NCBI RefSeq assembly: GCF_021026375.1
Contig: NZ_JAJNDB010000003.1
Coordinates: 124,001-188,000, forward strand
DNA length: 64,000 bases
Source of the DNA: Actinomycetospora endophytica
Lineage (GTDB): Bacteria > Actinomycetota > Actinomycetes > Mycobacteriales > Pseudonocardiaceae
Direction of reading: 5' to 3'
Part shown: positions 1 through 64,000 of the stretch, one piece after another
Numbering within the stretch: the first letter of the stretch is position 1
Layout: each line of letters begins with the position of its first letter
The notes under the pieces: generated by a model
The model's input: only the letters and a program-made list of their open reading frames with translations
Told to the model about the DNA's origin: nothing
The model's database searches: none
Position numbers and translations under genes: made by a program

Positions 1-164
1 CTGGTCCTGACGAAGGGCCCCGATCACTCAGTGCGACGGATTCGTCTCCGTAAGCTGTGAGTCCGCCACGGATGGCGGTACCCCGGGTTCCGGAAAAGGA
101 CGAAAGAGTCACGAAACACCTGCCCGGTGGTATGTGCGCAGCCTAAGTAGTGCGACGATGAGGT
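1..164. other. Leader region before marR
   Basis: I see no convincing coding sequence here. A short inverted repeat with five-base arms (CCGCC/GGCGG near 63-78) could end a transcript entering from the left. The 8-mer GTGCGACG occurs twice, near 33 and 150. The MarR-type gene begins at 165, so its promoter should lie here, but I cannot point to a clear operator. Confidence 0.4.
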
Positions 165-674
165 ATGGCTGGTGCTTCCTCCTCCACTGCGTCCGCGGTG
201 GCCCCGTCCGTGGGCGGGCCCACAACCGGGTCCGCGGGGCCGCCGGACCTCGGCGACCCGATGCTCCCCGCACGCCTGCGTCTCGCCATCGGCAGACTGA
301 ACCGCCGCATCCGGGTGGACGCCGCGGCGGTCCTGCCGCCGTTGCAGACCTCCGTGCTGGTGACGCTCGAGGAGCACGAACCGCTGCGCCTCTCCGAGCT
401 CGCCCGCCGCGAGGCGGTCACCCCGCCGACGATGAGCCGGGTGCTCGCCGCGCTCGACGACGCCGGGCTGCTGGTGCGCACGCCGGATCCGCAGGACGCG
501 CGGTCGGCGCTCGTGGAGCTCTCGCCCGAGGGCCGCGCCATGATCGAGCGCCTGCGCACCGAGCGCACCGCGCTCCTCGCGGAACGGCTCGACCGGCTGG
601 CGCCCGAGCACCGCGAGGCCCTGGCCGCGGCCGTGCCGGCGCTCGAAGCGCTGGTCACGCTGCCGTCCGAGTAA
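165..674 (+). CDS. MarR family transcriptional regulator
   Basis: The 169-residue protein has a disordered Ala/Ser/Gly/Pro-rich first 30 residues, then a winged helix-turn-helix of the MarR family. The recognition region reads LRLSELARREAVTPPTMSRV, followed by the wing with 'DPQDARSALVELSPEG', the usual D-x-R-x(3)-L-T/S-x-G pattern. MarR proteins are dimeric repressors released by small aromatic or oxidising ligands. The gene stands alone. The downstream DinB-like gene starts 115 bases later and could share its transcript. The ligand cannot be told from sequence. Confidence 0.88.
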   Translation: MAGASSSTASAVAPSVGGPTTGSAGPPDLGDPMLPARLRLAIGRLNRRIRVDAAAVLPPLQTSVLVTLEEHEPLRLSELARREAVTPPTMSRVLAALDDAGLLVRTPDPQDARSALVELSPEGRAMIERLRTERTALLAERLDRLAPEHREALAAAVPALEALVTLPSE

Positions 675-789
675 CCCGGACGGGTTGTCGCACGGCACCC
701 GGCCGGGCATGCTCGGGCGTCGCCCCCTCCGGGTGCGGCGTCCCACGGGGACGACGCCGGGTCCGGGATCACCCGACGGCGGGACTTCA

Positions 790-1374
790 GTGAGCTTCGC
801 AAACCACGACACCACGGACATCGCGCCCACCCCCGGTGCGCCCGTGGTCTTCCGCGCCCCGGTCCGGCGCCTGCAGCCGCCCCAGGTCGCGGACGAGCGC
901 GAGTCGCTCGAGGGCTGGCTGGACTACTACCGCGCCCAGGTCGTCCTCGCGCTCGACGGCCTGCCCGCCGACGCCCTGCGCCGTCGGGTCCCCGAGACCG
1001 GACCCAGCCTCACCGGGATCGTCAAGCACCTGACCGATCTCGAGCGGACGTGGCTGGTCGAGCGCTGGGGCGAGCGCGGTGGCCGCACGAGCCACTCCTT
1101 CAGCCACATCGACGACTCCGACGAGGCCTTCCGCGTCAGCGACCTCGACGATCCCGAGGCCCTGGTCGGGGCCTACCAGGAGGTCTGTGAGAAGGGCCGG
1201 GACGCCCTGGCCGGCGCCGAGTCCCTGGACGACGCGGTGCGCGACGACCGCCGCGGCCACATCGAGCTGCGCTGGATCCTGCTCAACCTGATCACCGAGA
1301 CCGCACGGCGCTCGGGACAGGCGCAGGCACTCCGCGAGGTGTTGCTGGCCGCGGAGGAAGGCCGGGCACCGTGA
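790..1374 (+). CDS. DinB-like (DUF664) four-helix protein
   Basis: A 194-residue protein of the DinB/DUF664 superfamily, the four-helix fold shared with mycothiol-dependent enzymes. It shows the family opening (ESLEGWLDYYRAQV...LDGL) and the 'SLTGIVKHLTDLERTWLVER' block. The GTG at 790 was chosen because residues encoded further upstream are a low-complexity tail unlike the family. In DUF664 the C-terminal helix usually carries two histidines (ETARHAGHAD); here it reads ETARRSGQAQ, so two likely metal ligands are lost and the protein may be inactive or use another site. Its last 83 bases overlap the oppositely oriented dioxygenase gene. Confidence 0.8.
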   Translation: MSFANHDTTDIAPTPGAPVVFRAPVRRLQPPQVADERESLEGWLDYYRAQVVLALDGLPADALRRRVPETGPSLTGIVKHLTDLERTWLVERWGERGGRTSHSFSHIDDSDEAFRVSDLDDPEALVGAYQEVCEKGRDALAGAESLDDAVRDDRRGHIELRWILLNLITETARRSGQAQALREVLLAAEEGRAP

Positions 1375-2296
1375 ACGACGTCCCCAGCCCCATCCCCGTG
1401 ATCCATTCCGGCACCGGCTCGTAGGCGGTGGCCGCCAGCCGGCCGCCGACGGCCGCGAGGCCCACGAGCCACGTCCGGATCTCCTGACCGCCGCTGCCCG
1501 CGGCGGACTCGATGCCGTCGTGACCGAGCGCGGCGACGGCGTCCAGGTCGCCCTCGGCGAGCCGGTCGAGGAACCAGCGGTCCCAGCCCGCGTTCACCGG
1601 GGCGTCGGGATCACCGGCCATGGCGCGCACCTTCGGTTCCCGCGCGGCCGCGAACCCGACGGCGTCGCGGCGCCCGTGGATGAGGGCGGACCGCCGCTCG
1701 CCGACGACGGCCGGGTCGCGGGGGTCGTTGGAGGGCAGCCAGTGCGACAGGCCGCCGCTCGCCACGACGAGCACGCGGTGGGCCAGTGGGGCGCGGCGCA
1801 GCGCGTCGCCCAGCGCCCGGCCCAGGGCCACGCAGCGCGCGGGGGTGGGCAGCGGGGGCGCGGCGGTGTTGAGCACGAGCGGGACGATCGGGGTCTCGGC
1901 GCCGTCCCCGAGGGCCATCTCGTAGCTCTGCACGATCCCGTGGTCGACGGTGAGCGAGTACGACAGCGCGAGGTCGAACCCGGCGGCGGCCACCGCGTCG
2001 TGCACCGCCCACGCGAGCGGCCCGGCCACCGGCAGCGCGCCCGCCCGGCTGCCGAAGTCGCCGAATCCCACCGCCTCCTCGACGCCGAGGGTGATCGGCG
2101 GCATGACGTCGTAGAAGTTCCCGTGGAAGTGGTCGGGACCGATCACGACGACGGCGTCCGGGGCCAGGGCGGTGACCGCGTCCCGCACCCGGGCGACGTC
2201 GGCGAGGAACGCCGCCCCCGGGTCGCCCGGCCCCGGGGGCATCAGGCTCGCGAACGGCGAGTGGGACATCCCGACGAAGCCCACGACGTCGCTCAC
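1292..2296 (-). CDS. mhpB: LigB/MhpB-type extradiol ring-cleavage dioxygenase
   Basis: The 334-residue protein matches the class III extradiol dioxygenases that cleave catechol-like rings using non-haem Fe(II), such as 2,3-dihydroxyphenylpropionate 1,2-dioxygenase. Visible landmarks are GMSHSP (His12), the metal region GPDHFHGNF (residues 53-61), TVDHG (His119) and SGGLSHW (His185). The last two match the acid/base histidines known in MhpB. Its GTG start overlaps the hydrolase stop by four bases (GTGA), so the two are translationally coupled. The C-terminal tail is Pro/Arg-rich, longer than usual, and overlaps the DinB gene tail to tail. The true substrate is not shown by the sequence. Confidence 0.86.
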   Translation of the reverse strand: MSDVVGFVGMSHSPFASLMPPGPGDPGAAFLADVARVRDAVTALAPDAVVVIGPDHFHGNFYDVMPPITLGVEEAVGFGDFGSRAGALPVAGPLAWAVHDAVAAAGFDLALSYSLTVDHGIVQSYEMALGDGAETPIVPLVLNTAAPPLPTPARCVALGRALGDALRRAPLAHRVLVVASGGLSHWLPSNDPRDPAVVGERRSALIHGRRDAVGFAAAREPKVRAMAGDPDAPVNAGWDRWFLDRLAEGDLDAVAALGHDGIESAAGSGGQEIRTWLVGLAAVGGRLAATAYEPVPEWITGMGLGTSFTVPGLPPRPATPRGVPAPVPSAVRSR

Positions 2297-3219
2297 GCCG
2301 GCGCCCCGGTCAGGAACCTCGCGTGGACGTCCACGAACTCGCCCGGCTTCTCCCACTGCGGCCAGTGGCCCGCCCCGGTGATCACGTGGAGGTCGACGTC
2401 ACTCGTCTCGGATCCACGCAGCCAGCCCCGCAGCATCTCGGCCTCGTCGAGACCGCCCGTCGGGTCGTGGTCGGTCCAGAGCAGCAGGGTGGGCGCGGTG
2501 ATCCGGCCGACCCACGACGGGTCCCAGCTGAAGCGGGCGCGGGTGGCCGGGTCCTGGAGCACCAGGGTGTTGGCGATCGCCGCCCGGAACCCGGGCCGGG
2601 AGTACACCGAGCGACGGAGGTTCACGAGCTCGTCGGTGACCTGGCCGGTGTCGTGGAAGAGCCACGCGACCCGCCGTCGCACGTTCTCGTCGCTGGGGTC
2701 CTCGACGGCCGTCGTCGTGCTCGCCCGCAGCCGGGCCATCACCTCGGGCTTGTTCGCGATGTTGCCGGGGGTGTTGAGCACCAGGCGCGCGACCCGCTCC
2801 GGGTGGTGCGCGGCCGTCCACGCCGCCACCCAGCCGCCGAGGGACTCCCCGGACAGGTGCGCGCGGGCGATGCCCAGGACGTCGAGGAGCCCGACGAGGT
2901 GGTCGGACAGCACGTCGACGGTGTACGGCACGTCGGGCAGGTCGGACCAGCCGTGCCCGACCATGTCGTACGCGGTGACCCGGAAGTGCTCCGCGAGCCC
3001 GGCGATGTCGCGGGCGTAGGCCTCGAGGTGCCCGCCGGTGCCGTGCAGGAGCACCAGGTCGGGGCCGGACCCGGCGCGCAGGACCCGGGTGCGCACCCCG
3101 GCCACGTCGACGTGGCGCAGCTCGTGGTCGACGTCGGCGAGCTCGCCCCAGATGCTCACGTGGTCGGGGATCGGCGGGCCGGACGACCGGGCGGTCCTGG
3201 CCTGGGCGGCTGCGGTCAT
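2293..3219 (-). CDS. mhpC: Alpha/beta hydrolase, MhpC-type C-C bond hydrolase
   Basis: The 308-residue alpha/beta-fold hydrolase has the nucleophile elbow SGESLGG (Ser126), an acid in LLWTDHD (Asp250 or Asp252) and GAGHWPQWE (His285), completing the triad. The oxyanion segment is LLHGTGGH. It resembles the meta-cleavage-product hydrolases that cut the ring-opened product of extradiol dioxygenases, and it lies directly upstream of one. The start follows GGAGGAG and overlaps the cupin stop by four bases (ATGA). Substrate is inferred from context only. Confidence 0.87.
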   Translation of the reverse strand: MTAAAQARTARSSGPPIPDHVSIWGELADVDHELRHVDVAGVRTRVLRAGSGPDLVLLHGTGGHLEAYARDIAGLAEHFRVTAYDMVGHGWSDLPDVPYTVDVLSDHLVGLLDVLGIARAHLSGESLGGWVAAWTAAHHPERVARLVLNTPGNIANKPEVMARLRASTTTAVEDPSDENVRRRVAWLFHDTGQVTDELVNLRRSVYSRPGFRAAIANTLVLQDPATRARFSWDPSWVGRITAPTLLLWTDHDPTGGLDEAEMLRGWLRGSETSDVDLHVITGAGHWPQWEKPGEFVDVHARFLTGAPA

Positions 3220-3710
3220 GACGGATCTCCTCCGAAATTGGTCCGGGCCTCGGCCATCCCGACCTCGCCGGCGCTCTGCCGACGTGGCACGCCGAGGAGG
3301 GCGAGCAGGCGGGAGTTCTCGATCGTCAGGAACTCGACCGGATGCTCGGCCGAGTCGTTGTGGTGGCGGTGCCAGGTCCACGGCGGCGTGTAGACGAAGG
3401 AGCCGGTCCGCCAGGTGACCACCTCGTCCTCGATCTCGGAGTGGCCCTCACCGGAGACGACGTAGTGGATCGTCTCGTGGTGGTGGCGCTGCATGTCCGA
3501 GCTCGCGCCGGGGGCGAAGACCTGCTTGAACAGCTCGAAGGTGAGCGTCGGCAGGGCGCCGGCGATGCGCAGCGTCGTGGGGTTGTGGACGTCGGCGGCC
3601 GGGAGTGGGACCAGCTCGTCGTCGTGCACGACGAGGGGGCGGCCGGGGCCGGGCGGGACCGTCTCGTGCAGGCCGGCCAGGAACTCGTCCATCGCGAAGG
3701 TGCTCGCCAT
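3216..3710 (-). CDS. Cupin-domain protein, first gene of ring-cleavage operon
   Basis: A 164-residue single-domain cupin. The metal motif is seen as HHHETIHYVVSGEGH (His76-78, Glu79, His82) and PPWTWHRHHNDS (His114, His116, His117), so a metal site is likely. It may be a small dioxygenase or isomerase acting with the ring-cleavage genes that it overlaps. The start MASTFAMDEF leaves an 79-base gap to the divergent IclR gene, where a 17-bp inverted repeat sits. Function beyond a metal-binding cupin is not assignable. Confidence 0.82.
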   Translation of the reverse strand: MASTFAMDEFLAGLHETVPPGPGRPLVVHDDELVPLPAADVHNPTTLRIAGALPTLTFELFKQVFAPGASSDMQRHHHETIHYVVSGEGHSEIEDEVVTWRTGSFVYTPPWTWHRHHNDSAEHPVEFLTIENSRLLALLGVPRRQSAGEVGMAEARTNFGGDPS

Positions 3711-3752
3711 GCCGGGAAGCGTGGGTCGGCGGGCGCACTTGACCGAATCGCA

Positions 3753-3769
3753 GTCCCACTGGGCGGGAC
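3753..3769. promoter_or_regulatory. Candidate IclR operator, copy 1
   Basis: GTCCCACTGGGCGGGAC, an inverted repeat with GTCCC/GGGAC arms, lies in the 79-base gap between the cupin and iclR starts. Sixteen of 17 bases recur at 4577-4593 before the second operon, which suggests one regulator for both. Confidence 0.65.
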
Positions 3770-3789
3770 AGTTGCGGCACGATCGACGG

Positions 3790-4548
3790 GTGAGCACCAC
3801 GGAGACGGCCAACCCCGCCGCGGCGCTGGACCGGGCGGCGGCGATCCTGGACGCCTTCGACGCCGAGCACCGCGAGCTCACCCTCGCCGCGCTCGTCGCC
3901 CGGTGCGGGCTGCCGCGGTCCACGACCCACCGCACCGCGGATCGGATGCTGCGTCTCGGCTGGCTCGACAAGCCGGGGGAGCGCTACCGCATCGGGGAGC
4001 GGCTGTTCGAGATCTCGGGTCTCGCGCCGGTGCGCCACGAGCTGCGCGAGGCGGTGCTGCCGTTCCTGCAGGACCTCTACGGCGCCACGAAGGTCGCGGT
4101 CCAGCTCGGCGTGCTGCGCGGGCCCGAGGTCCTCATCGTCGAGAAGATCACCGGGCACCGGCCGATGCCGATGCTCTCGGCGGTCGGGGGAAGCATCCCG
4201 ACCTACTGCTCGGGTCTCGGCCGCGCGATCCTCGCCCACTCCGAGCCCGCCGTCGTCGACGAGGTCCTGGCCGCCGGGATGCCCGCGCGGACCCCGCGGA
4301 CGCTGACCAGCGCCGATGTCGTCCGTCGCGAGCTCGCCGTCGTCGCCGAGCGGGGCTGGGCGGTCGATCGCGAGGAGGGCAACGCCGGCGTCTCCTGCGT
4401 CGCGGCGCCGATCTTCGGGCCGCTGCGGGAGATCGTCGCCGCCCTCTCGATCACCGGTCCGAGCGCCGCGATCCGCCCCGAGATGGCGGGCCCGGCGGTG
4501 CGGATGGCCGCGGCGGCGGCGTCGCGGGCGTACTCCGTGCGGCGGTAG
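3790..4548 (+). CDS. IclR family transcriptional regulator
   Basis: A 252-residue IclR-type regulator. The N-terminal winged helix (roughly residues 8-70; LTLAALVARCGLPRSTTHRT) is followed by the ligand-binding effector domain (IPTYCSGLGRAILAH...; AVDREEGNAGVSCVAAPIFG). IclR proteins respond to aromatic acids or glyoxylate-like metabolites. The GTG at 3790 was chosen because it begins the conserved domain and clears the divergent promoter. It is divergent from the ring-cleavage operon and upstream of the cupin/monooxygenase operon, and matching inverted repeats precede both, so it probably controls both and itself. Confidence 0.9.
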   Translation: MSTTETANPAAALDRAAAILDAFDAEHRELTLAALVARCGLPRSTTHRTADRMLRLGWLDKPGERYRIGERLFEISGLAPVRHELREAVLPFLQDLYGATKVAVQLGVLRGPEVLIVEKITGHRPMPMLSAVGGSIPTYCSGLGRAILAHSEPAVVDEVLAAGMPARTPRTLTSADVVRRELAVVAERGWAVDREEGNAGVSCVAAPIFGPLREIVAALSITGPSAAIRPEMAGPAVRMAAAAASRAYSVRR

Positions 4549-4574
4549 GTGCGCTCACGAGGCCGGGGGCTGCC

Positions 4575-4595
4575 CGGTCCCACTGAGCGGGACCG
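4575..4595. promoter_or_regulatory. Candidate IclR operator, copy 2
   Basis: Perfect seven-base arms CGGTCCC and GGGACCG flank ACTGAGC. The core 4577-4593 differs from the copy at 3753-3769 at one base. It lies 83 bases before the cupin gene at 4678. Confidence 0.65.
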
Positions 4596-4677
4596 CGCGT
4601 TGGTCAGGGCCCGCCGCGCGCTCACTGTGTGACGTGGCGCACCTCCGTCCGGGGGTGCGGACCACGAGGAGGAGCTC

Positions 4678-5142
4678 ATGTCTCTGGGCGGCGGTTACAT
4701 GCTGTCCTCACGCGAGGGCACCCAGATCCCGGCGATCGGGCTGAACATCACGGCCAAGGCGACGGGGGAGTCGACCCGCGACGCGTACTCGCTGTTCGAG
4801 TACGCGGTGCCGGGCGGGGTGACCGGTCCGCCGCCGCACGTGCACACCCGCGAGGACGAGTCGTTCATCTGCCTGGCCGGGCAGCTCGAGGTGATGCTCG
4901 GCGGCGAGACCTTCGTGCTCTCCCACGGGGACTACCTGCTGCTGCCCCGCAACGTGGTGCACACCTTCCGCAACCCGTTCGACGACGAGGCACGCGTCAT
5001 CTCCGTGGTCTCCCCGGCCGGCCTCGAGGCCTACTACCAGGCGCTGGCCGAGCTGCCGCCCGGCCCGAAGGACATCTCCGTCATGGAGTCGGTGATGTCG
5101 CGCTTCGGCATCCAGCTGCGCCTCCCGGCGACGCAGGCCTGA
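4678..5142 (+). CDS. Cupin-domain protein (quercetinase-like fold)
   Basis: A 154-residue cupin with motif 1 PPPHVHTREDESFICLAGQ (His residues near 59 and 61, Glu near 66) and motif 2 YLLLPRNVVHTFRN (His near 100), so a complete metal site. Such single cupins include quercetinase-like dioxygenases and small isomerases. The start follows AGGAGGAGCTC. It is the first gene of an operon with the flavin monooxygenase 14 bases downstream and follows a candidate IclR operator. The reaction is unknown. Confidence 0.83.
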   Translation: MSLGGGYMLSSREGTQIPAIGLNITAKATGESTRDAYSLFEYAVPGGVTGPPPHVHTREDESFICLAGQLEVMLGGETFVLSHGDYLLLPRNVVHTFRNPFDDEARVISVVSPAGLEAYYQALAELPPGPKDISVMESVMSRFGIQLRLPATQA

Positions 5143-5156
5143 GGAGCGCCGAGAAG

Positions 5157-6644
5157 ATGAGGATCGCCGTCGTCGGGGCCGGGGTCGCCGGGCTCGTCAC
5201 CGCCAAGGTGCTCCACCAGGCCGGGCACGAGGTCGTCGTCCACGACCGCACCGCCGACGTCGGCGGGGTCTGGAGCGCCGAGCGCCGCTACCCGGGCCTG
5301 TGCACCCAGAGCGCAAGGGACACCTACGCCTTCTCCGACTTCCCGATGCCCTCGGAGTACCCCGAGTGGCCCGACGGCGCGCAGGTCCAGGCGTACCTGG
5401 CGGGGTACGTCGAGCACGCGGGGATCGCGCCGCTGCTGCGGCTCGGGACCGAGGTCGTGCACGCCGCGGCACGTCCCGACGGCGGGTGGACGGTGCGGAC
5501 CCGGCCCCGGGCGGGAGGCGCGGAGACCGCGGCCGAGTACGACCACCTCGTCGTCGCCAACGGTGTCTTCTCCGAGCCGCTGGTGCCCGACCTGCCCGGC
5601 GTCGAGGACTTCACCGCCGCGGGCGGGGTCCTGACAACGGCGGGTGCCTACCACGGGGAGGGCGCGGCCGGGGCCCGCGCGGTCGTCGTCGGGTACGGCA
5701 AGTCGGCGTGCGACGTGGCCGTCGCGATCTCCGAGCTCGCTGCGAGCACCGACGTGATCGCCCGCCAGCTGCTCTGGAAGATGCCGCGCCTCGTCGGTGG
5801 TCGGCTCAACTTCAAGCACCTGCTGCTGACCCGCATGGGCGAGGCGCTCTTCCGCTACATCCGGCTGCAGGGCTTCGAGAAGTTCCTGCACGGACCGGGC
5901 GACCGGCTGCGGCGCGGGCTGCTCGCCGGGGTCGGCGCCGTCGCGACCCGCCAGCTCAAGCTGCGCGAGCTCGACCTCCTGCCGCGCGGGCAGTTCTCCG
6001 ACATCGTCAAGAACGCGATCGGGCTGACCACCGAGGGGTTCTTCGAGGGCGTCGAGGCCGGGACGATCCGGGTGCACCGCGACCGCACCGTCACGCGGCT
6101 GCTCGAGAAGGACGGCGCCCCGCACGCCGAGCTCTCCGACGGCACGGTGCTGCCCGCGGACCTCGTCGTGTGCGCGACCGGGTACCGCCAGAGCGTGGCG
6201 TTCCTCGACGAGGAGGTCCGCGCGCGGCTCCTCGACGAGCGCGGCAACTACCTGCTCTACCGCCAGATCGAGCCGGTCGCGGTCGACGACCTGTCCTTCG
6301 CCGGCTACAACTCCTCGTTCTTCAGCCCGCTCAACGCCGAGATGGCCGCGGTGTGGCTGGCCGCGCGGCTCGCCGGCCGGGTCGCGCTGCCCGGGTCCGA
6401 GGCGATGCGGGCGCAGGTCGACGAGCAGCTCGCGTTCATGGACGTGGCCGTGAACCACCACCACTGCCACGGCACCAAGATCATCCCGTTCTCGCTGCAC
6501 AACGTGGACGAGGTGCTCGGCGACGTCGGGCTGCAGATCCCCGCGCGGGCGCGGGCGGCGCAGTGGCTGAACCCGGTCGACCCGGCGGCCTACCGCGACG
6601 TCACTCCGCGGCTGCTCGCCCAGCTCAGTTCGGTGACACCGTGA
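5157..6644 (+). CDS. FAD/NADPH-dependent flavin-containing monooxygenase
   Basis: A 495-residue two-dinucleotide-fold flavoprotein. The FAD motif VVGAGVAGLV is at residues 5-14 and the NADPH motif VVVGYGKSACDVA at 176-188. CATGYRQSVAFL near the C-terminal third marks the family's second FAD contact. The Baeyer-Villiger fingerprint FxGxxxHxxxW is not intact (AGAYHGEG is in its place), so an N- or S-oxygenating or aromatic-side-chain FMO is as likely as a Baeyer-Villiger enzyme. It sits in an operon with a cupin next to an extradiol ring-cleavage operon, suggesting a shared aromatic or terpenoid substrate. Its end overlaps the convergent DUF427 gene by 20 bases. Confidence 0.86.
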   Translation: MRIAVVGAGVAGLVTAKVLHQAGHEVVVHDRTADVGGVWSAERRYPGLCTQSARDTYAFSDFPMPSEYPEWPDGAQVQAYLAGYVEHAGIAPLLRLGTEVVHAAARPDGGWTVRTRPRAGGAETAAEYDHLVVANGVFSEPLVPDLPGVEDFTAAGGVLTTAGAYHGEGAAGARAVVVGYGKSACDVAVAISELAASTDVIARQLLWKMPRLVGGRLNFKHLLLTRMGEALFRYIRLQGFEKFLHGPGDRLRRGLLAGVGAVATRQLKLRELDLLPRGQFSDIVKNAIGLTTEGFFEGVEAGTIRVHRDRTVTRLLEKDGAPHAELSDGTVLPADLVVCATGYRQSVAFLDEEVRARLLDERGNYLLYRQIEPVAVDDLSFAGYNSSFFSPLNAEMAAVWLAARLAGRVALPGSEAMRAQVDEQLAFMDVAVNHHHCHGTKIIPFSLHNVDEVLGDVGLQIPARARAAQWLNPVDPAAYRDVTPRLLAQLSSVTP

Positions 6645-7428
6645 CCGCGAAGTCGTCGGAGAAGCAGACCCGGCCGGCGATGCCGCGCGACTCGTCCCGC
6701 GGCGCCTCGTAGGACCACGCCCCGTCGACGATCTCGGACGAGCCGGCCTGTACCGCCCAGTAGCTCGAGACGCCCTTGTACGGGCAGACGGTGGTGGTGC
6801 CGGACGGGCGCAGGGTGGCGTCGACGTCGGCGCGGTCGATGTAGAAGCGCACGTCGAGGCCGGTCTCGTCGAGCAGGATCGCGCTCGTCGTGCGCGCGAC
6901 GACCGTGCCGTCGGGCGCGGTCACGGTGACCTCGCGGCTCGTCGGGCGCAGGTCGACGCGGTGGTAGGGGTCGGGGAGGTGCCCGAGCACCTCCTCGTCC
7001 TCGTCGAGCCAGCGGTCGACGGCGCCCATCGGCAGCGCGACGAGCCCGGCCAGCCACGGGGTGTCCGGCTTCGGGTCGGGGTAGGACCAGACCGCGTTCT
7101 CGACGGTGCGTCTCCCGACCGTGAGGTGCTGGTAGGTCGCGTCGCCCTTGAACGGGCAGTGCGTCGAGTGCTCGCTGGGAGACAGCAGGTCCGCCCGGAC
7201 GTCCTCGGCGGGCAGGTAGAGCTGCGGGCCCAGGCCGGTCTCGTGCAGGAGCGCGCCGCGCACGGTGTCGAGCACGACGACGTCGTTCCCGGCGTCGTCG
7301 GTGACGACCGCCCGGACCCGACGGCGGAACGGTTCCAGGAGCAGCGAGTGCGCCGGACCCTCGACGGTGAACGTCCGGGTCTCCGGGAGCTTGCGGGACA
7401 GCGGGCCGCCGAATCGCGTCAGTGCCAT
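6625..7428 (-). CDS. Tandem DUF427 domain protein
   Basis: The 267-residue protein is two DUF427 domains in tandem. Each carries the family block: HCPFKGDATYQ with NAVWSYPDPKP in the first half, and VCPYKGVSSYW with GAWSYEAP in the second. DUF427 proteins are soluble, widespread in actinobacteria and have no agreed function. The ATG at 7428 matches the start of the first domain. No regulatory sign is visible and the gene is probably monocistronic. Confidence 0.85.
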   Translation of the reverse strand: MALTRFGGPLSRKLPETRTFTVEGPAHSLLLEPFRRRVRAVVTDDAGNDVVVLDTVRGALLHETGLGPQLYLPAEDVRADLLSPSEHSTHCPFKGDATYQHLTVGRRTVENAVWSYPDPKPDTPWLAGLVALPMGAVDRWLDEDEEVLGHLPDPYHRVDLRPTSREVTVTAPDGTVVARTTSAILLDETGLDVRFYIDRADVDATLRPSGTTTVCPYKGVSSYWAVQAGSSEIVDGAWSYEAPRDESRGIAGRVCFSDDFAVTVSPN

Positions 7429-7480
7429 GTGGGGTGAGCGCCGTGCGCCGGGGGCGTATTCCGTCGCCGCCGGGCCGTGC

Positions 7481-8110
7481 TCACCGGCGCGCGGCGTGCA
7501 CCGCGAGGACCGGGTCGCCCGTCGAGGGCGGGGAGGACAGCACGGGCTCGGCGAACGCGCCGGAGGCCCGGAAGTAGCCGGCGACGATGTCCTGGCGGCC
7601 CGCGTCGTCGGTCGCCAGCCAGCCGCGGATGGCCTTGGCCAGGAAGCACCGGTTGGAGAAGGCCACCGCGAACGTCCCGCCCGGGCGCAGCACCCGCGCG
7701 ACCTCGCGGAACACCGCGACCGGGCTGGTCAGGTAGTCGACCGACACGGTGGAGATCACGGTGTCGAAGGCCGCGTCGGCGAAGGGGAGGACGGGGTCGG
7801 CGTTGAGGTCGTGCACCACCCGCTCGTGCGCCCAGCTGTTCGCGCCGAGCTCGGCGGTGTTCATGCCCAGCACGGTCAGGTGGCGGGGCTGCGTCGACAG
7901 GTGCGACACCCACGAGGCCATGAGGTCGAGGACGTCGCCGTCGGCCCCCACCTCGTCGTAGTACGCGGACACGGCGTTCACCGCGGCGTCGTCGAGGTGC
8001 TGCACGAGCCGTGGCGGGCCGTAGAAGATGGCGTCGTCGCGCTCGTCGGAGCGCTCGAAGAATCCGGGCGGGAAGGTCGCGGTGTCGGCGGGGCCGGCGG
8101 TGTCGGACAC
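7481..8110 (-). CDS. Class I SAM-dependent methyltransferase
   Basis: A 209-residue protein with the UbiE/type-11 methyltransferase fold. The SAM site is diverged in motif I (VLDLMASWVSHLS rather than DxGxGxG), while FDTVISTVSVDYLTSP and VARVLRPGGTFAVAFSN are typical motifs II and III. The GTG at 8110 begins VSDTAGPADTATFPPGFFE, typical of the family. The loss of the Gly-rich loop is odd; similar proteins are common in actinobacteria. Substrate unknown. Confidence 0.8.
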   Translation of the reverse strand: MSDTAGPADTATFPPGFFERSDERDDAIFYGPPRLVQHLDDAAVNAVSAYYDEVGADGDVLDLMASWVSHLSTQPRHLTVLGMNTAELGANSWAHERVVHDLNADPVLPFADAAFDTVISTVSVDYLTSPVAVFREVARVLRPGGTFAVAFSNRCFLAKAIRGWLATDDAGRQDIVAGYFRASGAFAEPVLSSPPSTGDPVLAVHAARR

Positions 8111-8177
8111 ACCGTCATGGTTCCCGCGCGTGCCGCCGGGCACGCGGGGGCACGCGCGGAGAGTGACCCCCGCCTCG

Positions 8178-8945
8178 TCAGGCGTGCGCCAACCAGGCCG
8201 ACCACTGGGCCGCGAGGCGCTCGGCGACCTCCTCGGCGGAGTCCCCGTAGAGCACCGCGCGGACCTCGTGGACCGGGTCGGCACCCGTCGTCGCGAGGGT
8301 GGCGACACCGGGCGCGGGACCGTCGAGCAGCAGCAGCGCGGCGCTGTGCTGGTGGCCGGCGCGGCGCTCGAGGCAGATGCCGGACAGCTGCGGGACACCG
8401 CGGAAGATCGTCAACGGCTGGCGGGGCGCAACGACGCCGACCTGCGAGAGGAAGCGGGCGTGGGCGCGCTCGTGGCCGCTGTCGGCGGTGCGTCCGCGCG
8501 AGGGTCCCCAGGCGTGCAGGCCGACGCCGGTCCGGCCCGGGAAGTGCTCGAGGTGAACGGCGAGCGTGGTCAGCGCGGTCGCCGCCCGCTCGCGCAGGGC
8601 GTCCGCCTGCGGACCGGCACCGAGACCCGTCGTCGTGACCCGGACCGCCGTCGTGCCGCCGTCGTGCGGCTCGACCCGCCAGATCGTCGTGACGACGACG
8701 TCCTCGCCGTCGACGGGGACGGCGGCCTCCGTGACGAGGCGGTGCGGCGGCTCCCGCTCGACGACGGGGGCGGTCGCGCCGGTCGCGACGGCGATGGTCC
8801 CGTCGGCGCGGGACGCGACCCCCGCCGGTTCCAGCCAGGCGCGGACGTCCGGGAGGCGGTCCACCGCGTCGAAGGCCTGCTCGACGGAGGCCGCCACCGC
8901 CACGCCGAGCTCGACCGCCTCGGTGGTCGTTCCGTCCGCCGCCAC
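8178..8945 (-). CDS. SRPBCC-fold lipid/hydrophobe-binding protein
   Basis: A 255-residue protein whose first 150 residues read as a START/SRPBCC domain (VAASVEQAFDAVDRLPDVRAWL...; VTTIWRVEPHDGGTTAVRVTTTG). The C-terminal hundred residues are less typical. The GTG start is one base past the stop of the VIT transporter gene (TGA C GTG), so translation is probably coupled. SRPBCC domains bind hydrophobic ligands or act as cyclases or heat-shock cochaperones. No catalytic residues stand out. Confidence 0.7.
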   Translation of the reverse strand: MAADGTTTEAVELGVAVAASVEQAFDAVDRLPDVRAWLEPAGVASRADGTIAVATGATAPVVEREPPHRLVTEAAVPVDGEDVVVTTIWRVEPHDGGTTAVRVTTTGLGAGPQADALRERAATALTTLAVHLEHFPGRTGVGLHAWGPSRGRTADSGHERAHARFLSQVGVVAPRQPLTIFRGVPQLSGICLERRAGHQHSAALLLLDGPAPGVATLATTGADPVHEVRAVLYGDSAEEVAERLAAQWSAWLAHA

Positions 8946-8946
8946 G

Positions 8947-9675
8947 TCAGCCGACCGCCGTCCCGACGAGGTGCCCGATGCCGTAGGTGACCGCGAGGCC
9001 GAGCGCCCCGCCGAGCACCACCCGCAGCACCGCCTTCCGGACCGAGCTGCCGCCGAGGTGCGCCGACACCCAGCCCGCGAGCCCGAGCGCGATCAGCACG
9101 CCGACGTAGGCGACCGGTACCCGCCACTCCGGCGGCGGCAGCAGGATCGCGAGCAGCGGGAGGATGCCGCCGAGGGTGAAGGCCAGCGCGGACGCCCCGG
9201 CGGCCTGCCACGGGCTGGAGAGCTCCTCGGGGTCGATGCCCAGCTCGGCCTCGACGTGCGCGGAGAACGCGTCGTGCTCGGTGAGCTCGCGGGCCACCTG
9301 CTCGGCGGTCTCGGGGCTCAGCCCCTTCCCCTCGTAGATCTGGGCCAGCTCGGAGAGCTCGTCCTCGGGGTCCTCGTCGAGCTCGCGCTGCTCCTTGGCG
9401 AGCATCGAGCGCTGCGAGTCGCGCTGGCTGGACACCGACACGTACTCGCCGAGGGCCATCGACACCGCGCCCGCCACGAGGCCGGCGACGCCCGCGGTGA
9501 GGATCGGTCCGCGCTCGCTGGTGGCGCCGGCGACGCCGAGCACGATGCCCGCCACCGACACGATGCCGTCGTTCGCGCCGAGCACCGCGGCGCGCAGCCA
9601 GTTCAGCCGGGCATCGGTCGCTTCGGCGTGCGGCTCGTCCTCATGGGTCGGCAGCACGGTGCTGTCGTCGGTCAC
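8947..9675 (-). CDS. VIT1/CCC1-type iron/manganese transporter
   Basis: A 242-residue membrane protein of the vacuolar iron transporter family. LNWLRAAVLGANDGIVSVAG near residue 25 is the family signature, followed by a first helix pair. A soluble acidic helical segment (residues about 85-150, rich in Glu/Asp and likely metal-collecting) comes next, then three C-terminal helices. These proteins move Fe(II) or Mn(II) out of the cytoplasm. The GTG at 9675 precedes VTDDSTVLPTHEDEPH, the usual acidic N-terminus. It is cotranscribed with the SRPBCC gene. Confidence 0.88.
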   Translation of the reverse strand: MTDDSTVLPTHEDEPHAEATDARLNWLRAAVLGANDGIVSVAGIVLGVAGATSERGPILTAGVAGLVAGAVSMALGEYVSVSSQRDSQRSMLAKEQRELDEDPEDELSELAQIYEGKGLSPETAEQVARELTEHDAFSAHVEAELGIDPEELSSPWQAAGASALAFTLGGILPLLAILLPPPEWRVPVAYVGVLIALGLAGWVSAHLGGSSVRKAVLRVVLGGALGLAVTYGIGHLVGTAVG

Positions 9676-9826
9676 GGGCGCAGAGTCAAGCAGCGACGAG
9701 GCGGTGCTGCCAGCAAGGTGAGGCTCGGCTATCGGGGCCGGGCGGGACGGGGTTGTGACGGGGCCCGCCTGTGACGCGGACCGAACCCGCGGGCCCCGGA
9801 GCCGCCGACTTCGCCACGATGGCTCC

Positions 9827-10714
9827 ATGCAGGAGACCGCTTTCGACCACAGCGAGCTGACCCACCCCGGGGCTTATCCGGTCCTGCGTGACGTCTCGCC
9901 GCGGTACTCCGACCTCGGGCCGGACGGGATGATCTCCGCGACCGGCATCACCCGCTGGTTCGAGGACGTCCGCGTCGCGGTCGAGCTGCCCGCGTTCCGC
10001 CGGCTCATCGAGGACGGCGAGTTCGGGCCGTTCCGGGTGCTGCTCGCGGCGCAGCACGTCGACCGGCTCGCCCCGATGCGCTGGGACGGCAAGTACCGCA
10101 TCGGCGTCGGCATCCGGCGCGTGGGCGGCTCCTCGTTCACCTACGGCTACGGGGTCTTCTGCGACGACCGCTGCGTCGCGCTCGGGGACACCGTGACCGT
10201 GTTCGCGACGGAGGCCGGCCCGGCCCACCTGCCCGACGCGCTGCGCTCGGACCTCGCCGGGATGGTGCTCGACGAGCCCGACGCCCCCGCGGTCCACCGG
10301 CCCGGGCCCGAGCGCCGCGACCGGGCGACCTACCCGTTCGCGACGTCGCTACGCGCCCGCATCGGCGACATCGACACCAACCGCCACGTCAACAACGTCG
10401 TCCTGCTCTCCTGGTACGCCGAGGGGATCGCCGCGCTGCACGACGAGGTCCTCACCCCCGGGTGGGGCGGCCCGTCACCGGAGATCGCCCCGACCGGCTA
10501 CCGGGTGCAGTACGTCGCCGAGGTCGGCTACCCCGCCGAGTACGAGATCGGGGTGACGGTGCTCGGGCAGGGTGTCGACGAGGAGGGGAGCCCGACCGTG
10601 CACTACGGGCTCGGGCTCTTCCTCGGCGATCGCTGCGTGGGCCTCGCCGACGCGACCGGCCCGCGCGGGGAGCTGCCCGCCGAGGTCCTCGACGCCTGGC
10701 GTCCCGCCCGCTGA
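9827..10714 (+). CDS. Double hot-dog acyl-CoA thioesterase-like protein
   Basis: A 295-residue protein with two hot-dog domains in tandem. The first half contains ITRWFEDVRVAVELP and the second carries the 4-hydroxybenzoyl-CoA/acyl-ACP thioesterase-like segment ARIGDIDTNRHVNNVVLLSWYAEG (near residues 183-206), with Asp and Asn-Arg-His-Val-Asn. The ATG at 9827 was preferred over the upstream GC-rich reading frame. The likely reaction is hydrolysis of acyl-CoA or acyl-ACP. The gene ends inside a 16-base direct repeat that duplicates the stop region. Confidence 0.8.
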   Translation: MQETAFDHSELTHPGAYPVLRDVSPRYSDLGPDGMISATGITRWFEDVRVAVELPAFRRLIEDGEFGPFRVLLAAQHVDRLAPMRWDGKYRIGVGIRRVGGSSFTYGYGVFCDDRCVALGDTVTVFATEAGPAHLPDALRSDLAGMVLDEPDAPAVHRPGPERRDRATYPFATSLRARIGDIDTNRHVNNVVLLSWYAEGIAALHDEVLTPGWGGPSPEIAPTGYRVQYVAEVGYPAEYEIGVTVLGQGVDEEGSPTVHYGLGLFLGDRCVGLADATGPRGELPAEVLDAWRPAR

Positions 10715-10743
10715 TCAACCGTCCCCCCCCGCTGATCAACCGT
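10707..10743. repeat. Direct repeat CCCGCTGATCAACCGT x2
   Basis: The 16-mer occurs at 10707-10722 and 10728-10743 (21-base period). The first copy spans the thioesterase stop codon, so the duplication made a second stop. It looks like a slippage product; no function is implied. Confidence 0.85.
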
Positions 10744-10780
10744 TCTGCCCGCCGGACACCGTGCTGCGAGGATGCGGCGC

Positions 10781-11254
10781 ATGGCCGAGCGATTCGAGGT
10801 CCAGCGCACCGTCCCCGCCGATCCGCACCAGATCTTCGAGGTGCTGACCGACCCGATCGGGCACGTCGCGATCGACAGCGCGGGCATGCTCATGGGCGCG
10901 ACCGGGGAGCGCGTGACGGCGGTCGGCGACGAGTTCGTGGTCCACATGGACCGGGAGGCGCTCGGGGACCGTCCGCTCGGGCAGTACGACGTCACCGTCT
11001 CGATCACCGCCCTCGAGCCCGACCGGGAGATCGCCTGGACGATCGTCGGCGGCATCGCCAAGCCCCCGATCGGGCACGTCTACGGCTATCGCCTGGAGCC
11101 GACCGACGGCGGTACGGTCGTCACCTCGTACTACGACTGGTCGAACATCGATCCCGTCTGGCGCGAGCGCGACATCTTCCCGGTGATCCCCGAGGCCGCG
11201 CTGAAGGGCACGCTCGGCATCCTCGAGCGGGTCGTGCGCCGGGGATATCGCTGA
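10781..11254 (+). CDS. SRPBCC family protein
   Basis: A 157-residue single-domain SRPBCC protein. FEVQRTVPADPHQIFEVLTDP at the start and the late GGTVVTSYYDWSNIDPVWRER are typical of the polyketide cyclase/START branch. A start nine bases upstream (10772) is also possible; MAERFEV fits the family better. It probably binds a small hydrophobic molecule. It lies alone between the thioesterase and the efflux operon. Confidence 0.78.
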   Translation: MAERFEVQRTVPADPHQIFEVLTDPIGHVAIDSAGMLMGATGERVTAVGDEFVVHMDREALGDRPLGQYDVTVSITALEPDREIAWTIVGGIAKPPIGHVYGYRLEPTDGGTVVTSYYDWSNIDPVWRERDIFPVIPEAALKGTLGILERVVRRGYR

Positions 11255-11334
11255 GCTCAGCGAGTTGATCACCAGGTGAGGTGACTCTCTTGCGGGAGTC
11301 GTATCCCAGATCGTGTCCGTGCGTTGTCTGAAGC

Positions 11335-12843
11335 GTGACCCGTTGCTCCGTACGACGGATGACGCTGCCCGCCCTCGCCGTAGTGGCTGCCCTGACCCTG
11401 GGCGCCTGCGGTGGTTCGGGGGGTGCCGCCCCACCCAGGACCGCGCCCGTCACCCGGGCGGCGGTCAGTACCGGCGTGGAGTCGAGCGGGTCGGTCTCCG
11501 CCCTCGGCGCCACCAACCTCGGGTTCCCCACCGGCGGGCAGCTGACGTCGGTGAAGGTCTCGGTCGGCGACCAGGTGACGCCGGGCCAGGTGCTCGCCAC
11601 CATCGACGACTTCAACGCGCGTGAGCAGCTGAAGCAGGCGCAGTCGCAGCTCGCGGCCCAGCAGGCCAACTACGACCGGGTCAAGGACGGCACCCAGGTC
11701 GACGGGGCCCAGAACTCGGTCGACGCCGCGTCCTCGGTCGTCTCCGCCACGAAGAAGCAGGCGAACGCGACGCTGGCCGCCGACGACGCCGCGATCAAGG
11801 CCGCGTCGGCGGCGATCGGGCAGGCGCAGTCCGGGGCGGCGGCGGCCCAGGCGCAGCTGCAGTCCACGCTCGCGGCCTGCCAGGGGGCCTACCCGGCGGC
11901 GAACGCGGCGGCCTGCCAGTCGGTCCCCACCGCCCAGTACGCCGTGCAGCAGGCGCAGCAGGGCATCCAGACCGCGCAGCAGAACCTCACGACGGCGCAG
12001 TCGAAGCGCAACATCGACGCCGCCTCCGGCAACCTGCAGGTGGCCAGCGCCCGCCAGGGTCAGGTGAGCGCGCAGAACGGTCTCGACTCGGCCAGCGCCG
12101 ACCGGCCCAACAGCCTCGACGCTGCGGCCGCCGCGGTCGACGGTGCGCGCACCCAGGTCCAGCTCGCGCAGAAGGGCCTCGACAACACGACGCTGCGGGC
12201 CCCCGGGGCGGGCACGATCTCGGCCCTCAACGGCGCCGTCGGCGAGTTCATCGCGCCGTCCTCGTCGACCACGCCGTTCGCGCCCGGCGCCGACGCGCCC
12301 ATCCCCGGCGCGGCCCAGGCGGCGGGCGGTGCGGCGGCGGCCGGGGCCGGGGCGGCGTCCCCGACCCGTCCGGGCGGCACCCAGTTCATCGTCATGCAGA
12401 ACCTGGCCCGGTTCGCCGTCGTCGCGCCGTTCCAGGAGGTCGACGCGGCGAACATCTCGCCGCAGCAGCACGCGGTCGTCTCGCTGGACGCCATCCCGGA
12501 CCGCACCTTCGACGGCACCGTCATGTCGGTGGCGCCGTCGTCGACGGCGATCGGCGGCAGCGTCTCGTACTACGTGACGATCGCCCTGCCGCCCGACGAC
12601 CCCCGCATCCACGACGGTCAGTCGGCGCGCGCCTCGGTGACGACCGCGATGTCCGATCAGAAGATCAGCGTGCCGAACGCGGCCTTGCACCGGCAGGGGG
12701 ACAGGGCCACGGTCACCGTCGTGACCTCTGACGGCAGGCAGGTACCGACACCGGTGACGACGGGCCTGGTGGGCTCCGACCGCACCGAGATCACCAGTGG
12801 GCTGGCCGAGGGCCAGCAGGTCCTGCTCGGGGCCTCGTCGTGA
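11335..12843 (+). CDS. HlyD/MFP-type periplasmic adaptor lipoprotein
   Basis: The 502-residue adaptor begins with a lipoprotein signal: RR at 7-8, a hydrophobic core and lipobox LGAC with Cys25. A barrel-sandwich half (VKVSVGDQVTPGQVLATID) is followed by a long Gln/Ala-rich coiled-coil hairpin (about residues 95-280). The second lipoyl half (TLRAPGAGTISALNGAVGEF) and a beta-barrel domain (VVAPFQEVDAANISPQQ) come next. Adaptors couple a pump to export across the envelope. Its GTGA end overlaps the next adaptor gene. Two adaptors in one operon are unusual. The GTG start at 11335 keeps the basic n-region. Confidence 0.86.
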   Translation: MTRCSVRRMTLPALAVVAALTLGACGGSGGAAPPRTAPVTRAAVSTGVESSGSVSALGATNLGFPTGGQLTSVKVSVGDQVTPGQVLATIDDFNAREQLKQAQSQLAAQQANYDRVKDGTQVDGAQNSVDAASSVVSATKKQANATLAADDAAIKAASAAIGQAQSGAAAAQAQLQSTLAACQGAYPAANAAACQSVPTAQYAVQQAQQGIQTAQQNLTTAQSKRNIDAASGNLQVASARQGQVSAQNGLDSASADRPNSLDAAAAAVDGARTQVQLAQKGLDNTTLRAPGAGTISALNGAVGEFIAPSSSTTPFAPGADAPIPGAAQAAGGAAAAGAGAASPTRPGGTQFIVMQNLARFAVVAPFQEVDAANISPQQHAVVSLDAIPDRTFDGTVMSVAPSSTAIGGSVSYYVTIALPPDDPRIHDGQSARASVTTAMSDQKISVPNAALHRQGDRATVTVVTSDGRQVPTPVTTGLVGSDRTEITSGLAEGQQVLLGASS

Positions 12844-13604
12844 GCGCCCCGGAGAACCCCGACGGCGGTACGACGACCCAGGTCGACGACACGACGCCGG
12901 CCGAGGGCACCCCGGCCGAGGGGGAGAAGAAGGGCCGCCGCCCGCTCAAGCGGTCGACCAAGATCGCCCTGATCGTGATCATCATCCTGGCGGTGCTCGC
13001 GGCGGCCGCGTTCGCGGCGAACTACTTCATCAACTCGAGCAAGGTCGTCTCCACCGACAACGCCCAGGTCGACGGCACGCAGATCCCGATCGTCGCGCCG
13101 ACCAGCGGCACGCTCGTCGGGTGGAAGGGCCAGGTCGGCAGCGTGCTGCGCCGCGACCAGGTCGTCGGGCGGGTCCAGCAGCAGGGCGCCTACGTCCAGC
13201 CGCAGCTCCCGATCCGGGCGCCCGCGGCGGGCACGATCGCGAACTCCGACACGACCGAGGGCGCCTACGTCACCGCGGGTGCGCAGCTCGCCGTCGCCTA
13301 CGACCCGGCCAACGTCTACGTCACCGCGCGGGTCGACGAGACCGACATCGACGACGTCCAGGTCAACCGGCCGGTCGACTTCACGGTCGACGCCTACCCG
13401 GGCCGCGAGTTCCACGGCACCGTCACCGAGATCCAGGGCGGCGCCGCGGCCGTGTTCTCGCAGTTCCCGCAGTCCAACTCGGGCGGGAACTTCCAGAAGG
13501 TCACCCAGGTCATCCCGGTGCGCATCGGCATCGACGACGCGCAGGGCCTCGACCTCATCCCCGGTATGAACGTCACCGTCGACATCCACAAGCCGGGGGA
13601 CTAG
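12840..13604 (+). CDS. EmrA-like membrane fusion protein
   Basis: A 254-residue adaptor with an acidic, Pro/Thr-rich N-terminus, one transmembrane helix (about residues 41-65, IALIVIIILAVLAAAAFAAN) and a short barrel-sandwich core. VVSTDNAQVDGTQIPI is the EmrA signature, followed by IRAPAAGTIANSDTTEGAYV. The coiled-coil hairpin of classic EmrA is missing, making it a compact Gram-positive type. The stop of the previous gene overlaps its start. It probably partners the DHA2 pump 161 bases downstream. Confidence 0.86.
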   Translation: MSAPENPDGGTTTQVDDTTPAEGTPAEGEKKGRRPLKRSTKIALIVIIILAVLAAAAFAANYFINSSKVVSTDNAQVDGTQIPIVAPTSGTLVGWKGQVGSVLRRDQVVGRVQQQGAYVQPQLPIRAPAAGTIANSDTTEGAYVTAGAQLAVAYDPANVYVTARVDETDIDDVQVNRPVDFTVDAYPGREFHGTVTEIQGGAAAVFSQFPQSNSGGNFQKVTQVIPVRIGIDDAQGLDLIPGMNVTVDIHKPGD

Positions 13605-13614
13605 TTCCCGATTC

Positions 13615-13630
13615 TGGGAGACCTCTCCCA
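13615..13630. promoter_or_regulatory. Palindrome after EmrA gene
   Basis: TGGGAGACCTCTCCCA has seven-base inverted arms around CC. It lies 11 bases after the EmrA stop in the 160-base gap before the DHA2 gene. The short centre favours an operator over a terminator, and there is no T-tract. Confidence 0.45.
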
Positions 13631-13698
13631 CATCGACGGGCGGGCTGCCGCCCCTCGACCTACGGTTTCGATCGGGTGACGTGACGCCCTCACGGGTG

Positions 13699-13708
13699 GT
13701 CACGTGAC
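13699..13708. promoter_or_regulatory. 10-bp palindrome before DHA2 pump
   Basis: GTCACGTGAC is perfectly palindromic and lies 57 bases before the pump start. GTGACGTGAC also occurs just upstream. It could be a regulator half-site pair, but the binder is unknown. Confidence 0.35.
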
Positions 13709-13764
13709 TCCGTTGCTCCCGGGCATCCCCGGGGGACGCCGTCGGCGAGGAGGACAGCCCGCAG

Positions 13765-15471
13765 ATGTCGACCGAGACCGAGGTCGGTACCGCACCGACA
13801 GCGCTCGACGACGGAACCCCCGGCTCGACGATCCCGGACACCCGGGCCCGTCCTCAGGACCGCACGACGGCGGCGCCCACCGCGCCCCCGCGCCCGGCCG
13901 CTCCGGCGCGGCCCGCGGCGCCCACGGCCCCGGCCCAGCCCGGGCCGCGGACCAACTGGCTGGTCCCGCTGCTCGTGCTCGTCGTCGGGATGTTCATGTC
14001 GGTGCTCGACATCAGCATCGTCAACGTCGCGATCTCGACGATGCAGAACGACTTCGGCGCGACGACGGACCAGATCCAGTGGGTGTCGACGTCCTACTCG
14101 CTGGCCGAGGGCGTGATCGTCCCCGCCAGCGCCTGGCTGGGCGCGCGCCTCGGGCTCGGGCGGACCTACACCTTCGCGATGGTCGGGTTCGCGATCTTCT
14201 CGGCGTTCTGCGGTCTCGCCTGGGACATCAACTCGATGATCGCGTTCCGGATCCTGCAGGCGATCCCGGGCGGGGTCATCCCGGTCGTGGCGCTCTCGAT
14301 GCTCTACAAGATCGTCCCGCGCAAGAGCATGGGTGCCGCGATGGGCATCTACGGCCTGGGCATCGTGTTCGCCCCGGCCATCGGCCCGACCCTGGGCGGT
14401 TACCTCGTCGAGTACGTCGACTGGCGGCTGATCTTCTTCATCAACGTGCCGGTCGCCGTGCTCGGCGTCATCGGCGCGGTGTTCCTGCTGCCCCGCTTCC
14501 GCCCCGAGCCCGGGACGAAGTTCGACCTGCCCGGGTTCCTCGCGATCGCCGTCGGCCTGTTCTCCCTGCTCCTGGCCCTCTCCGAGGGGCCGAAGTGGGG
14601 CTGGACGTCCTACCCGACGCTGATCCTGCTGACCCTCGGGGTGCTCTCGCTCGCGCTGTTCGTCGTCGTCGAGCTCGAGGTCGACCAGCCGATGCTCGAC
14701 GTCCGCGTCTTCGGCACGTGGGCGTTCAGCAACTCGCTGATCCTGATCTCGATCGTGTCGGTCGGGCTGTTCGGGGTGCTGTTCTACATCCCGGTCTACC
14801 TGCAGCAGTTCCAGAACATGGGCGCGTTCGACACCGGTCTGCTGCTGCTGCCGCAGGCCCTCGTGATGGCCGTGATCATGCCGGTGGCCGGGCAGATCTA
14901 CGACCGGATCGGGGCGAAGTGGCCCGCCGCGATCGGGCTGACGATCGTCGCCCTGACCACCTGGGACCTGGCCGGCCTGACCCCCGACACCCCGCACGGG
15001 AAGCTCGAGCTGATCCTCGCCGTGCGCGCCGCGGGGATCGGCCTCGCGATGATGCCGATCATGACCGGCGGCCTGTCCGCGCTGCCCTCGGACCGCAGTT
15101 CGATGGGCAGCGCGTTCAACACGGTCGTGCAGCGTGCGTCGTCGGCCATCGGGCTCGCCGCGATGACGGCGCTCATGACGGTGCAGCAGGCGCAGGAGTC
15201 GGCGGACCGTTCCGGGCTGATGAGCTCGTCCGGGAGTGCTTCCTCGTCGGCGTCGGGTGCCTCGGCGTCGTCCGGTGGGTCGTCGGCGGGGAGCGCGATG
15301 CTCGAGCAGTACCAGGCGTACCAGCACCTGCAGAGCCAGGTGTTCATCACCGGGCTGAACGACCTGCTCATCGCCACCGCGATCCTCACCGCTTGTGCCG
15401 TCCCGCTCGCGCTCATGCTCCGCGGGGGCAAGCCGCCGGCGGAGGACGGGCCGCGGGTGATCGAGGGCTGA
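13765..15471 (+). CDS. DHA2 family (EmrB/QacA-type) multidrug efflux MFS transporter
   Basis: The 568-residue protein has a 55-residue Ala/Pro-rich cytoplasmic N-terminus and about 14 transmembrane helices. VLDISIVNVAI is motif D1 of DHA2 pumps, and MGIYGLGIVFAPAIGPTLGG is antiporter motif C. A Ser/Ala/Gly-rich loop near residues 490-515 precedes the last helices. It should export drugs or metabolites by proton antiport. It lies downstream of two adaptors and may form a tripartite-like pump with them. GAGGAGG precedes the ATG. Confidence 0.9.
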   Translation: MSTETEVGTAPTALDDGTPGSTIPDTRARPQDRTTAAPTAPPRPAAPARPAAPTAPAQPGPRTNWLVPLLVLVVGMFMSVLDISIVNVAISTMQNDFGATTDQIQWVSTSYSLAEGVIVPASAWLGARLGLGRTYTFAMVGFAIFSAFCGLAWDINSMIAFRILQAIPGGVIPVVALSMLYKIVPRKSMGAAMGIYGLGIVFAPAIGPTLGGYLVEYVDWRLIFFINVPVAVLGVIGAVFLLPRFRPEPGTKFDLPGFLAIAVGLFSLLLALSEGPKWGWTSYPTLILLTLGVLSLALFVVVELEVDQPMLDVRVFGTWAFSNSLILISIVSVGLFGVLFYIPVYLQQFQNMGAFDTGLLLLPQALVMAVIMPVAGQIYDRIGAKWPAAIGLTIVALTTWDLAGLTPDTPHGKLELILAVRAAGIGLAMMPIMTGGLSALPSDRSSMGSAFNTVVQRASSAIGLAAMTALMTVQQAQESADRSGLMSSSGSASSSASGASASSGGSSAGSAMLEQYQAYQHLQSQVFITGLNDLLIATAILTACAVPLALMLRGGKPPAEDGPRVIEG

Positions 15472-15491
15472 CGGGGCCGCGGCGGGCGACG

Positions 15492-16226
15492 TCAGAGGGT
15501 CTTGTGCCGGGTGAAGGTGAAGCCGGGCAGTGACATCAGCCCGGACCGCCGGAGGTACACCTGCGTGATGACCTGCAGGAGCAGGTACACGACGGCGTAC
15601 TGGATGCCGTTCGACGCCGGGACCGCATCGACCGGCAGGGTGTAGGCGAAGATGATGCGGATCGCCGCGTCGACGATGAGCCCGACGCCCCAGAGAACCG
15701 TCAGTACCCGCCACACACGCCGGAAGAGCGCGAACCGGTCCCAGACCGAGTCCCAGTCCTCCCCGGGCGGTCCGAGACGGCCCTCGGCGAGCGGGCGGGC
15801 GATCGAGAACACGAACGGTCGCCTCGCCCACAGCGTGGCGAGGAAGAACAGCCCGGCCAGGCCGGTGATCCAGCCGTCCCGCGCGAGCAGGGTGCGCGGG
15901 TCGGCGGCCGTGAGTGCGACGACCACGTTCAGCACGAGCACTGCGCCGATGAAGACGGCCAGGCCGTCGACGCGGCGCGTGACCAGGGCCTGGACCGCGA
16001 AGCTGACGATCGGGCCCACCGAGCTGATCAGCAGGGAGCCCAGCTCGGAGACGCCGAGGGCGCGGGCGACGTAGTACAGCGCGATCGGGACGACGACGTC
16101 GGCGATCGCCACGACGATCGTCAGGGTGCCGCCGGGGCGGGACGCCGGGGTGGCCACCTCCTCGTTCTCGTGTGCTCCATCTCCGGGGCCGCCGGCCGCC
16201 CGGTCGGTGCTCGGTTCGGTCGCCAT
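15492..16226 (-). CDS. VC0807-like integral membrane protein
   Basis: A 244-residue membrane protein with a polar 33-residue N-terminus and about six hydrophobic segments. The central motif FLATLWARRPFVFSIARPLAEG, then WDRFALFRRVWRVLTVLWGVGL, resembles the VC0807-like proteins of actinobacteria, which have no known function. It is convergent with the DHA2 gene (20-base gap) and divergent from the TetR gene, with a candidate operator between them, so TetR may control it. Confidence 0.72.
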   Translation of the reverse strand: MATEPSTDRAAGGPGDGAHENEEVATPASRPGGTLTIVVAIADVVVPIALYYVARALGVSELGSLLISSVGPIVSFAVQALVTRRVDGLAVFIGAVLVLNVVVALTAADPRTLLARDGWITGLAGLFFLATLWARRPFVFSIARPLAEGRLGPPGEDWDSVWDRFALFRRVWRVLTVLWGVGLIVDAAIRIIFAYTLPVDAVPASNGIQYAVVYLLLQVITQVYLRRSGLMSLPGFTFTRHKTL

Positions 16227-16302
16227 CAGTCATCGCTCCCCGTCGCGACGCCGGCCCGGGCGCGGAACCTTCGCCGCCCGCGCCACCCCGGCGTCCTCGG
16301 TT

Positions 16303-16318
16303 TTGTATGACCGTACAA
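16303..16318. promoter_or_regulatory. Candidate TetR operator
   Basis: TTGTATGACCGTACAA has five-base inverted arms (TTGTA/TACAA) and a related inverted half (AGTATGGTCGTGC) follows at about 16325. It lies between the divergent membrane protein and TetR starts, 30 bases before the TetR ATG. Confidence 0.55.
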
Positions 16319-16348
16319 GAAACAGTATGGTCGTGCTAGGTTCTGTTC

Positions 16349-16996
16349 ATGCCTGCAAGAACCAGCGAGACGAAGGACCGCCGGACCTTCACCGAGACGG
16401 CGCGGCGGGAGCAGATCGTGCGCGCCGCGGTCGACACCCTGGCCGAGCTCGGGTACAGCGACACCTCGCTGGGCAAGATCGCTCGGACCGCGGGCCTGTC
16501 CAGCGTCGGGATGATCTCGTACTACTTCTCCGGCAAGTCCGAGCTGATGTCGGAGGTCGTGTCCACCGTGCTCACGGCCGCCGGGGAGATCGTCGCGCCG
16601 CGCGTGGCGGCACAGGAGACGGCGGTCGGTCGGTTCCGCACCTACATCGAGGCGAGCCTCGAGCACCTGGCGGACCGGCGTGCCGAGGCCGTGGCGCTCA
16701 TCGAGATCACCCTCGGCGCCCGTGACCGCGAACGGTCGGACGAGCTCGAGGCAGGGGCGACCGAGGTCGTCACCGACCTCGTGGCCCGCGCGCAGGCCGA
16801 ACTGGACGCCGCGCGTGAGAGCACCGGCGAGCCGGCGCGCGAACCGCTCGATCCGCACGTCGTCGCCGTCGCCGTCCGCGGCGCGATCAACAGCGCGGTC
16901 GGTCGCTCGTTCCGTCGCCGCCCGGGGTCGGAGGCCGATCCCGAGCTGGCCGCGGAGGGCGCCCCCATCGCCGAACTGTTCGTCCGGGGTCTGTGA
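16349..16996 (+). CDS. TetR family transcriptional regulator
   Basis: A 215-residue TetR repressor. The helix-turn-helix is residues about 20-66: REQIVRAAVDTLAELGYSDT, then LGKIARTAGLSSVGMISYYF, with FSGKSELMSEVV closing the DNA-binding domain. The C-terminal ligand domain is all-helical and acidic. It lies between the efflux/membrane protein genes and a glycosyltransferase, so control of drug export or inactivation is plausible. An inverted repeat just upstream supports autoregulation. Confidence 0.9.
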   Translation: MPARTSETKDRRTFTETARREQIVRAAVDTLAELGYSDTSLGKIARTAGLSSVGMISYYFSGKSELMSEVVSTVLTAAGEIVAPRVAAQETAVGRFRTYIEASLEHLADRRAEAVALIEITLGARDRERSDELEAGATEVVTDLVARAQAELDAARESTGEPAREPLDPHVVAVAVRGAINSAVGRSFRRRPGSEADPELAAEGAPIAELFVRGL

Positions 16997-17049
16997 GCCG
17001 GCGGCGCCCACGATTCCTGATCCGCGCCCATGCCTGAGGAGGGACTCCG

Positions 17050-18315
17050 GTGGCCCACGTCCTCGTCCTGGCCTTTCCGGCGACCGGGCACATCAACCCC
17101 ACGCTGCCGGTGCTCACGGTGCTCGTCGCCCGTGGGCACCGGGTCAGCGTGGTGGTGCCCGAGCAGTACCGGTCCACGGTGGAGGCCACCGGTGCCCGGG
17201 TGCTCACCTATCCGTCGATGGTCCCGACCGACTGGTCCGGCGTGGACATCCCGCGCCACCCGGACGCCGAGCAGCTCGCGAAGGCCCAGTGCGACACCGT
17301 CCGCGAGACGCTGACGCCGCTGCCCAGCGTGGTCGCCGACCTCGACGTCAACGCCGACGGCGACGTCGACGGCTCCGAGCGACCCGACGTCGTCGTCTAC
17401 GACGTCCTCGGCAGCGCCGCCGGCCGGCTGCTGTCGCTGGCCTGGGACCTGCCGTCGGTGGTCACGTGCCCCACCTTCGTCGGCAACGAGACGTTCTCGC
17501 CGTACGCCCGCGCCGTCGCGGAGGGCGAGGCCGAGGCGCCGGATCCCGCGCACCCGGCGATGGTCGAGGCGGGAGCGATCCTGCGCTCCGCGCTGGACAC
17601 CTGGGGTCTGTCGGACGTCACGGTCGGGGACTTCGTGGCCGGCTCCGGGGACCGCTGCCGGGTGGTCTTCCTGCCGCGCGCCTTCCACCCCGGCGAGGAC
17701 ACCTTCGACGAGCGGTTCCGCTTCGTCGGTCCGTGCCTGCGCTCGGGTGCCGACGACGACGGGTGGTCGCCGCCCGCGTCCGGGCGTCCGGTCGTGCTGG
17801 TCTCGCTGGGGACGCTCGGCTACGACGACTCCGCCGCGCTGCTGCGCCGGGTGGTCGAGGCGGTCGGGAAGATCGGCGGCCACGCGGTGGTCTCCATCGG
17901 CGAGGTCGACCCGGCGGTGTTCGGGGATGTCGGCGAGCACGTCGAGCTGCACCGTCGTGTCCCGCAGCTCGCCGTCCTGCGTCACGCCGCCGCGTTCGTC
18001 TCCCACGCGGGGATGAACTCGACGATGGAGGCGCTCTCGCACGGCGTCCCGCTGGTCGACGTCGCGCAGACGGGGGAGCAGCGCCTGGTGGCCGACCAGG
18101 TGGAGGCGCTCGACTGCGGGCGGGCGCTGGACCCGTCGGCGTCCGTCGAGGCGCTGGTGGCGGCACTGGACGAGGTCCGGAGCTCGGATTCCGTCGCTGC
18201 CGCGGTCGCCGCGATGCGCCAGGTGATCCACTCGACCGGCGGGGCGGTGGCGGCCGCGGACGCCGTCGAGGCGGCGGTGCTGAGCGGGGTGCGGTCGCCG
18301 GTCGCGGCGCACTGA
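17050..18315 (+). CDS. GT1 family (macrolide-type) UDP-glycosyltransferase
   Basis: The 421-residue GT-B enzyme resembles MGT-type transferases that glucosylate macrolides and other small hydrophobic acceptors. The N-terminal acceptor domain begins VLVLAFPATGHINPTLPVL, with the acceptor-side His15. The sugar-nucleotide domain carries VSLGTLGYDD and the signature FVSHAGMNSTMEALSHGVPL near residues 320-339. GAGGAGG precedes the GTG start. Next to an efflux pump and TetR regulator it could form a small detoxification locus, or serve secondary metabolism. Confidence 0.88.
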   Translation: MAHVLVLAFPATGHINPTLPVLTVLVARGHRVSVVVPEQYRSTVEATGARVLTYPSMVPTDWSGVDIPRHPDAEQLAKAQCDTVRETLTPLPSVVADLDVNADGDVDGSERPDVVVYDVLGSAAGRLLSLAWDLPSVVTCPTFVGNETFSPYARAVAEGEAEAPDPAHPAMVEAGAILRSALDTWGLSDVTVGDFVAGSGDRCRVVFLPRAFHPGEDTFDERFRFVGPCLRSGADDDGWSPPASGRPVVLVSLGTLGYDDSAALLRRVVEAVGKIGGHAVVSIGEVDPAVFGDVGEHVELHRRVPQLAVLRHAAAFVSHAGMNSTMEALSHGVPLVDVAQTGEQRLVADQVEALDCGRALDPSASVEALVAALDEVRSSDSVAAAVAAMRQVIHSTGGAVAAADAVEAAVLSGVRSPVAAH

Positions 18316-18320
18316 GGGTC

Positions 18321-18352
18321 GTTCCCTGCGATGCTGCCCCGTTCCCTGCGAT
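18321..18352. repeat. Direct repeat GTTCCCTGCGAT x2
   Basis: A 12-mer repeated at 18321 and 18341 with a 20-base period, directly before the kinase GTG at 18362. About two helical turns apart on one DNA face, it could be a tandem protein-binding site or a slippage product. Confidence 0.6.
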
Positions 18353-18361
18353 CCTCCTCCG

Positions 18362-18886
18362 GTGGCGGAGCTGCTCGTGGTCACCGGCCCGCCGGGTGCT
18401 GGCAAGTCGAGCCTGGCGCGTCTGCTCTCCGCCCGATGGCCGCTCAGCGCGCTGGTCGAGGGTGACCGTGTCTTCGGGTTCCTCGACCAGGGCTGGGTCG
18501 AGCCGTGGACGTCGGCGGCGCGCGAGCAGAACACGGTCGTGATCGAGGCCGCGGCGGCGGCCGCGGGACGGCTCGTGCGGGGCGGCTACGAGGTGATGTT
18601 CGACGGGGTCGTCGGGCCGTGGTTCCTGGACGGATTCCTGGCGGCGACGGGGCTTTCCCGGTTGCAGTACGTGGTTCTGCTGCCGTCGGAGCGCACGTGT
18701 CTGGAGCGGGTCGCAGGCCGCTCCGGTCACGAGTTCTCCGATGCCGAGGCGACCCGGCACATGCACGGGGAGTTCGCGTCGGCGACGGTGGCGGGCCGGC
18801 ACGTGATCACTGCGGAGGATCCGCTCGAGGGGCTGGTCGGGGTGGTCGAAGGTCGCCGCGGTGAGGGTCTGCTCATGTACCCGTGA
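18362..18886 (+). CDS. AAA/P-loop small-molecule kinase
   Basis: A 174-residue nucleotide-binding protein of the gluconate/chloramphenicol kinase-like type. The Walker A motif GPPGAGKSS is at residues 9-17. DGVVGPWFLDGFL resembles the phosphate-acceptor region, and LLPSERTCLERVAGR resembles the lid of the family. It probably phosphorylates a small molecule, possibly an antibiotic, but the substrate is unknown. The GTG at 18362 directly precedes the P-loop strand. No neighbour clarifies the role. Confidence 0.8.
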   Translation: MAELLVVTGPPGAGKSSLARLLSARWPLSALVEGDRVFGFLDQGWVEPWTSAAREQNTVVIEAAAAAAGRLVRGGYEVMFDGVVGPWFLDGFLAATGLSRLQYVVLLPSERTCLERVAGRSGHEFSDAEATRHMHGEFASATVAGRHVITAEDPLEGLVGVVEGRRGEGLLMYP

Positions 18887-18940
18887 AGCCCGCTCCGGTG
18901 GGTTGCTCCACGTGCCCAGGCCCCATGGATCCGTTTGCTG

Positions 18941-18956
18941 TCGAACAAGCGTTCGA
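18941..18956. promoter_or_regulatory. LexA (SOS) box
   Basis: TCGAACAAGCGTTCGA matches the mycobacterial/actinobacterial SOS consensus TCGAAC-N4-GTTCGA at every fixed position. It lies 45 bases before the ATG of the DUF222/HNH gene, an ordinary promoter distance, and predicts induction by DNA damage. Confidence 0.88.
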
Positions 18957-19000
18957 ATGGCGTCTGGTGCAGTCAGGTCGGGGTGACTACCGTTGACTGT

Positions 19001-20557
19001 ATGAGTTCCTCCGACGTCGACGAGGCGATGTTCGCCCGGGCCCGCGCCGCCATGGTCGCGGCGCGCGAGGCCGAGCACGCCGTCCTCGTCGCGGTCGGGG
19101 AGCTCGCCGAATCGGGGTCGTGGGCGGGGACCGGCCATCGGAGCCTGTCGAGGTTCCTGTCCGAGCTGTGGCGAATCAACGACGGTCATGCGCGGCGGCT
19201 GGTGCGCCACGCCGCGGCGGTGCTGCCGACGGTGGCGCTCTCGGGTGAGGCTCTCGGGGAGCGGATGCCGTCCTCGGCGGCTGCGTCGGGAGCGGGTGAG
19301 ATCGGGGACGAGCACCTGACAGTGCTGACCAAGGCGGTCGACGCGGTGGAGCGCATCCCGGAGATCACTGCGGACCAGGTCGCTTCCGCCGAAGCGATCC
19401 TCGGCGAGGCAGCCCGCGCGCTGACGCCGGGCGGTCTGGAGAAGGCGGTCTCGCGGTTGCTGGAGACCCTCGACCAGGACGGCGCAGCTCCGGACGACGG
19501 CACCGGCGACACTCCGGACGAGTGGCAGCTGGTGAAGCGCAAGGACGGCACGCTGACCTTCACCGGTCGCATTCACGGCGCCGCCGACGTCGCCCTGCTG
19601 CTCGAGACCGTCGACGCACTCTCCGGCCCGGCCGGGCCGGACGACAAGCGCCCTCTTGCCGTGCGTCGCGCCGAAGCCCTGCTCGACCTGTGCGCCCACG
19701 CCCTCGGATGCGCCGGCTTCGACGACCTCGATGACGCCTACGGCAAGGACGTCGATCGCGACGACGCATACGACGACGGCGCGGGCGATGACGCCGACCG
19801 TGACGCGGCTGCCACGTCCGACAGCGATGAACCGACGGGAACCGATGAAGCCGGGTCCCGTGACGCGGAGTCCGACGGAACCGGGCCGACTCGGAGTGCG
19901 GAGCCGCGGGGCGGTGAGCCGGCCGACGACGCCGAGTCCGACGACGAGTCCGACGACGACGAGTGGGGTGACGGGCGGCTGCGTCTCGTTCCCGAACCGG
20001 AGGCCGATCCGCCTCCGGACCCCGCTCCGCCTCGCCGTCGTCGGGCGCCACGCCTGCCGATCCCGGCGCGCGCCACGCTGTCCGTCACCATTCCCCTGGA
20101 ATGGCTGCGTGAGCAGCGCGGGCACATGCTGATCGACGACGCCCCGGCCGACGTCGCCGCCGCACGCCGGTTGGCGTGCGACGCCAAGATCATTCCCGCG
20201 GTCCTCGGGTCACGCGGAGAACCGCTCGACATCGGCCGCGCTGCCTACGCGGTTCCGCCGGCGATCTGGCGCGCCCTGCTCCTCCGGGACCGCGGCTGCG
20301 CCCACCCGGGCTGCCGGCGCCGGGCCAGCCGGACGCACGCCCACCACATCTGGCACTGGATCGACGACGGCCCGACCTCGCTCGAGAACACGGTCCTGTT
20401 GTGCCGGTACCACCATCAGCTGGTGCACCACGGAGACTGGCAGATCACGACGATCGACGGCCGGCCGTGGTTCACTCCGCCCCGCTGGGTGGACCCGGAG
20501 CGACAACCGATACCTGGCGGGCCGCTGCTGCCGGCCGCCCGTCCGGATGCCGCCTGA
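19001..20557 (+). CDS. DUF222 / HNH endonuclease-domain protein (13E12 family)
   Basis: The 518-residue protein has the DUF222 helical domain (residues about 1-210; LSRFLSELWRINDGHARRLV) and a strongly acidic Asp/Glu-rich linker (about 225-335). The C-terminal HNH nuclease has CAHPGCRRRASRTHAHHIWH and LENTVLLCRYHHQLVHHG, containing paired zinc Cys and the catalytic His-His. The family is repeated in mycobacterial genomes and its role is unresolved. The ATG at 19001 is preferred because an upstream in-frame start at 18935 would put the LexA box inside the gene. A perfect SOS box at 18941-18956 suggests DNA-damage induction. Confidence 0.9.
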   Translation: MSSSDVDEAMFARARAAMVAAREAEHAVLVAVGELAESGSWAGTGHRSLSRFLSELWRINDGHARRLVRHAAAVLPTVALSGEALGERMPSSAAASGAGEIGDEHLTVLTKAVDAVERIPEITADQVASAEAILGEAARALTPGGLEKAVSRLLETLDQDGAAPDDGTGDTPDEWQLVKRKDGTLTFTGRIHGAADVALLLETVDALSGPAGPDDKRPLAVRRAEALLDLCAHALGCAGFDDLDDAYGKDVDRDDAYDDGAGDDADRDAAATSDSDEPTGTDEAGSRDAESDGTGPTRSAEPRGGEPADDAESDDESDDDEWGDGRLRLVPEPEADPPPDPAPPRRRRAPRLPIPARATLSVTIPLEWLREQRGHMLIDDAPADVAAARRLACDAKIIPAVLGSRGEPLDIGRAAYAVPPAIWRALLLRDRGCAHPGCRRRASRTHAHHIWHWIDDGPTSLENTVLLCRYHHQLVHHGDWQITTIDGRPWFTPPRWVDPERQPIPGGPLLPAARPDAA

Positions 20558-20569
20558 GCTCAGGATCGG

Positions 20570-21190
20570 TCAGCGCACGGCGCGCACCGGTCCCTGTCCG
20601 AAGGGGGTGCGTGCCCCGATGTGCCCGCCGTCGTCCGGGTCGGTGGAGACAGCGCCCCAGAACCCGCGCGGCAGCGTCGGGTCGCCCGCGGACCGTGGCA
20701 TCACCGCATGCCCGGCGTCGCGCGCGGCAGCGAGGCAGGCGGGGGAGAAGCGGTCGTCGACGACCCGTTCCGGATCGGCCGGTCCGTCCCGGTGGGCGAT
20801 CACGGAGGTCACCGAGTCCCCGACGACGATGTCATGGTCATGGACCAACGGCGCCCCGATCGCCGCGGCAAGCGGCTGACCGAGCGCCAGGGTCCGATGC
20901 AGACCGAGCCCCGTGGCCGGGTGCAGCCCGACCCCGATGCTGCTGCACGCGAGGACCGGGCGCCCGTCGCGCGATGCGAAGGCCGGCTCGAGCGGCATCG
21001 GCAGGTGCTCGCCGGGCGCCAGGCGAGCGAGTGCGCGCTGCTGGAACGCGGCCGGGTCGGGGATCGGGATGCCGTCGACGACGATGCCGGTCGTGCCCCA
21101 CATCGCGGTGTTGATGCTGTGGCACAGCGCGGCGACGTCGCCCTCTGCGTCGACCGCGAGCACGTAGTCCGAGTGGCTGCCGAGCGACGG
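20570..21190 (-). pseudogene. Gamma-glutamyltranspeptidase C-terminal remnant
   Basis: About 205 codons read like the small subunit of gamma-glutamyltranspeptidase-type enzymes: [20 protein letters not shown], then INTAMWGTTGIVV and ACSSIGVGLHPATG. The large-subunit region that should precede it is absent; the frame runs into Arg-rich sequence with no plausible start before YnfA. The catalytic region appears as GSHSD instead of a Thr-containing TTH-like motif. I call it a 5'-truncated relic, although use as a short gene from the GTG at 21163 cannot be excluded. It is convergent with the HNH gene, 12 bases away. Confidence 0.65.
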
Positions 21191-21270
21191 CCTCGGGGTC
21201 CGGGCCCGGACCGACGCCGCCGCACGGCGGAGCGGTCGTGAGGGGCCGCGTGTTCGGGCGGGCTGCGGGT

Positions 21271-21289
21271 GGCGGGATACCGTCCCGCC
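21271..21289 (+). other. Start-proximal stem-loop of ynfA
   Basis: GGCGGGA and TCCCGCC form a perfect seven-base stem with a TACCG loop, ending one base before the ynfA GTG at 21291. There is no Shine-Dalgarno between stem and start. It may hold the start region closed, or the gene may be translated leaderlessly. Confidence 0.5.
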
Positions 21290-21290
21290 C

Positions 21291-21617
21291 GTGACGCTCC
21301 GGTCGATCGGGCTGTTCGTGGTCGCCGCGGTCCTCGAGATCGGTGGGGCGTGGCTGATCTGGCAGGCGGTCCGCGAGCACCGGGCGTGGTGGCTGGCCGG
21401 CCTGGGGATCGTCGCGCTCGGGCTCTACGGCTTCGTCGCCGCACTGCAGCCCGACGCCGCGTTCGGCCGGATCCTCGCGGCCTACGGCGGTGTGTTCGTG
21501 GCCGGCTCGCTGGCGTGGGGCGTCGTGCTCGACGGCTATCGGCCGGACCGCTTCGACGTGGTCGGCGCAGTCATCTGCCTCGTGGGCGTCGCGGTGATCA
21601 TGTACGCGCCGCGGTGA
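21291..21617 (+). CDS. ynfA: YnfA/UPF0060 small membrane protein
   Basis: A 108-residue, four-helix protein of the UPF0060 family. Family marks are [43 protein letters not shown] (shortened here) and the last helix [19 protein letters not shown]. These resemble small multidrug resistance proteins, and YnfA has been implicated in drug efflux in enterobacteria. The length is exactly that of the family. It starts with GTG right after a hairpin. Confidence 0.92.
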
Positions 21618-21701
21618 GGTGCGGCGGAACGGCGGATTCCACCCGAGACGCCACGCGCGCATGATTACACCGTTACTGATGCCGGTCCCTGGGGGTGGGA
21701 C

Positions 21702-22151
21702 GTGCCGAGTCTCTACGAGCACGCGGGCGGGGAGCCGGCGCTGCACCGACTGGAGCAGGTGTTCTACGACAGCGTGCTGGCCGACCCGGTGCTGCAGCCG
21801 TTGTTCGGGGCGGGGCGGCCCGAGCACGTCGACCACCTGACGGCGTTCACCGCCGAGAGCTTCGGGGGGCCCGACCGCTTCTCCCGCGAGCTCGGGTTCG
21901 CCCACCTGATCGACGTGCACCGTGGACTACGGATCACCGAGGAGCAGCGGGAGCGCTTCGTGCAGCTCGACGAGCAGGCGCTCGACACGGCCGGGATGCC
22001 GACGGACGTTCCGTTCCGCGACGCGGTGCGCGAGCACGTCGAGTTCGGCACGCACGTCGCGATGCAGAACTCCCACGCCACCACCGACGCCGAGCTGCAC
22101 CCGCTGCGCGAGGTCCCGCGGTGGACATGGGCCGGGGACGACGCCTCCTGA
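21702..22151 (+). CDS. Truncated haemoglobin (group II/III type)
   Basis: A 149-residue truncated globin. It has the short A helix region (GGEPALHRLEQVFYDSVLADP) with the B10-type Tyr22, the proximal His73 in FAHLIDVHRGLRIT, and the C-terminal EFGTHVAMQNSHATTDAELH common in actinobacterial members, ending VPRWTW. Such proteins bind O2 or NO and handle peroxide or nitrosative stress. The Trp found at G8 in mycobacterial GlbO seems replaced by Phe/Val. The GTG at 21702 is followed at once by the family N-terminus. Confidence 0.85.
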   Translation: MPSLYEHAGGEPALHRLEQVFYDSVLADPVLQPLFGAGRPEHVDHLTAFTAESFGGPDRFSRELGFAHLIDVHRGLRITEEQRERFVQLDEQALDTAGMPTDVPFRDAVREHVEFGTHVAMQNSHATTDAELHPLREVPRWTWAGDDAS

Positions 22152-22208
22152 GCTGAACACGCCGCCGGATCTCCCGGGGGCAGGTCTCGCCGGGGCAGAA
22201 TCGAGCGC

Positions 22209-22655
22209 GTGACCGCCGACCTCGACGAGCTGCGCCGACTGCGCCGTGCCCGCGACCGGATGGACCGCGAGTACGCGCAGCCGCTGGACGTCCCGGCGCT
22301 CGCCCGGACCGCGCTGATGTCGACGGCGCACTTCAGCCGGCGGTTCCGGGAGGCGTACTCCGAGACGCCCTACTCCTACCTCATGACCCGGCGCATCGAG
22401 CGCGCGAAGGCACTGCTGCGCCGCGGCGACCTCAGCGTCACCGAGGTCTGTTTCGCGGTGGGTGCCGCCAGCCTGGGGTCGTTCTCGGCGCGGTTCACCG
22501 AGCTGGTCGGGGAGTCGCCGTCGGCGTACCGGGCCCGCGACCACGGCGATCTCCGCCACCAGCCGTCGTGCCACACGATGGCGATCACCCGCCCGCGGAA
22601 GGGCGTGGCGCAGGAGAGCAGTTTCGGAGAAGCCTCCGCGCTCGCGCGTCCCTAG
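22209..22655 (+). CDS. AraC family regulator, DNA-binding domain only
   Basis: A 148-residue protein with a complete double helix-turn-helix AraC domain (about residues 16-115: PLDVPALARTALMSTAHFSR; TPYSYLMTRRIERAKALLRR; SLGSFSARFTELVGESPSAY) and a 30-residue polar tail. There is no separate ligand domain. These short AraC proteins often sit beside a VOC-domain gene that they control, and one begins 10 bases downstream. The two probably form an operon. Confidence 0.88.
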   Translation: MTADLDELRRLRRARDRMDREYAQPLDVPALARTALMSTAHFSRRFREAYSETPYSYLMTRRIERAKALLRRGDLSVTEVCFAVGAASLGSFSARFTELVGESPSAYRARDHGDLRHQPSCHTMAITRPRKGVAQESSFGEASALARP

Positions 22656-22665
22656 CGTTGCGCCC

Positions 22666-23070
22666 ATGACGATTTCTCTGAGCGGGATGCACGTGACCGT
22701 CGACGACGTCGACGAGGCCCTCGCCTTCTACCGGGACACGCTGGGCCTGACGGTGCGCAACGACGTGGGGAACGGCACGTACCGGTGGGTCACCCTCGGC
22801 ACCGACACGCAGCCCGAGATCGGGATCGTGCTCTCCCCGCCGCACGCCGGGCGTTCGCAGGAGGACGGCGACGCGCTGGCGGCGCTGCTCGCCAAGGGCG
22901 CGCTCGGCATGATCCAGCTCCGGTGCGACGACCTCGACGCGATGTTCGACAAGATCGCCTCGGCGTCCGGGGTCGAGGTGCTCTCCGAGCCCGCCACCCA
23001 GCCGTGGGGCGTGCGCGACGCGGCGGTGCGCGACCCCGCGGGCAACATGGTGCGGATCGAGCAGGCGTAG
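22666..23070 (+). CDS. VOC (glyoxalase/bleomycin resistance) domain protein
   Basis: A 134-residue single VOC protein. It shows LSGMHVTVDDVDEALAFYRD with the first metal-type His, TLGTDTQPEIGIVLSPP, and PWGVRDAAVRDPAGNMVRIE with the terminal Glu. The family includes dioxygenases, epimerases and antibiotic-binding proteins. The AraC gene directly upstream suggests a shared signal. Its own substrate is unknown. Confidence 0.88.
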   Translation: MTISLSGMHVTVDDVDEALAFYRDTLGLTVRNDVGNGTYRWVTLGTDTQPEIGIVLSPPHAGRSQEDGDALAALLAKGALGMIQLRCDDLDAMFDKIASASGVEVLSEPATQPWGVRDAAVRDPAGNMVRIEQA

Positions 23071-23080
23071 GGCCCGCTCG

Positions 23081-23275
23081 TCAGCGGGGCAGGCCGGTGA
23101 GTCGGGCCAGGTCGAAGTCCGAGCCGTGCAGCGGGCAGAGCGGGTCGACGAACGCCGAGCGCTCGGCGTCGTCGTTGAACAGCACCGAGCACCGGCAGCC
23201 GTGGCGCACGGCGCCGTCGCTGCCGGGCCCCATGGCCGGGTCGACCAGCGCGGCCTTCTTCGCGAGCTCGTCCAT
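23081..23275 (-). CDS. 64-residue Rieske-like Cys/His miniprotein
   Basis: A very small protein with HGCRC (His25, Cys27, Cys29) and LCPLHGSDFDLARLTGLP (Cys47, His50). The second block looks like the second half of a Rieske [2Fe-2S] site, CPLHGSxFD-x3-TGxP. The first block has CxC where Rieske proteins have CxH, so the candidate ligands are three Cys and one His, with 17 residues between the pairs. It could bind an iron-sulphur cluster or zinc. GGAGGAGA precedes the ATG, supporting real translation. It is convergent with the VOC gene, 10 bases apart. Confidence 0.62.
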   Translation of the reverse strand: MDELAKKAALVDPAMGPGSDGAVRHGCRCSVLFNDDAERSAFVDPLCPLHGSDFDLARLTGLPR

Positions 23276-23384
23276 CGCCGTCTCCTCCGACCGCAGAATC
23301 CTTACGCTTGACCAACGGTCACGGGTACCGGAGGTGACGATTCGCTCTGGCGTGTGAGCGAACCCATCCGGCCGTTCGGCGGGG

Positions 23385-24218
23385 TCAGCGCCAGAGCGAC
23401 AGGGTGATCCCGCAGAGCCGTTCGCTGAACCGTCCGTCGGGGGACGCCCCGTCGAGCAGCGCGCGGAGCCCGGCGTCGAACTCCTCGAGGTCGGCGCCGA
23501 AGAGGTGAGGCGCGGCACGGGAGAGCGAGTACACCGACGCCCGGATCTCCTCGGCGGTGCGCTCCACGGTCCGCGCCGGGAGCTCCAGGTGCCGGGGCCC
23601 GCGGAAGCCGGCGGCGCGGTAGACGTCGTCCTCGTCGCCCGGGGTCCCGCTCGCGGGCACGACCGAGCGGCCGGCCCGGCGTGCGTCGCCGAGGTGGTGG
23701 CGGACCAGGGCGCCGATGGCCTCGCGGGGTGGCCGCGGGTGGGGGAGCACGTCGTCGGTCGGCATCCCCTCGTGGGTGGTGGCGCCGACGTGCACCAGGG
23801 CCCCGCCGGGGGCGAGCATCGTGCGCACGGCCGCGGCCACCGTCGGGCGGTCCATCCAGTGGAAGGACTGCGCGAACGTCACGACCGTCGGCGGCGCGAG
23901 GTCGGCCGGGAGCTCCTCGGCGCGCAGGTGGCGCCAGGTGACGTGCCCGACCGCGGCGCGCCGGGCCTGGCGGGCGCCCTCGGCGAGCATGTCGGCGTCG
24001 GCGTCGACGCCCACCACCTCGGCGAACAGCGGTGCCAGTAGCAGCGTCAGCGAGCCGGGCCCGCACCCGACGTCGAGCAGGCGCCCGTGCCCGTCGAGGT
24101 GCAGGGCCTCGGCGAGGCGCTCCGCCAGCGCGGCCGGGTAGGGCACGCGACCGACCGGGTAGAACGGCGCGCTGCCCGCGTAGAGCGTCGGATCCCAGGA
24201 CCACCCGCCGTCGGACAC
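23385..24218 (-). CDS. Class I SAM-dependent methyltransferase
   Basis: A 277-residue methyltransferase with a clear SAM motif, GRLLDVGCGPGSLTLLLAPL (near residues 47-66). The acidic VVGVDADADML and the catalytic-face FAQSFHWMDRP follow; the latter is typical of the type-11/25 family that includes trans-aconitate methyltransferase. The GTG at 24218 precedes VSDGGWSWDPTLYAGSAPFY, typical for this group. It is divergent from the SDR gene by 94 bases. Substrate unknown. Confidence 0.87.
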   Translation of the reverse strand: MSDGGWSWDPTLYAGSAPFYPVGRVPYPAALAERLAEALHLDGHGRLLDVGCGPGSLTLLLAPLFAEVVGVDADADMLAEGARQARRAAVGHVTWRHLRAEELPADLAPPTVVTFAQSFHWMDRPTVAAAVRTMLAPGGALVHVGATTHEGMPTDDVLPHPRPPREAIGALVRHHLGDARRAGRSVVPASGTPGDEDDVYRAAGFRGPRHLELPARTVERTAEEIRASVYSLSRAAPHLFGADLEEFDAGLRALLDGASPDGRFSERLCGITLSLWR

Positions 24219-24312
24219 TCCTCCATCCTCACCTTGCCGAGCCTCGGTACGCAGCCGTACCGTGCGCGGAAGCCGCGCCGCGGCCAGCAGTAGCCGTCGG
24301 AGGAGGAGCGTC

Positions 24313-25161
24313 ATGGGCAGCGTCCGCGACAAGGTCGCCGTGGTCACCGGAGCGGGATCGGGCATCGGGCGCCGGCTGGCGCTCGAGCTCGCGCGCCGCG
24401 GGGCACGGCTGGCGCTCTCGGACGTGGACGAGGCCGGGCTGGGGGAGACGGCCGACCAGGCTAAGGCCCTCGGCGCCGAGGTCCACACCGCGCGGCTCGA
24501 CGTCGCCGACCGGCAGGCGGTGTGCGACTACGCGGACGTCGTCGCGGAGCACTTCGGGGTCGTGCACCAGATCTACAACAACGCCGGCGTCGCCAGCTCG
24601 GGCTCGATCCTCGAGGGCGACTGGGACGAGTACGACCACGTCCTCGGCATCAACCTGTACGGCGTCATCCACGGCACCAAGGCGTTCCTGCCCCATCTCG
24701 TGGCGTCGGGCGACGGGCACGTCGTCAACGTCTCCAGCCTCAACGGGATCATGGCGCAGCCCGGTCTCTCCGCCTACTGCGCGAGCAAGTTCGGCGTGCG
24801 CGGCTTCACCGAGACGCTGCGCGCCGAGATGCTCTCCGGCGGCCACCCGGTGCAGGTCACCGTCGTGCACCCCGGCGGGGTGCGGACGAACATCGCGACG
24901 GCGGCTTTCGAGCGCGGCGCCGAGAAGCGCCCGACGACGGCGGCCGAACAGGCCCGGATGCGCACCTACAACGAGAAGCTCCTCAAGCTCCCGGCCGAGC
25001 AGGCGGCGAGGATCGTCGTCGACGGGGTCGAGGCCGGGAAGCCGCGCGTGCTCGTGGGGACCGACGCCAAGATCATCGACCTGGTCGTGCGGCTCGTGCC
25101 CCGCTTCTACCCGGCCGCGCTGGTGCGCTTCGGCGGGAAGGTGCTCGGCTCGGCGGATTGA
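24313..25161 (+). CDS. Short-chain dehydrogenase/reductase
   Basis: A 282-residue classical SDR. The cofactor loop is VVTGAGSGIGRRLALELARR (TGxxxGIG), then NNAG, and the active site has a Ser in NVSSLNGIM with YCASKFG (Tyr and Lys). The long C-terminal extension to DLVVRLVPRFYPAALVRFGG is common in acetoin-like and mycobacterial lipid SDRs and may be membrane-associating. AGGAGGAGCGTC precedes the ATG. It is the first gene of a plus-strand run with an AraC regulator. Confidence 0.89.
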   Translation: MGSVRDKVAVVTGAGSGIGRRLALELARRGARLALSDVDEAGLGETADQAKALGAEVHTARLDVADRQAVCDYADVVAEHFGVVHQIYNNAGVASSGSILEGDWDEYDHVLGINLYGVIHGTKAFLPHLVASGDGHVVNVSSLNGIMAQPGLSAYCASKFGVRGFTETLRAEMLSGGHPVQVTVVHPGGVRTNIATAAFERGAEKRPTTAAEQARMRTYNEKLLKLPAEQAARIVVDGVEAGKPRVLVGTDAKIIDLVVRLVPRFYPAALVRFGGKVLGSAD

Positions 25162-25258
25162 TCGCGCCGGCACGCCCACTCTTGCCCCCGCCCGACCCTG
25201 GTGCCACGGTTGCCGAACACACGCTCTCGGTCGCGGAGCAGCGGTGGAGGTGGGCCAG

Positions 25259-26266
25259 GTGCGCGTCGACGATCGGTATCCGCGCTCATCCGAGCCGCTG
25301 GCGCGGCACGCGATCATGCGCACCGGGGACGTCGAGGAAGCTCGTCACGTCGTGACCGAGGTGTACGTCCCCCATGAGCTGGACTCGCTCGGGGGGCGCC
25401 CGCTGGACGCCCGGCTCAACGTCGTGGCGTCACCGAAGCTCACGCTCGGGTACCTGGTCTACGGCGCCGACGCGACGTTGACCCTGCCGCCCCTGCGTCA
25501 CTGCTACCACGTCAACCTGACCCTGACCGGGACGACGACGGCGACCCGGCGCGGTGGGCAGGACCGGGTGGTGACCTCCGGGCTGCGCAACGGGGTGGTA
25601 CTGCTCCCCTCGGAGGACTCGACGGTGTCGTGGACCCCGGAGGCGACGCAGTACGTCATGAAGTTCCCCCGGGGCCCGCTCGAGGAGCACCTCGGCGGGT
25701 TGCTCGGGCATCCGGTCGGCGCCACGATCGACTTCGACGTGACCATGGACCTGACCACGGGTCCGGGCGCCCGACTGCTGTCGGCGGTCCGGTTCCTCCA
25801 GGCCGAGATCGACCGGCCCGACGGGCTCCTCGACGCACCGTTGGCCCGGGAGCAGGTCGAGTCCTATGTCCTGACAGCGCTGCTGCTCGGGGTGCCGCAT
25901 TCCTACAGCGACGAACTGGCCCGGACGTCCGGACGCGATCAGCCCACCGTCGTGCGCCGCACGATGGACTTCGTCGAGGACCACGTCGACGAGGTGCTGA
26001 GCGTGTCGCGGTTGGCGCGCGCGGCCGGCGTCACGGCACGCACCCTGCAGATCAGTTTCGCCCGGCACATCGGTATGAGCCCCAGCGCCTATGTGCGGGA
26101 CGTCCGCCTGGCGCGGGTGCACGCCGACCTGGAATCCGGATGTCCCGAGGACGTCTCAGTCACCGGCCGGGCGCTGCACTGGGGCTTCGCCAACATGGGC
26201 CGGTTCTCCGATCACTATCGCCGCAAGTACGGCGAACTCCCCTCCGCGACCCTGCGTCGTCGGTGA
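25259..26266 (+). CDS. AraC family regulator with AraC-binding-like N-domain
   Basis: A 335-residue regulator. The N-terminal domain (about 1-200) is the cupin-like ligand domain seen in AraC proteins of catabolic loci (LGYLVYGADATLTLPPLRHC; SEDSTVSWTPEATQYVMKFP). The C-terminal part has the double helix-turn-helix (VSRLARAAGVTARTLQISFA; GFANMGRFSDHYRRKYGELP). Of three nearby in-frame GTGs, 25259 has GGAGG eight bases upstream and was chosen. It precedes a flavin monooxygenase/SDR/HbpS/ligase operon and probably activates it. Confidence 0.88.
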   Translation: MRVDDRYPRSSEPLARHAIMRTGDVEEARHVVTEVYVPHELDSLGGRPLDARLNVVASPKLTLGYLVYGADATLTLPPLRHCYHVNLTLTGTTTATRRGGQDRVVTSGLRNGVVLLPSEDSTVSWTPEATQYVMKFPRGPLEEHLGGLLGHPVGATIDFDVTMDLTTGPGARLLSAVRFLQAEIDRPDGLLDAPLAREQVESYVLTALLLGVPHSYSDELARTSGRDQPTVVRRTMDFVEDHVDEVLSVSRLARAAGVTARTLQISFARHIGMSPSAYVRDVRLARVHADLESGCPEDVSVTGRALHWGFANMGRFSDHYRRKYGELPSATLRRR

Positions 26267-26276
26267 CCTTCGGGTT

Positions 26277-26314
26277 CCGGCCGGGACGGTTCGCGTTCCG
26301 GCTGTCCCGGCCGG
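26277..26314 (+). terminator. Hairpin after AraC gene
   Basis: CCGGCCGGGAC and GTCCCGGCCGG form a perfect 11-base stem with a 16-base loop, beginning 11 bases after the AraC stop. There is no T-run, as often in high-GC actinobacteria. It could insulate the regulator from the catabolic operon at 26432. Confidence 0.6.
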
Positions 26315-26431
26315 ACGGGGCTCCCTAGCGTCGTGACCAGCGGTGACGCGCCGGGACGGCATCCACCGCGATGAGCCCGGCCCGCCCTCGCGGCCGCGGC
26401 GCCTTCATCACCGTGGCTGGAGGAACAGGCG

Positions 26432-27574
26432 ATGGTTCAGACCGTGACCCGGGGCCGTACCCAGACCCTGCCGTTGGAGCACCCGCGGACGGGCCCCTCG
26501 ATCTTCAACGATCAGCCCATGAAGCTCGGGCTGTTCGGGTCGAACTGCAGCGGCGGGCTCTGCATGACCGACGCTCCGACCAGTTACGAGATCACCTGGG
26601 ATCACACCCGGGCGATTGCCCAGAAGGCCGACGGTCTCGGGTTCGAGGCCATGGTGCCCGTCGCGCGGTGGAAGGGCTTCGGCGGCAACGTCAACTTCAA
26701 CGGCACCAACTTCGAGACCTTCACGTGGGGCGCCGGGCTCGCCGAGGCCACCGAGCAGATCACCATCTTCACGACGAACCACGTCCCGACCGTGCACCCG
26801 ATCGTCGCGGCCAACATGGCGACGACGGTCGATCACATCTCGGGGGGTCGTTACGGCCTGAACATCGTGATGGGGTGGTTCACCCCGGAGATGCAGATGT
26901 TCCACGCCAGTCAGCTCGAGCACGACGAGCGTTATGTGTACGGCGCGGAATGGCTGGAGTTCGTCGAACGCCTCTGGACGGCCGAGGGCGAGTTCGACGT
27001 CGACGGGAAGTTCTTCCAGTCGTCACGCTGCGAGTCCGAGCCCAAGCCGGTCCAGTCGCCGCGGCCGGTGCTCATCAATGCCGGGAACTCTCCCGCCGGC
27101 GTCGAGTTCTCCGCGAAGTACGTCGACATCAACTTCGCCTCCCTCGACATCGCGGCCATGCCCGACTACACCGCCGCCATCAAGCGGAAGGCCCGCGAGG
27201 AGTACCGGCGGGCGATCAGCACGATGACGTACGGCCTCGTGGTGTGCCGTGACACCGAGGACGAGGCGAGACGCGATCACCAGCGCATCGTCGACGAGGG
27301 CGACTGGCCGGGCGCCCGCAACCTGATGAGCATCCTCGGCATCGAGAGCCAGTCCTTCGGCGACCAGCTCGAACGCTTCCAGGAGCGGTTCATCGCGGGG
27401 TGGGGCGGGATGCCGTTGATCGGTACTCCGGAACAGGTCGTCGAGGGCTTCCAGGAGCTCTCCGACGCCGGGATGGAGGGGATGATCATGGGTTTCCTCG
27501 ACTACCACGAGGAGCTCGACCAGTTCGGGGAGAAGGTCATGCCGCTCCTGCGCGAGGCCGGCCTCCGTCACTGA
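26432..27574 (+). CDS. RutA/SfnG-like flavin-dependent monooxygenase (luciferase family)
   Basis: A 380-residue luciferase-like protein of the FMNH2-dependent RutA/DmoA branch. RWKGFGGNVNFNGTNFETF and the late HISGGRYGLNIVMGW match the flavin-binding strands of RutA. LINAGNSPAGVEFSAKYVDI is the conserved phosphate-contacting segment. These enzymes insert oxygen into C-N or C-S containing substrates such as pyrimidines, sulfones or polyamines, with a flavin reductase partner. No reductase gene is adjacent. GGAGG lies eight bases before the ATG. Confidence 0.87.
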   Translation: MVQTVTRGRTQTLPLEHPRTGPSIFNDQPMKLGLFGSNCSGGLCMTDAPTSYEITWDHTRAIAQKADGLGFEAMVPVARWKGFGGNVNFNGTNFETFTWGAGLAEATEQITIFTTNHVPTVHPIVAANMATTVDHISGGRYGLNIVMGWFTPEMQMFHASQLEHDERYVYGAEWLEFVERLWTAEGEFDVDGKFFQSSRCESEPKPVQSPRPVLINAGNSPAGVEFSAKYVDINFASLDIAAMPDYTAAIKRKAREEYRRAISTMTYGLVVCRDTEDEARRDHQRIVDEGDWPGARNLMSILGIESQSFGDQLERFQERFIAGWGGMPLIGTPEQVVEGFQELSDAGMEGMIMGFLDYHEELDQFGEKVMPLLREAGLRH

Positions 27575-27601
27575 AACTCCGACATCGACAAGGAAACCGT
27601 C

Positions 27602-28360
27602 ATGACGCGACTGCAGGACAAGAACGTCGTCATCACCGGTGCGGCCGGCGGCCAGGGCGCCGCCGCGTGCCGCGCATTCCTCGCCGAGGGCGCGAACGTC
27701 CTCGGCACCGATCTCGACGAGGCCGCTCTCACCGCTCTGACCAAGGAGCTCGACACCGACGGTCGCTTCACCGCGGTCGCCGCCGACGCGTCCACGGGAA
27801 CCGGAACGGCGCAGATCGCCACCGCCGCCCGAGAGCGCTTCGATCGGGTCGACGCCCTGTACAACAATCACGGCATCATCCTCGGCAAGCCGTTGCTCGA
27901 CACCACCGAGGAGGAGTGGGACCGGGTCCACGACGTCGACCTCAAGAGCGTCTTCCTGCTGACCAAGCAGATCGCTCCGCTGATGCAGTCGCACGGCGGG
28001 TCCATCATCAACGTGTCCTCGGTCGGCGGCCTCGTGGCGTTCGGGAACATGGCGGCCTACGGCGCGGCCAAGGGTGGTCTCGCGATGTTCTCGAAGGTCG
28101 CGGCCGTCGACCTCGCCCCGTGGAACATCCGCGTCAACGCGATCTGCCCCGGCGTGATCGACACCCAGATGCCGCGCAACTTCGTCAGCGGTCTCGCCGA
28201 CCGGGACGAGATCTGGCGTGGCTTCGAGCAGGGCCATCTCACGGGCCGGCTCGGCCGGGCCGACGAGATCGTGGGGCTCGCCGTCTATCTGGCGAGCGAC
28301 GAATCGACCTTCATGACCGGCTCCGTCATCACCATCGACGGTGGCTGGTCCGTCCAGTAG
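27602..28360 (+). CDS. Short-chain dehydrogenase/reductase
   Basis: A 252-residue SDR. The cofactor loop VVITGAAGGQGAAACRAFLA keeps the TGxxxGxG spacing with Gln before the last Gly. The usual NNAG is NNHG (YNNHGIILGKPL). The catalytic set is intact: Ser in NVSSVGG, then YGAAKGG. The C-terminus ends with the family block ITIDGGWSVQ. It lies 27 bases after the flavin monooxygenase and 27 before the HbpS-like gene, and probably oxidises or reduces an intermediate of that pathway. Confidence 0.9.
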   Translation: MTRLQDKNVVITGAAGGQGAAACRAFLAEGANVLGTDLDEAALTALTKELDTDGRFTAVAADASTGTGTAQIATAARERFDRVDALYNNHGIILGKPLLDTTEEEWDRVHDVDLKSVFLLTKQIAPLMQSHGGSIINVSSVGGLVAFGNMAAYGAAKGGLAMFSKVAAVDLAPWNIRVNAICPGVIDTQMPRNFVSGLADRDEIWRGFEQGHLTGRLGRADEIVGLAVYLASDESTFMTGSVITIDGGWSVQ

Positions 28361-28387
28361 TTCCCTCTCGACCCCGAGGAGAGACAC

Positions 28388-28825
28388 ATGACCACGAGCC
28401 GGGCCGTCACCGTCCGCACCGTCACCGCGGAGTTCGCCCAGGAGCTGATCGACGCCGCGACATCGAAGGCCGTCGAGATCGGAGTGCCCATGGTGATCAG
28501 CATCGTCGACCACGACGGGACCCTGAAGGCGTTCCGTCGGATGGACGGTGCCCCACTGCTCTCGGTCGAGATCGCCCAGAACAAGGCGTACACGGCGGCG
28601 GCCTTCGGTATCAGCACGGACGCCTGGCACGAGTTCATCAAGGAGGACGAGCCGCTGCGCCTCGGCATCGTGCACACCGATCGCCTCGTGACCTTCGGCG
28701 GCGGCTACCCGATCACCGTCGACGGCGATCTCGTCGGCGGTCTCGGCGTCAGCGGCGGGCACTACTCGCACGACATGCAGGTCGCCGGCGGCGCCCTGGA
28801 GGCCGTCGGACTCTCGACCGGCTGA
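28388..28825 (+). CDS. HbpS/GlcG-like (DUF336) protein
   Basis: A 145-residue protein of the GlcG/HbpS family. VPMVISIVDHDGTLKAFRRM and TVDGDLVGGLGVSGGHYSHD are the conserved blocks. Members bind haem or cobalamin or act as small enzymes in catabolic operons. Without the secretion signal of Streptomyces HbpS, this one should be cytoplasmic. It is cotranscribed with the flavin monooxygenase and SDR genes. Confidence 0.85.
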   Translation: MTTSRAVTVRTVTAEFAQELIDAATSKAVEIGVPMVISIVDHDGTLKAFRRMDGAPLLSVEIAQNKAYTAAAFGISTDAWHEFIKEDEPLRLGIVHTDRLVTFGGGYPITVDGDLVGGLGVSGGHYSHDMQVAGGALEAVGLSTG

Positions 28826-28929
28826 TGGAGGGGCCGGCTGCGCTGAACTGGTGAAGCGGTCCGCGGGCCGTGGACCGATCGGCACCCGGGGCGGGACTCT
28901 GCGTGGAACCACGAGGGGGCCGGAACGTC

Positions 28930-30444
28930 ATGAGTCGCTCGAACGGGCCCGCGTCGGTCGTCGACCTGATCCGGGAACTGGCCCGCCGGGGCGAGGCTGC
29001 CGCGGTGGTCGAGGCGGACACCGGCCGGGTGATCGGTGGCGCCGAGTTCGCCGCGTCGATCGACGCGGAGGCCGGTCGACGACGGGTCCAGTTCCCCGAC
29101 GGCGGCGCGGTGGCGCTCAGCGGTGGCAACGGGGTGGCGTGGCTGCGCACGATGCTCGGGGTGGTCGCGGCGGGGTGCGCGGTGGTGACCGTCAGCCCGC
29201 TGAGCCCGGTCGAGGACGTCGTCGCCCAGCTGTGGCGCTCCCGGGCACGACGGCTGGTGTGCGACGCGGCCGTGGCCCACCGGGTCGTCGACGAACTGCC
29301 GTCGGAGGTGACCCTGGAGGTGCTCGAACCCGATCCGCCCCCGGCCGGAGCCGAGGACACCACCGCGGCAACCCCGGTCGACGTGATAGCCCTCATGACG
29401 TCGAGCGGCACCACGGGACCCCCGAAGACCGCCCGGCTGACCGAGCGGGCGTTCGCCGTGTCCGCCCACCAGCTGGTCCGCCAGTGGGGGCTGACCGGCG
29501 ACGACGTCTTCCTCGCGGTGCTCCCGTTCAGCCACGCCGCCGGGCTCAGCGCCGCGTTGTGCGCCCTCGCCGCGGGCGCCCGGCTGGTGACGATGCCGCG
29601 CTTCGAGCCGGCCGCCTTCCTCGACGCGCTCGAGGCGCACCGCGTCACGGCGTCCCTCCTCGCGCCGCCGATCGTGCGGCTGCTCGCCCTCCACCCCGCC
29701 GTCGACACCCACGACCTGACCGCGCTGCGGGTGCTCGGCTCCGCCGGGGCCCCGCTCCCCGCGGAGGTCGCCGAGGGGTGTGAGCGACGGCTCGGGGTCG
29801 CCGTCTGCAACGCCTACGGCATGACCGAGATCGGCTGGATCGCGATGGACTCGGCCGCCGCGCCGCGCCGGCCGGGGACGGTCGGGCCGCCGGTCGAGGA
29901 GGTCGAGGTGCGGCTCGTCGACCCCGAGACCGGGCTGGACGTGCCCGCCGGGGCCCGCGGCGAGATCTGGGCCCGCGGTCCGGCCGCCGGCCCGGGCTAC
30001 CTCGACGACCCGGCGGCGACCGCGTCCCTGATCACGCCCGACGACTGGTGGCGCACCGGGGACCTCGCGGTCCTCGACGACGACGGGCGGCTCCGGATCG
30101 TCGACCGGCTCAAGGACCTCATCAAGTACAAGGGTCACCAGGTCGCGCCGGCCGCGCTGGAGCGGCTGATCGGCTCGCGGGCCGACGTCGTGGACGTCGC
30201 CGTCGCCGGGGACCCCGATCCGGAGGCCGGGGAGCTGCCGCACGCCTACGTCGTCGCGCCGGGCGGGCTGGACCCCGAGGAGCTGATGGCGTGGGTCGCG
30301 GAGCGCGTCTCGCCCCACCAGCGCATCCGCGCGGTCACGCTCCTCGAGGAGATCCCGCGCCTGCCCGCCGGGAAGATCCTCCGCCGGCTGCTGCCCACCG
30401 CCGTCCCGGCCTCCGCCGAAGGGCCTGTGCCGCAGCATCGGTAA
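28930..30444 (+). CDS. Acyl-CoA synthetase (AMP-forming, ANL superfamily)
   Basis: A 504-residue adenylating enzyme. The P-loop is MTSSGTTGPPKTARLTERAF, motif A5 is YGMTEIGWIAM, and WWRTGDLAVLDDDGRLRIVDR with LIKYKGHQVAPAALE is the hinge region. PRLPAGKILRR carries the catalytic Lys. It should activate a carboxylic acid to its CoA thioester. It is short for the family and ends four bases into an ArsR operator-like palindrome. It closes the AraC-linked catabolic run. Confidence 0.89.
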   Translation: MSRSNGPASVVDLIRELARRGEAAAVVEADTGRVIGGAEFAASIDAEAGRRRVQFPDGGAVALSGGNGVAWLRTMLGVVAAGCAVVTVSPLSPVEDVVAQLWRSRARRLVCDAAVAHRVVDELPSEVTLEVLEPDPPPAGAEDTTAATPVDVIALMTSSGTTGPPKTARLTERAFAVSAHQLVRQWGLTGDDVFLAVLPFSHAAGLSAALCALAAGARLVTMPRFEPAAFLDALEAHRVTASLLAPPIVRLLALHPAVDTHDLTALRVLGSAGAPLPAEVAEGCERRLGVAVCNAYGMTEIGWIAMDSAAAPRRPGTVGPPVEEVEVRLVDPETGLDVPAGARGEIWARGPAAGPGYLDDPAATASLITPDDWWRTGDLAVLDDDGRLRIVDRLKDLIKYKGHQVAPAALERLIGSRADVVDVAVAGDPDPEAGELPHAYVVAPGGLDPEELMAWVAERVSPHQRIRAVTLLEEIPRLPAGKILRRLLPTAVPASAEGPVPQHR

Positions 30445-30456
30445 GTGCTAGCTTAC
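30441..30456. promoter_or_regulatory. Candidate ArsR operator
   Basis: GTAAGTGCTAGCTTAC has five-base inverted arms (GTAAG/CTTAC) around TGCTAG. It overlaps the ligase stop codon and ends nine bases before the ArsR-type ATG at 30465, suggesting autoregulation. Confidence 0.55.
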
Positions 30457-30464
30457 GGTTCGTC

Positions 30465-30806
30465 ATGACGAACGCAACGGCGATGCTGACCGCCCTGGGT
30501 GACCCGACCCGACAGTCGATCATCGACGCCCTCTCCCGGGAGCCGCTCGCGGTCGGCGATCTCGCCCGCGTCCTGCCCATCAGCAGGCCTGCCGTCTCGC
30601 AGCACCTCAAGGTGCTCAAGGACGTCGGCCTGCTCCTGGACCACCAGGAGGGGACGCGGCGGCTCTACCAGGTCGACCCTGACGCGCTCGCCGAGCTGCG
30701 CCGGCACCTCGACACCTTCTGGGAACGGTCGCTGGCGGCGTTCGAACGCAGGACCCGAACCGAGGAGGAACGCGATGACCCGGACGATCCCGGCCATCCG
30801 TCGTGA
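30465..30806 (+). CDS. ArsR-family winged-helix regulator
   Basis: A 113-residue ArsR/SmtB-fold protein. ALGDPTRQSIIDALSREPLA and RPAVSQHLKVLKDVGLLLDH are the recognition elements, and EGTRRLYQVDPDALAELR is the wing. No metal Cys motif is visible. This subtype is usually paired with an SRPBCC gene, and one overlaps its last 32 bases. The pair and the YciI gene form an operon. Confidence 0.9.
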   Translation: MTNATAMLTALGDPTRQSIIDALSREPLAVGDLARVLPISRPAVSQHLKVLKDVGLLLDHQEGTRRLYQVDPDALAELRRHLDTFWERSLAAFERRTRTEEERDDPDDPGHPS

Positions 30807-31248
30807 GGTGACCGTGGGCGTGGACCGCACCCGCGCCTTCGAGATCTTCACGGCCGACATGACGTCGTGGTGGCCGCCGGCGCACCACATCGGCTCGGCC
30901 CCGATCGCCCAGATCGTGGTCGAGCCGCACGCGGGTGGCCGCTGGTACACCCGGCACGAGGACGGCACCGAGACCTCCACCGGCGTGGTGACGGTGTGGG
31001 AGCCGCCGGAGCGGGTGGTGGTGACCTGGCAGATCGGGGCCGACTGGCGCTTCCACGACGACCTGGTCACCACCGTCGAGGTGGTCTTCATCGAGCTCGA
31101 GCCCGGCCGCACGCAGGTGGTGCTCGAGCACCGCGACCTCGAGGCCTTCGGCGCCGACGCCGACGCGATGCACGGGACGTTCGACCAGCACGGCGCGTGG
31201 ACGGCGACCCTCGAGGCCTACGCCGCGGTGGCCGGGGCGGCGTCGTGA
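30775..31248 (+). CDS. AHSA1-type SRPBCC protein
   Basis: A 157-residue SRPBCC/AHSA1 domain protein: TVGVDRTRAFEIFTADMTSW, PHAGGRWYTRHEDGTE and VVVTWQIGADWRF are the family blocks. Such proteins next to ArsR regulators bind hydrophobic ligands; no enzymatic role is established. GAGGAGGAACGCG precedes the ATG inside the ArsR gene, so translation is coupled. Confidence 0.87.
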   Translation: MTRTIPAIRREVTVGVDRTRAFEIFTADMTSWWPPAHHIGSAPIAQIVVEPHAGGRWYTRHEDGTETSTGVVTVWEPPERVVVTWQIGADWRFHDDLVTTVEVVFIELEPGRTQVVLEHRDLEAFGADADAMHGTFDQHGAWTATLEAYAAVAGAAS

Positions 31249-31514
31249 AGTACGTGCTCTTCTACGCCGCGGCGCCCGACGCCCCGAGGACGGCACCCGC
31301 GCACTTCCCCGCCCACCAGGTACTGCTCGACGAGTTCCACGGGCGGGGCGACCTGCTCATGGTCGGCACCTTCACCGACCTCGTCGGGCGAGGAGCGATG
31401 GCGATCTTCACGAACGCGGAGGCCGCCGAGGAGTTCGCGGCGCGCGACCCCTTCGTGGCGCACGGCGTCGTCGCGTCGCACGAGGTGTGCGAGTGGAACG
31501 AGGTGCTCGCCTGA
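31245..31514 (+). CDS. YciI-like protein
   Basis: An 89-residue dimeric ferredoxin-like-fold protein of the YciI family. The conserved His is in PAHFPAHQVLLDEFHGRGDL and the Asp in AARDPFVAHGVV. Members include 5-chloro-2-hydroxyhydroquinone dehydrochlorinase. The GTG overlaps the stop of the SRPBCC gene. It ends four bases from the convergent AtuA-like gene. Confidence 0.85.
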   Translation: MKYVLFYAAAPDAPRTAPAHFPAHQVLLDEFHGRGDLLMVGTFTDLVGRGAMAIFTNAEAAEEFAARDPFVAHGVVASHEVCEWNEVLA

Positions 31515-31518
31515 GCGC

Positions 31519-33234
31519 TCATGGCAGCAGCGACTCCGGGACGTCGACGACCCGGCTGCGCAGGTACTCGCCCAGCCCCTTGGCCTGCGGGTCGGGGCGC
31601 ACCGAGGACGCCACGCCGTCGCCCAGGATCCCGTGCACGACGACGTTGAGCGCGCGCAGGTTGGCCAGCTCGTGGATCTCGATGTCGAGCTCCGCGACCT
31701 CCGGGCCGAGCAGCTCCCGGGCCCGCTCGACGGTCAGGAACCCGCGTAGCCACGCGTACTCCTCGTCGGTGCGGGTCCAGACGCCGATGTTCGCGTCGCC
31801 GCCCTTGTCGCCGGAGCGGGCGCCGACGATGCGGCCGATTGGGGCCCGCGTCGTCGGGCCGGTGGGCGGATTCGAGGATGTGGAGTTGGGGATGTTCAGC
31901 GTCTGTGACGCCGCATCGCTGACGGGGGTGGGCGGATCCGCCACGACCGACCGCGACCCGTCCGGCAGCACCACGGTCTGCGTCACGGCCGAGCGGGGGA
32001 CCGCGGCCGGGTGGTAGACGCCGAAGGCCGACTCCGCGCTCGGCGGGGTGGTGGTGTGGAACCCGGCGTACCCGCCGAGCGCGAGCTCCATCGTCGCGTT
32101 CGAGAAGGTCCGGCCGACGACCCGCGGGTCGGGGTCCTTCACGGTGATCCGCAGGTGCGCGGTGGCCTCGGCGTTCGACGGGGCGTCCGGTGAGTCGAAG
32201 CGCAGCAGCCGGACGTCGACCTCGGCGAACCGGTCCCGCCCGCCGAGCACCTCGAACAACAGCTGCTCGGCGAACGCGGCCTTGGCCTCGATGTCGAGCC
32301 CGGTCAGCACCAGGGTCATCGAATTGCGGTAGCCGCCGGACTCGTTCAGCGCGACCTTCAGCGTCTCCGGCGGCGCCGACCCCCGCACCCCGGCGATCCG
32401 CACCCGGTCCTCGCCCTCCTGCGACAGCGAGATGCTGTCGAAGTGGGTCGTGCAGTCCGGGCCGAGATAGGCGGGCGCCGCGATCTCGTAGAGCAGCTGC
32501 GCGGTCACCGTGCCCACCGAGACCAGGCCGCCCGTCCCTGGATGCTTGGTGATCACCGACGAGCCGTCCGCGGCCACCTCGGCGATCGGGAACCCGGGAT
32601 AGCGGCGGTCGGTGACCTCGTCGAGGAACGCGTAGTTCCCGCCGGTCGCCTGCGGGCCGCACTCGATGACGTGGCCCGCGACGACCGCGCCGGCCAGCGC
32701 GTCGAAGTCCTCCCGGCCCCACCCGTGCCACCAGGCCGCCGGCCCGACGACGAGCGAGGCGTCGGTGACCCGCCCGGTGACGACGACGTCCGCGCCCGCG
32801 GCCAGCGCCTCGGCGATGCCCCAGCCGCCGAAGTAGGCGTTCGCCGAGACCGGCTTGCCGACGACGGCGGGGGTGATCTCCTCGAGCGACCCACGCAGGT
32901 CGTCGCCCTCGACGTACGCGACCCGGGCGCCGGTGCCGAGCTCGGTGATCGCGGCGGCGAGCCCCGCCGGGTTGAGCCCGCCGGCGTTGGAGACGACCTT
33001 GACGCCGCGGGCGACGCAGTCGGCCAGCACGTCCTGCATCTGGGTCAGGAACGTCTTGGCGTACCCGCCGTCGGGGTCCTTGGCCTGCGCCTTCGCGAGG
33101 ATGAGCATCGTGAGCTCGGCCAGGTAGTCGCCGCACAAGAGATCAACCGACCCGCCGTCGAGCATCTCCCGCGCGGCACCGAGCCGGTCGCCGTAGAAGC
33201 CCGAGATGTTGCCGATCCGGATCGCCCGGGTCAC
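31519..33234 (-). CDS. AtuA-like acyclic terpene utilisation family protein (DUF1446)
   Basis: The 571-residue protein begins IRIGNISGFYGDRLGAAREM, the N-terminal block of the AtuA/DUF1446 family, with GGLNPAGLAAAI and VVVTGRVTDASLVVGP. A C-terminal domain (ARSGDKGGDANIGVW) is fused after a Ser/Thr/Pro linker near residue 440. AtuA is required for citronellol/geraniol growth in Pseudomonas, but its reaction is unknown. It is the last gene of the eight-gene operon and overlaps the TIGR03084-like gene by four bases. Confidence 0.84.
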   Translation of the reverse strand: MTRAIRIGNISGFYGDRLGAAREMLDGGSVDLLCGDYLAELTMLILAKAQAKDPDGGYAKTFLTQMQDVLADCVARGVKVVSNAGGLNPAGLAAAITELGTGARVAYVEGDDLRGSLEEITPAVVGKPVSANAYFGGWGIAEALAAGADVVVTGRVTDASLVVGPAAWWHGWGREDFDALAGAVVAGHVIECGPQATGGNYAFLDEVTDRRYPGFPIAEVAADGSSVITKHPGTGGLVSVGTVTAQLLYEIAAPAYLGPDCTTHFDSISLSQEGEDRVRIAGVRGSAPPETLKVALNESGGYRNSMTLVLTGLDIEAKAAFAEQLLFEVLGGRDRFAEVDVRLLRFDSPDAPSNAEATAHLRITVKDPDPRVVGRTFSNATMELALGGYAGFHTTTPPSAESAFGVYHPAAVPRSAVTQTVVLPDGSRSVVADPPTPVSDAASQTLNIPNSTSSNPPTGPTTRAPIGRIVGARSGDKGGDANIGVWTRTDEEYAWLRGFLTVERARELLGPEVAELDIEIHELANLRALNVVVHGILGDGVASSVRPDPQAKGLGEYLRSRVVDVPESLLP

Positions 33235-34043
33235 CGGACACCTCCCGTCTGTCGAGTACCGAGCGGCGCCCGGCCGGTCCCGGCGTCACCCGCGAAGGCC
33301 TGACCGATCTCCGCCCACTCCTGCGCCGCGTCCCCGACGACGGTCAACCGGAGGTCGTCCCGGTGCCGGCGCTGGGTGATGAGCAGCGCGAAGTCGAGCG
33401 CCGGGCCGGTGATCCGATCGGCGGCGTCCTCCGGCCCCCACGCCCAGGTCGACCCGTCCGGCGCGACCAGCTCGACCCGCACCGGCACCTCGGGCATCGG
33501 GCGCTCGTGGGCGGCGTAGCTGAACGGCCGTGCGCCGACCCCGATGTGCGCGACGTGCCGCAGCCGTGACGAGGGCTCGTGGACGGCGCCGACGGTGTCG
33601 AACACGTCCTGGCCGTGGGCCCAGGTCTCCATGATCCGCGCCGTCAGCGACGACGCGGCGCTCATCGCCGGCCCGAACCACGGCACCCGCAGGCCGGGCT
33701 CGAGGTCGCGGAACCCCGCGATCAGCCGGCCCCGGGCGTCGTCGAACCAGGCCAGCAGCTCGTGGCCGGGCAGATCGTGGAACGGCGCCGCGATGCTGTC
33801 CGGGTTGACGCCGCCCTCGGCGTCCATCGCGTCCTTCTCGGCGGTGAACGCCTCGGGGTCGGTCGCCGAGCGCAGCGCGACGTCGTCGAAGTAGGCGAGG
33901 TGGGAGACCTGGTCGGCGATCGTCCACCCCACGGCGGGGGTGTCCCGCCGCCAGTCGTCCTCGGTCAGGCCCGCGAGCACGCGGCGTAGATCAGCGGACT
34001 CCGCCGCCAGTTCGTCGCACAGCGCCGTCATCGACACCGGCAT
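33231..34043 (-). CDS. TIGR03084-like metal-binding protein (DinB/MDMPI fold)
   Basis: A 270-residue protein with the mycothiol-dependent maleylpyruvate isomerase N-terminal fold: DWRRDTPAVGWTIADQVSHL carries the first metal-type His, and SLTARIMETWAHGQDVFDTV the second. The C-terminal half is particular to the TIGR03084 family of actinobacteria. GGAGG lies eight bases before the ATG at 34043. Members sit beside AtuA-like and acyl-CoA genes; a mycothiol-linked step is inferred only. Confidence 0.8.
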   Translation of the reverse strand: MPVSMTALCDELAAESADLRRVLAGLTEDDWRRDTPAVGWTIADQVSHLAYFDDVALRSATDPEAFTAEKDAMDAEGGVNPDSIAAPFHDLPGHELLAWFDDARGRLIAGFRDLEPGLRVPWFGPAMSAASSLTARIMETWAHGQDVFDTVGAVHEPSSRLRHVAHIGVGARPFSYAAHERPMPEVPVRVELVAPDGSTWAWGPEDAADRITGPALDFALLITQRRHRDDLRLTVVGDAAQEWAEIGQAFAGDAGTGRAPLGTRQTGGVR

Positions 34044-34048
34044 CGCGG

Positions 34049-34855
34049 CTACCTCCCCGTCCAGACCGGCGTGCGCTTCTCGCGGAAGGCCGTCGGCCCC
34101 TCCTGCGCGTCGGCCGACCGGTAGACCGGCGCCCAGATGTCCTCGGCGCGGTCGTAGGCCTCGGCCAACGACGACTCCGCCGACAGGTACGCCGTCCGCT
34201 TGGCCGCCCGGACCGAGAGCGGGGCGTTCGACGCGATCCGCGTCGCGAGCTGCTGGGCCTGCTCGCGCAGCTCGACGGCCGCGACGACGCGGTTGACCAG
34301 CCCCACCTCGTGGGCCCGGGCCGCGTCGAGCGGGTCGCCGGTCAGCAGGATCTCCAGGGCCACCCGCGGCGGGACCAGCCACGACAGCGGGGCGGCCCAT
34401 GGCGACCCCCGACCGACCTTCACCTCCGACACCGCGAACCGGGCGTGCTCGGCGGCCACGACCAGGTCGCACTGCTGCGCGAGCAGGAACCCGCCGGCGT
34501 AGGCGACACCGTTGACCGCGGCGATCGTCGGCTTCGGCATGTCGACGTTGCGCCCGAACTGCGGCAGGAAGTCCGGCGGCGGGATCTCCAGAGAGGTCTC
34601 GGCCATCTCCTTGAGGTCGCCGCCCGCGCAGAACGCCTTCTCCCCGGCCCCGGTCAGGACGAGGACCGCGGCCGCGTCGTCGGCGACGAAGCGGTGGGTC
34701 CCCTCCCACAGCCCGTCGCGCACGTCCTTGCTGAGCGCGTTGCGCGCGTCCGGACGGTCGATGGTCAACCAGGCGACGCCGTCGACGACCTCGTAGGTCA
34801 CCACGCTGTGTCCGGCCTCCGGCGCGCCAGCTCCGCTGCGCTTCGTGTCGCCCAT
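34049..34855 (-). CDS. Enoyl-CoA hydratase/isomerase (crotonase family)
   Basis: A 268-residue crotonase. VAWLTIDRPDARNALSKDVR and FCAGGDLKEM form the first oxyanion/CoA strand. AAVNGVAYAGGFLLAQQCDL holds the second oxyanion loop, and FAVSEVKVGRGSPWAAPLSW the substrate side. The usual Glu pair of hydratases is not evident (Gly/Ala/Phe at the first), so it could be a hydratase acting on 3-methylglutaconyl-type esters or a relative. The ATG shares one base with the ligase stop (TGATG). Confidence 0.87.
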   Translation of the reverse strand: MGDTKRSGAGAPEAGHSVVTYEVVDGVAWLTIDRPDARNALSKDVRDGLWEGTHRFVADDAAAVLVLTGAGEKAFCAGGDLKEMAETSLEIPPPDFLPQFGRNVDMPKPTIAAVNGVAYAGGFLLAQQCDLVVAAEHARFAVSEVKVGRGSPWAAPLSWLVPPRVALEILLTGDPLDAARAHEVGLVNRVVAAVELREQAQQLATRIASNAPLSVRAAKRTAYLSAESSLAEAYDRAEDIWAPVYRSADAQEGPTAFREKRTPVWTGR

Positions 34856-36405
34856 CAAGGAAAGATCCTCCGCAGCTCGGGTCGGTTCAGCTTCCCGCTG
34901 CCGGTGCGCGGCAGCGCGTCGACGATCTCGATGCGCCGGGGCCGGTGCATGCCCCGCAGGTCGGGGTGGACCTGGCACCACTGGTCGAGGGCCTCGACGG
35001 TGACGCCGGGCCGGTTCGGGACGACGACGGCGGTCACCTGCTCCACCCAGCGGTCGTGGGCGGTGCCGATGACGGCGACCTCGGCGAGGTCGGGATGGTC
35101 GGCCAGGTGCTCCTCGACCATCTGCGGGAAGATGTTCTCGCCGCCGGAGACGATCATGTCGTCGATGCGGTCGACGTAGTAGAGGTAGCCGTCGGTGTCG
35201 CGGGACATGAGGTCGCCGGTCCGGAACCAGCGGCGCCCGTCGTCGTCGACCGCCCACTTCTCCGGGGCCTCGAGCCGCCAGTAGCCGGGCGTGACCGCGT
35301 CGCCGTGCACCCAGAGCTCCCCGACGCCGGGGTCGCCCGGCTCCAGGTCCGCAGTGTCTTCGGGTCCAGCTCCGCTCCGCTCCGTCTCCCGGCCGTCCAC
35401 CGGGACCAGCCGCGTCGCGACGATCTGCGCCAGCGGCCGGCCCATCGAGTCGGGCCGGCGCTTCTCGCCCGGGTGGTAGGTGACGACGAGGCCGTTCTGC
35501 TCGGTCTGGCCGTAGATCTCGGTGCCGGGGATGCCGGTGCCGTGCTCGAGCCGCTCGATCGCCGCCGTCGGGGTCCGCGAGCCGCCGAACATGCAGAACC
35601 GGAACGAGTCGAGTCCGACCGGTTGCCGGGCGGTCCGGTTCCCGACGTCGATCATCATCGTCGAGATCAGCCCGCCGACGGTCGGCCGCAGCCGCTGCGC
35701 GAGCTCCAGCCACTTCTCGACGTCCCAGCGCGGCATCAACGTGATCTGTCCGCCGCGCAGCAGCAGCGGCAGCGACGCCAGCTGCAGGCCACCGACGTGG
35801 AACATCGGCATGCAGTTGAGCACGTGGTCGGCGCCGGTGATGCCGTAGAACTCGATCGCCCCGTCGGCCTCCGCGGCGACGTTGCGGTGCGTCTGCCGGA
35901 CGCCCTTGGGCACCCCGGTCGAGCCCGAGGTGTACATCAGCAGCGCGTCGTCGTGGTCGAGCCGCGGCACCACCTCGTCGGTCGGGGGGTTCGTGGCCAG
36001 CGCCCGGGCGAACGTCCCTTCCGGGCCCGTGGTCAGGAGCTCGGGGGTCGCGCCCTCCAGCACCCGCTCGACGCGCTCGACGTCGTCGGGTGGCACGACG
36101 AGCAGCCGGCAGCCCGCGTCGGTGACGGCGTGGCGTAGCGGCGCGTCCGGGAAGAGGCAGTTGAGCGGCACGCCGACCGCCCCCGCCTGCCACGTCCCGA
36201 GGAGCCCGACGACGTACTCGACCACGTTCGGCAGCAGGAACCCGACGCGCTCGCCCGGGGCGACGCCGGAGGCCCGCAGGAACGCGGCGAACCGGCCGGC
36301 CCGGACGGCCAGCTCGGCGTAGGTGACCTCCTCCTCGCCGAGACGCACGGCCACGTCGTCGGCATGATCCGCCGCGGCCCGGCGCAGCAGCACGGCGATG
36401 TTCAT
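34855..36405 (-). CDS. Acyl-CoA synthetase (AMP-forming)
   Basis: A 516-residue ANL enzyme. LLMYTSGSTGVPKGVRQTHR is the P-loop, EIYGQTEQNGLVVTYHPGEK motif A5, WFRTGDLMSRDTDGYLYYVD the hinge Asp, and PRTGSGKLNRPEL the catalytic Lys. It should activate a medium or branched acid for the carboxylase route. Its ATG overlaps the carboxylase alpha stop (ATGA). Having two ligases in one operon suggests separate entry substrates. Confidence 0.89.
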   Translation of the reverse strand: MNIAVLLRRAAADHADDVAVRLGEEEVTYAELAVRAGRFAAFLRASGVAPGERVGFLLPNVVEYVVGLLGTWQAGAVGVPLNCLFPDAPLRHAVTDAGCRLLVVPPDDVERVERVLEGATPELLTTGPEGTFARALATNPPTDEVVPRLDHDDALLMYTSGSTGVPKGVRQTHRNVAAEADGAIEFYGITGADHVLNCMPMFHVGGLQLASLPLLLRGGQITLMPRWDVEKWLELAQRLRPTVGGLISTMMIDVGNRTARQPVGLDSFRFCMFGGSRTPTAAIERLEHGTGIPGTEIYGQTEQNGLVVTYHPGEKRRPDSMGRPLAQIVATRLVPVDGRETERSGAGPEDTADLEPGDPGVGELWVHGDAVTPGYWRLEAPEKWAVDDDGRRWFRTGDLMSRDTDGYLYYVDRIDDMIVSGGENIFPQMVEEHLADHPDLAEVAVIGTAHDRWVEQVTAVVVPNRPGVTVEALDQWCQVHPDLRGMHRPRRIEIVDALPRTGSGKLNRPELRRIFP

Positions 36406-38459
36406 GCGGTGGCTCCTCGGGCGTCGGTCACTTCTGCCGGGTCCTCCACGACGGCGAGCACCTGGCGTGTCTCGACCTGGTCACCCGGGGACACGTGCAG
36501 CTCCCCGACGACGCCGTCGACCGGCGCTGCCACCGTGTGCTCCATCTTCATCGCCTCGAGTACGACGAGCGCCGCCCCGGCCGTGACGCTGTCCCCGGTC
36601 GACGCCAAGACCCGCACGACCGTCCCGGGCATGGGCGCGAGCAACGACCCGGCGTGCGCGACGGCGTTGGGGTCGGCGAAGCGGGGGACGTCGGTGAAGG
36701 CGCTGGACCCGTCGGGACCGTCGACGAAGGTGTGGCCGTCGGCGCGGTGGATTGCGTAGGTGCGGCGCACTCCCGACGTCTCCAACGTCACCGAATGCGG
36801 CGCCGCACCATGTGAACGAATTTCGTCGTCCAGACGACCAGATCCGTTCACATGGGCCGCCAGGCCCTCGCGACGGAACGCGTAGCTCACCTCGAGCGTC
36901 CGGTCGCCGACGGTGTAGCTCACCGACTGCGGGGGACCGCCGACGTTGCGCCAGCCCGAGGGCAGGCCCCTGAGGACCTTCGCGTCGCGCCGGTGCTCGG
37001 CCTGCAGCGCGAGCGCGGCCGCCACCGCCCGCACCGGCTCGCCGTCGTCGGGCTCCGGGGTGACGAGCTCCGGGTGGCGGGGCAGGTAGCCGGTGTCGGT
37101 GCCGCCGGCGAGGAACTCGTCGTCGCGCAGGATGCCGACGAGCAGGTCGCGGTTGGTCGTGACGCCGTGGATGCCCGCCTGCGCGAGCGCGCGGGCGAGG
37201 GTCCGGGCGGCCTCGGCGCGGGTGCCGCCGTGGGCGATGACCTTGGCGAGCATCGGGTCGTAGTGCGGGCTCACGACGGAGCCGTCGGTCACCCCGGAGT
37301 CGACGCGCAGGCCGGGCAGGTCGGGCATCGCGAACCGGTGCAGCGTGCCGGTCGCGGGGAGGTACCCGGCCGGCACGTCCTCGGCGTAGAGGCGGACCTC
37401 GATCGCGGCGCCGTCGATCCGGGCGCCCGTCACCTCGGCCGGCAGCGGGTGTCCCTCGGCGACCCGCAGCTGCAGCGCCACCAGGTCCAGCCCGGTGACC
37501 AGCTCGGTGACCGGGTGCTCGACCTGCAGCCGGGTGTTGACCTCCAGGAAGAAGAACTGCCCATCGTGATCCAGCACGAACTCGACGGTCCCGGCGCCGG
37601 TGTAGCCGATCGCCTTCCCCGCGGCGACGGCGGCGGCCCCGAGCTCGGCGCGCAGCGCGTCGTCGACCGCGGGGGAGGGGCTCTCCTCCACGATCTTCTG
37701 GTAGCGGCGCTGGATGGAGCACTCGCGCTCGAAGAGGTGGACGACCTCGCCGTGGGTGTCCCCGACGATCTGCACCTCGACGTGGCGCGGGTCCTCCACG
37801 AACCGCTCGAGGAACACCGTGCCGTCGCCGAACGCGGAGGCCGCCTCCCGCCGGGCACCGTCGACGGCGTCGGCCAGCTCCGCCGACGATCGCACGATCC
37901 GCATCCCGCGCCCGCCGCCGCCGAACGCGGCCTTGACCAGCACCGGGAAGCCGATCTTCTCGGCCACGGCGTCGAGGTCGGTGTCGTCGGTGACGGTCGC
38001 GCCCGGCAGCACCGGCACGCCCGCCGCGCCCATGAGCGCCTTCGCCTCGAGCTTCGACCCCATCGACGCGATCGCCTCGGGGCTCGGCCCGACGAAGGTC
38101 AGCCCGGCCGCCGCGCAGTCCCGCGCGAACCCGGCGTTCTCGGAGAGGAAGCCGTACCCGGGGTGCACGGCGTCGGCCCCGGTCGCCTGCGCGGCCGCGA
38201 TCACCAGGTCGGACCGCAGGTAGGTCTCGGACGGGGACGCACCGGGCAGGCGCACCGCCTCGTCGGCGAGCGCGACGAACGGGGCGTCGGCGTCGGGATC
38301 GGAGTAGACCGCGACCGTACCGATCCCGAGCGCGTGCGCGGTGCGCATGACGCGGGCGGCGATCTCACCGCGGTTGGCGACCAGCAGTTTCTGGATCATG
38401 ACCTGCTTCTCGGGCATGCGGGGCGAGCGGAGCGACGGGGAGGTGGTCATGCCGTTCAC
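36402..38459 (-). CDS. Acyl-CoA carboxylase alpha (biotin carboxylase + BCCP)
   Basis: A 685-residue biotin-dependent carboxylase subunit. The biotin carboxylase part (about 21-470) begins KLLVANRGEIAARVMRTAHA, has the ATP loop KAAFGGGGRGMRIV and the catalytic FFLEVNTRLQVEHPVTE. The C-terminal BCCP domain has EAMKMEH with the biotinylated Lys at 638. With the beta subunit it carboxylates a 3-methylcrotonyl- or geranyl-CoA-like substrate. The start at 38459 overlaps the beta-subunit stop (ATGA); a Met 20 codons later is an alternative. Confidence 0.92.
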   Translation of the reverse strand: MNGMTTSPSLRSPRMPEKQVMIQKLLVANRGEIAARVMRTAHALGIGTVAVYSDPDADAPFVALADEAVRLPGASPSETYLRSDLVIAAAQATGADAVHPGYGFLSENAGFARDCAAAGLTFVGPSPEAIASMGSKLEAKALMGAAGVPVLPGATVTDDTDLDAVAEKIGFPVLVKAAFGGGGRGMRIVRSSAELADAVDGARREAASAFGDGTVFLERFVEDPRHVEVQIVGDTHGEVVHLFERECSIQRRYQKIVEESPSPAVDDALRAELGAAAVAAGKAIGYTGAGTVEFVLDHDGQFFFLEVNTRLQVEHPVTELVTGLDLVALQLRVAEGHPLPAEVTGARIDGAAIEVRLYAEDVPAGYLPATGTLHRFAMPDLPGLRVDSGVTDGSVVSPHYDPMLAKVIAHGGTRAEAARTLARALAQAGIHGVTTNRDLLVGILRDDEFLAGGTDTGYLPRHPELVTPEPDDGEPVRAVAAALALQAEHRRDAKVLRGLPSGWRNVGGPPQSVSYTVGDRTLEVSYAFRREGLAAHVNGSGRLDDEIRSHGAAPHSVTLETSGVRRTYAIHRADGHTFVDGPDGSSAFTDVPRFADPNAVAHAGSLLAPMPGTVVRVLASTGDSVTAGAALVVLEAMKMEHTVAAPVDGVVGELHVSPGDQVETRQVLAVVEDPAEVTDARGATA

Positions 38460-40054
38460 ATCCGGAAGACGCCGAAGCCGCGACGGCCCTCGACGGTGGT
38501 CGAGTGCACGGCCGAGAGCGACATGCCGAGCACGGTGCGGGTGTCCCGGGGATCGACGATGCCGTCGTCGTAGAGCTTCCCGGAGACGAAGAAGCTGTGG
38601 GACTCGGCCTCGATCTGCGCCTCGATCGCCCGCGTCCGGGCGGCGTCGGACTCCTCGTCGAACGCCTTGCCCTGGGAGGCCGCCGAGGCCCGCCCGACGA
38701 TCGACATGACGCCGGCGAGCTGCGCCGCGCCCATGACGGCGAGCTTGGCGCCCGGCCAGGCGAACATCAGCCGTGGGTCGTAGGCGCGCCCCGACATGCC
38801 GTAGTTCCCGGCGCCGAACGACGACGCCATGTTGATCGTCAGGTGCGGGACCTTGCTGTTGGTCACCGCGTTGATCATCTTGGCGCCGTCCTTGATGATC
38901 CCGCCCTGCTCGTAGTCCTTGCCGACCATGTAGCCGGTGGTGTTCTGCAGGAAGATCAACGGGGTGTCGGTCTGGTTGGCGAGCAGGATGAACTCGCTCG
39001 CCTTCTTGGCCTCCTCGCTGAACAGCACCCCGCGGTGGTTCGCGAGCACGCCGACCGGATAGCCGTGGATGTTCGCCCAGCCGGTGACCAGCGACGTCCC
39101 GTAGACCGGCTTGTACTCGTCGAACTCCGAGCCGTCGACGGTGCGGGCGAGCACCTCGCGCGGGTCGAACGGCACCTTGGTGTCCGGCGGGATCAGCCCC
39201 AGGATCTCCTCCGGGTCATAGCGCGGTTCCGGCGCGTGGGGTGACGGCGGTGGGCCTAGCTTGCGCCAGTGGAACCGGGACACGATCTCGCGGCCGAGCC
39301 GGATCGCGTCGCGCTCGTCGGTGGCGAAGTAGTCCGAGAGCCCCGAGGTCCGGGAGTGCATCTCGGCGCCGCCGAGCGACTCGTCGTCGGACTCCTCGCC
39401 GGTCGCCATCTTCACCAGCGGAGGGCCGCCGAGGAACACCTTCGCCCGCTGGTCGACGAGCACGGCGTAGTCGCACATCCCGGGCACGTAGGCCCCGCCG
39501 GCGGTGGAGTTGCCGAACACCAGCGCGATCGTCGGGATCGCCATCGAGGACAGCTCGGTGAGCTCATGGAAGATCCGGCCGGCGGGGACGAACAGATCGG
39601 CCTGGGTCGGGAGGTCGGCTCCGCCCGACTCGACGAGGTTGATCACCGGGAGCCGGTTGGTCCGGGCGATCTCGAGCGCGCGCAGGGTCTTGCGCAGCGA
39701 GTACGGGTTCATCGCCCCGCCGCGCACCGTCGGGTCGTGGCCGATGATCAGGCACTCGACCCCGGACACCACCCCGATCCCGGTGAGGATCGACGCGCCG
39801 ACGGTGAAGTCGGTGCCCCACGCGGCCAGCGCGGAGAGCTCGAGGAAGGGCGAGTCGGGGTCGAGCAGCAGCGCGAGCCGTTCCCGGACCGGCAGCTTGC
39901 CGCGCTCGCGGTGACGCTGCTGGTAGCGCTCCCCGCCGCCGGCGACGGCGAGCTCGAGCTGCTCGTCGAGCGCGGCGATGACCTCCAGCTGGTTCTTCCG
40001 GTTGCTGACGTAGCTCTCGGAGCCGGTGTCGAGCAGTGACTGCAGGACGGCCAT
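38456..40054 (-). CDS. Acyl-CoA carboxylase beta (carboxyltransferase)
   Basis: A 532-residue carboxyltransferase of the methylcrotonyl/geranyl-CoA carboxylase type. YQQRHRERGKLPVRERLALL at the start and NLVESGGADLPTQADLF form the acyl-CoA side. VFGNSTAGGAYVPGM is one oxyanion loop; the second is FLQNTTGYMVGKDYEQGGII, with SSFGAGNYGMSGRAY near the C-terminus. The length fits MccB/AtuC. It lies two bases after the second ligase gene. Confidence 0.92.
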   Translation of the reverse strand: MAVLQSLLDTGSESYVSNRKNQLEVIAALDEQLELAVAGGGERYQQRHRERGKLPVRERLALLLDPDSPFLELSALAAWGTDFTVGASILTGIGVVSGVECLIIGHDPTVRGGAMNPYSLRKTLRALEIARTNRLPVINLVESGGADLPTQADLFVPAGRIFHELTELSSMAIPTIALVFGNSTAGGAYVPGMCDYAVLVDQRAKVFLGGPPLVKMATGEESDDESLGGAEMHSRTSGLSDYFATDERDAIRLGREIVSRFHWRKLGPPPSPHAPEPRYDPEEILGLIPPDTKVPFDPREVLARTVDGSEFDEYKPVYGTSLVTGWANIHGYPVGVLANHRGVLFSEEAKKASEFILLANQTDTPLIFLQNTTGYMVGKDYEQGGIIKDGAKMINAVTNSKVPHLTINMASSFGAGNYGMSGRAYDPRLMFAWPGAKLAVMGAAQLAGVMSIVGRASAASQGKAFDEESDAARTRAIEAQIEAESHSFFVSGKLYDDGIVDPRDTRTVLGMSLSAVHSTTVEGRRGFGVFRM

Positions 40055-40056
40055 GC

Positions 40057-41661
40057 CTAGCGGCCTCCGTAATGATCGGCGTGGGTGTCCCGGACGACGT
40101 TCTTCTGGATCTTTCCGGTGGAGGTCTTCGGTAGCTCCTCGGTGACGATCACGGCCTTCGGGACCTTGTAGCCGTCGAGCCGGTCCCGCAGGGCTGTTGT
40201 CAGCTGGTCCGGATCGAGCGTGGTCCCGGGCTTCGGCACGACGACGGCGGTGATCGCCTCGCTCCAGCGGGCGTGCGGCAGCCCCACGACGACGACCTCG
40301 GCGACGGCCGGGTCGGCGTCGTACACCGCACGCTCGACCTCGATCGACGCGACGTTCTCGCCGCCGGTCTTGATCACGTCCTTGTAGCGGTCGGCGAACC
40401 AGAGCACCCCGTCGTCCCCGAACCGCCCGACGTCGCCGGAGTGGAACCACCCGTGCGCGAACACGGCCTCGGTGGCCTCCGGGTTGCGCAGGTACTCCTG
40501 CATCGTGGACGGGCCGCGGTAGACGATCTCGCCGAGCTCACCCGGTCCGAGGAGCTCGCCGTCGGGACCCATGATCCCGACCTGCACCCCGGTCAGCGGC
40601 GTCCCGACCGCCCCGACGTGCGAGAGCTGGTGCTCCGGCCGGAACAGCGTGGTGATCGGCGACATCTCGGTCTGGCCGAACAGCAGCGCGAAGTCGCACC
40701 CGTAGCCGTCGAGGCAGGCCTTGATCTGCGCCTCGGGCATCGGCGCCATCGCGTAGACCGCGCGCCGCAGGCTCGACAGGTCGCGGGCGCCGAACGACGG
40801 GTGCTCCAGCGCCACCCGGTACATCATCGGCAGCCCGAAGACCTGCGTGATCTTCTCCTGCTCGATGGTGTCGAGGAAGCGCTGCGGGTCGAAGCCGCGG
40901 TGGACGTACAGCGTCGCGCCGACGGTCACCGCGGGTGTGCAGAACGCGTTGAGCTGCGCGGTGTGGAACATCGGCATCATCGCGATGAACCGGTCGTCCG
41001 GGCGCCAGCCCGAGTCCAGCGCCGCGGACATCGACTCCAGGTGGATCGCCAGGTGCGTCCCGACGACGCCCTTGGGGAACGACGTGGTGCCCGAGGTGTA
41101 GAGGTAGCTCAGCGGCGCGCGGTCGTCGATGGCGACCTCGGGCGGGGACTCGTCGCTGGTCTCGAGCGTGTCCAGTGTCAGGAATGACTCGTTGCTGACG
41201 TTGGACGTCCGAAAGGCGTCGTCGATCTTGCCCGGCTCGGTGCCGGGCGCGACGACGACGTCGGCGACCGTCGGGACCTGCGCGATCGCCGCGCTGATCG
41301 GCCCGAGCAGCTGGCTCTCGACGACGATCCCGCGGGCGCCGGAGTGCTCCAGGACGTACGCGACCTCGTCGGGGCGCCAGCCGAGGTTGACCGGCACGCA
41401 CACCACCCCGGTCTTGGCGCAGGCGTAGTACACGGCGAGGAACTCGGCGCTGTTTCCGGACGCCAGCGCGAGCGCGTCGCCCGCCGCGTAGCCCCGCGCG
41501 AGCAGGCCGTGGGCGAGCCGATTGACCCAGATGTCGAACGCGGCGTAGGTCAGCCGCCTCGGACCGTCCACGACGGCGAGGTGCTCCGGCCGGGCGACCG
41601 CGGACCGGGTGAGGGCGTCGCCGACGTTGACCCGTCGGGCCAGATTCCGCTGCAGGTCCAT
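40057..41661 (-). CDS. Acyl-CoA synthetase (AMP-forming)
   Basis: A 534-residue ANL enzyme. LSYLYTSGTTSFPKGVVGTH is the P-loop, LLFGQTEMSPITT motif A5, WFHSGDVGRFGDDGVLWFAD and VIKTGGENVASIEVE the hinge, and PKTSTGKIQKNVVRD the catalytic Lys. It shares more with medium-chain and aromatic-acid ligases than the ligase at 34855-36405. It lies between the acyl-CoA dehydrogenase and carboxylase beta genes, supporting entry of the acid into this pathway. Confidence 0.9.
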   Translation of the reverse strand: MDLQRNLARRVNVGDALTRSAVARPEHLAVVDGPRRLTYAAFDIWVNRLAHGLLARGYAAGDALALASGNSAEFLAVYYACAKTGVVCVPVNLGWRPDEVAYVLEHSGARGIVVESQLLGPISAAIAQVPTVADVVVAPGTEPGKIDDAFRTSNVSNESFLTLDTLETSDESPPEVAIDDRAPLSYLYTSGTTSFPKGVVGTHLAIHLESMSAALDSGWRPDDRFIAMMPMFHTAQLNAFCTPAVTVGATLYVHRGFDPQRFLDTIEQEKITQVFGLPMMYRVALEHPSFGARDLSSLRRAVYAMAPMPEAQIKACLDGYGCDFALLFGQTEMSPITTLFRPEHQLSHVGAVGTPLTGVQVGIMGPDGELLGPGELGEIVYRGPSTMQEYLRNPEATEAVFAHGWFHSGDVGRFGDDGVLWFADRYKDVIKTGGENVASIEVERAVYDADPAVAEVVVVGLPHARWSEAITAVVVPKPGTTLDPDQLTTALRDRLDGYKVPKAVIVTEELPKTSTGKIQKNVVRDTHADHYGGR

Positions 41662-41685
41662 CGCGAGCTCCTCCCGGGGCGATGG

Positions 41686-42837
41686 TCAGTAGGACCGGGG
41701 CAGGCCCAGGCCGTGCTGGGCGACGAAGTTGAGGATCATCTCCCGGTTGACCGGGGCGATCCGGAGCAGCCGGGCGAGGCCCCAGTAGGGGAGCAGGCCG
41801 AACTCGGCGGCGACGCCGTTGCCGCCGTGGGTCTGCATGGCGGCGTCGACGGCGGCGATCGCGGCCTCGGCCGCGGCGTACTTGGCCATGTTCGACTCCT
41901 CGCCGGCGGGCAGGCCCCGGTCGTGCAGCCAAGCGGCCTTGCGTGTCATCAGGGCAGCCAGTTCGGTCTCGATGCGGGCCTTCGCGAGCGGGTGTGAGAC
42001 CCCCTGGTGCGCACCGATCGGCCGGTCCCAGACCTCACGCTCGTTCGCGTAGCGCGCGGCGCGGGCCAGCGCGTAGCGGGCGATCCCGACGCAGAGCGCG
42101 GCGCCGGTGATCCGCTCGGGGTTGAGCCCGTGGAAGACCTGCCGGAACCCCTGGCCCTCGTCGCCGACCAGGGCCGAGGCCGGCAGCCGGACGTCGTCGA
42201 AGTGCAGCGTGAACTGCTTCTCGGGGAGCATGACGTCGACGGGGAGCGGGGTCTTCTGCAGCCCCGGGGCGTCGGTGGGCACGAGGAACAGCGAGAGCTG
42301 GGCGTTGCCGCGCGGGTCGGTGCCGGTCTTCGCCACCAGCAGCAGCGCCGCGGCGTCGTCGACCCCGGAGATGTAGTACTTCTCCCCGCGGATCACCCAC
42401 TCGTCGCCCTCACGGCGCGCCTTCGTGGCCAGCTGGTGGGTGTTGGACCCGGCGCCGGGCTCGGTGATCGCGAAGACCACCTTCTCCCGGCCGTTCGCCA
42501 GCCCGGGCAGCCACTCCTTGCGCTGCTCCTCGGAGCCGTACTCCGCGATCACCGCCGCGGAGATCGCGTGGGTGACGAGCAGCAGCAGGATCGGCGCACC
42601 CTGCGCCGCCGTCTCCTCGCAGACCAGCGCCAGTTCGACGAGCCCGCCGCCCCCGCCGCCGTAGGCCTCCGGGACCGAGACCCCGACGTAGCCGGCGTCA
42701 CCGAGCGCGTGCCAGAGCTCGGTGCACTCCTCGCCACGGCGGGCGTGGTCGACGTAGTAGGTGCCGCCGAACGGGGCGGACACCTTCCCGACGGCGGCCC
42801 GGAGGTCCCGGTGCTCGTCGGTCTCCACGAAGTCCAC
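41686..42837 (-). CDS. Acyl-CoA dehydrogenase
   Basis: A 383-residue FAD-dependent dehydrogenase. VPEAYGGGGGGLVELALVCE, VFAITEPGAGSNTHQLATKA and WVIRGEKYYISGVDDAA form the flavin-binding middle. GLNPERITGAALCVGIARYA and AMQTHGGNGVAAEFGLLPYW are the C-terminal helices. The EGT motif common near the end is replaced by APVNREMILN, so the base position is not obvious. As first gene of the operon it should introduce the alpha-beta double bond before carboxylation. Confidence 0.88.
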   Translation of the reverse strand: MDFVETDEHRDLRAAVGKVSAPFGGTYYVDHARRGEECTELWHALGDAGYVGVSVPEAYGGGGGGLVELALVCEETAAQGAPILLLLVTHAISAAVIAEYGSEEQRKEWLPGLANGREKVVFAITEPGAGSNTHQLATKARREGDEWVIRGEKYYISGVDDAAALLLVAKTGTDPRGNAQLSLFLVPTDAPGLQKTPLPVDVMLPEKQFTLHFDDVRLPASALVGDEGQGFRQVFHGLNPERITGAALCVGIARYALARAARYANEREVWDRPIGAHQGVSHPLAKARIETELAALMTRKAAWLHDRGLPAGEESNMAKYAAAEAAIAAVDAAMQTHGGNGVAAEFGLLPYWGLARLLRIAPVNREMILNFVAQHGLGLPRSY

Positions 42838-43065
42838 GGCGGCTCCTCGGCGCGGTACGTGATCGGCGGTTCACTTCGACGGCGGACGCTAGCGGCTCGG
42901 CGGTCGACTGGCCAGAGGTGATTTGCGGTTCATGGGCGCTGACGTCGGGGAGCAGGCGGTACGGTGCAACCGGGCTGCCGCAGGCAATCGATGAGACTGC
43001 CGTTCACTCCGGTGGGACCCTGCCGAGGACGGGCGCCGTCGCGGTGACGAACGAGGAGGACGGAC

Positions 43066-43815
43066 GTGGGGGCAGTCGAGGCGGCAGGGGGATCCCCCAC
43101 GACCGCGGCGGAGGCGTCCGACCAGGTGGCTGCCGGCACGGACACGAACGCCGCGCCGGGCCCGGGCGTGGCCGAGGTGATCGAGGTCGGCGACCCGACG
43201 ACGGAGACCGGCGCCGCGCGGCCCCGTCGTCGACGCGACCCCGCCCGCAAGGACCGCATCCTCGCCGCGGCCGCGGAACTGATCGCCGCCCACGGCTACC
43301 ACGCCGTCGGGATGGCCGACATCGGTGCGGCGGCCGGGATCGTCGGCTCGGGCATCTACCGCCACTTCGACAGCAAGTCCGCGCTGCTCGCGGCCCTGCT
43401 GGAGCAGGTGATGGACGAGCAGGAGCGGAGTGCGGCGGAGATCGTCGCCGACGCCGCGGACGACCGGGAGGCCCTCGAGCGCCTCGTCGCCAACCACGTG
43501 CGGTTCGCGATCGAGGAGCGCCGGCTGCTCGGGGTCTACTACCGCGAGGCGCACCACCTGCCCGAGGAGGACCTCCGCCGGCTGCGACGGGCGCAGCGCC
43601 ACTACATCGAGGAGTGGGTGATCGCGCTCGCGCCGCTGCGCCGGGAGCTCTCGGACGCGGAGCTGCGCGTCGTCGTGCACTCCGCGCTCGGCACCACGCA
43701 GGCGGTGCTCTTCCACCACAGCGGGCTGCCCGTCGCGCGTCTCGCGGAGCTGCTCGGGGAGATGGGCCTGAGCTGCCTCGGGCTCCGCGTTCGCGCCGAG
43801 AGTGAATCCGAGTAA
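43066..43815 (+). CDS. TetR family regulator of acyl-CoA locus
   Basis: A 249-residue TetR protein with a disordered Ala/Gly/Thr-rich 55-residue N-terminus, then the DNA-binding domain (KDRILAAAAELIAAHGYHAV; MADIGAAAGIVGSGIYRHFD). The C-terminal half is helical and of the size that binds acyl-CoA. It is divergent from the eight-gene operon across a 228-base gap and lies upstream of another ligase, so it likely represses both sides. A later start would remove the low-complexity tail. No convincing palindrome was found in the gap. Confidence 0.86.
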   Translation: MGAVEAAGGSPTTAAEASDQVAAGTDTNAAPGPGVAEVIEVGDPTTETGAARPRRRRDPARKDRILAAAAELIAAHGYHAVGMADIGAAAGIVGSGIYRHFDSKSALLAALLEQVMDEQERSAAEIVADAADDREALERLVANHVRFAIEERRLLGVYYREAHHLPEEDLRRLRRAQRHYIEEWVIALAPLRRELSDAELRVVVHSALGTTQAVLFHHSGLPVARLAELLGEMGLSCLGLRVRAESESE

Positions 43816-43885
43816 CTGAGGTCTTGCGCCGCCGGGCCCCGCCTGGGAATGCTGCACATCACAGTGTGGCGCCAGGGAGGCCCGG

Positions 43886-45574
43886 GTGAACAGCGTGGAC
43901 ACCGACAGCATCACCTTCGACGTCACGACCCTCCGGGGCCGGCGGGCCGTGCACCGCTGGGAACGGACCTCGGTCGGCGACGTGTTCGAGCGGCTCACCT
44001 GGAGCTACCCGGACCAGCAGGCGATCGTCGGGCGGCCCGGGGCGTACGGCGACGACCGGTTCGCGTCGCTGACCTACCGCGAGGCGGACCGCCTCGCGAA
44101 CCAGGTCGCCCACGCGCTGCTGTCCCGCGGTCTCGAACCGTCGACCAGAGTCCTCCTGTTCTGCGAGAACTCCGTCGAGGCGTGGATCGCGAAGATCGGC
44201 ATCGCGAAGGCCGGCCTCGTCGCGATGCCGCTGAACCCGAACCTCGCCCCGGACGTCATCACCCATCTCGTCGGCCACGCCGAGCCGGCGATCGCCATCG
44301 TCGACGCCGAGACCTGGCCCCGCGCCGAGGCGGCGTTCGCGGACGCCGGACTCCCCGCGGGCGTGACGATCACCGTCGGCGGCGGACCGGTGTCCGGCAG
44401 CCTGTCGTTCACCGACTTCGTCGCCGACCAACCGGTCTCGGAGCCCGATGTCGAGATCCACGGCGACGACATCTGGGAAATGCTGTTCACCTCCGGTACG
44501 ACCGCGATGCCGAAGGGCGTGATGATCTCGCACTCGGCCAGCTACCTGGCGGCGCTGAACTTCGCGCTGTCGCTGACGCGCGGCCGTGGCCTCGAGAACG
44601 ACCTGCGCGTCGGCACGTTCCTGCCGATGATCTACCACGTCGGCGAGCTGATCTTCGCGCTCTCCGCGTTCCTCTCCGGCGGCACGCTGGTCCTCGGGCG
44701 GCGCCCGGCCCCGGACGCCGTCGCGAAGGCGATCACCGAGGACCGGATCACGGCGCTGTGGGCGGGTTCGCCGCAGTTCGTCAGCGCCCTGACCCGCGAG
44801 TTCGACACCACCGGCGACGACGTCAGCTGCCTCGACGTCCTCGTCTACGGCTGGGGCGCGCTCCCGCCGAAGACGCACGCGAGGCTGCTCGACCACGCCG
44901 GCGAGGACCTCGTCGTCCTGGGCATCTTCGGTCAGACCGAGGCGATCGCCTGCCACCGCTTCTGGCCCCGGCGCTGGCCGGAGACCTACGCGCGGACCGC
45001 TCCGGTGGTCAACTACGTCGGCCTGCCGAGCCCGCTGCTCGCCTCCGACGTCTTCGACGAGGAGGGGAACTCGCTGCGTGACCAGCCCGGCGTCCCGGGG
45101 GAGGTCGTGTACCGGACGCCGACCGTGGCCGCCGGCTACTACAAGAACGAGGCCGCGACCCGCGAGGCGTTCCGCGACGGCTGGTTCCACTCCGGGGACA
45201 GCGCCGCGTTCGACTCCGACGGGCTGCGCGTCGTCGTCGACCGGATCAAGGACATCGTCAAGACCGGTGGCGAGAACGTCTCCAGCCTCCGCGTCGAGTC
45301 GGCGCTCTACGAGCATCCCGGCGTCCTGCGGGCCGCGGTCGTGGGCCTGCCGCACGATCACTGGGGCGAGGCGGTGACCGCGGTCGTCGTGCCCGCCGCC
45401 GGCGTCGAGGTCACCGCCGAGGAGCTCATCGGGCACTGCCGGAGCAAGCTCGCGGGCTACGAGACCCCGAAGGCGGTCGTGTTCCTCGACGAGCTGCCCG
45501 AGACCGTCGGCGGCAAGGTCCTCAAGTACAAGCTGCGGGCCCGCTACGCCGAGCTGTTCGACGACGGGGTCTGA
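43886..45574 (+). CDS. Acyl-CoA synthetase (AMP-forming)
   Basis: A 562-residue ANL enzyme. MLFTSGTTAMPKGVMISHSA is the P-loop, LGIFGQTEAIACHRFWPRRW motif A5, WFHSGDSAAFDSDGLRVVVD and DIVKTGGENVSSLRVE the hinge, and PETVGGKVLKYKLR the catalytic Lys. It is longer than the two ligases of the opposite operon. It starts at GTG 43886 and is followed four bases later by an F420-type oxidoreductase. It may feed the same pathway or a related one. Confidence 0.89.
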   Translation: MNSVDTDSITFDVTTLRGRRAVHRWERTSVGDVFERLTWSYPDQQAIVGRPGAYGDDRFASLTYREADRLANQVAHALLSRGLEPSTRVLLFCENSVEAWIAKIGIAKAGLVAMPLNPNLAPDVITHLVGHAEPAIAIVDAETWPRAEAAFADAGLPAGVTITVGGGPVSGSLSFTDFVADQPVSEPDVEIHGDDIWEMLFTSGTTAMPKGVMISHSASYLAALNFALSLTRGRGLENDLRVGTFLPMIYHVGELIFALSAFLSGGTLVLGRRPAPDAVAKAITEDRITALWAGSPQFVSALTREFDTTGDDVSCLDVLVYGWGALPPKTHARLLDHAGEDLVVLGIFGQTEAIACHRFWPRRWPETYARTAPVVNYVGLPSPLLASDVFDEEGNSLRDQPGVPGEVVYRTPTVAAGYYKNEAATREAFRDGWFHSGDSAAFDSDGLRVVVDRIKDIVKTGGENVSSLRVESALYEHPGVLRAAVVGLPHDHWGEAVTAVVVPAAGVEVTAEELIGHCRSKLAGYETPKAVVFLDELPETVGGKVLKYKLRARYAELFDDGV

Positions 45575-45578
45575 GCGC

Positions 45579-46595
45579 ATGCGGATCGGGGTCAACGTCG
45601 GGCACTTCACCGGCCGGCCGCCGCGGGACCTCGTCGGGAAGGTGCGTGCCCTCGACGACGCCGGGTTCGCCTCGCTGTGGTTCGCGGAGGCCTACGGCTC
45701 GGACGTGTTCACGCCGCTCGCGTTCTGTGCCGCGCACACGAGCCGGATCCGCCTCGGCGCGGCGGTCGCCCAGATTCCGGCGCGCACGCCCGCGGCCACC
45801 GCGATGACGGCGACGACGCTGGACCACCTGAGCGAGGGCCGCGTCGTGCTCGGCCTCGGGGCGTCCGGCCCGCAGGTCTCGGAGGGCTGGCACGGCGTGC
45901 CCTACGCCCGGCCGCTCGCCCGCACCCGGGAGTACGTCGAGATCGTCCGGCGCGTGCTGGCCCGTCGCGAGCCGGTGGCGTACGACGGCGAGTTCTTCCG
46001 CCTCCCCGCCGACCCGGACGGTCTGGGCAAGCCGCTGCGCTCGTCGCTGCACCCGTACCGGGAGGCGTTGCCGGTGCACCTCGGCGCGGAAGGCCCGCGC
46101 AACGTCGCGCTCGCGGCAGAGATCGCCGACGGCTGGGCGGCGATGTTCTTCGCGCCGGCCTTCGACGACTTCTACCGGGCCGCGCTCGACGAGGGCTTCG
46201 CGCGGCGGCCGGGCGGGCGTCCGGCCGGGTTCGAGGTCGTGGCGACGGTGCCGGTGGTGATCGACGACGACGTCGAGCGTGCGGCCGACCGCATCCGGCC
46301 CGAGCTGGCGCTCTACATGGGCGGGATGGGCGCGCGCGGGGCCAACTTCCACCACGACGTCTTCGTCCGCATGGGCCACGGAGCCGTCGCCGAGCGGGTG
46401 CAGGAGCTCTACCTGGCCGGGCGCAAGGACGACGCGGCGGCGGCTGTCCCGACGGCGGTCGTGGAGCAGATCGCGCTGATCGGGCCGGTGGGCAAGGTGC
46501 GGCGCGACCTCGACCGGTGGGAGAGCACCGTCGTCGACGAGATCGCGATCCAGGGCCTGCCCGACGACGTGGCCGTGGTCGCGTCTCTCCTCTGA
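45579..46595 (+). CDS. F420-dependent LLM-class oxidoreductase
   Basis: A 338-residue luciferase-like monooxygenase/reductase of the mycobacterial F420 type. It begins MRIGVNVGHFTGRPPRDLVG, with DAGFASLWFAEAYGSDVFTP, TTLDHLSEGRVVLGLGASGP and VHLGAEGPRNVALAAEIADG (phosphate-binding Gly-rich strand). No flavin-specific residues can be separated by eye from F420 ones. It is in an operon with the upstream ligase and probably acts on the same acid or its CoA ester. Confidence 0.86.
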   Translation: MRIGVNVGHFTGRPPRDLVGKVRALDDAGFASLWFAEAYGSDVFTPLAFCAAHTSRIRLGAAVAQIPARTPAATAMTATTLDHLSEGRVVLGLGASGPQVSEGWHGVPYARPLARTREYVEIVRRVLARREPVAYDGEFFRLPADPDGLGKPLRSSLHPYREALPVHLGAEGPRNVALAAEIADGWAAMFFAPAFDDFYRAALDEGFARRPGGRPAGFEVVATVPVVIDDDVERAADRIRPELALYMGGMGARGANFHHDVFVRMGHGAVAERVQELYLAGRKDDAAAAVPTAVVEQIALIGPVGKVRRDLDRWESTVVDEIAIQGLPDDVAVVASLL

Positions 46596-46710
46596 CCCGG
46601 TTCCGCCCCGCCCCCGCCCCGCCCCGTCCCGGCCTGAGCGAAGGTGCACCTCGGTCAGAAGCTCCGGGGGCGGGCCTCGCTCCGGAATTGCGGACGGCCG
46701 CCGCCGGGGC

Positions 46711-47235
46711 ATGATCGCGGCCATGGTGTCCGCCCACATCACGACCAGCGTCCTCGGCGAGCGCGACTTCGACAGCCCGATCGACGACCGCTGGTACGAG
46801 GACTACCGGCCCGGCGAGACGTTCGAGTACGGCTGGCTCGCGCTCGACGAGGACGAGGTCGTCGAGTACGCGACACGCTACGACCCGCAGCGCATCCACA
46901 CCGACCCGACGTGGGCCGCCGAGTCCGGCCCGTTCGGCGGGCTCATCGCGAGCGGGTGGCAGACGGCCGGGCTGATGATGCGGATGTACTGCGACCACTA
47001 CATCTCGGCGGTCGCGAGCCTGGCCTCGCCCGGCGTGGACGAGCTGCGCTGGTCGACCCCGCTGCGCCCCGGGGACCCCGTGCGGCTGCGGGTCACCGTC
47101 CGCGAGGCTCGGGTGTCGCGATCCAAGCCGGACCGCGGGCTCGTGCGGACCGACGTCTCCCTGCTCACCGAGGACGACCGGTGCCCGCTGAGCCTCACCG
47201 CGATGAACCTCATCGCGCTGCGCCCGACGACCTGA
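46711..47235 (+). CDS. MaoC-like (R)-enoyl-CoA hydratase
   Basis: A 174-residue hot-dog protein with the hydratase 2 motif: YDPQRIHTDPTWAAESGPFG (Asp and His of the catalytic pair), then GLIASGWQTAGLMMRMY. VDELRWSTPLRPGDPVRLRV is the central strand. A start at Met5 (46723) is also possible. It would hydrate an enoyl-CoA, fitting the preceding ligase and oxidoreductase. It ends in an array of 18-base repeats shared with the convergent MarR gene. Confidence 0.87.
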   Translation: MIAAMVSAHITTSVLGERDFDSPIDDRWYEDYRPGETFEYGWLALDEDEVVEYATRYDPQRIHTDPTWAAESGPFGGLIASGWQTAGLMMRMYCDHYISAVASLASPGVDELRWSTPLRPGDPVRLRVTVREARVSRSKPDRGLVRTDVSLLTEDDRCPLSLTAMNLIALRPTT

Positions 47236-47289
47236 CCGACCCGACCGAGATCACCGACCCGATCGAGATCACCGACCCGACCGAGATCA
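47236..47289. repeat. Three 18-bp tandem repeats
   Basis: Three copies of CCGACCCGAYCGAGATCA in tandem (47236-47253, 47254-47271, 47272-47289). The middle copy differs at one base and a partial fourth follows. The array starts at the MaoC stop, and the MarR stop lies in its last three bases. It looks like slippage in non-coding sequence between convergent genes. Confidence 0.9.
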
Positions 47290-47727
47290 CCGACCCAGCT
47301 CAGCGGCCATCGCGTCGAGGTCGGTGAGCAGGTCCGCGAGCCGGCGGCCGGGCACCGCGGCGGTCATCTGCCGGTCGAGCGCGAACACGACGTCGCGGGC
47401 GGCCTCCAGCCGGCGCCGGCCGTCGTCGGTCAGGTGGGTGGGCAGCGCACGCCCGTGCTCGCTCACCTCCGCGCGCCGCACGAGGCCCCCGTCCGCCAGC
47501 CCGCGGAGCACGACGTTCATCGACTGCCGCGTCACGAACGCGCCCCGGGCGAGCTCGGCGTTGGACAGGCCGGGCTGCGCGTCGAGCAGTTCCAGCGTGG
47601 CGTACTGCGGCACCGTCAGCCCGTGCGGCCGCAGGCCCTCGTCCATCCGCGAGCGCAGCGCCGACGCGGCGCGCTTGAGTCGGTAGCCGAGCATCGCGGT
47701 GGCTGGGGCGGTGGTGTGCTGGGCCAT
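47287..47727 (-). CDS. MarR family transcriptional regulator
   Basis: A 146-residue MarR protein. LTVPQYATLELLDAQPGLSN and AFVTRQSMNVVLRGLADGGL form the helix-turn-helix, and EHGRALPTHLTDDGRRRLE the wing. It is divergent from a small monooxygenase gene, and matched TGTCA-N6-TGACA sites lie at both starts, one over its own ATG, so it is probably autorepressed. Confidence 0.9.
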   Translation of the reverse strand: MAQHTTAPATAMLGYRLKRAASALRSRMDEGLRPHGLTVPQYATLELLDAQPGLSNAELARGAFVTRQSMNVVLRGLADGGLVRRAEVSEHGRALPTHLTDDGRRRLEAARDVVFALDRQMTAAVPGRRLADLLTDLDAMAAELGR

Positions 47728-47743
47728 GTCAGGAGTTTGACAT
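47726..47743. promoter_or_regulatory. MarR operator, copy 1
   Basis: ATGTCAGGAGTTTGACAT: perfect six-base arms around GGAGTT. It overlaps the MarR start codon (47725-47727), so bound protein would block its own expression. Confidence 0.75.
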
Positions 47744-47772
47744 ACGACGACGCCCGCGCCTACCGTCGCCCA

Positions 47773-47788
47773 TGTCAGCACATTGACA
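47773..47788. promoter_or_regulatory. MarR operator, copy 2
   Basis: TGTCAGCACATTGACA: five-base arms identical to copy 1 and the same six-base spacing. It lies 17 bases before the monooxygenase ATG at 47806, consistent with one regulator controlling both genes. Confidence 0.75.
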
Positions 47789-47805
47789 CACCGAGGAGCG
47801 CCACC

Positions 47806-48141
47806 ATGCCCACCACGACGATCACCGTCGACACCGACGGCGAGCAGGTCACCCTCGTCAACATCTTCACCGTCGAGCCGGAGCGGCAGGCCGAGCTGGT
47901 CGACGCCCTCGACCGCGCCACCGCCGAGGTCTTCGTCGACGACCCCGGCTTCGTGTCCGCGAACCTGCACGCCAGCCTCGACAGCACCCGGGTGATCAAC
48001 TACGCGCAGTGGGCCAGTAAAGAGGCCTACGAGAGGGCGCTGGCCCGCCCCGAGGTCCGCGAGCACATCGGCGAGGCCGCCGCGCTCGCGCAGGCGTACG
48101 ACCCGACGCTCGTCCGGGTCCGCGCCATCCACCACGCCTGA
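47806..48141 (+). CDS. Antibiotic biosynthesis monooxygenase (ABM) domain protein
   Basis: A 111-residue ABM-fold protein. VTLVNIFTVEPERQAELVDA, FVSANLHASLDSTRVINYAQ and WASKEAYERALARPEVREHI are the three family blocks. Members oxygenate or bind aromatic polyketide-like or quinone substrates without cofactor. The paired MarR repressor suggests induction by such a compound. Confidence 0.9.
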   Translation: MPTTTITVDTDGEQVTLVNIFTVEPERQAELVDALDRATAEVFVDDPGFVSANLHASLDSTRVINYAQWASKEAYERALARPEVREHIGEAAALAQAYDPTLVRVRAIHHA

Positions 48142-48151
48142 GGCCGAGGGT

Positions 48152-49102
48152 TCAGGTCACCGCGGGCGACCCTTCGAACGTCGGCACCAGCGCCGGGTCG
48201 TTGAACGCCGTGATGCGCGCGATCCGACCGGCGGTCAGCGTCAGCACCTGCACCCCGTACGCCGCGTCCCCGCCGTCGTCCGTCCGGCGCCGGACGACGA
48301 AGGCGGGCTGCCCGTTGGCGCCCGTCGGCACCATCCGCCACTGCCCCGGCCGGCTGAGCACCCGCGCGCCGAGGAAGCCGATCACCGCGTCCCGGCCGGT
48401 GAACCACGTGGGCGTCGGGGGCATCTCCATCTCGACGTCGGCGCGCAGCAGCGCCACCAGCTCCGACGTGTCGGCGCGGGTGAACGCGTCGACGTAGGCC
48501 TCGAGCAGGGCCCGCGCATCAGGGGCCTCCGGCTCGGCGAGCTCGTCCGCGACCGGCGCGGCCTCGCCCATCCGGGCCCGGGCGCGGCGCAACGTGCCGT
48601 CGACCGCCGCATCCGTCGTGCCCAGCATCTCGGCCACCTCGGCGGTCCGGAAGGCGAGCACGTCGCGCAGGGTCAGCACGGCCCGTTGGCGCGGGGTGAG
48701 GAACTGGAGTGCGGCGACGAACGCGAGGCGCACCCCTGCCCTCGACGCGGCCACGGCGCCCGGGTCGTCGCCGGCCAGGAGCGCGTCGGGCACCGGCTGG
48801 AGCCAGGACACCGACGGCTCGCGCGGCGCGACCGCGATGCGGTGGTCCTCCGACGGCGGGCCCGCCCCGGAGGGCAGGGGTCGGCGCGACCGGGTCTCCA
48901 GCGCCGTCAGGGCGGCCCGCGTCGCGATCGCGTACAGCCACCGCCGCACCGACGAGCGGCCCTCGAACCCGCCGAACGCCCGCCATCCCCGCAGGTAGGT
49001 CTCCTGCACGAGGTCCTCGGCGTCGTGGATCGACCCGAGCATCCGGTAGCAGTGCGCGAGCAGTTCCGGCCGGTACGGCTCGGTCACGGCGCTGAACTCC
49101 AT
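48152..49102 (-). CDS. ECF sigma factor with C-terminal SnoaL-like domain
   Basis: A 316-residue extracytoplasmic-function sigma factor of the SigG/TIGR02960 type. Region 2 is HCYRMLGSIHDAEDLVQETY with RRWLYAIATRAALTALETRS. Region 4 is LQFLTPRQRAVLTLRDVLAF with EVAEMLGTTDAAVDGTLRRA. The last 120 residues form a SnoaL-like domain (LLEAYVDAFTRADTSELVAL) that in related ECF groups controls activity. No anti-sigma gene is adjacent. GGGAGGAG precedes the ATG. Confidence 0.88.
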   Translation of the reverse strand: MEFSAVTEPYRPELLAHCYRMLGSIHDAEDLVQETYLRGWRAFGGFEGRSSVRRWLYAIATRAALTALETRSRRPLPSGAGPPSEDHRIAVAPREPSVSWLQPVPDALLAGDDPGAVAASRAGVRLAFVAALQFLTPRQRAVLTLRDVLAFRTAEVAEMLGTTDAAVDGTLRRARARMGEAAPVADELAEPEAPDARALLEAYVDAFTRADTSELVALLRADVEMEMPPTPTWFTGRDAVIGFLGARVLSRPGQWRMVPTGANGQPAFVVRRRTDDGGDAAYGVQVLTLTAGRIARITAFNDPALVPTFEGSPAVT

Positions 49103-49137
49103 CGCGACTCCTCCCGCGCTGACGGTACTGCCTCGAG

Positions 49138-49875
49138 TCACTCGACCGGCCGCACGCCGGACCCCGTGACCAGCAGTTCCGGGTCGCTGCTGGGGTCCTT
49201 GGCGACCTCGACGACCGCGGCGCCGACGGCCTCCGGGGTCAGCAGCGGCGCCCGGCGCTGCGCGAACGTCTCCGGGTCGATGCCCTCGAGCGCCGCGTAC
49301 CCGGCCACTCCGACCGCGCCGACCCCTCCCAGCGGCGTCATCTGCGGGAACAGCGTGACGAAGCGGAGTCCCAGGTCGGCCCGCTCGGACTCGCCGGCGG
49401 CGTAGGCGCGCATCTGGCGGACGGTCGCGTTGGCGCCCGCGTATCCACCGCTGAGCGGGGAGCCGAAGAGGGCCGCGCCGCTCGAGATCGACACGACGAC
49501 GCTGCCCGGGGCCAGCGGCGTGCGCAGGGCGGCCCGGGTCCAGACGAACGCCTGTCGGGTGTCGACGTGCCAGGGCACGCTGAACGACTCCCACGTCTGT
49601 TCGGACAGCGGCGCCATGGGCGGCACGGCGCCGGCGTTGAGGACGAGTAGACCGGGACGGTGCTCCCGGAGGATCGTCTCCGCGAGGGCCTCGTCGGTGG
49701 CGTCCCCGACGACGGGTGTGAACGGCTCGCCGAGCTGGCCGCGGACGGCGAACAGGTCCTGCTCGCCGCGGGCGATGCCGACGACGGCGGTGCCGGCATC
49801 GACGAGCGCGGCCGCGATCGCGCGGCCGAAACCGCGGCTGGCGCCGGTGACGACGGCGGTGGTGGTTGCGGACAT
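49138..49875 (-). CDS. SDR-fold protein lacking the catalytic lysine
   Basis: A 245-residue SDR. The cofactor loop VVTGASRGFGRAIAAALVDA, NAGA and the Ser strand VVSISSGAALFGSPL are intact. The active site reads GGYAGANAT: the Tyr is present, but Asn replaces the Lys of YxxxK. It may bind NAD(P) without dehydrogenase activity or use another proton relay. It ends 35 bases from the ECF sigma start and could be cotranscribed with that gene on the minus strand. Confidence 0.8.
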   Translation of the reverse strand: MSATTTAVVTGASRGFGRAIAAALVDAGTAVVGIARGEQDLFAVRGQLGEPFTPVVGDATDEALAETILREHRPGLLVLNAGAVPPMAPLSEQTWESFSVPWHVDTRQAFVWTRAALRTPLAPGSVVVSISSGAALFGSPLSGGYAGANATVRQMRAYAAGESERADLGLRFVTLFPQMTPLGGVGAVGVAGYAALEGIDPETFAQRRAPLLTPEAVGAAVVEVAKDPSSDPELLVTGSGVRPVE

Positions 49876-50266
49876 CGGAGGACTCCCCACGGGGCGGCGG
49901 TCTCGGTCCACATCGAGACCCGTCGTCGCGGGAGAATCCGTCGCGGCCGATGAGTGACGTGGGTCACAACGCTACTGGGGCCGAGGACGCGATCGCGCCG
50001 GTGATCCGCACGCTCCAACCTCAGAAGTGATGCGGCGCAACCGAGTCACGGTGACTCGGTTGCGCCACGGTCCTTGCCCTTCCGAGGAGGGACTGCCCAC
50101 CGGTCGGTCCGGGCCGCAGACGGCGGGCGGGTGTCGAGTTCCGACGGTCGTGCGTCCCGGCATGTCGATTCCCGAGCACTTCCGACTCCGGACGCCGTAG
50201 CGACGACGTCGCGCGTTCGACGATGGGCGTGGCGCGGGACCCACCCCGCGGGAGCGGGAGAGAGAC
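49876..50266. other. 391-bp divergent intergenic region
   Basis: It lies between the SDR (minus) and NAD(P)-binding (plus) starts. No coding sequence longer than a few dozen codons looks real. It contains a 16-base perfect inverted repeat (50034-50066), two inexact GAGGAGG-like stretches and otherwise unremarkable GC-rich sequence. Promoters for both genes should lie within it. Confidence 0.6.
50034..50066. repeat. Perfect 16-bp inverted repeat
   Basis: GGCGCAACCGAGTCAC and its exact complement GTGACTCGGTTGCGCC flank a single G. An RNA from either strand would form a near-perfect stem. It lies in a divergent promoter region where a terminator is not expected, so a large operator, RNA element or remnant terminator are alternatives. 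Confidence 0.8.
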
Positions 50267-51109
50267 ATGACCACCGTGGTGATCGGTGCTCGGGGCGCGG
50301 TCGGGCGGCACGTCGTCGAGGGGCTGCTGGCCGGGGGCGAGCACGTCCGGGCCTCGGTCCGGAACCTCGCCACCGCCGACTTCCCGGCGGCGGTCGAGGT
50401 CGTGCAGGCCGACCTCGCCGACCCGGACTCGATCACCCGGGCCCTCGCCGGCGCCGACCGGCTGTTCCTCTACGCACCCGAGAAGGGAGCGGCCGGCGTC
50501 GCCGAGACCATCCGACGGGCCGGGACCGGACACGTCGTCGTGCTGTCTTCCGGCAGCGTGCTGCTGCCCTGGGCGGTGGCCGGCAACGCGATCGCGGCCG
50601 AGCACGACGAGATGGAACGCGCCCTGGCCGGCTGCGCACCCCGGGTCACCCCGATCCGGCCGCTGGTCCTGGCCGGCAACGCCCTGAACTGGGCCCGCTC
50701 GATCCGCCGCGACCGCACCGTCGAGCTCGTCCACCCGGAGAGTCGTTCGGCGCCGGTCCACGAGGCCGACATCGCCGCCATCGCGGTCGCCGCGCTCACC
50801 GGCAGCGCCGCCGCGGACCCCTCGGGCCTGCTCACCGGCCCGGAGGTGCTCACCCAACGCCGTCAGGCCGAGCTGATCGGCGAGGCGCTGGGCGAGCCGA
50901 TCCACGTCGAGGAGATCGACGAGCACCGCGCCCGCGAGAAGTTCGGCGCTGCGGGAGATCCCGCGACCGTCGACGCGATCCTGGCGTTCATCGCCCGCAA
51001 CCGCCGCGACGGGGAGTCCCCGGCGACCCCGGTCGCGCGCGAGGTCCTCGGCCGCGAGCCGCTCTCCTTCGCGCGGTGGGCCCGCGACCACGTCGGCGAC
51101 TTCCGCTGA
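50267..51109 (+). CDS. NmrA-like NAD(P)-binding protein
   Basis: A 280-residue atypical SDR (NmrA/quinone oxidoreductase-like). The glycine loop TTVVIGARGAVGRHVVEGLL is at the N-terminus, with ADRLFLYAPEKGAAGVAETI and VVVLSSGSVLLPWAVAGNAI. VHEADIAAIAVAALTGSAAA is the typical end of the core. The family senses or reduces small redox metabolites. The gene is preceded by GAGAGAC and follows the large inverted repeat. Confidence 0.85.
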   Translation: MTTVVIGARGAVGRHVVEGLLAGGEHVRASVRNLATADFPAAVEVVQADLADPDSITRALAGADRLFLYAPEKGAAGVAETIRRAGTGHVVVLSSGSVLLPWAVAGNAIAAEHDEMERALAGCAPRVTPIRPLVLAGNALNWARSIRRDRTVELVHPESRSAPVHEADIAAIAVAALTGSAAADPSGLLTGPEVLTQRRQAELIGEALGEPIHVEEIDEHRAREKFGAAGDPATVDAILAFIARNRRDGESPATPVAREVLGREPLSFARWARDHVGDFR

Positions 51110-51124
51110 CTCGTCGCGACCCCC

Positions 51125-52324
51125 TCACCACGTGACCGGCAGCTCCGTGATGCCGCCGGTCAGGCTGTCCGGACGCAGCCGGAGCTCGTCGAGCGGCACC
51201 GCCACGCGGAGGTTCGGGACCCGCTCGGTCAGCGCCGCGAAGACCGCCCGCAGCTCGACCCGGGCGAGGCTCGCGCCGACGCAGTGGTGCGCCCCGTGGC
51301 CGAAGCCCAGGTGCGGGTTCGGCGCGCGGGTCTCGTCGAGGGTCCCGGGCGCGTCGAAGACCGACGGGTCCTGGTTAGCGGCGCCGATGGAGAGCACGAC
51401 GGCGTCGCCGGGTGCGACGACGACGTCGCCGACGGCGACCTCGGTGTTGGCGTAGCGGATCAGGCCGCCGCCCCGACCGCCCCCGGGTACGGGCATCCGC
51501 AGGAGCTCCTCGACGAAGCCGGCGACGTCGTCGTCGGGCACGGAGTGGGCCGGACCCTCGTGCGGGAAGAGCCGCAGGACGCCGGCGTCGATCCGGTTCA
51601 CGGTGGTCTCGTGGCCGGCGAAGAGCAGCGCGGTCGCGATCCCGGTGACCATCATGTCCGACAGGGCCGGGTCCTCGCGCTGGGCCGCGACGAGGTCGGA
51701 GAGGACGTCCTCGCCGGGGTGCTCCCGCTTCTCGGCGAGCAGGCCGTAGACGTAGGTCCCGAGCGCGGTGATGCCCGCCCGGCTCGACTCCCCGTCGAAC
51801 GAGCCGGCCTGCTCCGACCAGCCCCGGAAGCGGTCGCGGTCGGCGTAGGGCACTCCGAGCAGCTCGCAGATCACGAGCGTGGGCAGCGGGACGGAGAGGG
51901 CGTCGTGCACGTCGGCGGGCTGCTCGCGGGCCAGCAGGTCGTCGATCAGGCCCGCCACGAGCTCGCGGACGTGGTCGTCGAGGGCCCGCATGCGGCGCGC
52001 GGAGAACGCGGGTGCCAGGAGCCGGCGCATCCGCTGGTGGAACTCCTGCTCGTGCTCCGGATCCCCGCTCGGCCCACCGAGCAGCATCCCGTCGTGCAGC
52101 CGCGCCGCCTTCTCGGGCTCGGGGTGCGAGCGACCCAGTCGGGGGTCGGCGAGCAGCGCCCGCACCTGCTCGTAGGAGGTGACGAGCCACGCCTCGTCGC
52201 CGGTCCGCGTCCGCACCCGGGTGATCGGTGCGTGCTCCCGCAGCGACGCGAGCTCCGGCGCGAGGCCGAGCGGATCGGGGGTGGCGAAGGGCAGCTGCGG
52301 CAGGGCGGTGTCCAGATCGGTCAT
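51125..52324 (-). CDS. Cytochrome P450
   Basis: A 399-residue bacterial class I P450. The I-helix FAGHETTVNRID supplies the oxygen-activating Thr, EELLRMP is the ExxR region, and FGHGAHHCVGASLAR carries the haem thiolate at Cys348. A Gly-rich loop (VPGGGRGGGLIRYAN) follows ExxR. Ferredoxin and reductase partners are not adjacent. It likely hydroxylates a hydrophobic metabolite. The ATG at 52324 begins MTDLDTALPQLPF. Confidence 0.9.
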   Translation of the reverse strand: MTDLDTALPQLPFATPDPLGLAPELASLREHAPITRVRTRTGDEAWLVTSYEQVRALLADPRLGRSHPEPEKAARLHDGMLLGGPSGDPEHEQEFHQRMRRLLAPAFSARRMRALDDHVRELVAGLIDDLLAREQPADVHDALSVPLPTLVICELLGVPYADRDRFRGWSEQAGSFDGESSRAGITALGTYVYGLLAEKREHPGEDVLSDLVAAQREDPALSDMMVTGIATALLFAGHETTVNRIDAGVLRLFPHEGPAHSVPDDDVAGFVEELLRMPVPGGGRGGGLIRYANTEVAVGDVVVAPGDAVVLSIGAANQDPSVFDAPGTLDETRAPNPHLGFGHGAHHCVGASLARVELRAVFAALTERVPNLRVAVPLDELRLRPDSLTGGITELPVTW

Positions 52325-52416
52325 GGCGAACCTCGCTCGGTGGGGGACTCTCATCGTGCGCCGCGGGGTGTGGTCCCCGCCTCCACCCGAGGGTCGAGAC
52401 CGGGTGGATTCTCCCG

Positions 52417-52444
52417 GTTCACGACGGCGGGTTCACGACGGCGG
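52417..52444. repeat. 14-bp tandem duplication at antiporter stop
   Basis: GTTCACGACGGCGG occurs twice head to tail (52417-52430 and 52431-52444). The second copy contains the antiporter stop codon. Confidence 0.9.
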
Positions 52445-54103
52445 GTCGGCGCCGGCGGGCGTCGCGGGCCCGCTCCGCATCTCCAGCCCGATCTGGGCGA
52501 CGTCGACCGCGTCCAACGCGGACGCGAGCGCGGCGGCGCTGAACAGCCCGTCGTCGCGGGCGTCGAGCAGCGCCGTGCGCTGGGCCTCGTACACGGCGAG
52601 CCCGTAGGCCTTGCCGCCGCCCTGCTCGCGCTCCGGGTCGTCGGGCGGTGCCGGAACGGTGTCGGCCGCCCGCGTCAACAGGTCCAGCAGCGCCTGGCGT
52701 TCCTGCACCGTGGCCTCGTCGTCCACGGTGCCCCTGGCGGGATCCGGTCGCAGCACCCGCAGTACGACGACCGGCAGGAGACCACCCTGGACCAGCAGCG
52801 ACGTCGCGGCGACCACGAAGGCGATCAGAACCAGGACCGAGCGCTGGGGCGTGGACTCGGGCAGGGTCTGCGCGGCGGCGACGGTCACCGCGCCGCGCAT
52901 GCCCGCCCAGACCACCACGGTGCCCTCGCGGAATCCGAGCGGGTGGGCGAGCAGGTGGTCGATGTCGGCGAGGCTGCGGCGCACCCGCGTCCGGATCCGG
53001 TCGAGACGGCGTTCCGAGGGCGGCCGGCGCTCCCACCGGTCGCCCATCGCCGTCGGGTCGTCCAGCCGGGTCTGGAAGTCGGTCATCTGCGGCCGCATCC
53101 GCTCGACGCTCCGTGATTGCCGGTGCAGCAGGTAGAGGACCGGGGCGGTGTAGGCCGCCCGGACGGCCACCGTGATCACCCAGGCGCCCGCGCAGGCGAC
53201 GACGAGGGTGCTGGTCGCGGTGCGGTCGTCGGGCACGTCGGCGAGCAGCCGGGACAGCTGCAGGCCCATGAGCAGGAACAGGGCGCCCTCGCCCAGGACC
53301 TCGACGGTGCGCCAGTTCTGGGTGTCGACGACGCGGTGCACGGGCGGCAGCACCCGGGGGGAGTGGTGCCCCGTGACCAGTCCGGCGACGACCGCAGCGA
53401 CCAGTCCCGACGCGCCCGCCGCCTCGGCCGGCAGGGACGCGAGGAACGGCGTCGTGAAGGAGACCAGGCTGCTGACGTAGGCGTCGGAGATGCGGGCCCG
53501 CACCATGACGACGACGTGGGCGACCACAAATCCCACGACGGCGGCGATCGCCACGGCGAGCGCGAAGTCGCCGACGACGCCCCACACCGAGAGGGTGGCG
53601 CCCGCCCCGACGACCGCGGCCCGGAGCAGCACGAGGGCGCTGGCGTCGTTGAGCAGTCCCTCGCCCTCGAGCACGGCGACCACGCGTTCGGGGGCGCCCA
53701 GTCGTTTGACGATGGTCGTCGCGACGGCATCGGTCGGGCTCAGGATCGCTCCGAGCGCGAGTCCCCAGCCGAAGCCGATCCCAGGCAGTACCACGGCGAA
53801 GAAGAGGCCGAGTGCCACGCTCGTGGCGACCACGAGGACCACCGCGAATCCGCTGACCGGACGGAACTCCCGCCGGAAGTCCATGGCCGGCATCGCCGCC
53901 GCCGAGGCGTACAGCAGCGGCGGCAGCACGGCGGTCAGCAGCACCTCGGGCGGCACCGTGACGGCGGGCATGCCGGGGACCAGGCTCGCGGCGCCGCCGA
54001 GCACCACCAGCAGGAGCGGCCCGGCGATCCGCAGCCGTGCCCCGACCGTGGTGACGGCGGCGACGGCGAGGACACCCAGGACGATCCCGAACTCGAGCTG
54101 CAC
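52433..54103 (-). CDS. CPA1-type Na+/H+ antiporter
   Basis: A 556-residue cation-proton antiporter. LGAILSPTDAVATTIVKRLG holds the paired polar residues of CPA1 ion sites. EGEGLLNDASALVLLRAAVV and FREGTVVVWAGMRGAVTVAA are further family blocks, with about 12 membrane helices. The last 90 residues form a soluble regulatory tail. The GTG at 54103 has GGAGG eight bases upstream; one three codons earlier is less well spaced. It is divergent from the signalling operon. Confidence 0.9.
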   Translation of the reverse strand: MQLEFGIVLGVLAVAAVTTVGARLRIAGPLLLVVLGGAASLVPGMPAVTVPPEVLLTAVLPPLLYASAAAMPAMDFRREFRPVSGFAVVLVVATSVALGLFFAVVLPGIGFGWGLALGAILSPTDAVATTIVKRLGAPERVVAVLEGEGLLNDASALVLLRAAVVGAGATLSVWGVVGDFALAVAIAAVVGFVVAHVVVMVRARISDAYVSSLVSFTTPFLASLPAEAAGASGLVAAVVAGLVTGHHSPRVLPPVHRVVDTQNWRTVEVLGEGALFLLMGLQLSRLLADVPDDRTATSTLVVACAGAWVITVAVRAAYTAPVLYLLHRQSRSVERMRPQMTDFQTRLDDPTAMGDRWERRPPSERRLDRIRTRVRRSLADIDHLLAHPLGFREGTVVVWAGMRGAVTVAAAQTLPESTPQRSVLVLIAFVVAATSLLVQGGLLPVVVLRVLRPDPARGTVDDEATVQERQALLDLLTRAADTVPAPPDDPEREQGGGKAYGLAVYEAQRTALLDARDDGLFSAAALASALDAVDVAQIGLEMRSGPATPAGADPPS

Positions 54104-54239
54104 CGGATCCACCTCCGCCCGGGATCATCCCGAGCCACTCCGGCGGCTGCATGACCGGCAGGCCAGGACCACTAGGGTGGCGACACTGGTAGCGCTTCAC
54201 TCCGACGGCGCCGGGCCTGATCGGGCAGAGGAGGTGCCG

Positions 54240-55517
54240 GTGGCGCAAGCAGTACAGGAGTCGGCGGCACCCATGTCCGTGCTGCTGGTCGAGGACGACG
54301 ACGGCGACGCCCTGCTGGTCGCCGAGCACTTCGCCGACGCCGAGACGGTGAGCGGACTCGCGGTGTCCCTGCAGCGGGTCCGGACCGTGGCCGAGGCCGA
54401 GGAGGCCCTGGCCACCGTGGAGTGCGTGCTGCTCGACCTCGCCCTGCCCGACGCGCACGGACTCGACGCGCTGCAGCGGGTCCTGCGGGCCGGGGACGGT
54501 CCGGCGGTCGTGGTGCTGACCGGGCGGCACGACGAGATGCTGGGCGCCGAGGCCGTCGGGGCGGGCGCGCAGGACTACCTCCTCAAGGACTCCGTGGACG
54601 GTCCCTCGCTGACCCGGGCGCTGCGCTACGCCGCCGAGCGCGTCCGCGGCGAACGGGTCCGGCGCCAGCTCTGGGACGCCAACGCGCGTGCCGAGGAGAA
54701 CTCCCGGCTGGAACGCGGGCTGCTCCCGACACCGCTGGTCGCCGACCCCGGCGTGCAGATCGCCGTCCGGTACGAGCCCGGTGGCCAGCGGCGGTTGCTC
54801 GGCGGCGACTTCTACGACGCCGTCGAGGGGCCGGACGGCACGCTGCACGTCGTCATCGGCGACGTCTGCGGGCACGGTCCCGACGAGGCGGCGCTCGGGG
54901 TGAACCTCCGGATCGCGTGGCGGGCGATGATCCTCTCGGGCGCCGACGAGGCCGCCCTGCTCCCGACGCTGAGCCGCCTGCTCGTCCACGAACGGGAGCT
55001 CCCCGGCCTGTTCGCGACGCTGGCCCTGCTCACCATCGACCTCGACGAGCGTCACGCGCGGGTCCGCCTCGCCGGTCATCCGCCGCCGATCCTGCTCCAG
55101 CAGGACGGGCCGGCGCAGCCCCTGCCCAGCACGCACCTGGGTCGGCCGATCGGCGTGCTGCCGGACGACCACTGGGAGGTCCTCGAGATGCCGCTCCCCG
55201 TCCAGTGGGCGTTGCTGCTCTACACCGACGGCCTCATCGAGGGTCGCCCGAACGCTGACTTCGACACGACCGGCACCGACCCGGACGGCGACGAGGGCGT
55301 GCTCGACACCGACGGCCTGCTCACGATCGTCGAGCAGTGCGTCGAGGACAGCGAGGATCGTGCCGTCCCCGCGACGCGCAACGGCGGATCGCACGGCCAC
55401 CGGCCGTGGCCGCCGACCCCGAACCGGCTGCTCGACCGGTTGATCCTCCGGGTCGGGGAGCTGACCGACGAGCGCGCCGACGACGTCGCCGCCGTCCTGC
55501 TGGTCTCGCAGCGGTGA
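54240..55517 (+). CDS. Receiver-PP2C (RsbU-type) response regulator phosphatase
   Basis: A 425-residue fusion. The N-terminal receiver domain has Asp66 in VLLDLALPD as phosphoacceptor, preceded by VEDDDGD, with Lys116 after YLLKD. A short coiled coil (EENSRLERGLLP) leads to a PP2C/SpoIIE phosphatase with GGDFYDAV and VIGDVCGHGPDEAAL as metal-binding aspartates. It should dephosphorylate an anti-sigma antagonist or similar serine when its receiver is phosphorylated. GTGA coupling with the kinase gene shows they act together. Confidence 0.9.
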   Translation: MAQAVQESAAPMSVLLVEDDDGDALLVAEHFADAETVSGLAVSLQRVRTVAEAEEALATVECVLLDLALPDAHGLDALQRVLRAGDGPAVVVLTGRHDEMLGAEAVGAGAQDYLLKDSVDGPSLTRALRYAAERVRGERVRRQLWDANARAEENSRLERGLLPTPLVADPGVQIAVRYEPGGQRRLLGGDFYDAVEGPDGTLHVVIGDVCGHGPDEAALGVNLRIAWRAMILSGADEAALLPTLSRLLVHERELPGLFATLALLTIDLDERHARVRLAGHPPPILLQQDGPAQPLPSTHLGRPIGVLPDDHWEVLEMPLPVQWALLLYTDGLIEGRPNADFDTTGTDPDGDEGVLDTDGLLTIVEQCVEDSEDRAVPATRNGGSHGHRPWPPTPNRLLDRLILRVGELTDERADDVAAVLLVSQR

Positions 55518-57133
55518 GCGCCGTGGAGACCGGGAGCCCGCAGGGGTCCGGAGGCGAGGTCGATCAGCGCTCCCTCAGCCGGCTGCTGGCCCTGTGCACG
55601 ATCATCGGCCTGGTCGTGCTGCTGCTCGGGGGCCTGGTCACCGGGACCGCGATGGTCGCCCTCGACCGTCACCGGGCCGACCTCCTCGACCGGCTCGACC
55701 CCGCCCTGGTCGACGTCGCGCAGCTCAACGCCGCCCTGCTCGACCAGGAGACCGGCATCCGCGGGTACGTGCTCGGCGGGCAACAGGCCTTCCTCGATCC
55801 CTACACCCGCGGCCGCGACCTCGAGGCACAGCTCGCCGGCGACCTGCGCGGCCTGATCGGGCCGGCCGAGGGGCTGGGCGACCTCGAGGCGGTGGAAGCG
55901 CGCTCGGCGCAGTGGCGTGCGTCGTACGCCGACCCGGCGATCGCCGCGATGAACGCGCGGGCCCCGGCCCCGAACGCCGATGCCGGCAAGGTCGCGTTCG
56001 ACGGGGTGCGCTCGTCGCTGACCTCGCTCACGACGGTGCTCACGGCCCGCCGCGACGCCGCGCGCCAGGCCCTCGACTCCGCGGTCGGCACGTTGCGACT
56101 GGTGACCATCCTCGTGCTGGTGGCGCTGGCGCTCGGGCTCGCCGTGCTCCTGCTGTGGTTGCGCCGGGTCGTCGTCCGCCCCACCGAGCGCCTGGCGGCC
56201 GAGGTCCGCGTCGTCGCGGACGGCGACCTCGAGTGGGAGGTCGCGGTCCAGGGCCCGCGTGAGATCGCCGGGCTCGGCCGCGACGTCGACGCGATGCGCC
56301 GCGCCCTGACCAGCGAGATGGCGAACATCGAGGCCGCACGCCGCGAGCTCGACGAGCAGGGCCGCGAGCTGCAGCGCTCGAACTCCGACCTCGAACAGTT
56401 CGCCTACGTCGCCTCGCACGACCTCCAGGAGCCGCTGCGCAAGGTCGCGAGCTTCTGCCAGCTGCTGCAGCGGCGCTACAGCGGCGAGCTCGACGAGCGC
56501 GCCGACCAGTACATCGAGTTCGCGGTCGACGGCGCCAAGCGGATGCAGGTGCTGATCAACGACCTGCTCGCGTTCTCCCGGGTCGGGCGCTCGGAGCTCG
56601 GCGACGAGGTGGTGGACGCGGGCACCGTCCTCGATCAGGCCACCGAGAACCTCGCGGGGGCCCTCGAGGAGAACGACGGGCGCATCACCCACGACCGGCT
56701 GCCGCGGGTTCGGGCCGATCCCGTGCTGCTGACCACGGTCTTCCAGAACCTGCTCGGCAACTCGCTGAAGTTCCGGGGCGAGGCGCCGCCGCGCGCCCAC
56801 GTGAGCGCCACCCGCGACGGCGACCGCTGGCTGCTCCGGGTCACCGACAACGGCATCGGCATCGAGCACGAGTACGCCGAGCGCATCTTCACGATCTTCC
56901 AGCGACTGCATCCCAAGTCCACCTATCCCGGGACCGGGATCGGTCTGGCCATGTGCCGCAAGATCGTCGAGCATCACGGCGGGGCCATCTGGCTGGAGGA
57001 CTCCGCCGGCGAGGGGACCACGTTCGTCGTCGCGCTCCCCGTCCTGCCCGAGGAACGGTCCGAGGAAGTGCCCGAGCAAGCGCCGACCCCCGGGGCGACC
57101 GCCCCGGGCAACCAGGAGGAGAGCCGTGTCTGA
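55514..57133 (+). CDS. CHASE3-HAMP sensor histidine kinase
   Basis: A 539-residue membrane kinase. Helix 1 lies at about 24-48; the CHASE3 sensor ([20 protein letters not shown]) follows, then helix 2 at about 196-217, a HAMP segment and a coiled coil. The HisKA box is [18 protein letters not shown] with His302. The N box is [11 protein letters not shown], with [15 protein letters not shown] and [18 protein letters not shown]. It resembles phytochrome-like stress kinases. Its likely partners are the receiver-phosphatase and the receiver that overlap its two ends. Confidence 0.92.
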
Positions 57134-57560
57134 TCCGGCCGAGATCGACGTGCTGCTGGTCGAGGACGACGAGGGCGACGTCCTGATGACCCGCGAGGCC
57201 TTCGAGCACCACAAGCTGCGCAACCAGCTCCACGTCGTCCCCGACGGCGTGGAGGCGCTCGCATTCCTGCGCCGGGAGGGCGAGCACGCCGGCGCGCCGC
57301 GGCCGGGCCTGATCCTGTTGGATCTCAACCTGCCCCGCAAGGACGGCCGCGAGGTGCTCGAGGAGATCAAGTCCGACGAGTCGCTGCGCAGCATCCCGGT
57401 GGTCGTCCTCACGACCTCCCAGGCGGAGGAGGACATCCTGCGCAGCTACAACCTCTACGCCAACGCCTACGTCGCGAAGCCCGTCGACTTCGAGCGGTTC
57501 ATCGACGTGATCCGCCAGATCGACGACTTCTTCGTCAGCGTCGTGAAGCTGCCCCGCTGA
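57126..57560 (+). CDS. Stand-alone response regulator (Rcp1-like receiver)
   Basis: A 144-residue receiver domain without output. Acidic pocket [10 protein letters not shown], phosphoacceptor Asp66 in [13 protein letters not shown], Thr in VVLTTSQ and Lys118 in AYVAKPVDF are intact. It resembles Rcp1-type regulators of cyanobacterial phytochromes and probably shuttles phosphate between the kinase and the phosphatase receiver. Its start overlaps the kinase end by eight bases. Confidence 0.92.
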
Positions 57561-57566
57561 GCCGCG

Positions 57567-58148
57567 TCACTCGGTGATCACGTCGATCGCGGTGAGCACG
57601 GCGAGGACGACGAGGAGCGCGGCGGCGATCCGGGTCAGCCACTGGTAGGGCACGACCCGGCGCAGCCGGCTGCCGCCGTAGACCGCGAGGACCGAGACGC
57701 CCCAGAGGGCGAGGACCGCGCCGATCCCGATGGCCAGCGGGTCGGCGTAGCGGGCGGTGAGCGTGGCGATGACGATCTGGGTCGGGTCGCCGAGCTCGGC
57801 GAGCAGGATGACCCCGAAGCTGGTGGCCACCACCCGCCAGCGTGAACCGGGCGTCCCGGCGAGCTCCAGGTCGTCGTCATCGTCGTCGTCCTCGCGCAGC
57901 AGCAGGAACGCGCCGACGAGGAAGACGACGACCAGCGCGATCTCGAGCGGCCGGCGGGGGAGCAGCGCCACGAGGCTCCCGGCGACGACCGCGAGCACGG
58001 TGTGCACGACGAACGCCGCCATCACCCCCACCAGCACCAGGCGCGGGGGGAAGCGGCTGCCGAGGACCACCGTGGCCAGGGCGCTGGTGTCGGGCAGCTC
58101 GGCGAGCGCGACGATCCCGAACGTGATGCCGGCGACGGCGAGGTTCAC
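57567..58148 (-). CDS. GDT1/UPF0016-type divalent cation transporter
   Basis: A 193-residue membrane protein made of two related halves, each with the family's E-x-G/L-D motif: ALAELPDTSALATVVL near the start and LLAELGDPTQIVIATL near residue 117. A run of acidic residues (DDDDDDD) marks the loop between halves. GDT1 relatives move Mn2+ or Ca2+. Lying 68 bases after the R2lox-like gene on the same strand, it could balance manganese for a Mn/Fe cofactor; this link is inferred. Confidence 0.86.
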   Translation of the reverse strand: MNLAVAGITFGIVALAELPDTSALATVVLGSRFPPRLVLVGVMAAFVVHTVLAVVAGSLVALLPRRPLEIALVVVFLVGAFLLLREDDDDDDDLELAGTPGSRWRVVATSFGVILLAELGDPTQIVIATLTARYADPLAIGIGAVLALWGVSVLAVYGGSRLRRVVPYQWLTRIAAALLVVLAVLTAIDVITE

Positions 58149-58216
58149 GGCGGTGGGCTACTTTCCTCGAGGGCGTGCCCGACCCTCCGGCACGGCGTTG
58201 ACGAGACGCGGACGGT

Positions 58217-58981
58217 CTACCAGAACTTGATGCCGACGGCCTTGAGACGACGCTGGTGGAGCTGCTTCACCTTGTCGATGTCGTCGGAGGAGATGAGGTT
58301 CCCCCAGGCCTTGGACGCCTCCGTGCCCCGGTTGAGGAGTTCCTCCATCTCGTCGTCGACGATGTCGGCGCTCTGGATCACGCGGGAGCCGAAGCCGATG
58401 TGCCAGCGCTCGTCCCGCAGGACGAGCTCCATCCCCTTGTGGACGCCCGGCATCTTCACCGACAGCTGCGAGAGCGCCTTCAGCAGGGCGTGCTGGCCCG
58501 CGGTGAGGACCACGCCCTCCAGGATCATGTGGTAGAGCCCGACCGCGGAGGTCAGCTCCTCCTGGTCGTCGGCGAGGGCATAGGCGAGGGCCGGGAGGCG
58601 CTCCTCGAACAGTTCGAGCAGCTCCGGGCTGACCCGCTCACGGAGGACCTCGAGGCGCTCGGTCATGTTGGCGCCGGGGATACCGGCCACCTCTGAAACG
58701 ACCCGGTCGAAGAACCGGGCGTGACGGGCCTCGTCCCGGGCCTGGGACCGGAAGCACGCCGCCATGGAGTCGTCGATCGTGGCCTTGGCCTCGAACGACG
58801 TCAGGTGCACGGCGACCGACGTCTCGCCCACGCAGAAGCCGGCGAGCAGCCCGAGGATCTGGTCGTACTCCTGGTCCTCGAGCTTGCCCCAGGCCTCGAT
58901 GTCGGCCGTGAGGTCGATTGCGGTCTCGTCCCACTGCAACGAATCGGCGAGTTGGACGAAGTGGCCGTAACCGGTGATCAT
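58217..58981 (-). CDS. R2lox-like (ribonucleotide reductase R2-type) Mn/Fe or diiron oxidase
   Basis: A 254-residue four-helix metal oxidase. The ligands by position are Glu53, Glu84 and His87 (DEARH), Glu155, Glu191 and His194 (ERWH). The spacing matches R2 proteins and especially R2lox (two ExxH pairs, 31, 68 and 36 residues between helices). R2lox-specific marks are also seen: Val56 three residues after the first Glu and Tyr150 five before the third, the pair known to form a Val-Tyr ether cross-link in mycobacterial R2lox. The ATG at 58981 is preceded by GAGG. It follows rubredoxin by 13 bases, which may deliver its electrons. Confidence 0.78.
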   Translation of the reverse strand: MITGYGHFVQLADSLQWDETAIDLTADIEAWGKLEDQEYDQILGLLAGFCVGETSVAVHLTSFEAKATIDDSMAACFRSQARDEARHARFFDRVVSEVAGIPGANMTERLEVLRERVSPELLELFEERLPALAYALADDQEELTSAVGLYHMILEGVVLTAGQHALLKALSQLSVKMPGVHKGMELVLRDERWHIGFGSRVIQSADIVDDEMEELLNRGTEASKAWGNLISSDDIDKVKQLHQRRLKAVGIKFW

Positions 58982-58994
58982 CTGATCGACATCC

Positions 58995-59210
58995 TCACAT
59001 CTCCGGGAACTCGCCCGGTTCCAGCGCGCGGAAGTCCGACTTCTCGGCTCCGCAGATCGGGCACATCCAGTCGTCCGGGATGTCCTCGAAGGGCGTCCCG
59101 GGCGGGATGCCGCTGTCGGGGTCACCCTCCTCCGGATCGTAGATGAAGCCGCACATTTCGCAGAGCCAGCGGACGGCCTCCGGCCCGGCCATCGTCTGAT
59201 CGACAGTCAT
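58995..59210 (-). CDS. Rubredoxin
   Basis: A 71-residue rubredoxin. It has CEMCG (Cys17, Cys20) and [11 protein letters not shown] (Cys50, Cys53), with the usual [20 protein letters not shown] between them, and a 13-residue N-terminal extension. The protein is small and acidic with no signal. It is an electron carrier for iron or diiron oxygenases and peroxidases. Adjacent genes upstream (PqqA-like peptide) and downstream (R2lox-like oxidase) suggest it reduces the oxidase. Confidence 0.95.
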
Positions 59211-59251
59211 GCCATCTCCTGACGGATCCCGACCGAAATCGACGCTGATAC

Positions 59252-59294
59252 GCCGCAGAGGGGCGCCGGAACTCGTCCGGCGCCCCTCCGCGGC
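59252..59294 (-). terminator. Hairpin just after pqqA
   Basis: GAGGGGCGCCGGA and TCCGGCGCCCCTC form a perfect 13-base stem with an ACTCG loop. Beyond one mismatch five more pairs extend it. It begins 11 bases past the peptide stop. No T-tract follows, so partial termination or an RNA-stabilising end is likely. Confidence 0.8.
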
Positions 59295-59304
59295 TTGTCT
59301 CGGG

Positions 59305-59394
59305 TCAGTCGTCCATCTGGGCGACGTACATCGTCACCTCAGGGGCGACTCCGATCTCCTCGAACTGCGGGGTCTCCCACGTCTGGATCTCCAC
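59305..59394 (-). CDS. pqqA: PqqA-like precursor peptide
   Basis: A 29-residue peptide that I read as PqqA. It shows TWETPQF at residues 5-11 and PEVTMYVA at 18-25. In PqqA the conserved Glu and Tyr three residues apart are joined to make PQQ, and here they are Glu19 and Tyr23. AGGAGG at 59403-59408 lies eight bases before the GTG. A longer frame upstream has no good start. It has no leader cleavage site, as in PqqA. It lies between the PQQ-type dehydrogenase and rubredoxin and is bounded by hairpins. The pqqBCDE genes needed in known pathways are not in this window. Confidence 0.85.
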
Positions 59395-59437
59395 GGCTTT
59401 CACCTCCTCGTGAGCGGATGTGGTCCTCGTGCATGGT

Positions 59438-59470
59438 CGGGGTTCACGGGACAAGGCGCCGTGAACCCCG
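59438..59470 (-). terminator. Hairpin between dehydrogenase and pqqA
   Basis: CGGGGTTCACGG and CCGTGAACCCCG form a perfect 12-base stem with a nine-base loop. It starts six bases after the dehydrogenase stop and ends 43 bases before the peptide start. Together with the hairpin at 59252-59294 it brackets pqqA. Confidence 0.8.
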
Positions 59471-59476
59471 CGGTCC

Positions 59477-61162
59477 TCACTCCGGCAGCGCGAAGACGAA
59501 CAGCGCGTCGCCGGCCGCGGCACCCAGGAGGCCGGGCAGGAAGCCCTCGATCCAGCCACCCCAGCCGGTCGGCACGGCCAGGTACTGCCGGCCGTTCACC
59601 GAGTACGTCGACGGGCTCGAGTGGTGCCCGCTGCCGCACTGGAACGACCACAGCTGCTCGCCGGTCGAGGCGTCCAGGGCCACGAGTTCACCCGTCGGCG
59701 TGCCCTGGAACACGAGCCCGCCCGCGGTGGCCAGCGTCGAGGCGCACATCGGGTACTCGTTGTTCCAGCGCCACTTCTCCTCGCCCGTGAGCGGGTCGAT
59801 GGCGGCCACGAACCCGTAGTGGTCGTCGAGGTCGACGGCGACGCCGGCCCCCCAGTACGGGATGCTCTCCTTGAACTCGCGGCGCCTGCGGGTCGCGGTC
59901 GCCCCGACCTCCTGGACCGGCACGTAGATCAGCCCCGTCTGGGGGCTGTAGCACATGTGGGTCCATTCCTTGCCGCCGGCCGGCCCCGGCCAGAAGTGCA
60001 CCGGGACGCCTTCCTCGTCCGGGTAGACCTTCGGCGTGACCTTCCCGTCCGGGGTGATCTCGCCCCAGGTGATGCGGTCGACGAAGGGGAACACCCGCAC
60101 CAGTTCGCCGTTGGTACGGTCCAGGACGAAGAAGTACCCGTTCTTGTCCGCGTGGGCGAGCAGCTTGCGCCCGTCCGGTGCGTCGAACAGGACGTTCTCC
60201 ATCGTGGAGTCGTAGTCCCACAGGTCGTGCGGCGTGAACTGGTAGTGCCAGCGGATCTGGCCGGTGTTCACGTCGACCGCGATGGTCGAGTCGGTGTAGA
60301 GGTTGTCGCCCTCACGGACGCCGCCGTCGAAGTCCGGCGCCGGGTTGCCCGTGCCCTGGTAGAGCAGCTCGAGCTCCGGGTCGTAGCTCGGAGTGACCCA
60401 GCAGTTGGCCCCGCCGCGCTGCCAGGCCTCGCCGTCGTCCGGCCAGGTCTCCGAGCCGGGCTCGCCCGGCTTCGGGATGGTGTAGCAGCGCCAGCGGCGC
60501 TCGCCGGACTGGGCGTCGAAGGCGTCCAGGTGTCCCCGAAGGCCGAACTCCCCGCCGGAGCTCCCGACGATGACCATGTCCTTGACGATCAGCGGCGCGA
60601 CGGTGCCGCTCTCCCCGGCTCGGACGTCGCCGTTGGTCACGTCCCAAACCAGGTCACCGGTCTGTGCGTCGAGCGCGATGATGTGCGCGTTGAGGGTGTA
60701 GAGGTACACCTTGCCGTGGCCCACGGCGACGCCGCGGTTGACGTTTCCGCAGCACAGCGAGACGTCGTAGGGCGAGGCGTGCTTGTAGCGCCAGAGCTCG
60801 TCGCCGGTGACGGCGTCGATGGCCCAGAGCTTGCCTTCCGGACCGGAGACGTACATGACGCCCTCGACGACCAGAGGGGACGCCTCGAACGAGTAGGTCG
60901 ACGCACCGGAGGTCAGGCCGGCCATGCCGGCCTGGAAGACCCACGCGGGGGTCAACTTCTTGACGTTGTCCTTGGTGATCTGGTCCAGGCCGCTGTAGCG
61001 CTGCCCGTCGTAGGTGCCGTAGTAGGTGAGCCAGTTCTGCGGCTCCGACGTCGCGCCCTTGATGCGCTCGTAGTTGACGTCACCGGTGGCGGGCGCGTTG
61101 CCCTTGGTGGCGCTGAGGGTCTTGTGCGAGACGGCCTCGCCGGCGTCCACGTAGTCGGTCAT
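59477..61162 (-). CDS. PQQ-dependent dehydrogenase (quinoprotein beta-propeller)
   Basis: The 561-residue protein follows the eight-bladed propeller of methanol/alcohol dehydrogenases. Visible are NWLTYYGTYDGQRYSGLDQI (residues 43-62), FEASPL with Glu93, the vicinal Cys137-Cys138, and metal ligands inferred as Glu205 (SSGGEFGLRG), Asn273 (GTGNPAP) and Asp316 (LWDYD). Asp318, two residues after the catalytic Asp, is the extra acid associated with lanthanide-dependent members. WGGWIEG is near the end. No signal peptide is evident, unlike most periplasmic relatives. GAGGAG precedes the ATG. Substrate unknown; an alcohol or aldehyde is likely. Confidence 0.88.
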   Translation of the reverse strand: MTDYVDAGEAVSHKTLSATKGNAPATGDVNYERIKGATSEPQNWLTYYGTYDGQRYSGLDQITKDNVKKLTPAWVFQAGMAGLTSGASTYSFEASPLVVEGVMYVSGPEGKLWAIDAVTGDELWRYKHASPYDVSLCCGNVNRGVAVGHGKVYLYTLNAHIIALDAQTGDLVWDVTNGDVRAGESGTVAPLIVKDMVIVGSSGGEFGLRGHLDAFDAQSGERRWRCYTIPKPGEPGSETWPDDGEAWQRGGANCWVTPSYDPELELLYQGTGNPAPDFDGGVREGDNLYTDSTIAVDVNTGQIRWHYQFTPHDLWDYDSTMENVLFDAPDGRKLLAHADKNGYFFVLDRTNGELVRVFPFVDRITWGEITPDGKVTPKVYPDEEGVPVHFWPGPAGGKEWTHMCYSPQTGLIYVPVQEVGATATRRRREFKESIPYWGAGVAVDLDDHYGFVAAIDPLTGEEKWRWNNEYPMCASTLATAGGLVFQGTPTGELVALDASTGEQLWSFQCGSGHHSSPSTYSVNGRQYLAVPTGWGGWIEGFLPGLLGAAAGDALFVFALPE

Positions 61163-61195
61163 GACGAATTCTCCTCTCTCGGTGTGGGCGCGAAC

Positions 61196-61657
61196 TCAGG
61201 GACGAGGCTGGGGCGGACGGTCGATCTTGGCCGAGTCGGGGACCTCGCCACCGAACACGAGCGCCGCGGTCAGCCCGCGCCCCTCGTCGTTGCCGGTCGT
61301 GGAGCCGTAGTAGTAGGTCCCAGGTCCGCCGAGGCTGAGGCGGGCCGTACCCTTGGAGTGGTTGACCAACCAGATGATCTTGGGGTCACCGTTGTTGGGC
61401 AGCACCGCGCAGTGGGTGTTCTTGTCGTCGTTGATGAGCGTGAGCTCGACCTCGCCGCCCTCGGGGAACACGAGGATCGAGGGCTCCCAGATCAGCTCGT
61501 CCTCCGGGATCCGCACCGTCGCGCGCATGATCCCGTCGGAGCCCTTCTCGCCGTACCCGACGCTCCCGGTACCGAGCAGGCGGCCGAGGGCCGTCCTGTT
61601 CTGCCCGTCCAGGCCCGCTGCGTGCAACTCTTCTGATCGATTGTCCGTGGCCGTCAT
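61196..61657 (-). CDS. Cupredoxin-fold protein without type 1 copper ligand set
   Basis: A 153-residue protein whose strand pattern (RIPEDELIWEPSILVFPEGG; VELTLINDDKNTHCAVLPNN; GPGTYYYGST) resembles plastocyanin/azurin-like cupredoxins. His82, Cys83 and His100 are present, but the C-terminal Cys-x-His-x-Met ligand loop is absent. It has no signal peptide. It directly precedes the PQQ dehydrogenase (33-base gap) and may serve as partner or chaperone instead of a copper electron carrier. AGGAGG lies eight bases before the ATG. Confidence 0.72.
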   Translation of the reverse strand: MTATDNRSEELHAAGLDGQNRTALGRLLGTGSVGYGEKGSDGIMRATVRIPEDELIWEPSILVFPEGGEVELTLINDDKNTHCAVLPNNGDPKIIWLVNHSKGTARLSLGGPGTYYYGSTTGNDEGRGLTAALVFGGEVPDSAKIDRPPQPRP

Positions 61658-61758
61658 CGGCCGTACCTCCTCGTCTCGAATGCCCTACCTGTCGGCAGCG
61701 AGAGCGAGCGGAGCGAACGTCGTCGCGCGTCCTGCGGACGCGTTCCGGGCGTTGCCAT
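61654..61758 (-). CDS. 34-residue Arg-rich small ORF before cupredoxin
   Basis: A possible small gene whose TGA overlaps the cupredoxin ATG (ATGA). GGAGGAG lies just upstream of its ATG, so translation looks plausible. The peptide has about nine arginines, no hydrophobic signal and no known motif. It could be a leader that couples translation or senses arginine or translation state, or it could be a chance frame. I do not recognise it. Confidence 0.45.
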   Translation of the reverse strand: MATPGTRPQDARRRSLRSLSLPTGRAFETRRYGR

Positions 61759-62218
61759 GGGCTCCTCCAAGTCGTGCGCGCGAGATGTCCCCATCCGTGC
61801 GCACGGTGCCGCCACAGGTCTCTCTCGACCGTTGAGCTGATCTTTTCGACCGCCGGGCGGCAGGACACACGGTTCTTCCGGCGACCGAATGTGATCAGCC
61901 GATGAACGGTGTGTGCTGAGCCACACCCGACCCTAGGGAGCCGACCCGGGGTCGGCAAGGGGGAGCCGGGCCCCGGGCACATCTTGATCATCGACGCAAC
62001 ATGGGTTGTACCACCTGTGCGCAGCACAGACGGTGCCGCGACGACGTCGAGAAAACTTCCGTCCGGCGTGGCGACCCCCTCCGTTCGCCGGGGTCGATGT
62101 GCCCGACCGTCCGGGTTCGGCGCCGTGCGCTGTCCGCGTCCGGGGGAGGGAGCTATGGTCCTCTCGGGCGACACCGTCGACGGGGCCGTGTGTCCGCCCG
62201 GTGGGAGGCCGATCTGAC
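61759..62218. other. 460-bp intergenic region upstream of the quinoprotein operon
   Basis: It lies between the divergent cassette and the CYTH-like gene. No reading frame of note is found. It contains a 17-base inverted repeat (61940-61956) and a weaker GTGTG/CACAC repeat near 61910-61927, and so may hold operators and promoters for both directions. Confidence 0.6.
61940..61956. promoter_or_regulatory. Inverted repeat in quinoprotein promoter region
   Basis: GCCGACCC-G-GGGTCGGC is a perfect 17-base inverted repeat about 180 bases upstream of the Arg-rich ORF start. The near-zero loop favours a protein-binding site over a hairpin. Confidence 0.5.
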
Positions 62219-62971
62219 GTGCAGGAGTTCGGGTCACCCGACACACTCGCCCGGATCGGCGCCGAGTGCGCCCACGCCGACAGCGTCGAGCTCAAGACCC
62301 TGCTCCTGCCCCCGGCCGGGCGAGCCGCCGAGGCCCTGACCGGGCGTGGCGCCCCGACCTGGAGCGTCCGCCAGGTGTACCTGCTCGACACCGCCGAGCT
62401 CGGCCTGGTCCGCGCGGGCGTGGAGATCCGCCTCCGACGGCGGGCGCGGGGTCGCTTCGACCTCGCGGTCTCGGCCCACCACAACGGCATCTCGCGCGAT
62501 CGGATACCGCGGCGCGGTGTGCGGGTGGAGATCGACGTGGTGCCCGGGGGGATGTGGCAGGACGTCGAGGTCCGGCGCGAGATCGACTCCGCGGCGGCGG
62601 CCGAGGTGATCGCCGGCGTGGTCAAGTCGGGTGAGGTGCTCTCCCCGACGCAGCGGGCGTGGGCCTGCCGCGGCGGCGAGGAGGTCCTGGACGACGCCAT
62701 GTTGTGGGACCTGCACGTGCACGGACCGCTGGTGGTGCGGCGGGTCAAGGTCTCGGCGCCGGCGCTGGGCCTGCGCCGCGCCGACCTCGAGCACTTCCGG
62801 TTCCCCAGCGGCCGTGAGCTCGTGGAGATCTCCACCCGGTGCTCGCCGCGGGAGGTGGGCCCGACCGCGACGGCGTTCGAGCAGCTCCTCGACGAGCGCG
62901 GCGTCGCGATCGCGCCGGGCTACCGGACGAAGACCGCGATGTGGCGCGAGGAGATCGACGGCGGGAGCTGA
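62219..62971 (+). CDS. CYTH-like domain protein
   Basis: A 250-residue protein with the CYTH/triphosphate tunnel pattern: VYLLDTAELGLVRAGVEIRL with the Arg series, and a C-terminal VEISTRCSPREVGPTATAFE. The first strand reads SVELKTLL instead of the usual ExExK, so one metal-binding Glu is lost. It may bind a phosphorylated ligand without adenylate cyclase or thiamine triphosphatase activity. GGGAGG precedes the GTG. Confidence 0.75.
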   Translation: MQEFGSPDTLARIGAECAHADSVELKTLLLPPAGRAAEALTGRGAPTWSVRQVYLLDTAELGLVRAGVEIRLRRRARGRFDLAVSAHHNGISRDRIPRRGVRVEIDVVPGGMWQDVEVRREIDSAAAAEVIAGVVKSGEVLSPTQRAWACRGGEEVLDDAMLWDLHVHGPLVVRRVKVSAPALGLRRADLEHFRFPSGRELVEISTRCSPREVGPTATAFEQLLDERGVAIAPGYRTKTAMWREEIDGGS

Positions 62972-63003
62972 CGCCGTCGTCGTGTCGGGCGGAGCCGACC
63001 GGC

Positions 63004-63720
63004 CTACGTCGAGGCGGTCACGGCTCTGGGTGCGGTCGCCCGCCGCGAGCTCGGCTGCGCTTTCGTCCGCTCGGCCCGCTTGCGTTCGTACCAGCGGTGG
63101 GCGCCCACCACCGCCCCGGCGACGGCCGCGACGGCCAGCAGTGCACCGGCGGAGTTACCGATCCAGGCCTCGGCGCGGTCGAAGGAGTTCCCGGCGAAGT
63201 AGCCGACCAGCACGACCGCGCTGGCCCAGGTGCTCGCGCCCGCCGCGTTCCAGATGGTGAACCGGCCCAGTGGCATGCGGCTCATCCCGGCCACCAGAGG
63301 GACCACCGCGCGCAGGATGCCGACCCAGCGCCCGCAGAACACCGCGATCGGGCCGCGGTCGTACAGGAGCTGCTCGCTGCGCTCCCACCGTCCCTCGCCC
63401 AACCACTGACCGGCCCGGCTCGAGCGCAACCGCGGTCCCCAGGACCGGCCCATCGCGTAGCCCGCCGCGTCCCCGAGGATCGAGGCCCCGACCGCCGTCG
63501 CGAGCATGATGCGCAGGTCGGCCTGCCCGGTCCCGGCCAGGGCGCCGCCGAGCGCCATGGCGGTCTCGCCCGGCAGGACCAGCCCGATGAACGCGGCGGA
63601 CTCGCCGAACGCGAGCAGGCCGACGACGAGATAGATCGGCCAGCCGTGGACGCTTGCTACCAGCTCGCTGACGGCCGCCCACCCTCTCGTCCGGCGTTGT
63701 GGAGGTCCGGCCCGGCGCAC
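63004..63720 (-). CDS. DedA family membrane protein
   Basis: A 238-residue DedA/SNARE-associated protein. LLAFGESAAFIGLVLPGETA is the N-terminal re-entrant block and RWVGILRAVVPLVAGMSRMP carries the conserved F/R-x3-R-x3-P-x2-AG motif, with three later helices. DedA proteins are lipid scramblase/flippase-like and support envelope homeostasis. The GTG at 63720 is tentative; starts up to 63885 are in frame, giving an Arg-rich tail. Confidence 0.85.
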   Translation of the reverse strand: MRRAGPPQRRTRGWAAVSELVASVHGWPIYLVVGLLAFGESAAFIGLVLPGETAMALGGALAGTGQADLRIMLATAVGASILGDAAGYAMGRSWGPRLRSSRAGQWLGEGRWERSEQLLYDRGPIAVFCGRWVGILRAVVPLVAGMSRMPLGRFTIWNAAGASTWASAVVLVGYFAGNSFDRAEAWIGNSAGALLAVAAVAGAVVGAHRWYERKRAERTKAQPSSRRATAPRAVTAST

Positions 63721-63899
63721 GACGGGGGCCTCGGACGGCCGCGACGCTACCGGCCCGGTGCCGGCCGACCCGCGCGACCCCGGTCGGCGTCGCGGCCCGC
63801 CACGGCGTTCGGAGGTCACGGCGCGTCGCGGTGATCGCAGGCCCCGTCCCTCTACCGTGTGACTCTTGCGATCCATGAGGCGCACGGGACAGGAGTGAC

Positions 63900-64000
63900 G
63901 TGGCTGTTCGGCGACAGCGTGTGAAGCGGTCCCCGTTCGTGTCTCGCTGGGCGGGGCTGTGGGCCGTCGTCGGGCTGGTCGTCGGTGTCGCCTCGGTGGT
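63900..64000 (+). CDS. Membrane/secreted protein, 5' end only
   Basis: The GTG at 63900 follows AGGAGTGAC. The 33 visible codons give a basic start (VAVRRQRVKRSPFVSRW) followed by a hydrophobic core (GLWAVVGLVVGVASVV), so a signal peptide or first membrane helix. The rest lies beyond the window and no family can be named. Confidence 0.6.
   Translation, partial: MAVRRQRVKRSPFVSRWAGLWAVVGLVVGVASV

Follow-up and report, generated by a model that had tools for sequence, protein, structure and literature searches.

The genes of a PQQ-dependent alcohol dehydrogenase are, in some soil actinobacteria, inherited together with those of a rubredoxin and an R2-like metal oxidase, suggesting that oxidase and dehydrogenase work together. 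In the window analysed here, a stretch of 64 kb, the minus-strand genes at 57567-61657 were confirmed and identified by profile (Pfam, NCBIfam; Table 1). Five of them are conserved, encoding a TIGR04339 PQQ-associated protein, the PQQ alcohol dehydrogenase, PqqA, the rubredoxin and the R2-like oxidase. Although the set exists and is conserved, it is not self-contained: it makes up one half of a PQQ supercluster, which is split in two in this genome. The genes pqqB, C, D and E are grouped on another contig (C14), all above curated cut-offs, and relatives join the same five genes to pqqBCDE, many of them in a single cluster. The first-pass annotation had proposed a self-contained module, a view that has to be given up, because the genome holds a complete pqqBCDE set that explains its only PqqA. 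Its remark that the window lacks pqqB, C, D and E holds for the two covered there by profile search, in that the PqqC and PqqE matches of the genome fall outside the window.

Table 1. Features of the gene set and its flanks (window coordinates; profile scores in bits).
Feature	Position	Strand	Remarks
GDT1 divalent cation/proton antiporter	57567..58148	-	PF01169 match; loose linkage
R2-like metal oxidase, 254 aa	58217..58981	-	PF00268 58.6 vs cut-off 33.6
Rubredoxin	58995..59210	-	PF00301 86.9 vs 23; NF045768 92 vs cut-off 90
19-bp stem-loop	59252..59294	-	Directly 3' of pqqA; terminator- or attenuator-like; without T-run
pqqA, 29 aa	59305..59394	-	Glu-x3-Tyr core (E-V-T-M-Y); above cut-off in PF08042 (Pfam, 32.6 vs 21.1) and TIGR02107 (NCBIfam, 30.3 vs 20); GTG start picked by comparison with relatives
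PQQ-dependent alcohol dehydrogenase	59477..61162	-	TIGR03075 627.9 vs cut-off 480
MSMEG_3727-family PQQ-associated protein	61196..61657	-	TIGR04339 248.7 vs cut-off 75; PF23509 242.2 vs 27
Divergent conserved gene, family unknown	62219..62971	+	Present in 19/35 oxidase loci; start picked by comparison with relatives

The peptide previously called PqqA-like is a true PqqA that passes both curated cut-offs and is the single match in the whole genome. The stem-loop that follows its gene (z -5.2 against shuffled sequences) was found in six of the seven loci folded, L087 being the one without it. Across oxidase-bearing loci, a stem of at least 12 stands after pqqA in 39 of 45 cases and after any other gene tested in at most 8 of 30. 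Its position between pqqA and the rubredoxin gene makes a single uniform transcript doubtful.

The dehydrogenase shows the features of TIGR03075, namely a score above the profile cut-off, the vicinal Cys pair and the catalytic Asp. When aligned with PDB quinoproteins, all 45 dehydrogenases carry the vicinal Cys pair and a second Asp of the lanthanide type (D318 in the window protein), and the metal site keeps its Glu pattern in 34 of 45 sequences and its Asn pattern in 44 of 45. An additional metal-binding Asp is described as important in lanthanide-dependent quinoproteins (PMC10875860). The present enzyme would use PQQ and probably a lanthanide. The second Asp, within W-D-[YF]-D, and the Cys pair are shared with the lanthanide quinoproteins XoxF and PedH, from which the present enzymes differ in that no export signal was seen and no cytochrome c gene was recognised nearby by eye. 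Export by signal peptide is usual for PQQ alcohol dehydrogenases. The earlier observation that a signal peptide is lacking was borne out by hydropathy and Tat motif (not SignalP): neither the 45 dehydrogenases nor the 46 TIGR04339 proteins examined showed an export signal at the N-terminus, and the proteins look cytoplasmic, as the first-pass annotation had it. Among the 45 dehydrogenases, the maximal 12-residue hydropathy was 1.38, as compared with 2.32 for the GDT1 control, and none had a Tat motif. The TIGR04339 gene of one locus, L099, has an in-frame hydrophobic stretch upstream of its start. The protein first described as cupredoxin-like is encoded as stated, but its identity is that of the MSMEG_3727 PQQ-associated family (TIGR04339/PF23509); a profile search for a solved relative that would mark it as a copper protein returned none, and a His and a Cys are conserved in 19 sequences.

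The label R2lox-like suits the oxidase only in part. Its nearest PDB sequences are R2lox, and it keeps the six R2 metal ligands together with the Val and Tyr of the R2lox cross-link, a combination that is not exclusive to R2lox. These eight residues (E57, E88, H91, E159, E195, H198, V60 and Y154 in P0005 numbering) are invariant in five of five sequences; with the numbering shifted by 4, they are so in 30 of 30 as well. As in R2lox proteins, GkR2loxI included, the Val lies at ligand+3 and the Tyr at ligand-5; the R2lox ether cross-link is reported to join V72 and Y162 (PMC6060897). The oxidase differs from R2lox in being paired with a rubredoxin and in forming its own clade: 14 rows of its family group together (100/100), and seven R2lox rows form another clade (100/100). 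Its scores in the five NCBIfam R2lox models do not exceed 78.4 bits, with cut-offs between 194 and 346 (bits/cut-off 78.4/315, 77.5/194, 75.6/274, 56.9/286 and 45.1/346). The separate clade and the scores below every cut-off rule out a canonical R2lox. Identity to 14 outgroup R2-like rows, R2lox among them, is 22-27%, and most family members share a conserved C-terminal K-F-W. A literature search found no report of an R2lox paired with a rubredoxin, and the impression that no such gene set has been described agrees with the literature matches listed, among which there was no report of one.

How is the pair distributed? The TIGR04339-dehydrogenase pair is present in 31 of 36 oxidase loci, and of the five others, four lie at contig ends. 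The rubredoxin-oxidase pair, carried by few genera, occupies three places in the cluster, yet it stays with the cluster; in the window and in L094, where pqqBCDE lie elsewhere, it remains with the dehydrogenase block. Among 397 genomes of the same order, all five dehydrogenases whose identity reaches 85% have an adjoining oxidase (two of them, G314 and G385, come from close relatives), as against none of the 29 others, and 30 oxidase-free regions tested gave no match to rubredoxin or R2-like oxidase. On the dehydrogenase tree, the 27 oxidase-bearing rows form one group against 29 oxidase-free rows (SH-aLRT 94; 100 for 26 rows when L114 is removed), and 13 positions separate the two kinds of dehydrogenase. 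L114 is weakly placed on this tree (94) and falls on the oxidase-free side of the TIGR04339 tree. The latter tree (29 versus 30 rows) rejects a single oxidase-bearing clade (AU p 0.002), but no longer does so (AU 0.51; 29 versus 29) without L073, an oxidase-free row that represents a second TIGR04339 copy in an oxidase-bearing genome (G267). A single oxidase-bearing group is rejected on the pqqB+C+E tree (28 versus 15 loci, AU p 0.001). In distance matrices of 25 genomes, the oxidase correlates 0.64 with the dehydrogenase, 0.82 with pqqE and 0.80 with pqqC. Tree and presence pattern thus favour a role with the dehydrogenase over one in PQQ maturation; the distance correlations do not. The association may reflect one acquisition followed by vertical inheritance.

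The surroundings of the five genes are less constant. Of the seven-gene run first described, six genes were identified, but the Arg-rich ORF is discarded as a gene, same-place ORFs in 17 relatives being absent or unrelated in sequence, and GDT1 is present at only 7 of the 36 oxidase loci, in no fixed place and always in Actinomycetospora. The divergent gene was found in none of 20 oxidase-free regions; Pfam and NCBIfam gave no match for it, and none of its PDB matches was better than E 0.39. In eight Actinomycetospora loci, the dehydrogenase has a formaldehyde-dehydrogenase gene nearby, and the one scanned exceeds the cut-off. Distant forms stand beside the dehydrogenase in L114 and in some oxidase-free clusters, and the two scanned fall below it. 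The window genome has a TIGR02819 gene above cut-off on another contig. The M. smegmatis MSMEG_3721-3727 locus, compared by description, likewise combines PQQ biosynthesis genes with a PQQ alcohol dehydrogenase and a TIGR04339 protein; neither a rubredoxin nor an R2-like oxidase is named in the passage that describes it (PMC6529628).

How might an R2-like oxidase serve a quinoprotein? Most likely, though we hold this tentatively, rubredoxin and oxidase constitute a rubredoxin-fed oxygenase acting for a cytoplasmic quinoprotein. Gene content, conservation, co-inheritance, ligand residues and the absence of a recognisable export signal are observed; the chemistry, from metal and electron flow to hydroxylation and substrate, is our proposal. 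We envision that pqqA supplies the PQQ precursor, to be matured by pqqBCDE from the other contig, and that the cytoplasmic dehydrogenase, with PQQ and probably a lanthanide, would oxidise a small alcohol. The accessory pair would have been acquired together with this dehydrogenase subtype. Rubredoxin would most likely pass electrons to the oxidase, which would use a di-iron or Mn/Fe site to activate O2 and may hydroxylate a compound whose alcohol product the dehydrogenase would then oxidise. We count in favour of this proposal that oxidase presence follows the dehydrogenase subtype (5/5 versus 0/29), that the ligands and the Val/Tyr are kept, and that formaldehyde-dehydrogenase genes lie near the dehydrogenase; the location of the TIGR02819 gene counts against it. 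The AlkB-rubredoxin system hydroxylates alkanes ahead of an alcohol dehydrogenase step. It resembles the predicted arrangement in that a rubredoxin-fed oxygenase adjoins an alcohol dehydrogenase, whereas here the oxygenase would be soluble and R2-like and the dehydrogenase a cytoplasmic quinoprotein. To our knowledge, the substrates of most R2lox-type enzymes are unsettled. One substrate claim concerns GkR2loxI, an R2lox protein reported to be an alkane hydroxylase, with genes for alcohol and aldehyde dehydrogenases adjoining (PMC10867098).

Alternatively, the oxidase might be an accessory hydroxylase or oxidase with PqqA or an intermediate of PQQ as its substrate, in keeping with the first-pass annotation, which assigned it a peptide or quinone. 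One arrangement places it between the genes pqqA and pqqB, it directly abuts pqqB in five loci (L069, L093, L096, L097 and L115), L088 keeps pqqA and oxidase without any dehydrogenase, and the correlation with pqqE is the one given above. Apart from the first, these observations, together with the weak placement of L114 and the remaining distance data, also weigh against a role with the dehydrogenase. PQQ maturation is nonetheless quite unlikely. The genes pqqB and pqqC are retained beside the oxidase, which also rules it out as a replacement for either product; PqqB, C, D and E of the window genome all exceed their cut-offs; and the 15 oxidase-free loci of the pqqB+C+E tree possess all three genes. 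Oxidase presence departs from that tree and follows the dehydrogenase and TIGR04339 genes instead, although an accessory enzyme able to work with any pqqBCDE could be compatible with this result.

Because the cytoplasmic quinoprotein is without an obvious cytochrome c partner, it is also conceivable that rubredoxin takes its electrons or helps to clear its peroxide, the oxidase reducing O2 or peroxide to water. Co-inheritance with the dehydrogenase subtype would fit equally well, reading by eye, not by profile, recognised no cytochrome c gene among the neighbours conserved at 17 loci, and rubredoxin-fed enzymes that reduce O2 or peroxide are known, such as rubredoxin:oxygen oxidoreductase and rubrerythrin. 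We consider such an electron sink unlikely, given that 29 oxidase-free dehydrogenases of the same family do without the oxidase, and that its Val and Tyr correspond to the residues reported to form the ether link in R2lox (PMC6060897). The pair might, finally, have been caught once beside the dehydrogenase and carried along with an unrelated function, as a single change suffices on the dehydrogenase tree and few genera are involved. This, too, seems improbable, since in the 397 genomes sampled every dehydrogenase of this subtype has the pair beside it despite the three cluster positions, and the pair has stayed while pqqBCDE differ or lie elsewhere.

Returning to the rubredoxin-fed oxygenase, a broader version would see the oxidases as a novel R2-like oxygenase family with a cross-link, forming an O2-linked pathway with a lanthanide-dependent quinoprotein in the cytoplasm, a compartment in which one does not expect quinoprotein alcohol dehydrogenases; we regard this as rather unlikely. 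The genomic partnership of the oxidase with rubredoxin and one dehydrogenase subtype provides a concrete, testable gene pair. Moreover, PQQ alcohol dehydrogenases are as a rule taken to act outside the cytoplasm, which the absence of a recognisable export signal in 45 of 45 relatives examined would call into question.

The window genome (6.98 Mb in 17 contigs, 96.7% complete; the window is C11:124001-188000) does not confine PQQ synthesis to the cassette. The single PqqA match in the whole genome is the window's own, PqqE and PqqC matches over cut-off both lie on another contig, C14, and there pqqB, C, D and E are grouped, every one above its curated cut-off. Thus, the PqqA peptide has a complete ordinary pathway, divided between two loci, and the self-contained module envisaged by the first-pass annotation is not borne out. 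Nor does the Arg-rich ORF belong to the cassette, as it is without a conserved counterpart in the 17 relatives examined.

Genes of the cassette in the window and PQQ maturation genes of the same genome
Feature	Order of transcription	Location	Strand	Profile or score
MSMEG_3727 PQQ-associated protein	first	61196-61657	minus	TIGR04339/PF23509
PQQ dehydrogenase	second	59477-61162	minus	TIGR03075
PqqA	third	59305-59394	minus	profile match
Rubredoxin	fourth	58995-59210	minus	
R2-like oxidase	fifth	58217-58981	minus	
GDT1	sixth	57567-58148	minus	
PqqB		C14		373 vs cut-off 245 bits
PqqC		C14		309 vs cut-off 240 bits
PqqD		C14		78 vs cut-off 46 bits
PqqE		C14		519 vs cut-off 381 bits

The dehydrogenase, queried with its own sequence, is the sole copy found in the genome. 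Two residues beyond the catalytic Asp, all 45 dehydrogenase sequences collected carry a further Asp, as does the best-matched chain 6zcv, the lanthanide enzyme PedH, whereas the corresponding residue is Ser or Thr in chains 1flg, 1kb0 and 1kv9. For XoxF types, one report describes the extra Asp as essential for lanthanide binding (PMC10875860). By a hydropathy test (dehydrogenases at most 1.38, versus 2.32 for the GDT1 control) no export signal was seen in the 45 dehydrogenases and 46 TIGR04339 proteins, except in locus L099, where a hydrophobic stretch lies upstream of the TIGR04339 start. By this test, the lack of a signal peptide first proposed for the dehydrogenase and the cupredoxin-like TIGR04339 protein of the window holds across the collected family.

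The oxidase aligns to R2lox of solved structure and retains the metal ligands E57, E88, H91, E159, E195 and H198. Its V60 and Y154 correspond to the positions of the V72-Y162 ether cross-link described for R2lox (PMC6060897); certain other R2-like rows share the Val/Tyr pair, which is not exclusive to R2lox. The oxidase family forms one clade (100/100) and R2lox a separate one (100/100), the latter represented by seven rows, three named by NCBIfam and the others by tree placement, with a program warning of long branches. Together with scores far under all five R2lox cut-offs, this separation rules out R2lox proper. The original label therefore stands as to resemblance and not as to membership: judged by sequence, the oxidase is R2lox-like, not R2lox.

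How widely is this arrangement shared? In an unbiased sample of 397 genomes of the order, 31 carry TIGR04339 (30 over cut-off), 30 carry the dehydrogenase, at 34 places in all, and only five carry an orthologous oxidase (at least 60% identity, at most six candidates scored per genome). The five dehydrogenases of at least 85% identity are exactly those adjoining the oxidase, and the other 29, at most 74% identical, have no orthologous oxidase adjoining, G314 and G385 of the five bearers being close kin and two of the 29 places being second copies in these genomes. Two exact peptide patterns, drawn from the five oxidases and liable to miss distant members, were scanned against a species-genome collection (84,980 species, per the tool description) and gave 36 loci, oxidase-bearing by construction, chiefly in Actinomycetospora and Pseudonocardia, and also in Saccharopolyspora and some metagenome-assembled genomes. 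Among named organisms, Actinomycetospora supplies the closest kin of the window's oxidase and dehydrogenase, and the genome most probably comes from that genus. TIGR04339 and dehydrogenase are both present in 31 of the 36, the others being L098, L100, L113 and L118, all cut by contig ends, and L088. Rubredoxin is likewise found in 31 (absent from L088, L107, L113, L114 and L118), and GDT1 in seven. The rubredoxin-oxidase pair takes one of three positions, preceding TIGR04339, following pqqE, or separating pqqA from pqqB. Neither rubredoxin nor an orthologous oxidase was matched in 30 oxidase-free regions (L073-L082, L168-L187). Among 35 oxidase-bearing genomes searched, 32 have PqqC (31 over cut-off) and 31 have PqqA; the three and four without are all metagenome-assembled.

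Several loci depart in detail. At L088:9839-11921, A. callitridis has a second oxidase copy that adjoins pqqA and a cation exchanger but lacks a dehydrogenase neighbour; the locus may be what is left of a cluster duplication. A Pseudonocardiaceae metagenome-assembled genome has a broken pqqE remnant behind rubredoxin and oxidase (L098:2600-4600). A second pqqA lies between oxidase and pqqB in a group of Actinomycetospora loci (core at L083:10897-10933, likewise in L084-L087, L089-L092 and L095) that is set apart from the other group by its own branch of pqqB, C and E.

Among the neighbours, a divergent gene (window 62219-62971) without a Pfam or NCBIfam match is conserved at 19/35 oxidase loci versus 0/20 oxidase-free regions. 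A Na/Ca-exchanger-type protein occurs at 23 of 35 oxidase loci tested and in 14 of 20 oxidase-free regions; it adjoins pqqE on C14, as at L007:9031-10185, and recurs at PQQ clusters of this type. A strong stem-loop 3' of pqqA (window 59252-59294) is a recurrent feature of actinobacterial PQQ clusters, whether or not they carry the oxidase. A predicted stem of at least 12 pairs directly follows pqqA in 39/45 cases at oxidase-bearing loci (after other genes there: TIGR04339 0/36, rubredoxin 0/36, dehydrogenase 4/34, oxidase 2/40, GDT1 2/8, pqqB 3/29, pqqC 7/29, pqqD 1/29, pqqE 8/30) and in 9/17 at oxidase-free loci (after other genes there: TIGR04339 2/24, dehydrogenase 6/24, pqqB 0/16, pqqC 0/17, pqqD 1/15, pqqE 0/11). 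Given the stem-loop, the view of the cassette as a single, uniformly transcribed operon needs qualifying; we infer that this structure may raise the pqqA message above that of the genes behind.

Which gene does the oxidase follow? In quick trees without bootstrap (as were all save the oxidase/R2lox clade tree), one branch of the dehydrogenase tree splits oxidase-bearing from oxidase-free loci (27 vs 29 rows, SH-aLRT 94; 100 for the 26 bearing rows without L114), L071, L086, L090, L091, L095, L106, L117 and rows below 80% coverage being omitted; the split was already present (SH-aLRT 92) in an earlier tree of 34 vs 9 rows. With the same labels, TIGR04339 yields no single oxidase-bearing clade (29 vs 30 rows, AU p 0.002), the exceptions being L114 and L073, a second copy in the oxidase-bearing genome G267; without L073 a single clade is not rejected (AU 0.51). 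This second gene (L073:9191-9766) has no adjoining dehydrogenase that we could find. For pqqB, C and E combined, using rows that hold all three genes, a single clade is rejected (28 vs 15 rows, AU p 0.001, three changes), Saccharopolyspora and L114 falling among oxidase-free rows. Saccharopolyspora thus groups with the bearers in TIGR04339 and dehydrogenase, not in pqqB, C and E. Where pqqBCDE do not adjoin, in the window genome and L094, the pair remains beside TIGR04339, dehydrogenase and pqqA; L116 is arranged similarly, yet no PqqC was found in its 3.5-Mb assembly.

Alternatively, the pair might take part in PQQ maturation, serve as an electron sink or be passively linked to the cluster. 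Three observations count against the dehydrogenase as partner: L088 joins pqqA to the oxidase, the oxidase stands immediately before pqqB in five loci, and across 25 genomes oxidase pairwise distances correlate with those of the dehydrogenase at 0.64, compared with 0.82 for pqqE and TIGR04339, 0.80 for pqqC, 0.76 for rubredoxin, 0.74 for pqqD and 0.65 for pqqB. We nevertheless consider it most likely, by analogy, that the pair is a putative hydroxylase supplying the dehydrogenase's alcohol. An analogous hydroxylation is proposed for GkR2loxI, whose gene adjoins alcohol and aldehyde dehydrogenase genes (PMC10867098), and the cassette oxidase resembles it in having an alcohol dehydrogenase gene nearby.

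The PQQ cluster with TIGR04339 is already known to databases, and a Mycobacterium smegmatis PQQ locus, MSMEG_3721-3727, is mentioned in PMC6529628. The literature matches listed contain no description of a rubredoxin and R2-like oxidase joined to it; to that extent the set was rightly called undescribed, and this addition would be the new element. Glutathione-independent formaldehyde dehydrogenase genes lie nearby in eight Actinomycetospora loci (one scanned, 742 vs cut-off 637 bits); in L114, as in some oxidase-free clusters, more distant forms adjoin TIGR04339, both of those scanned falling under the cut-off, and the window genome's own gene lies away from the cassette, on C16. Such neighbours hint at methanol or another small alcohol as substrate. 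We envision a scenario whereby PqqE, D, B and C would turn PqqA into PQQ, which would load the cytoplasmic dehydrogenase, and whereby the rubredoxin-oxidase pair, associated with one dehydrogenase subtype, would hydroxylate a substrate to the alcohol that this dehydrogenase would then oxidise.
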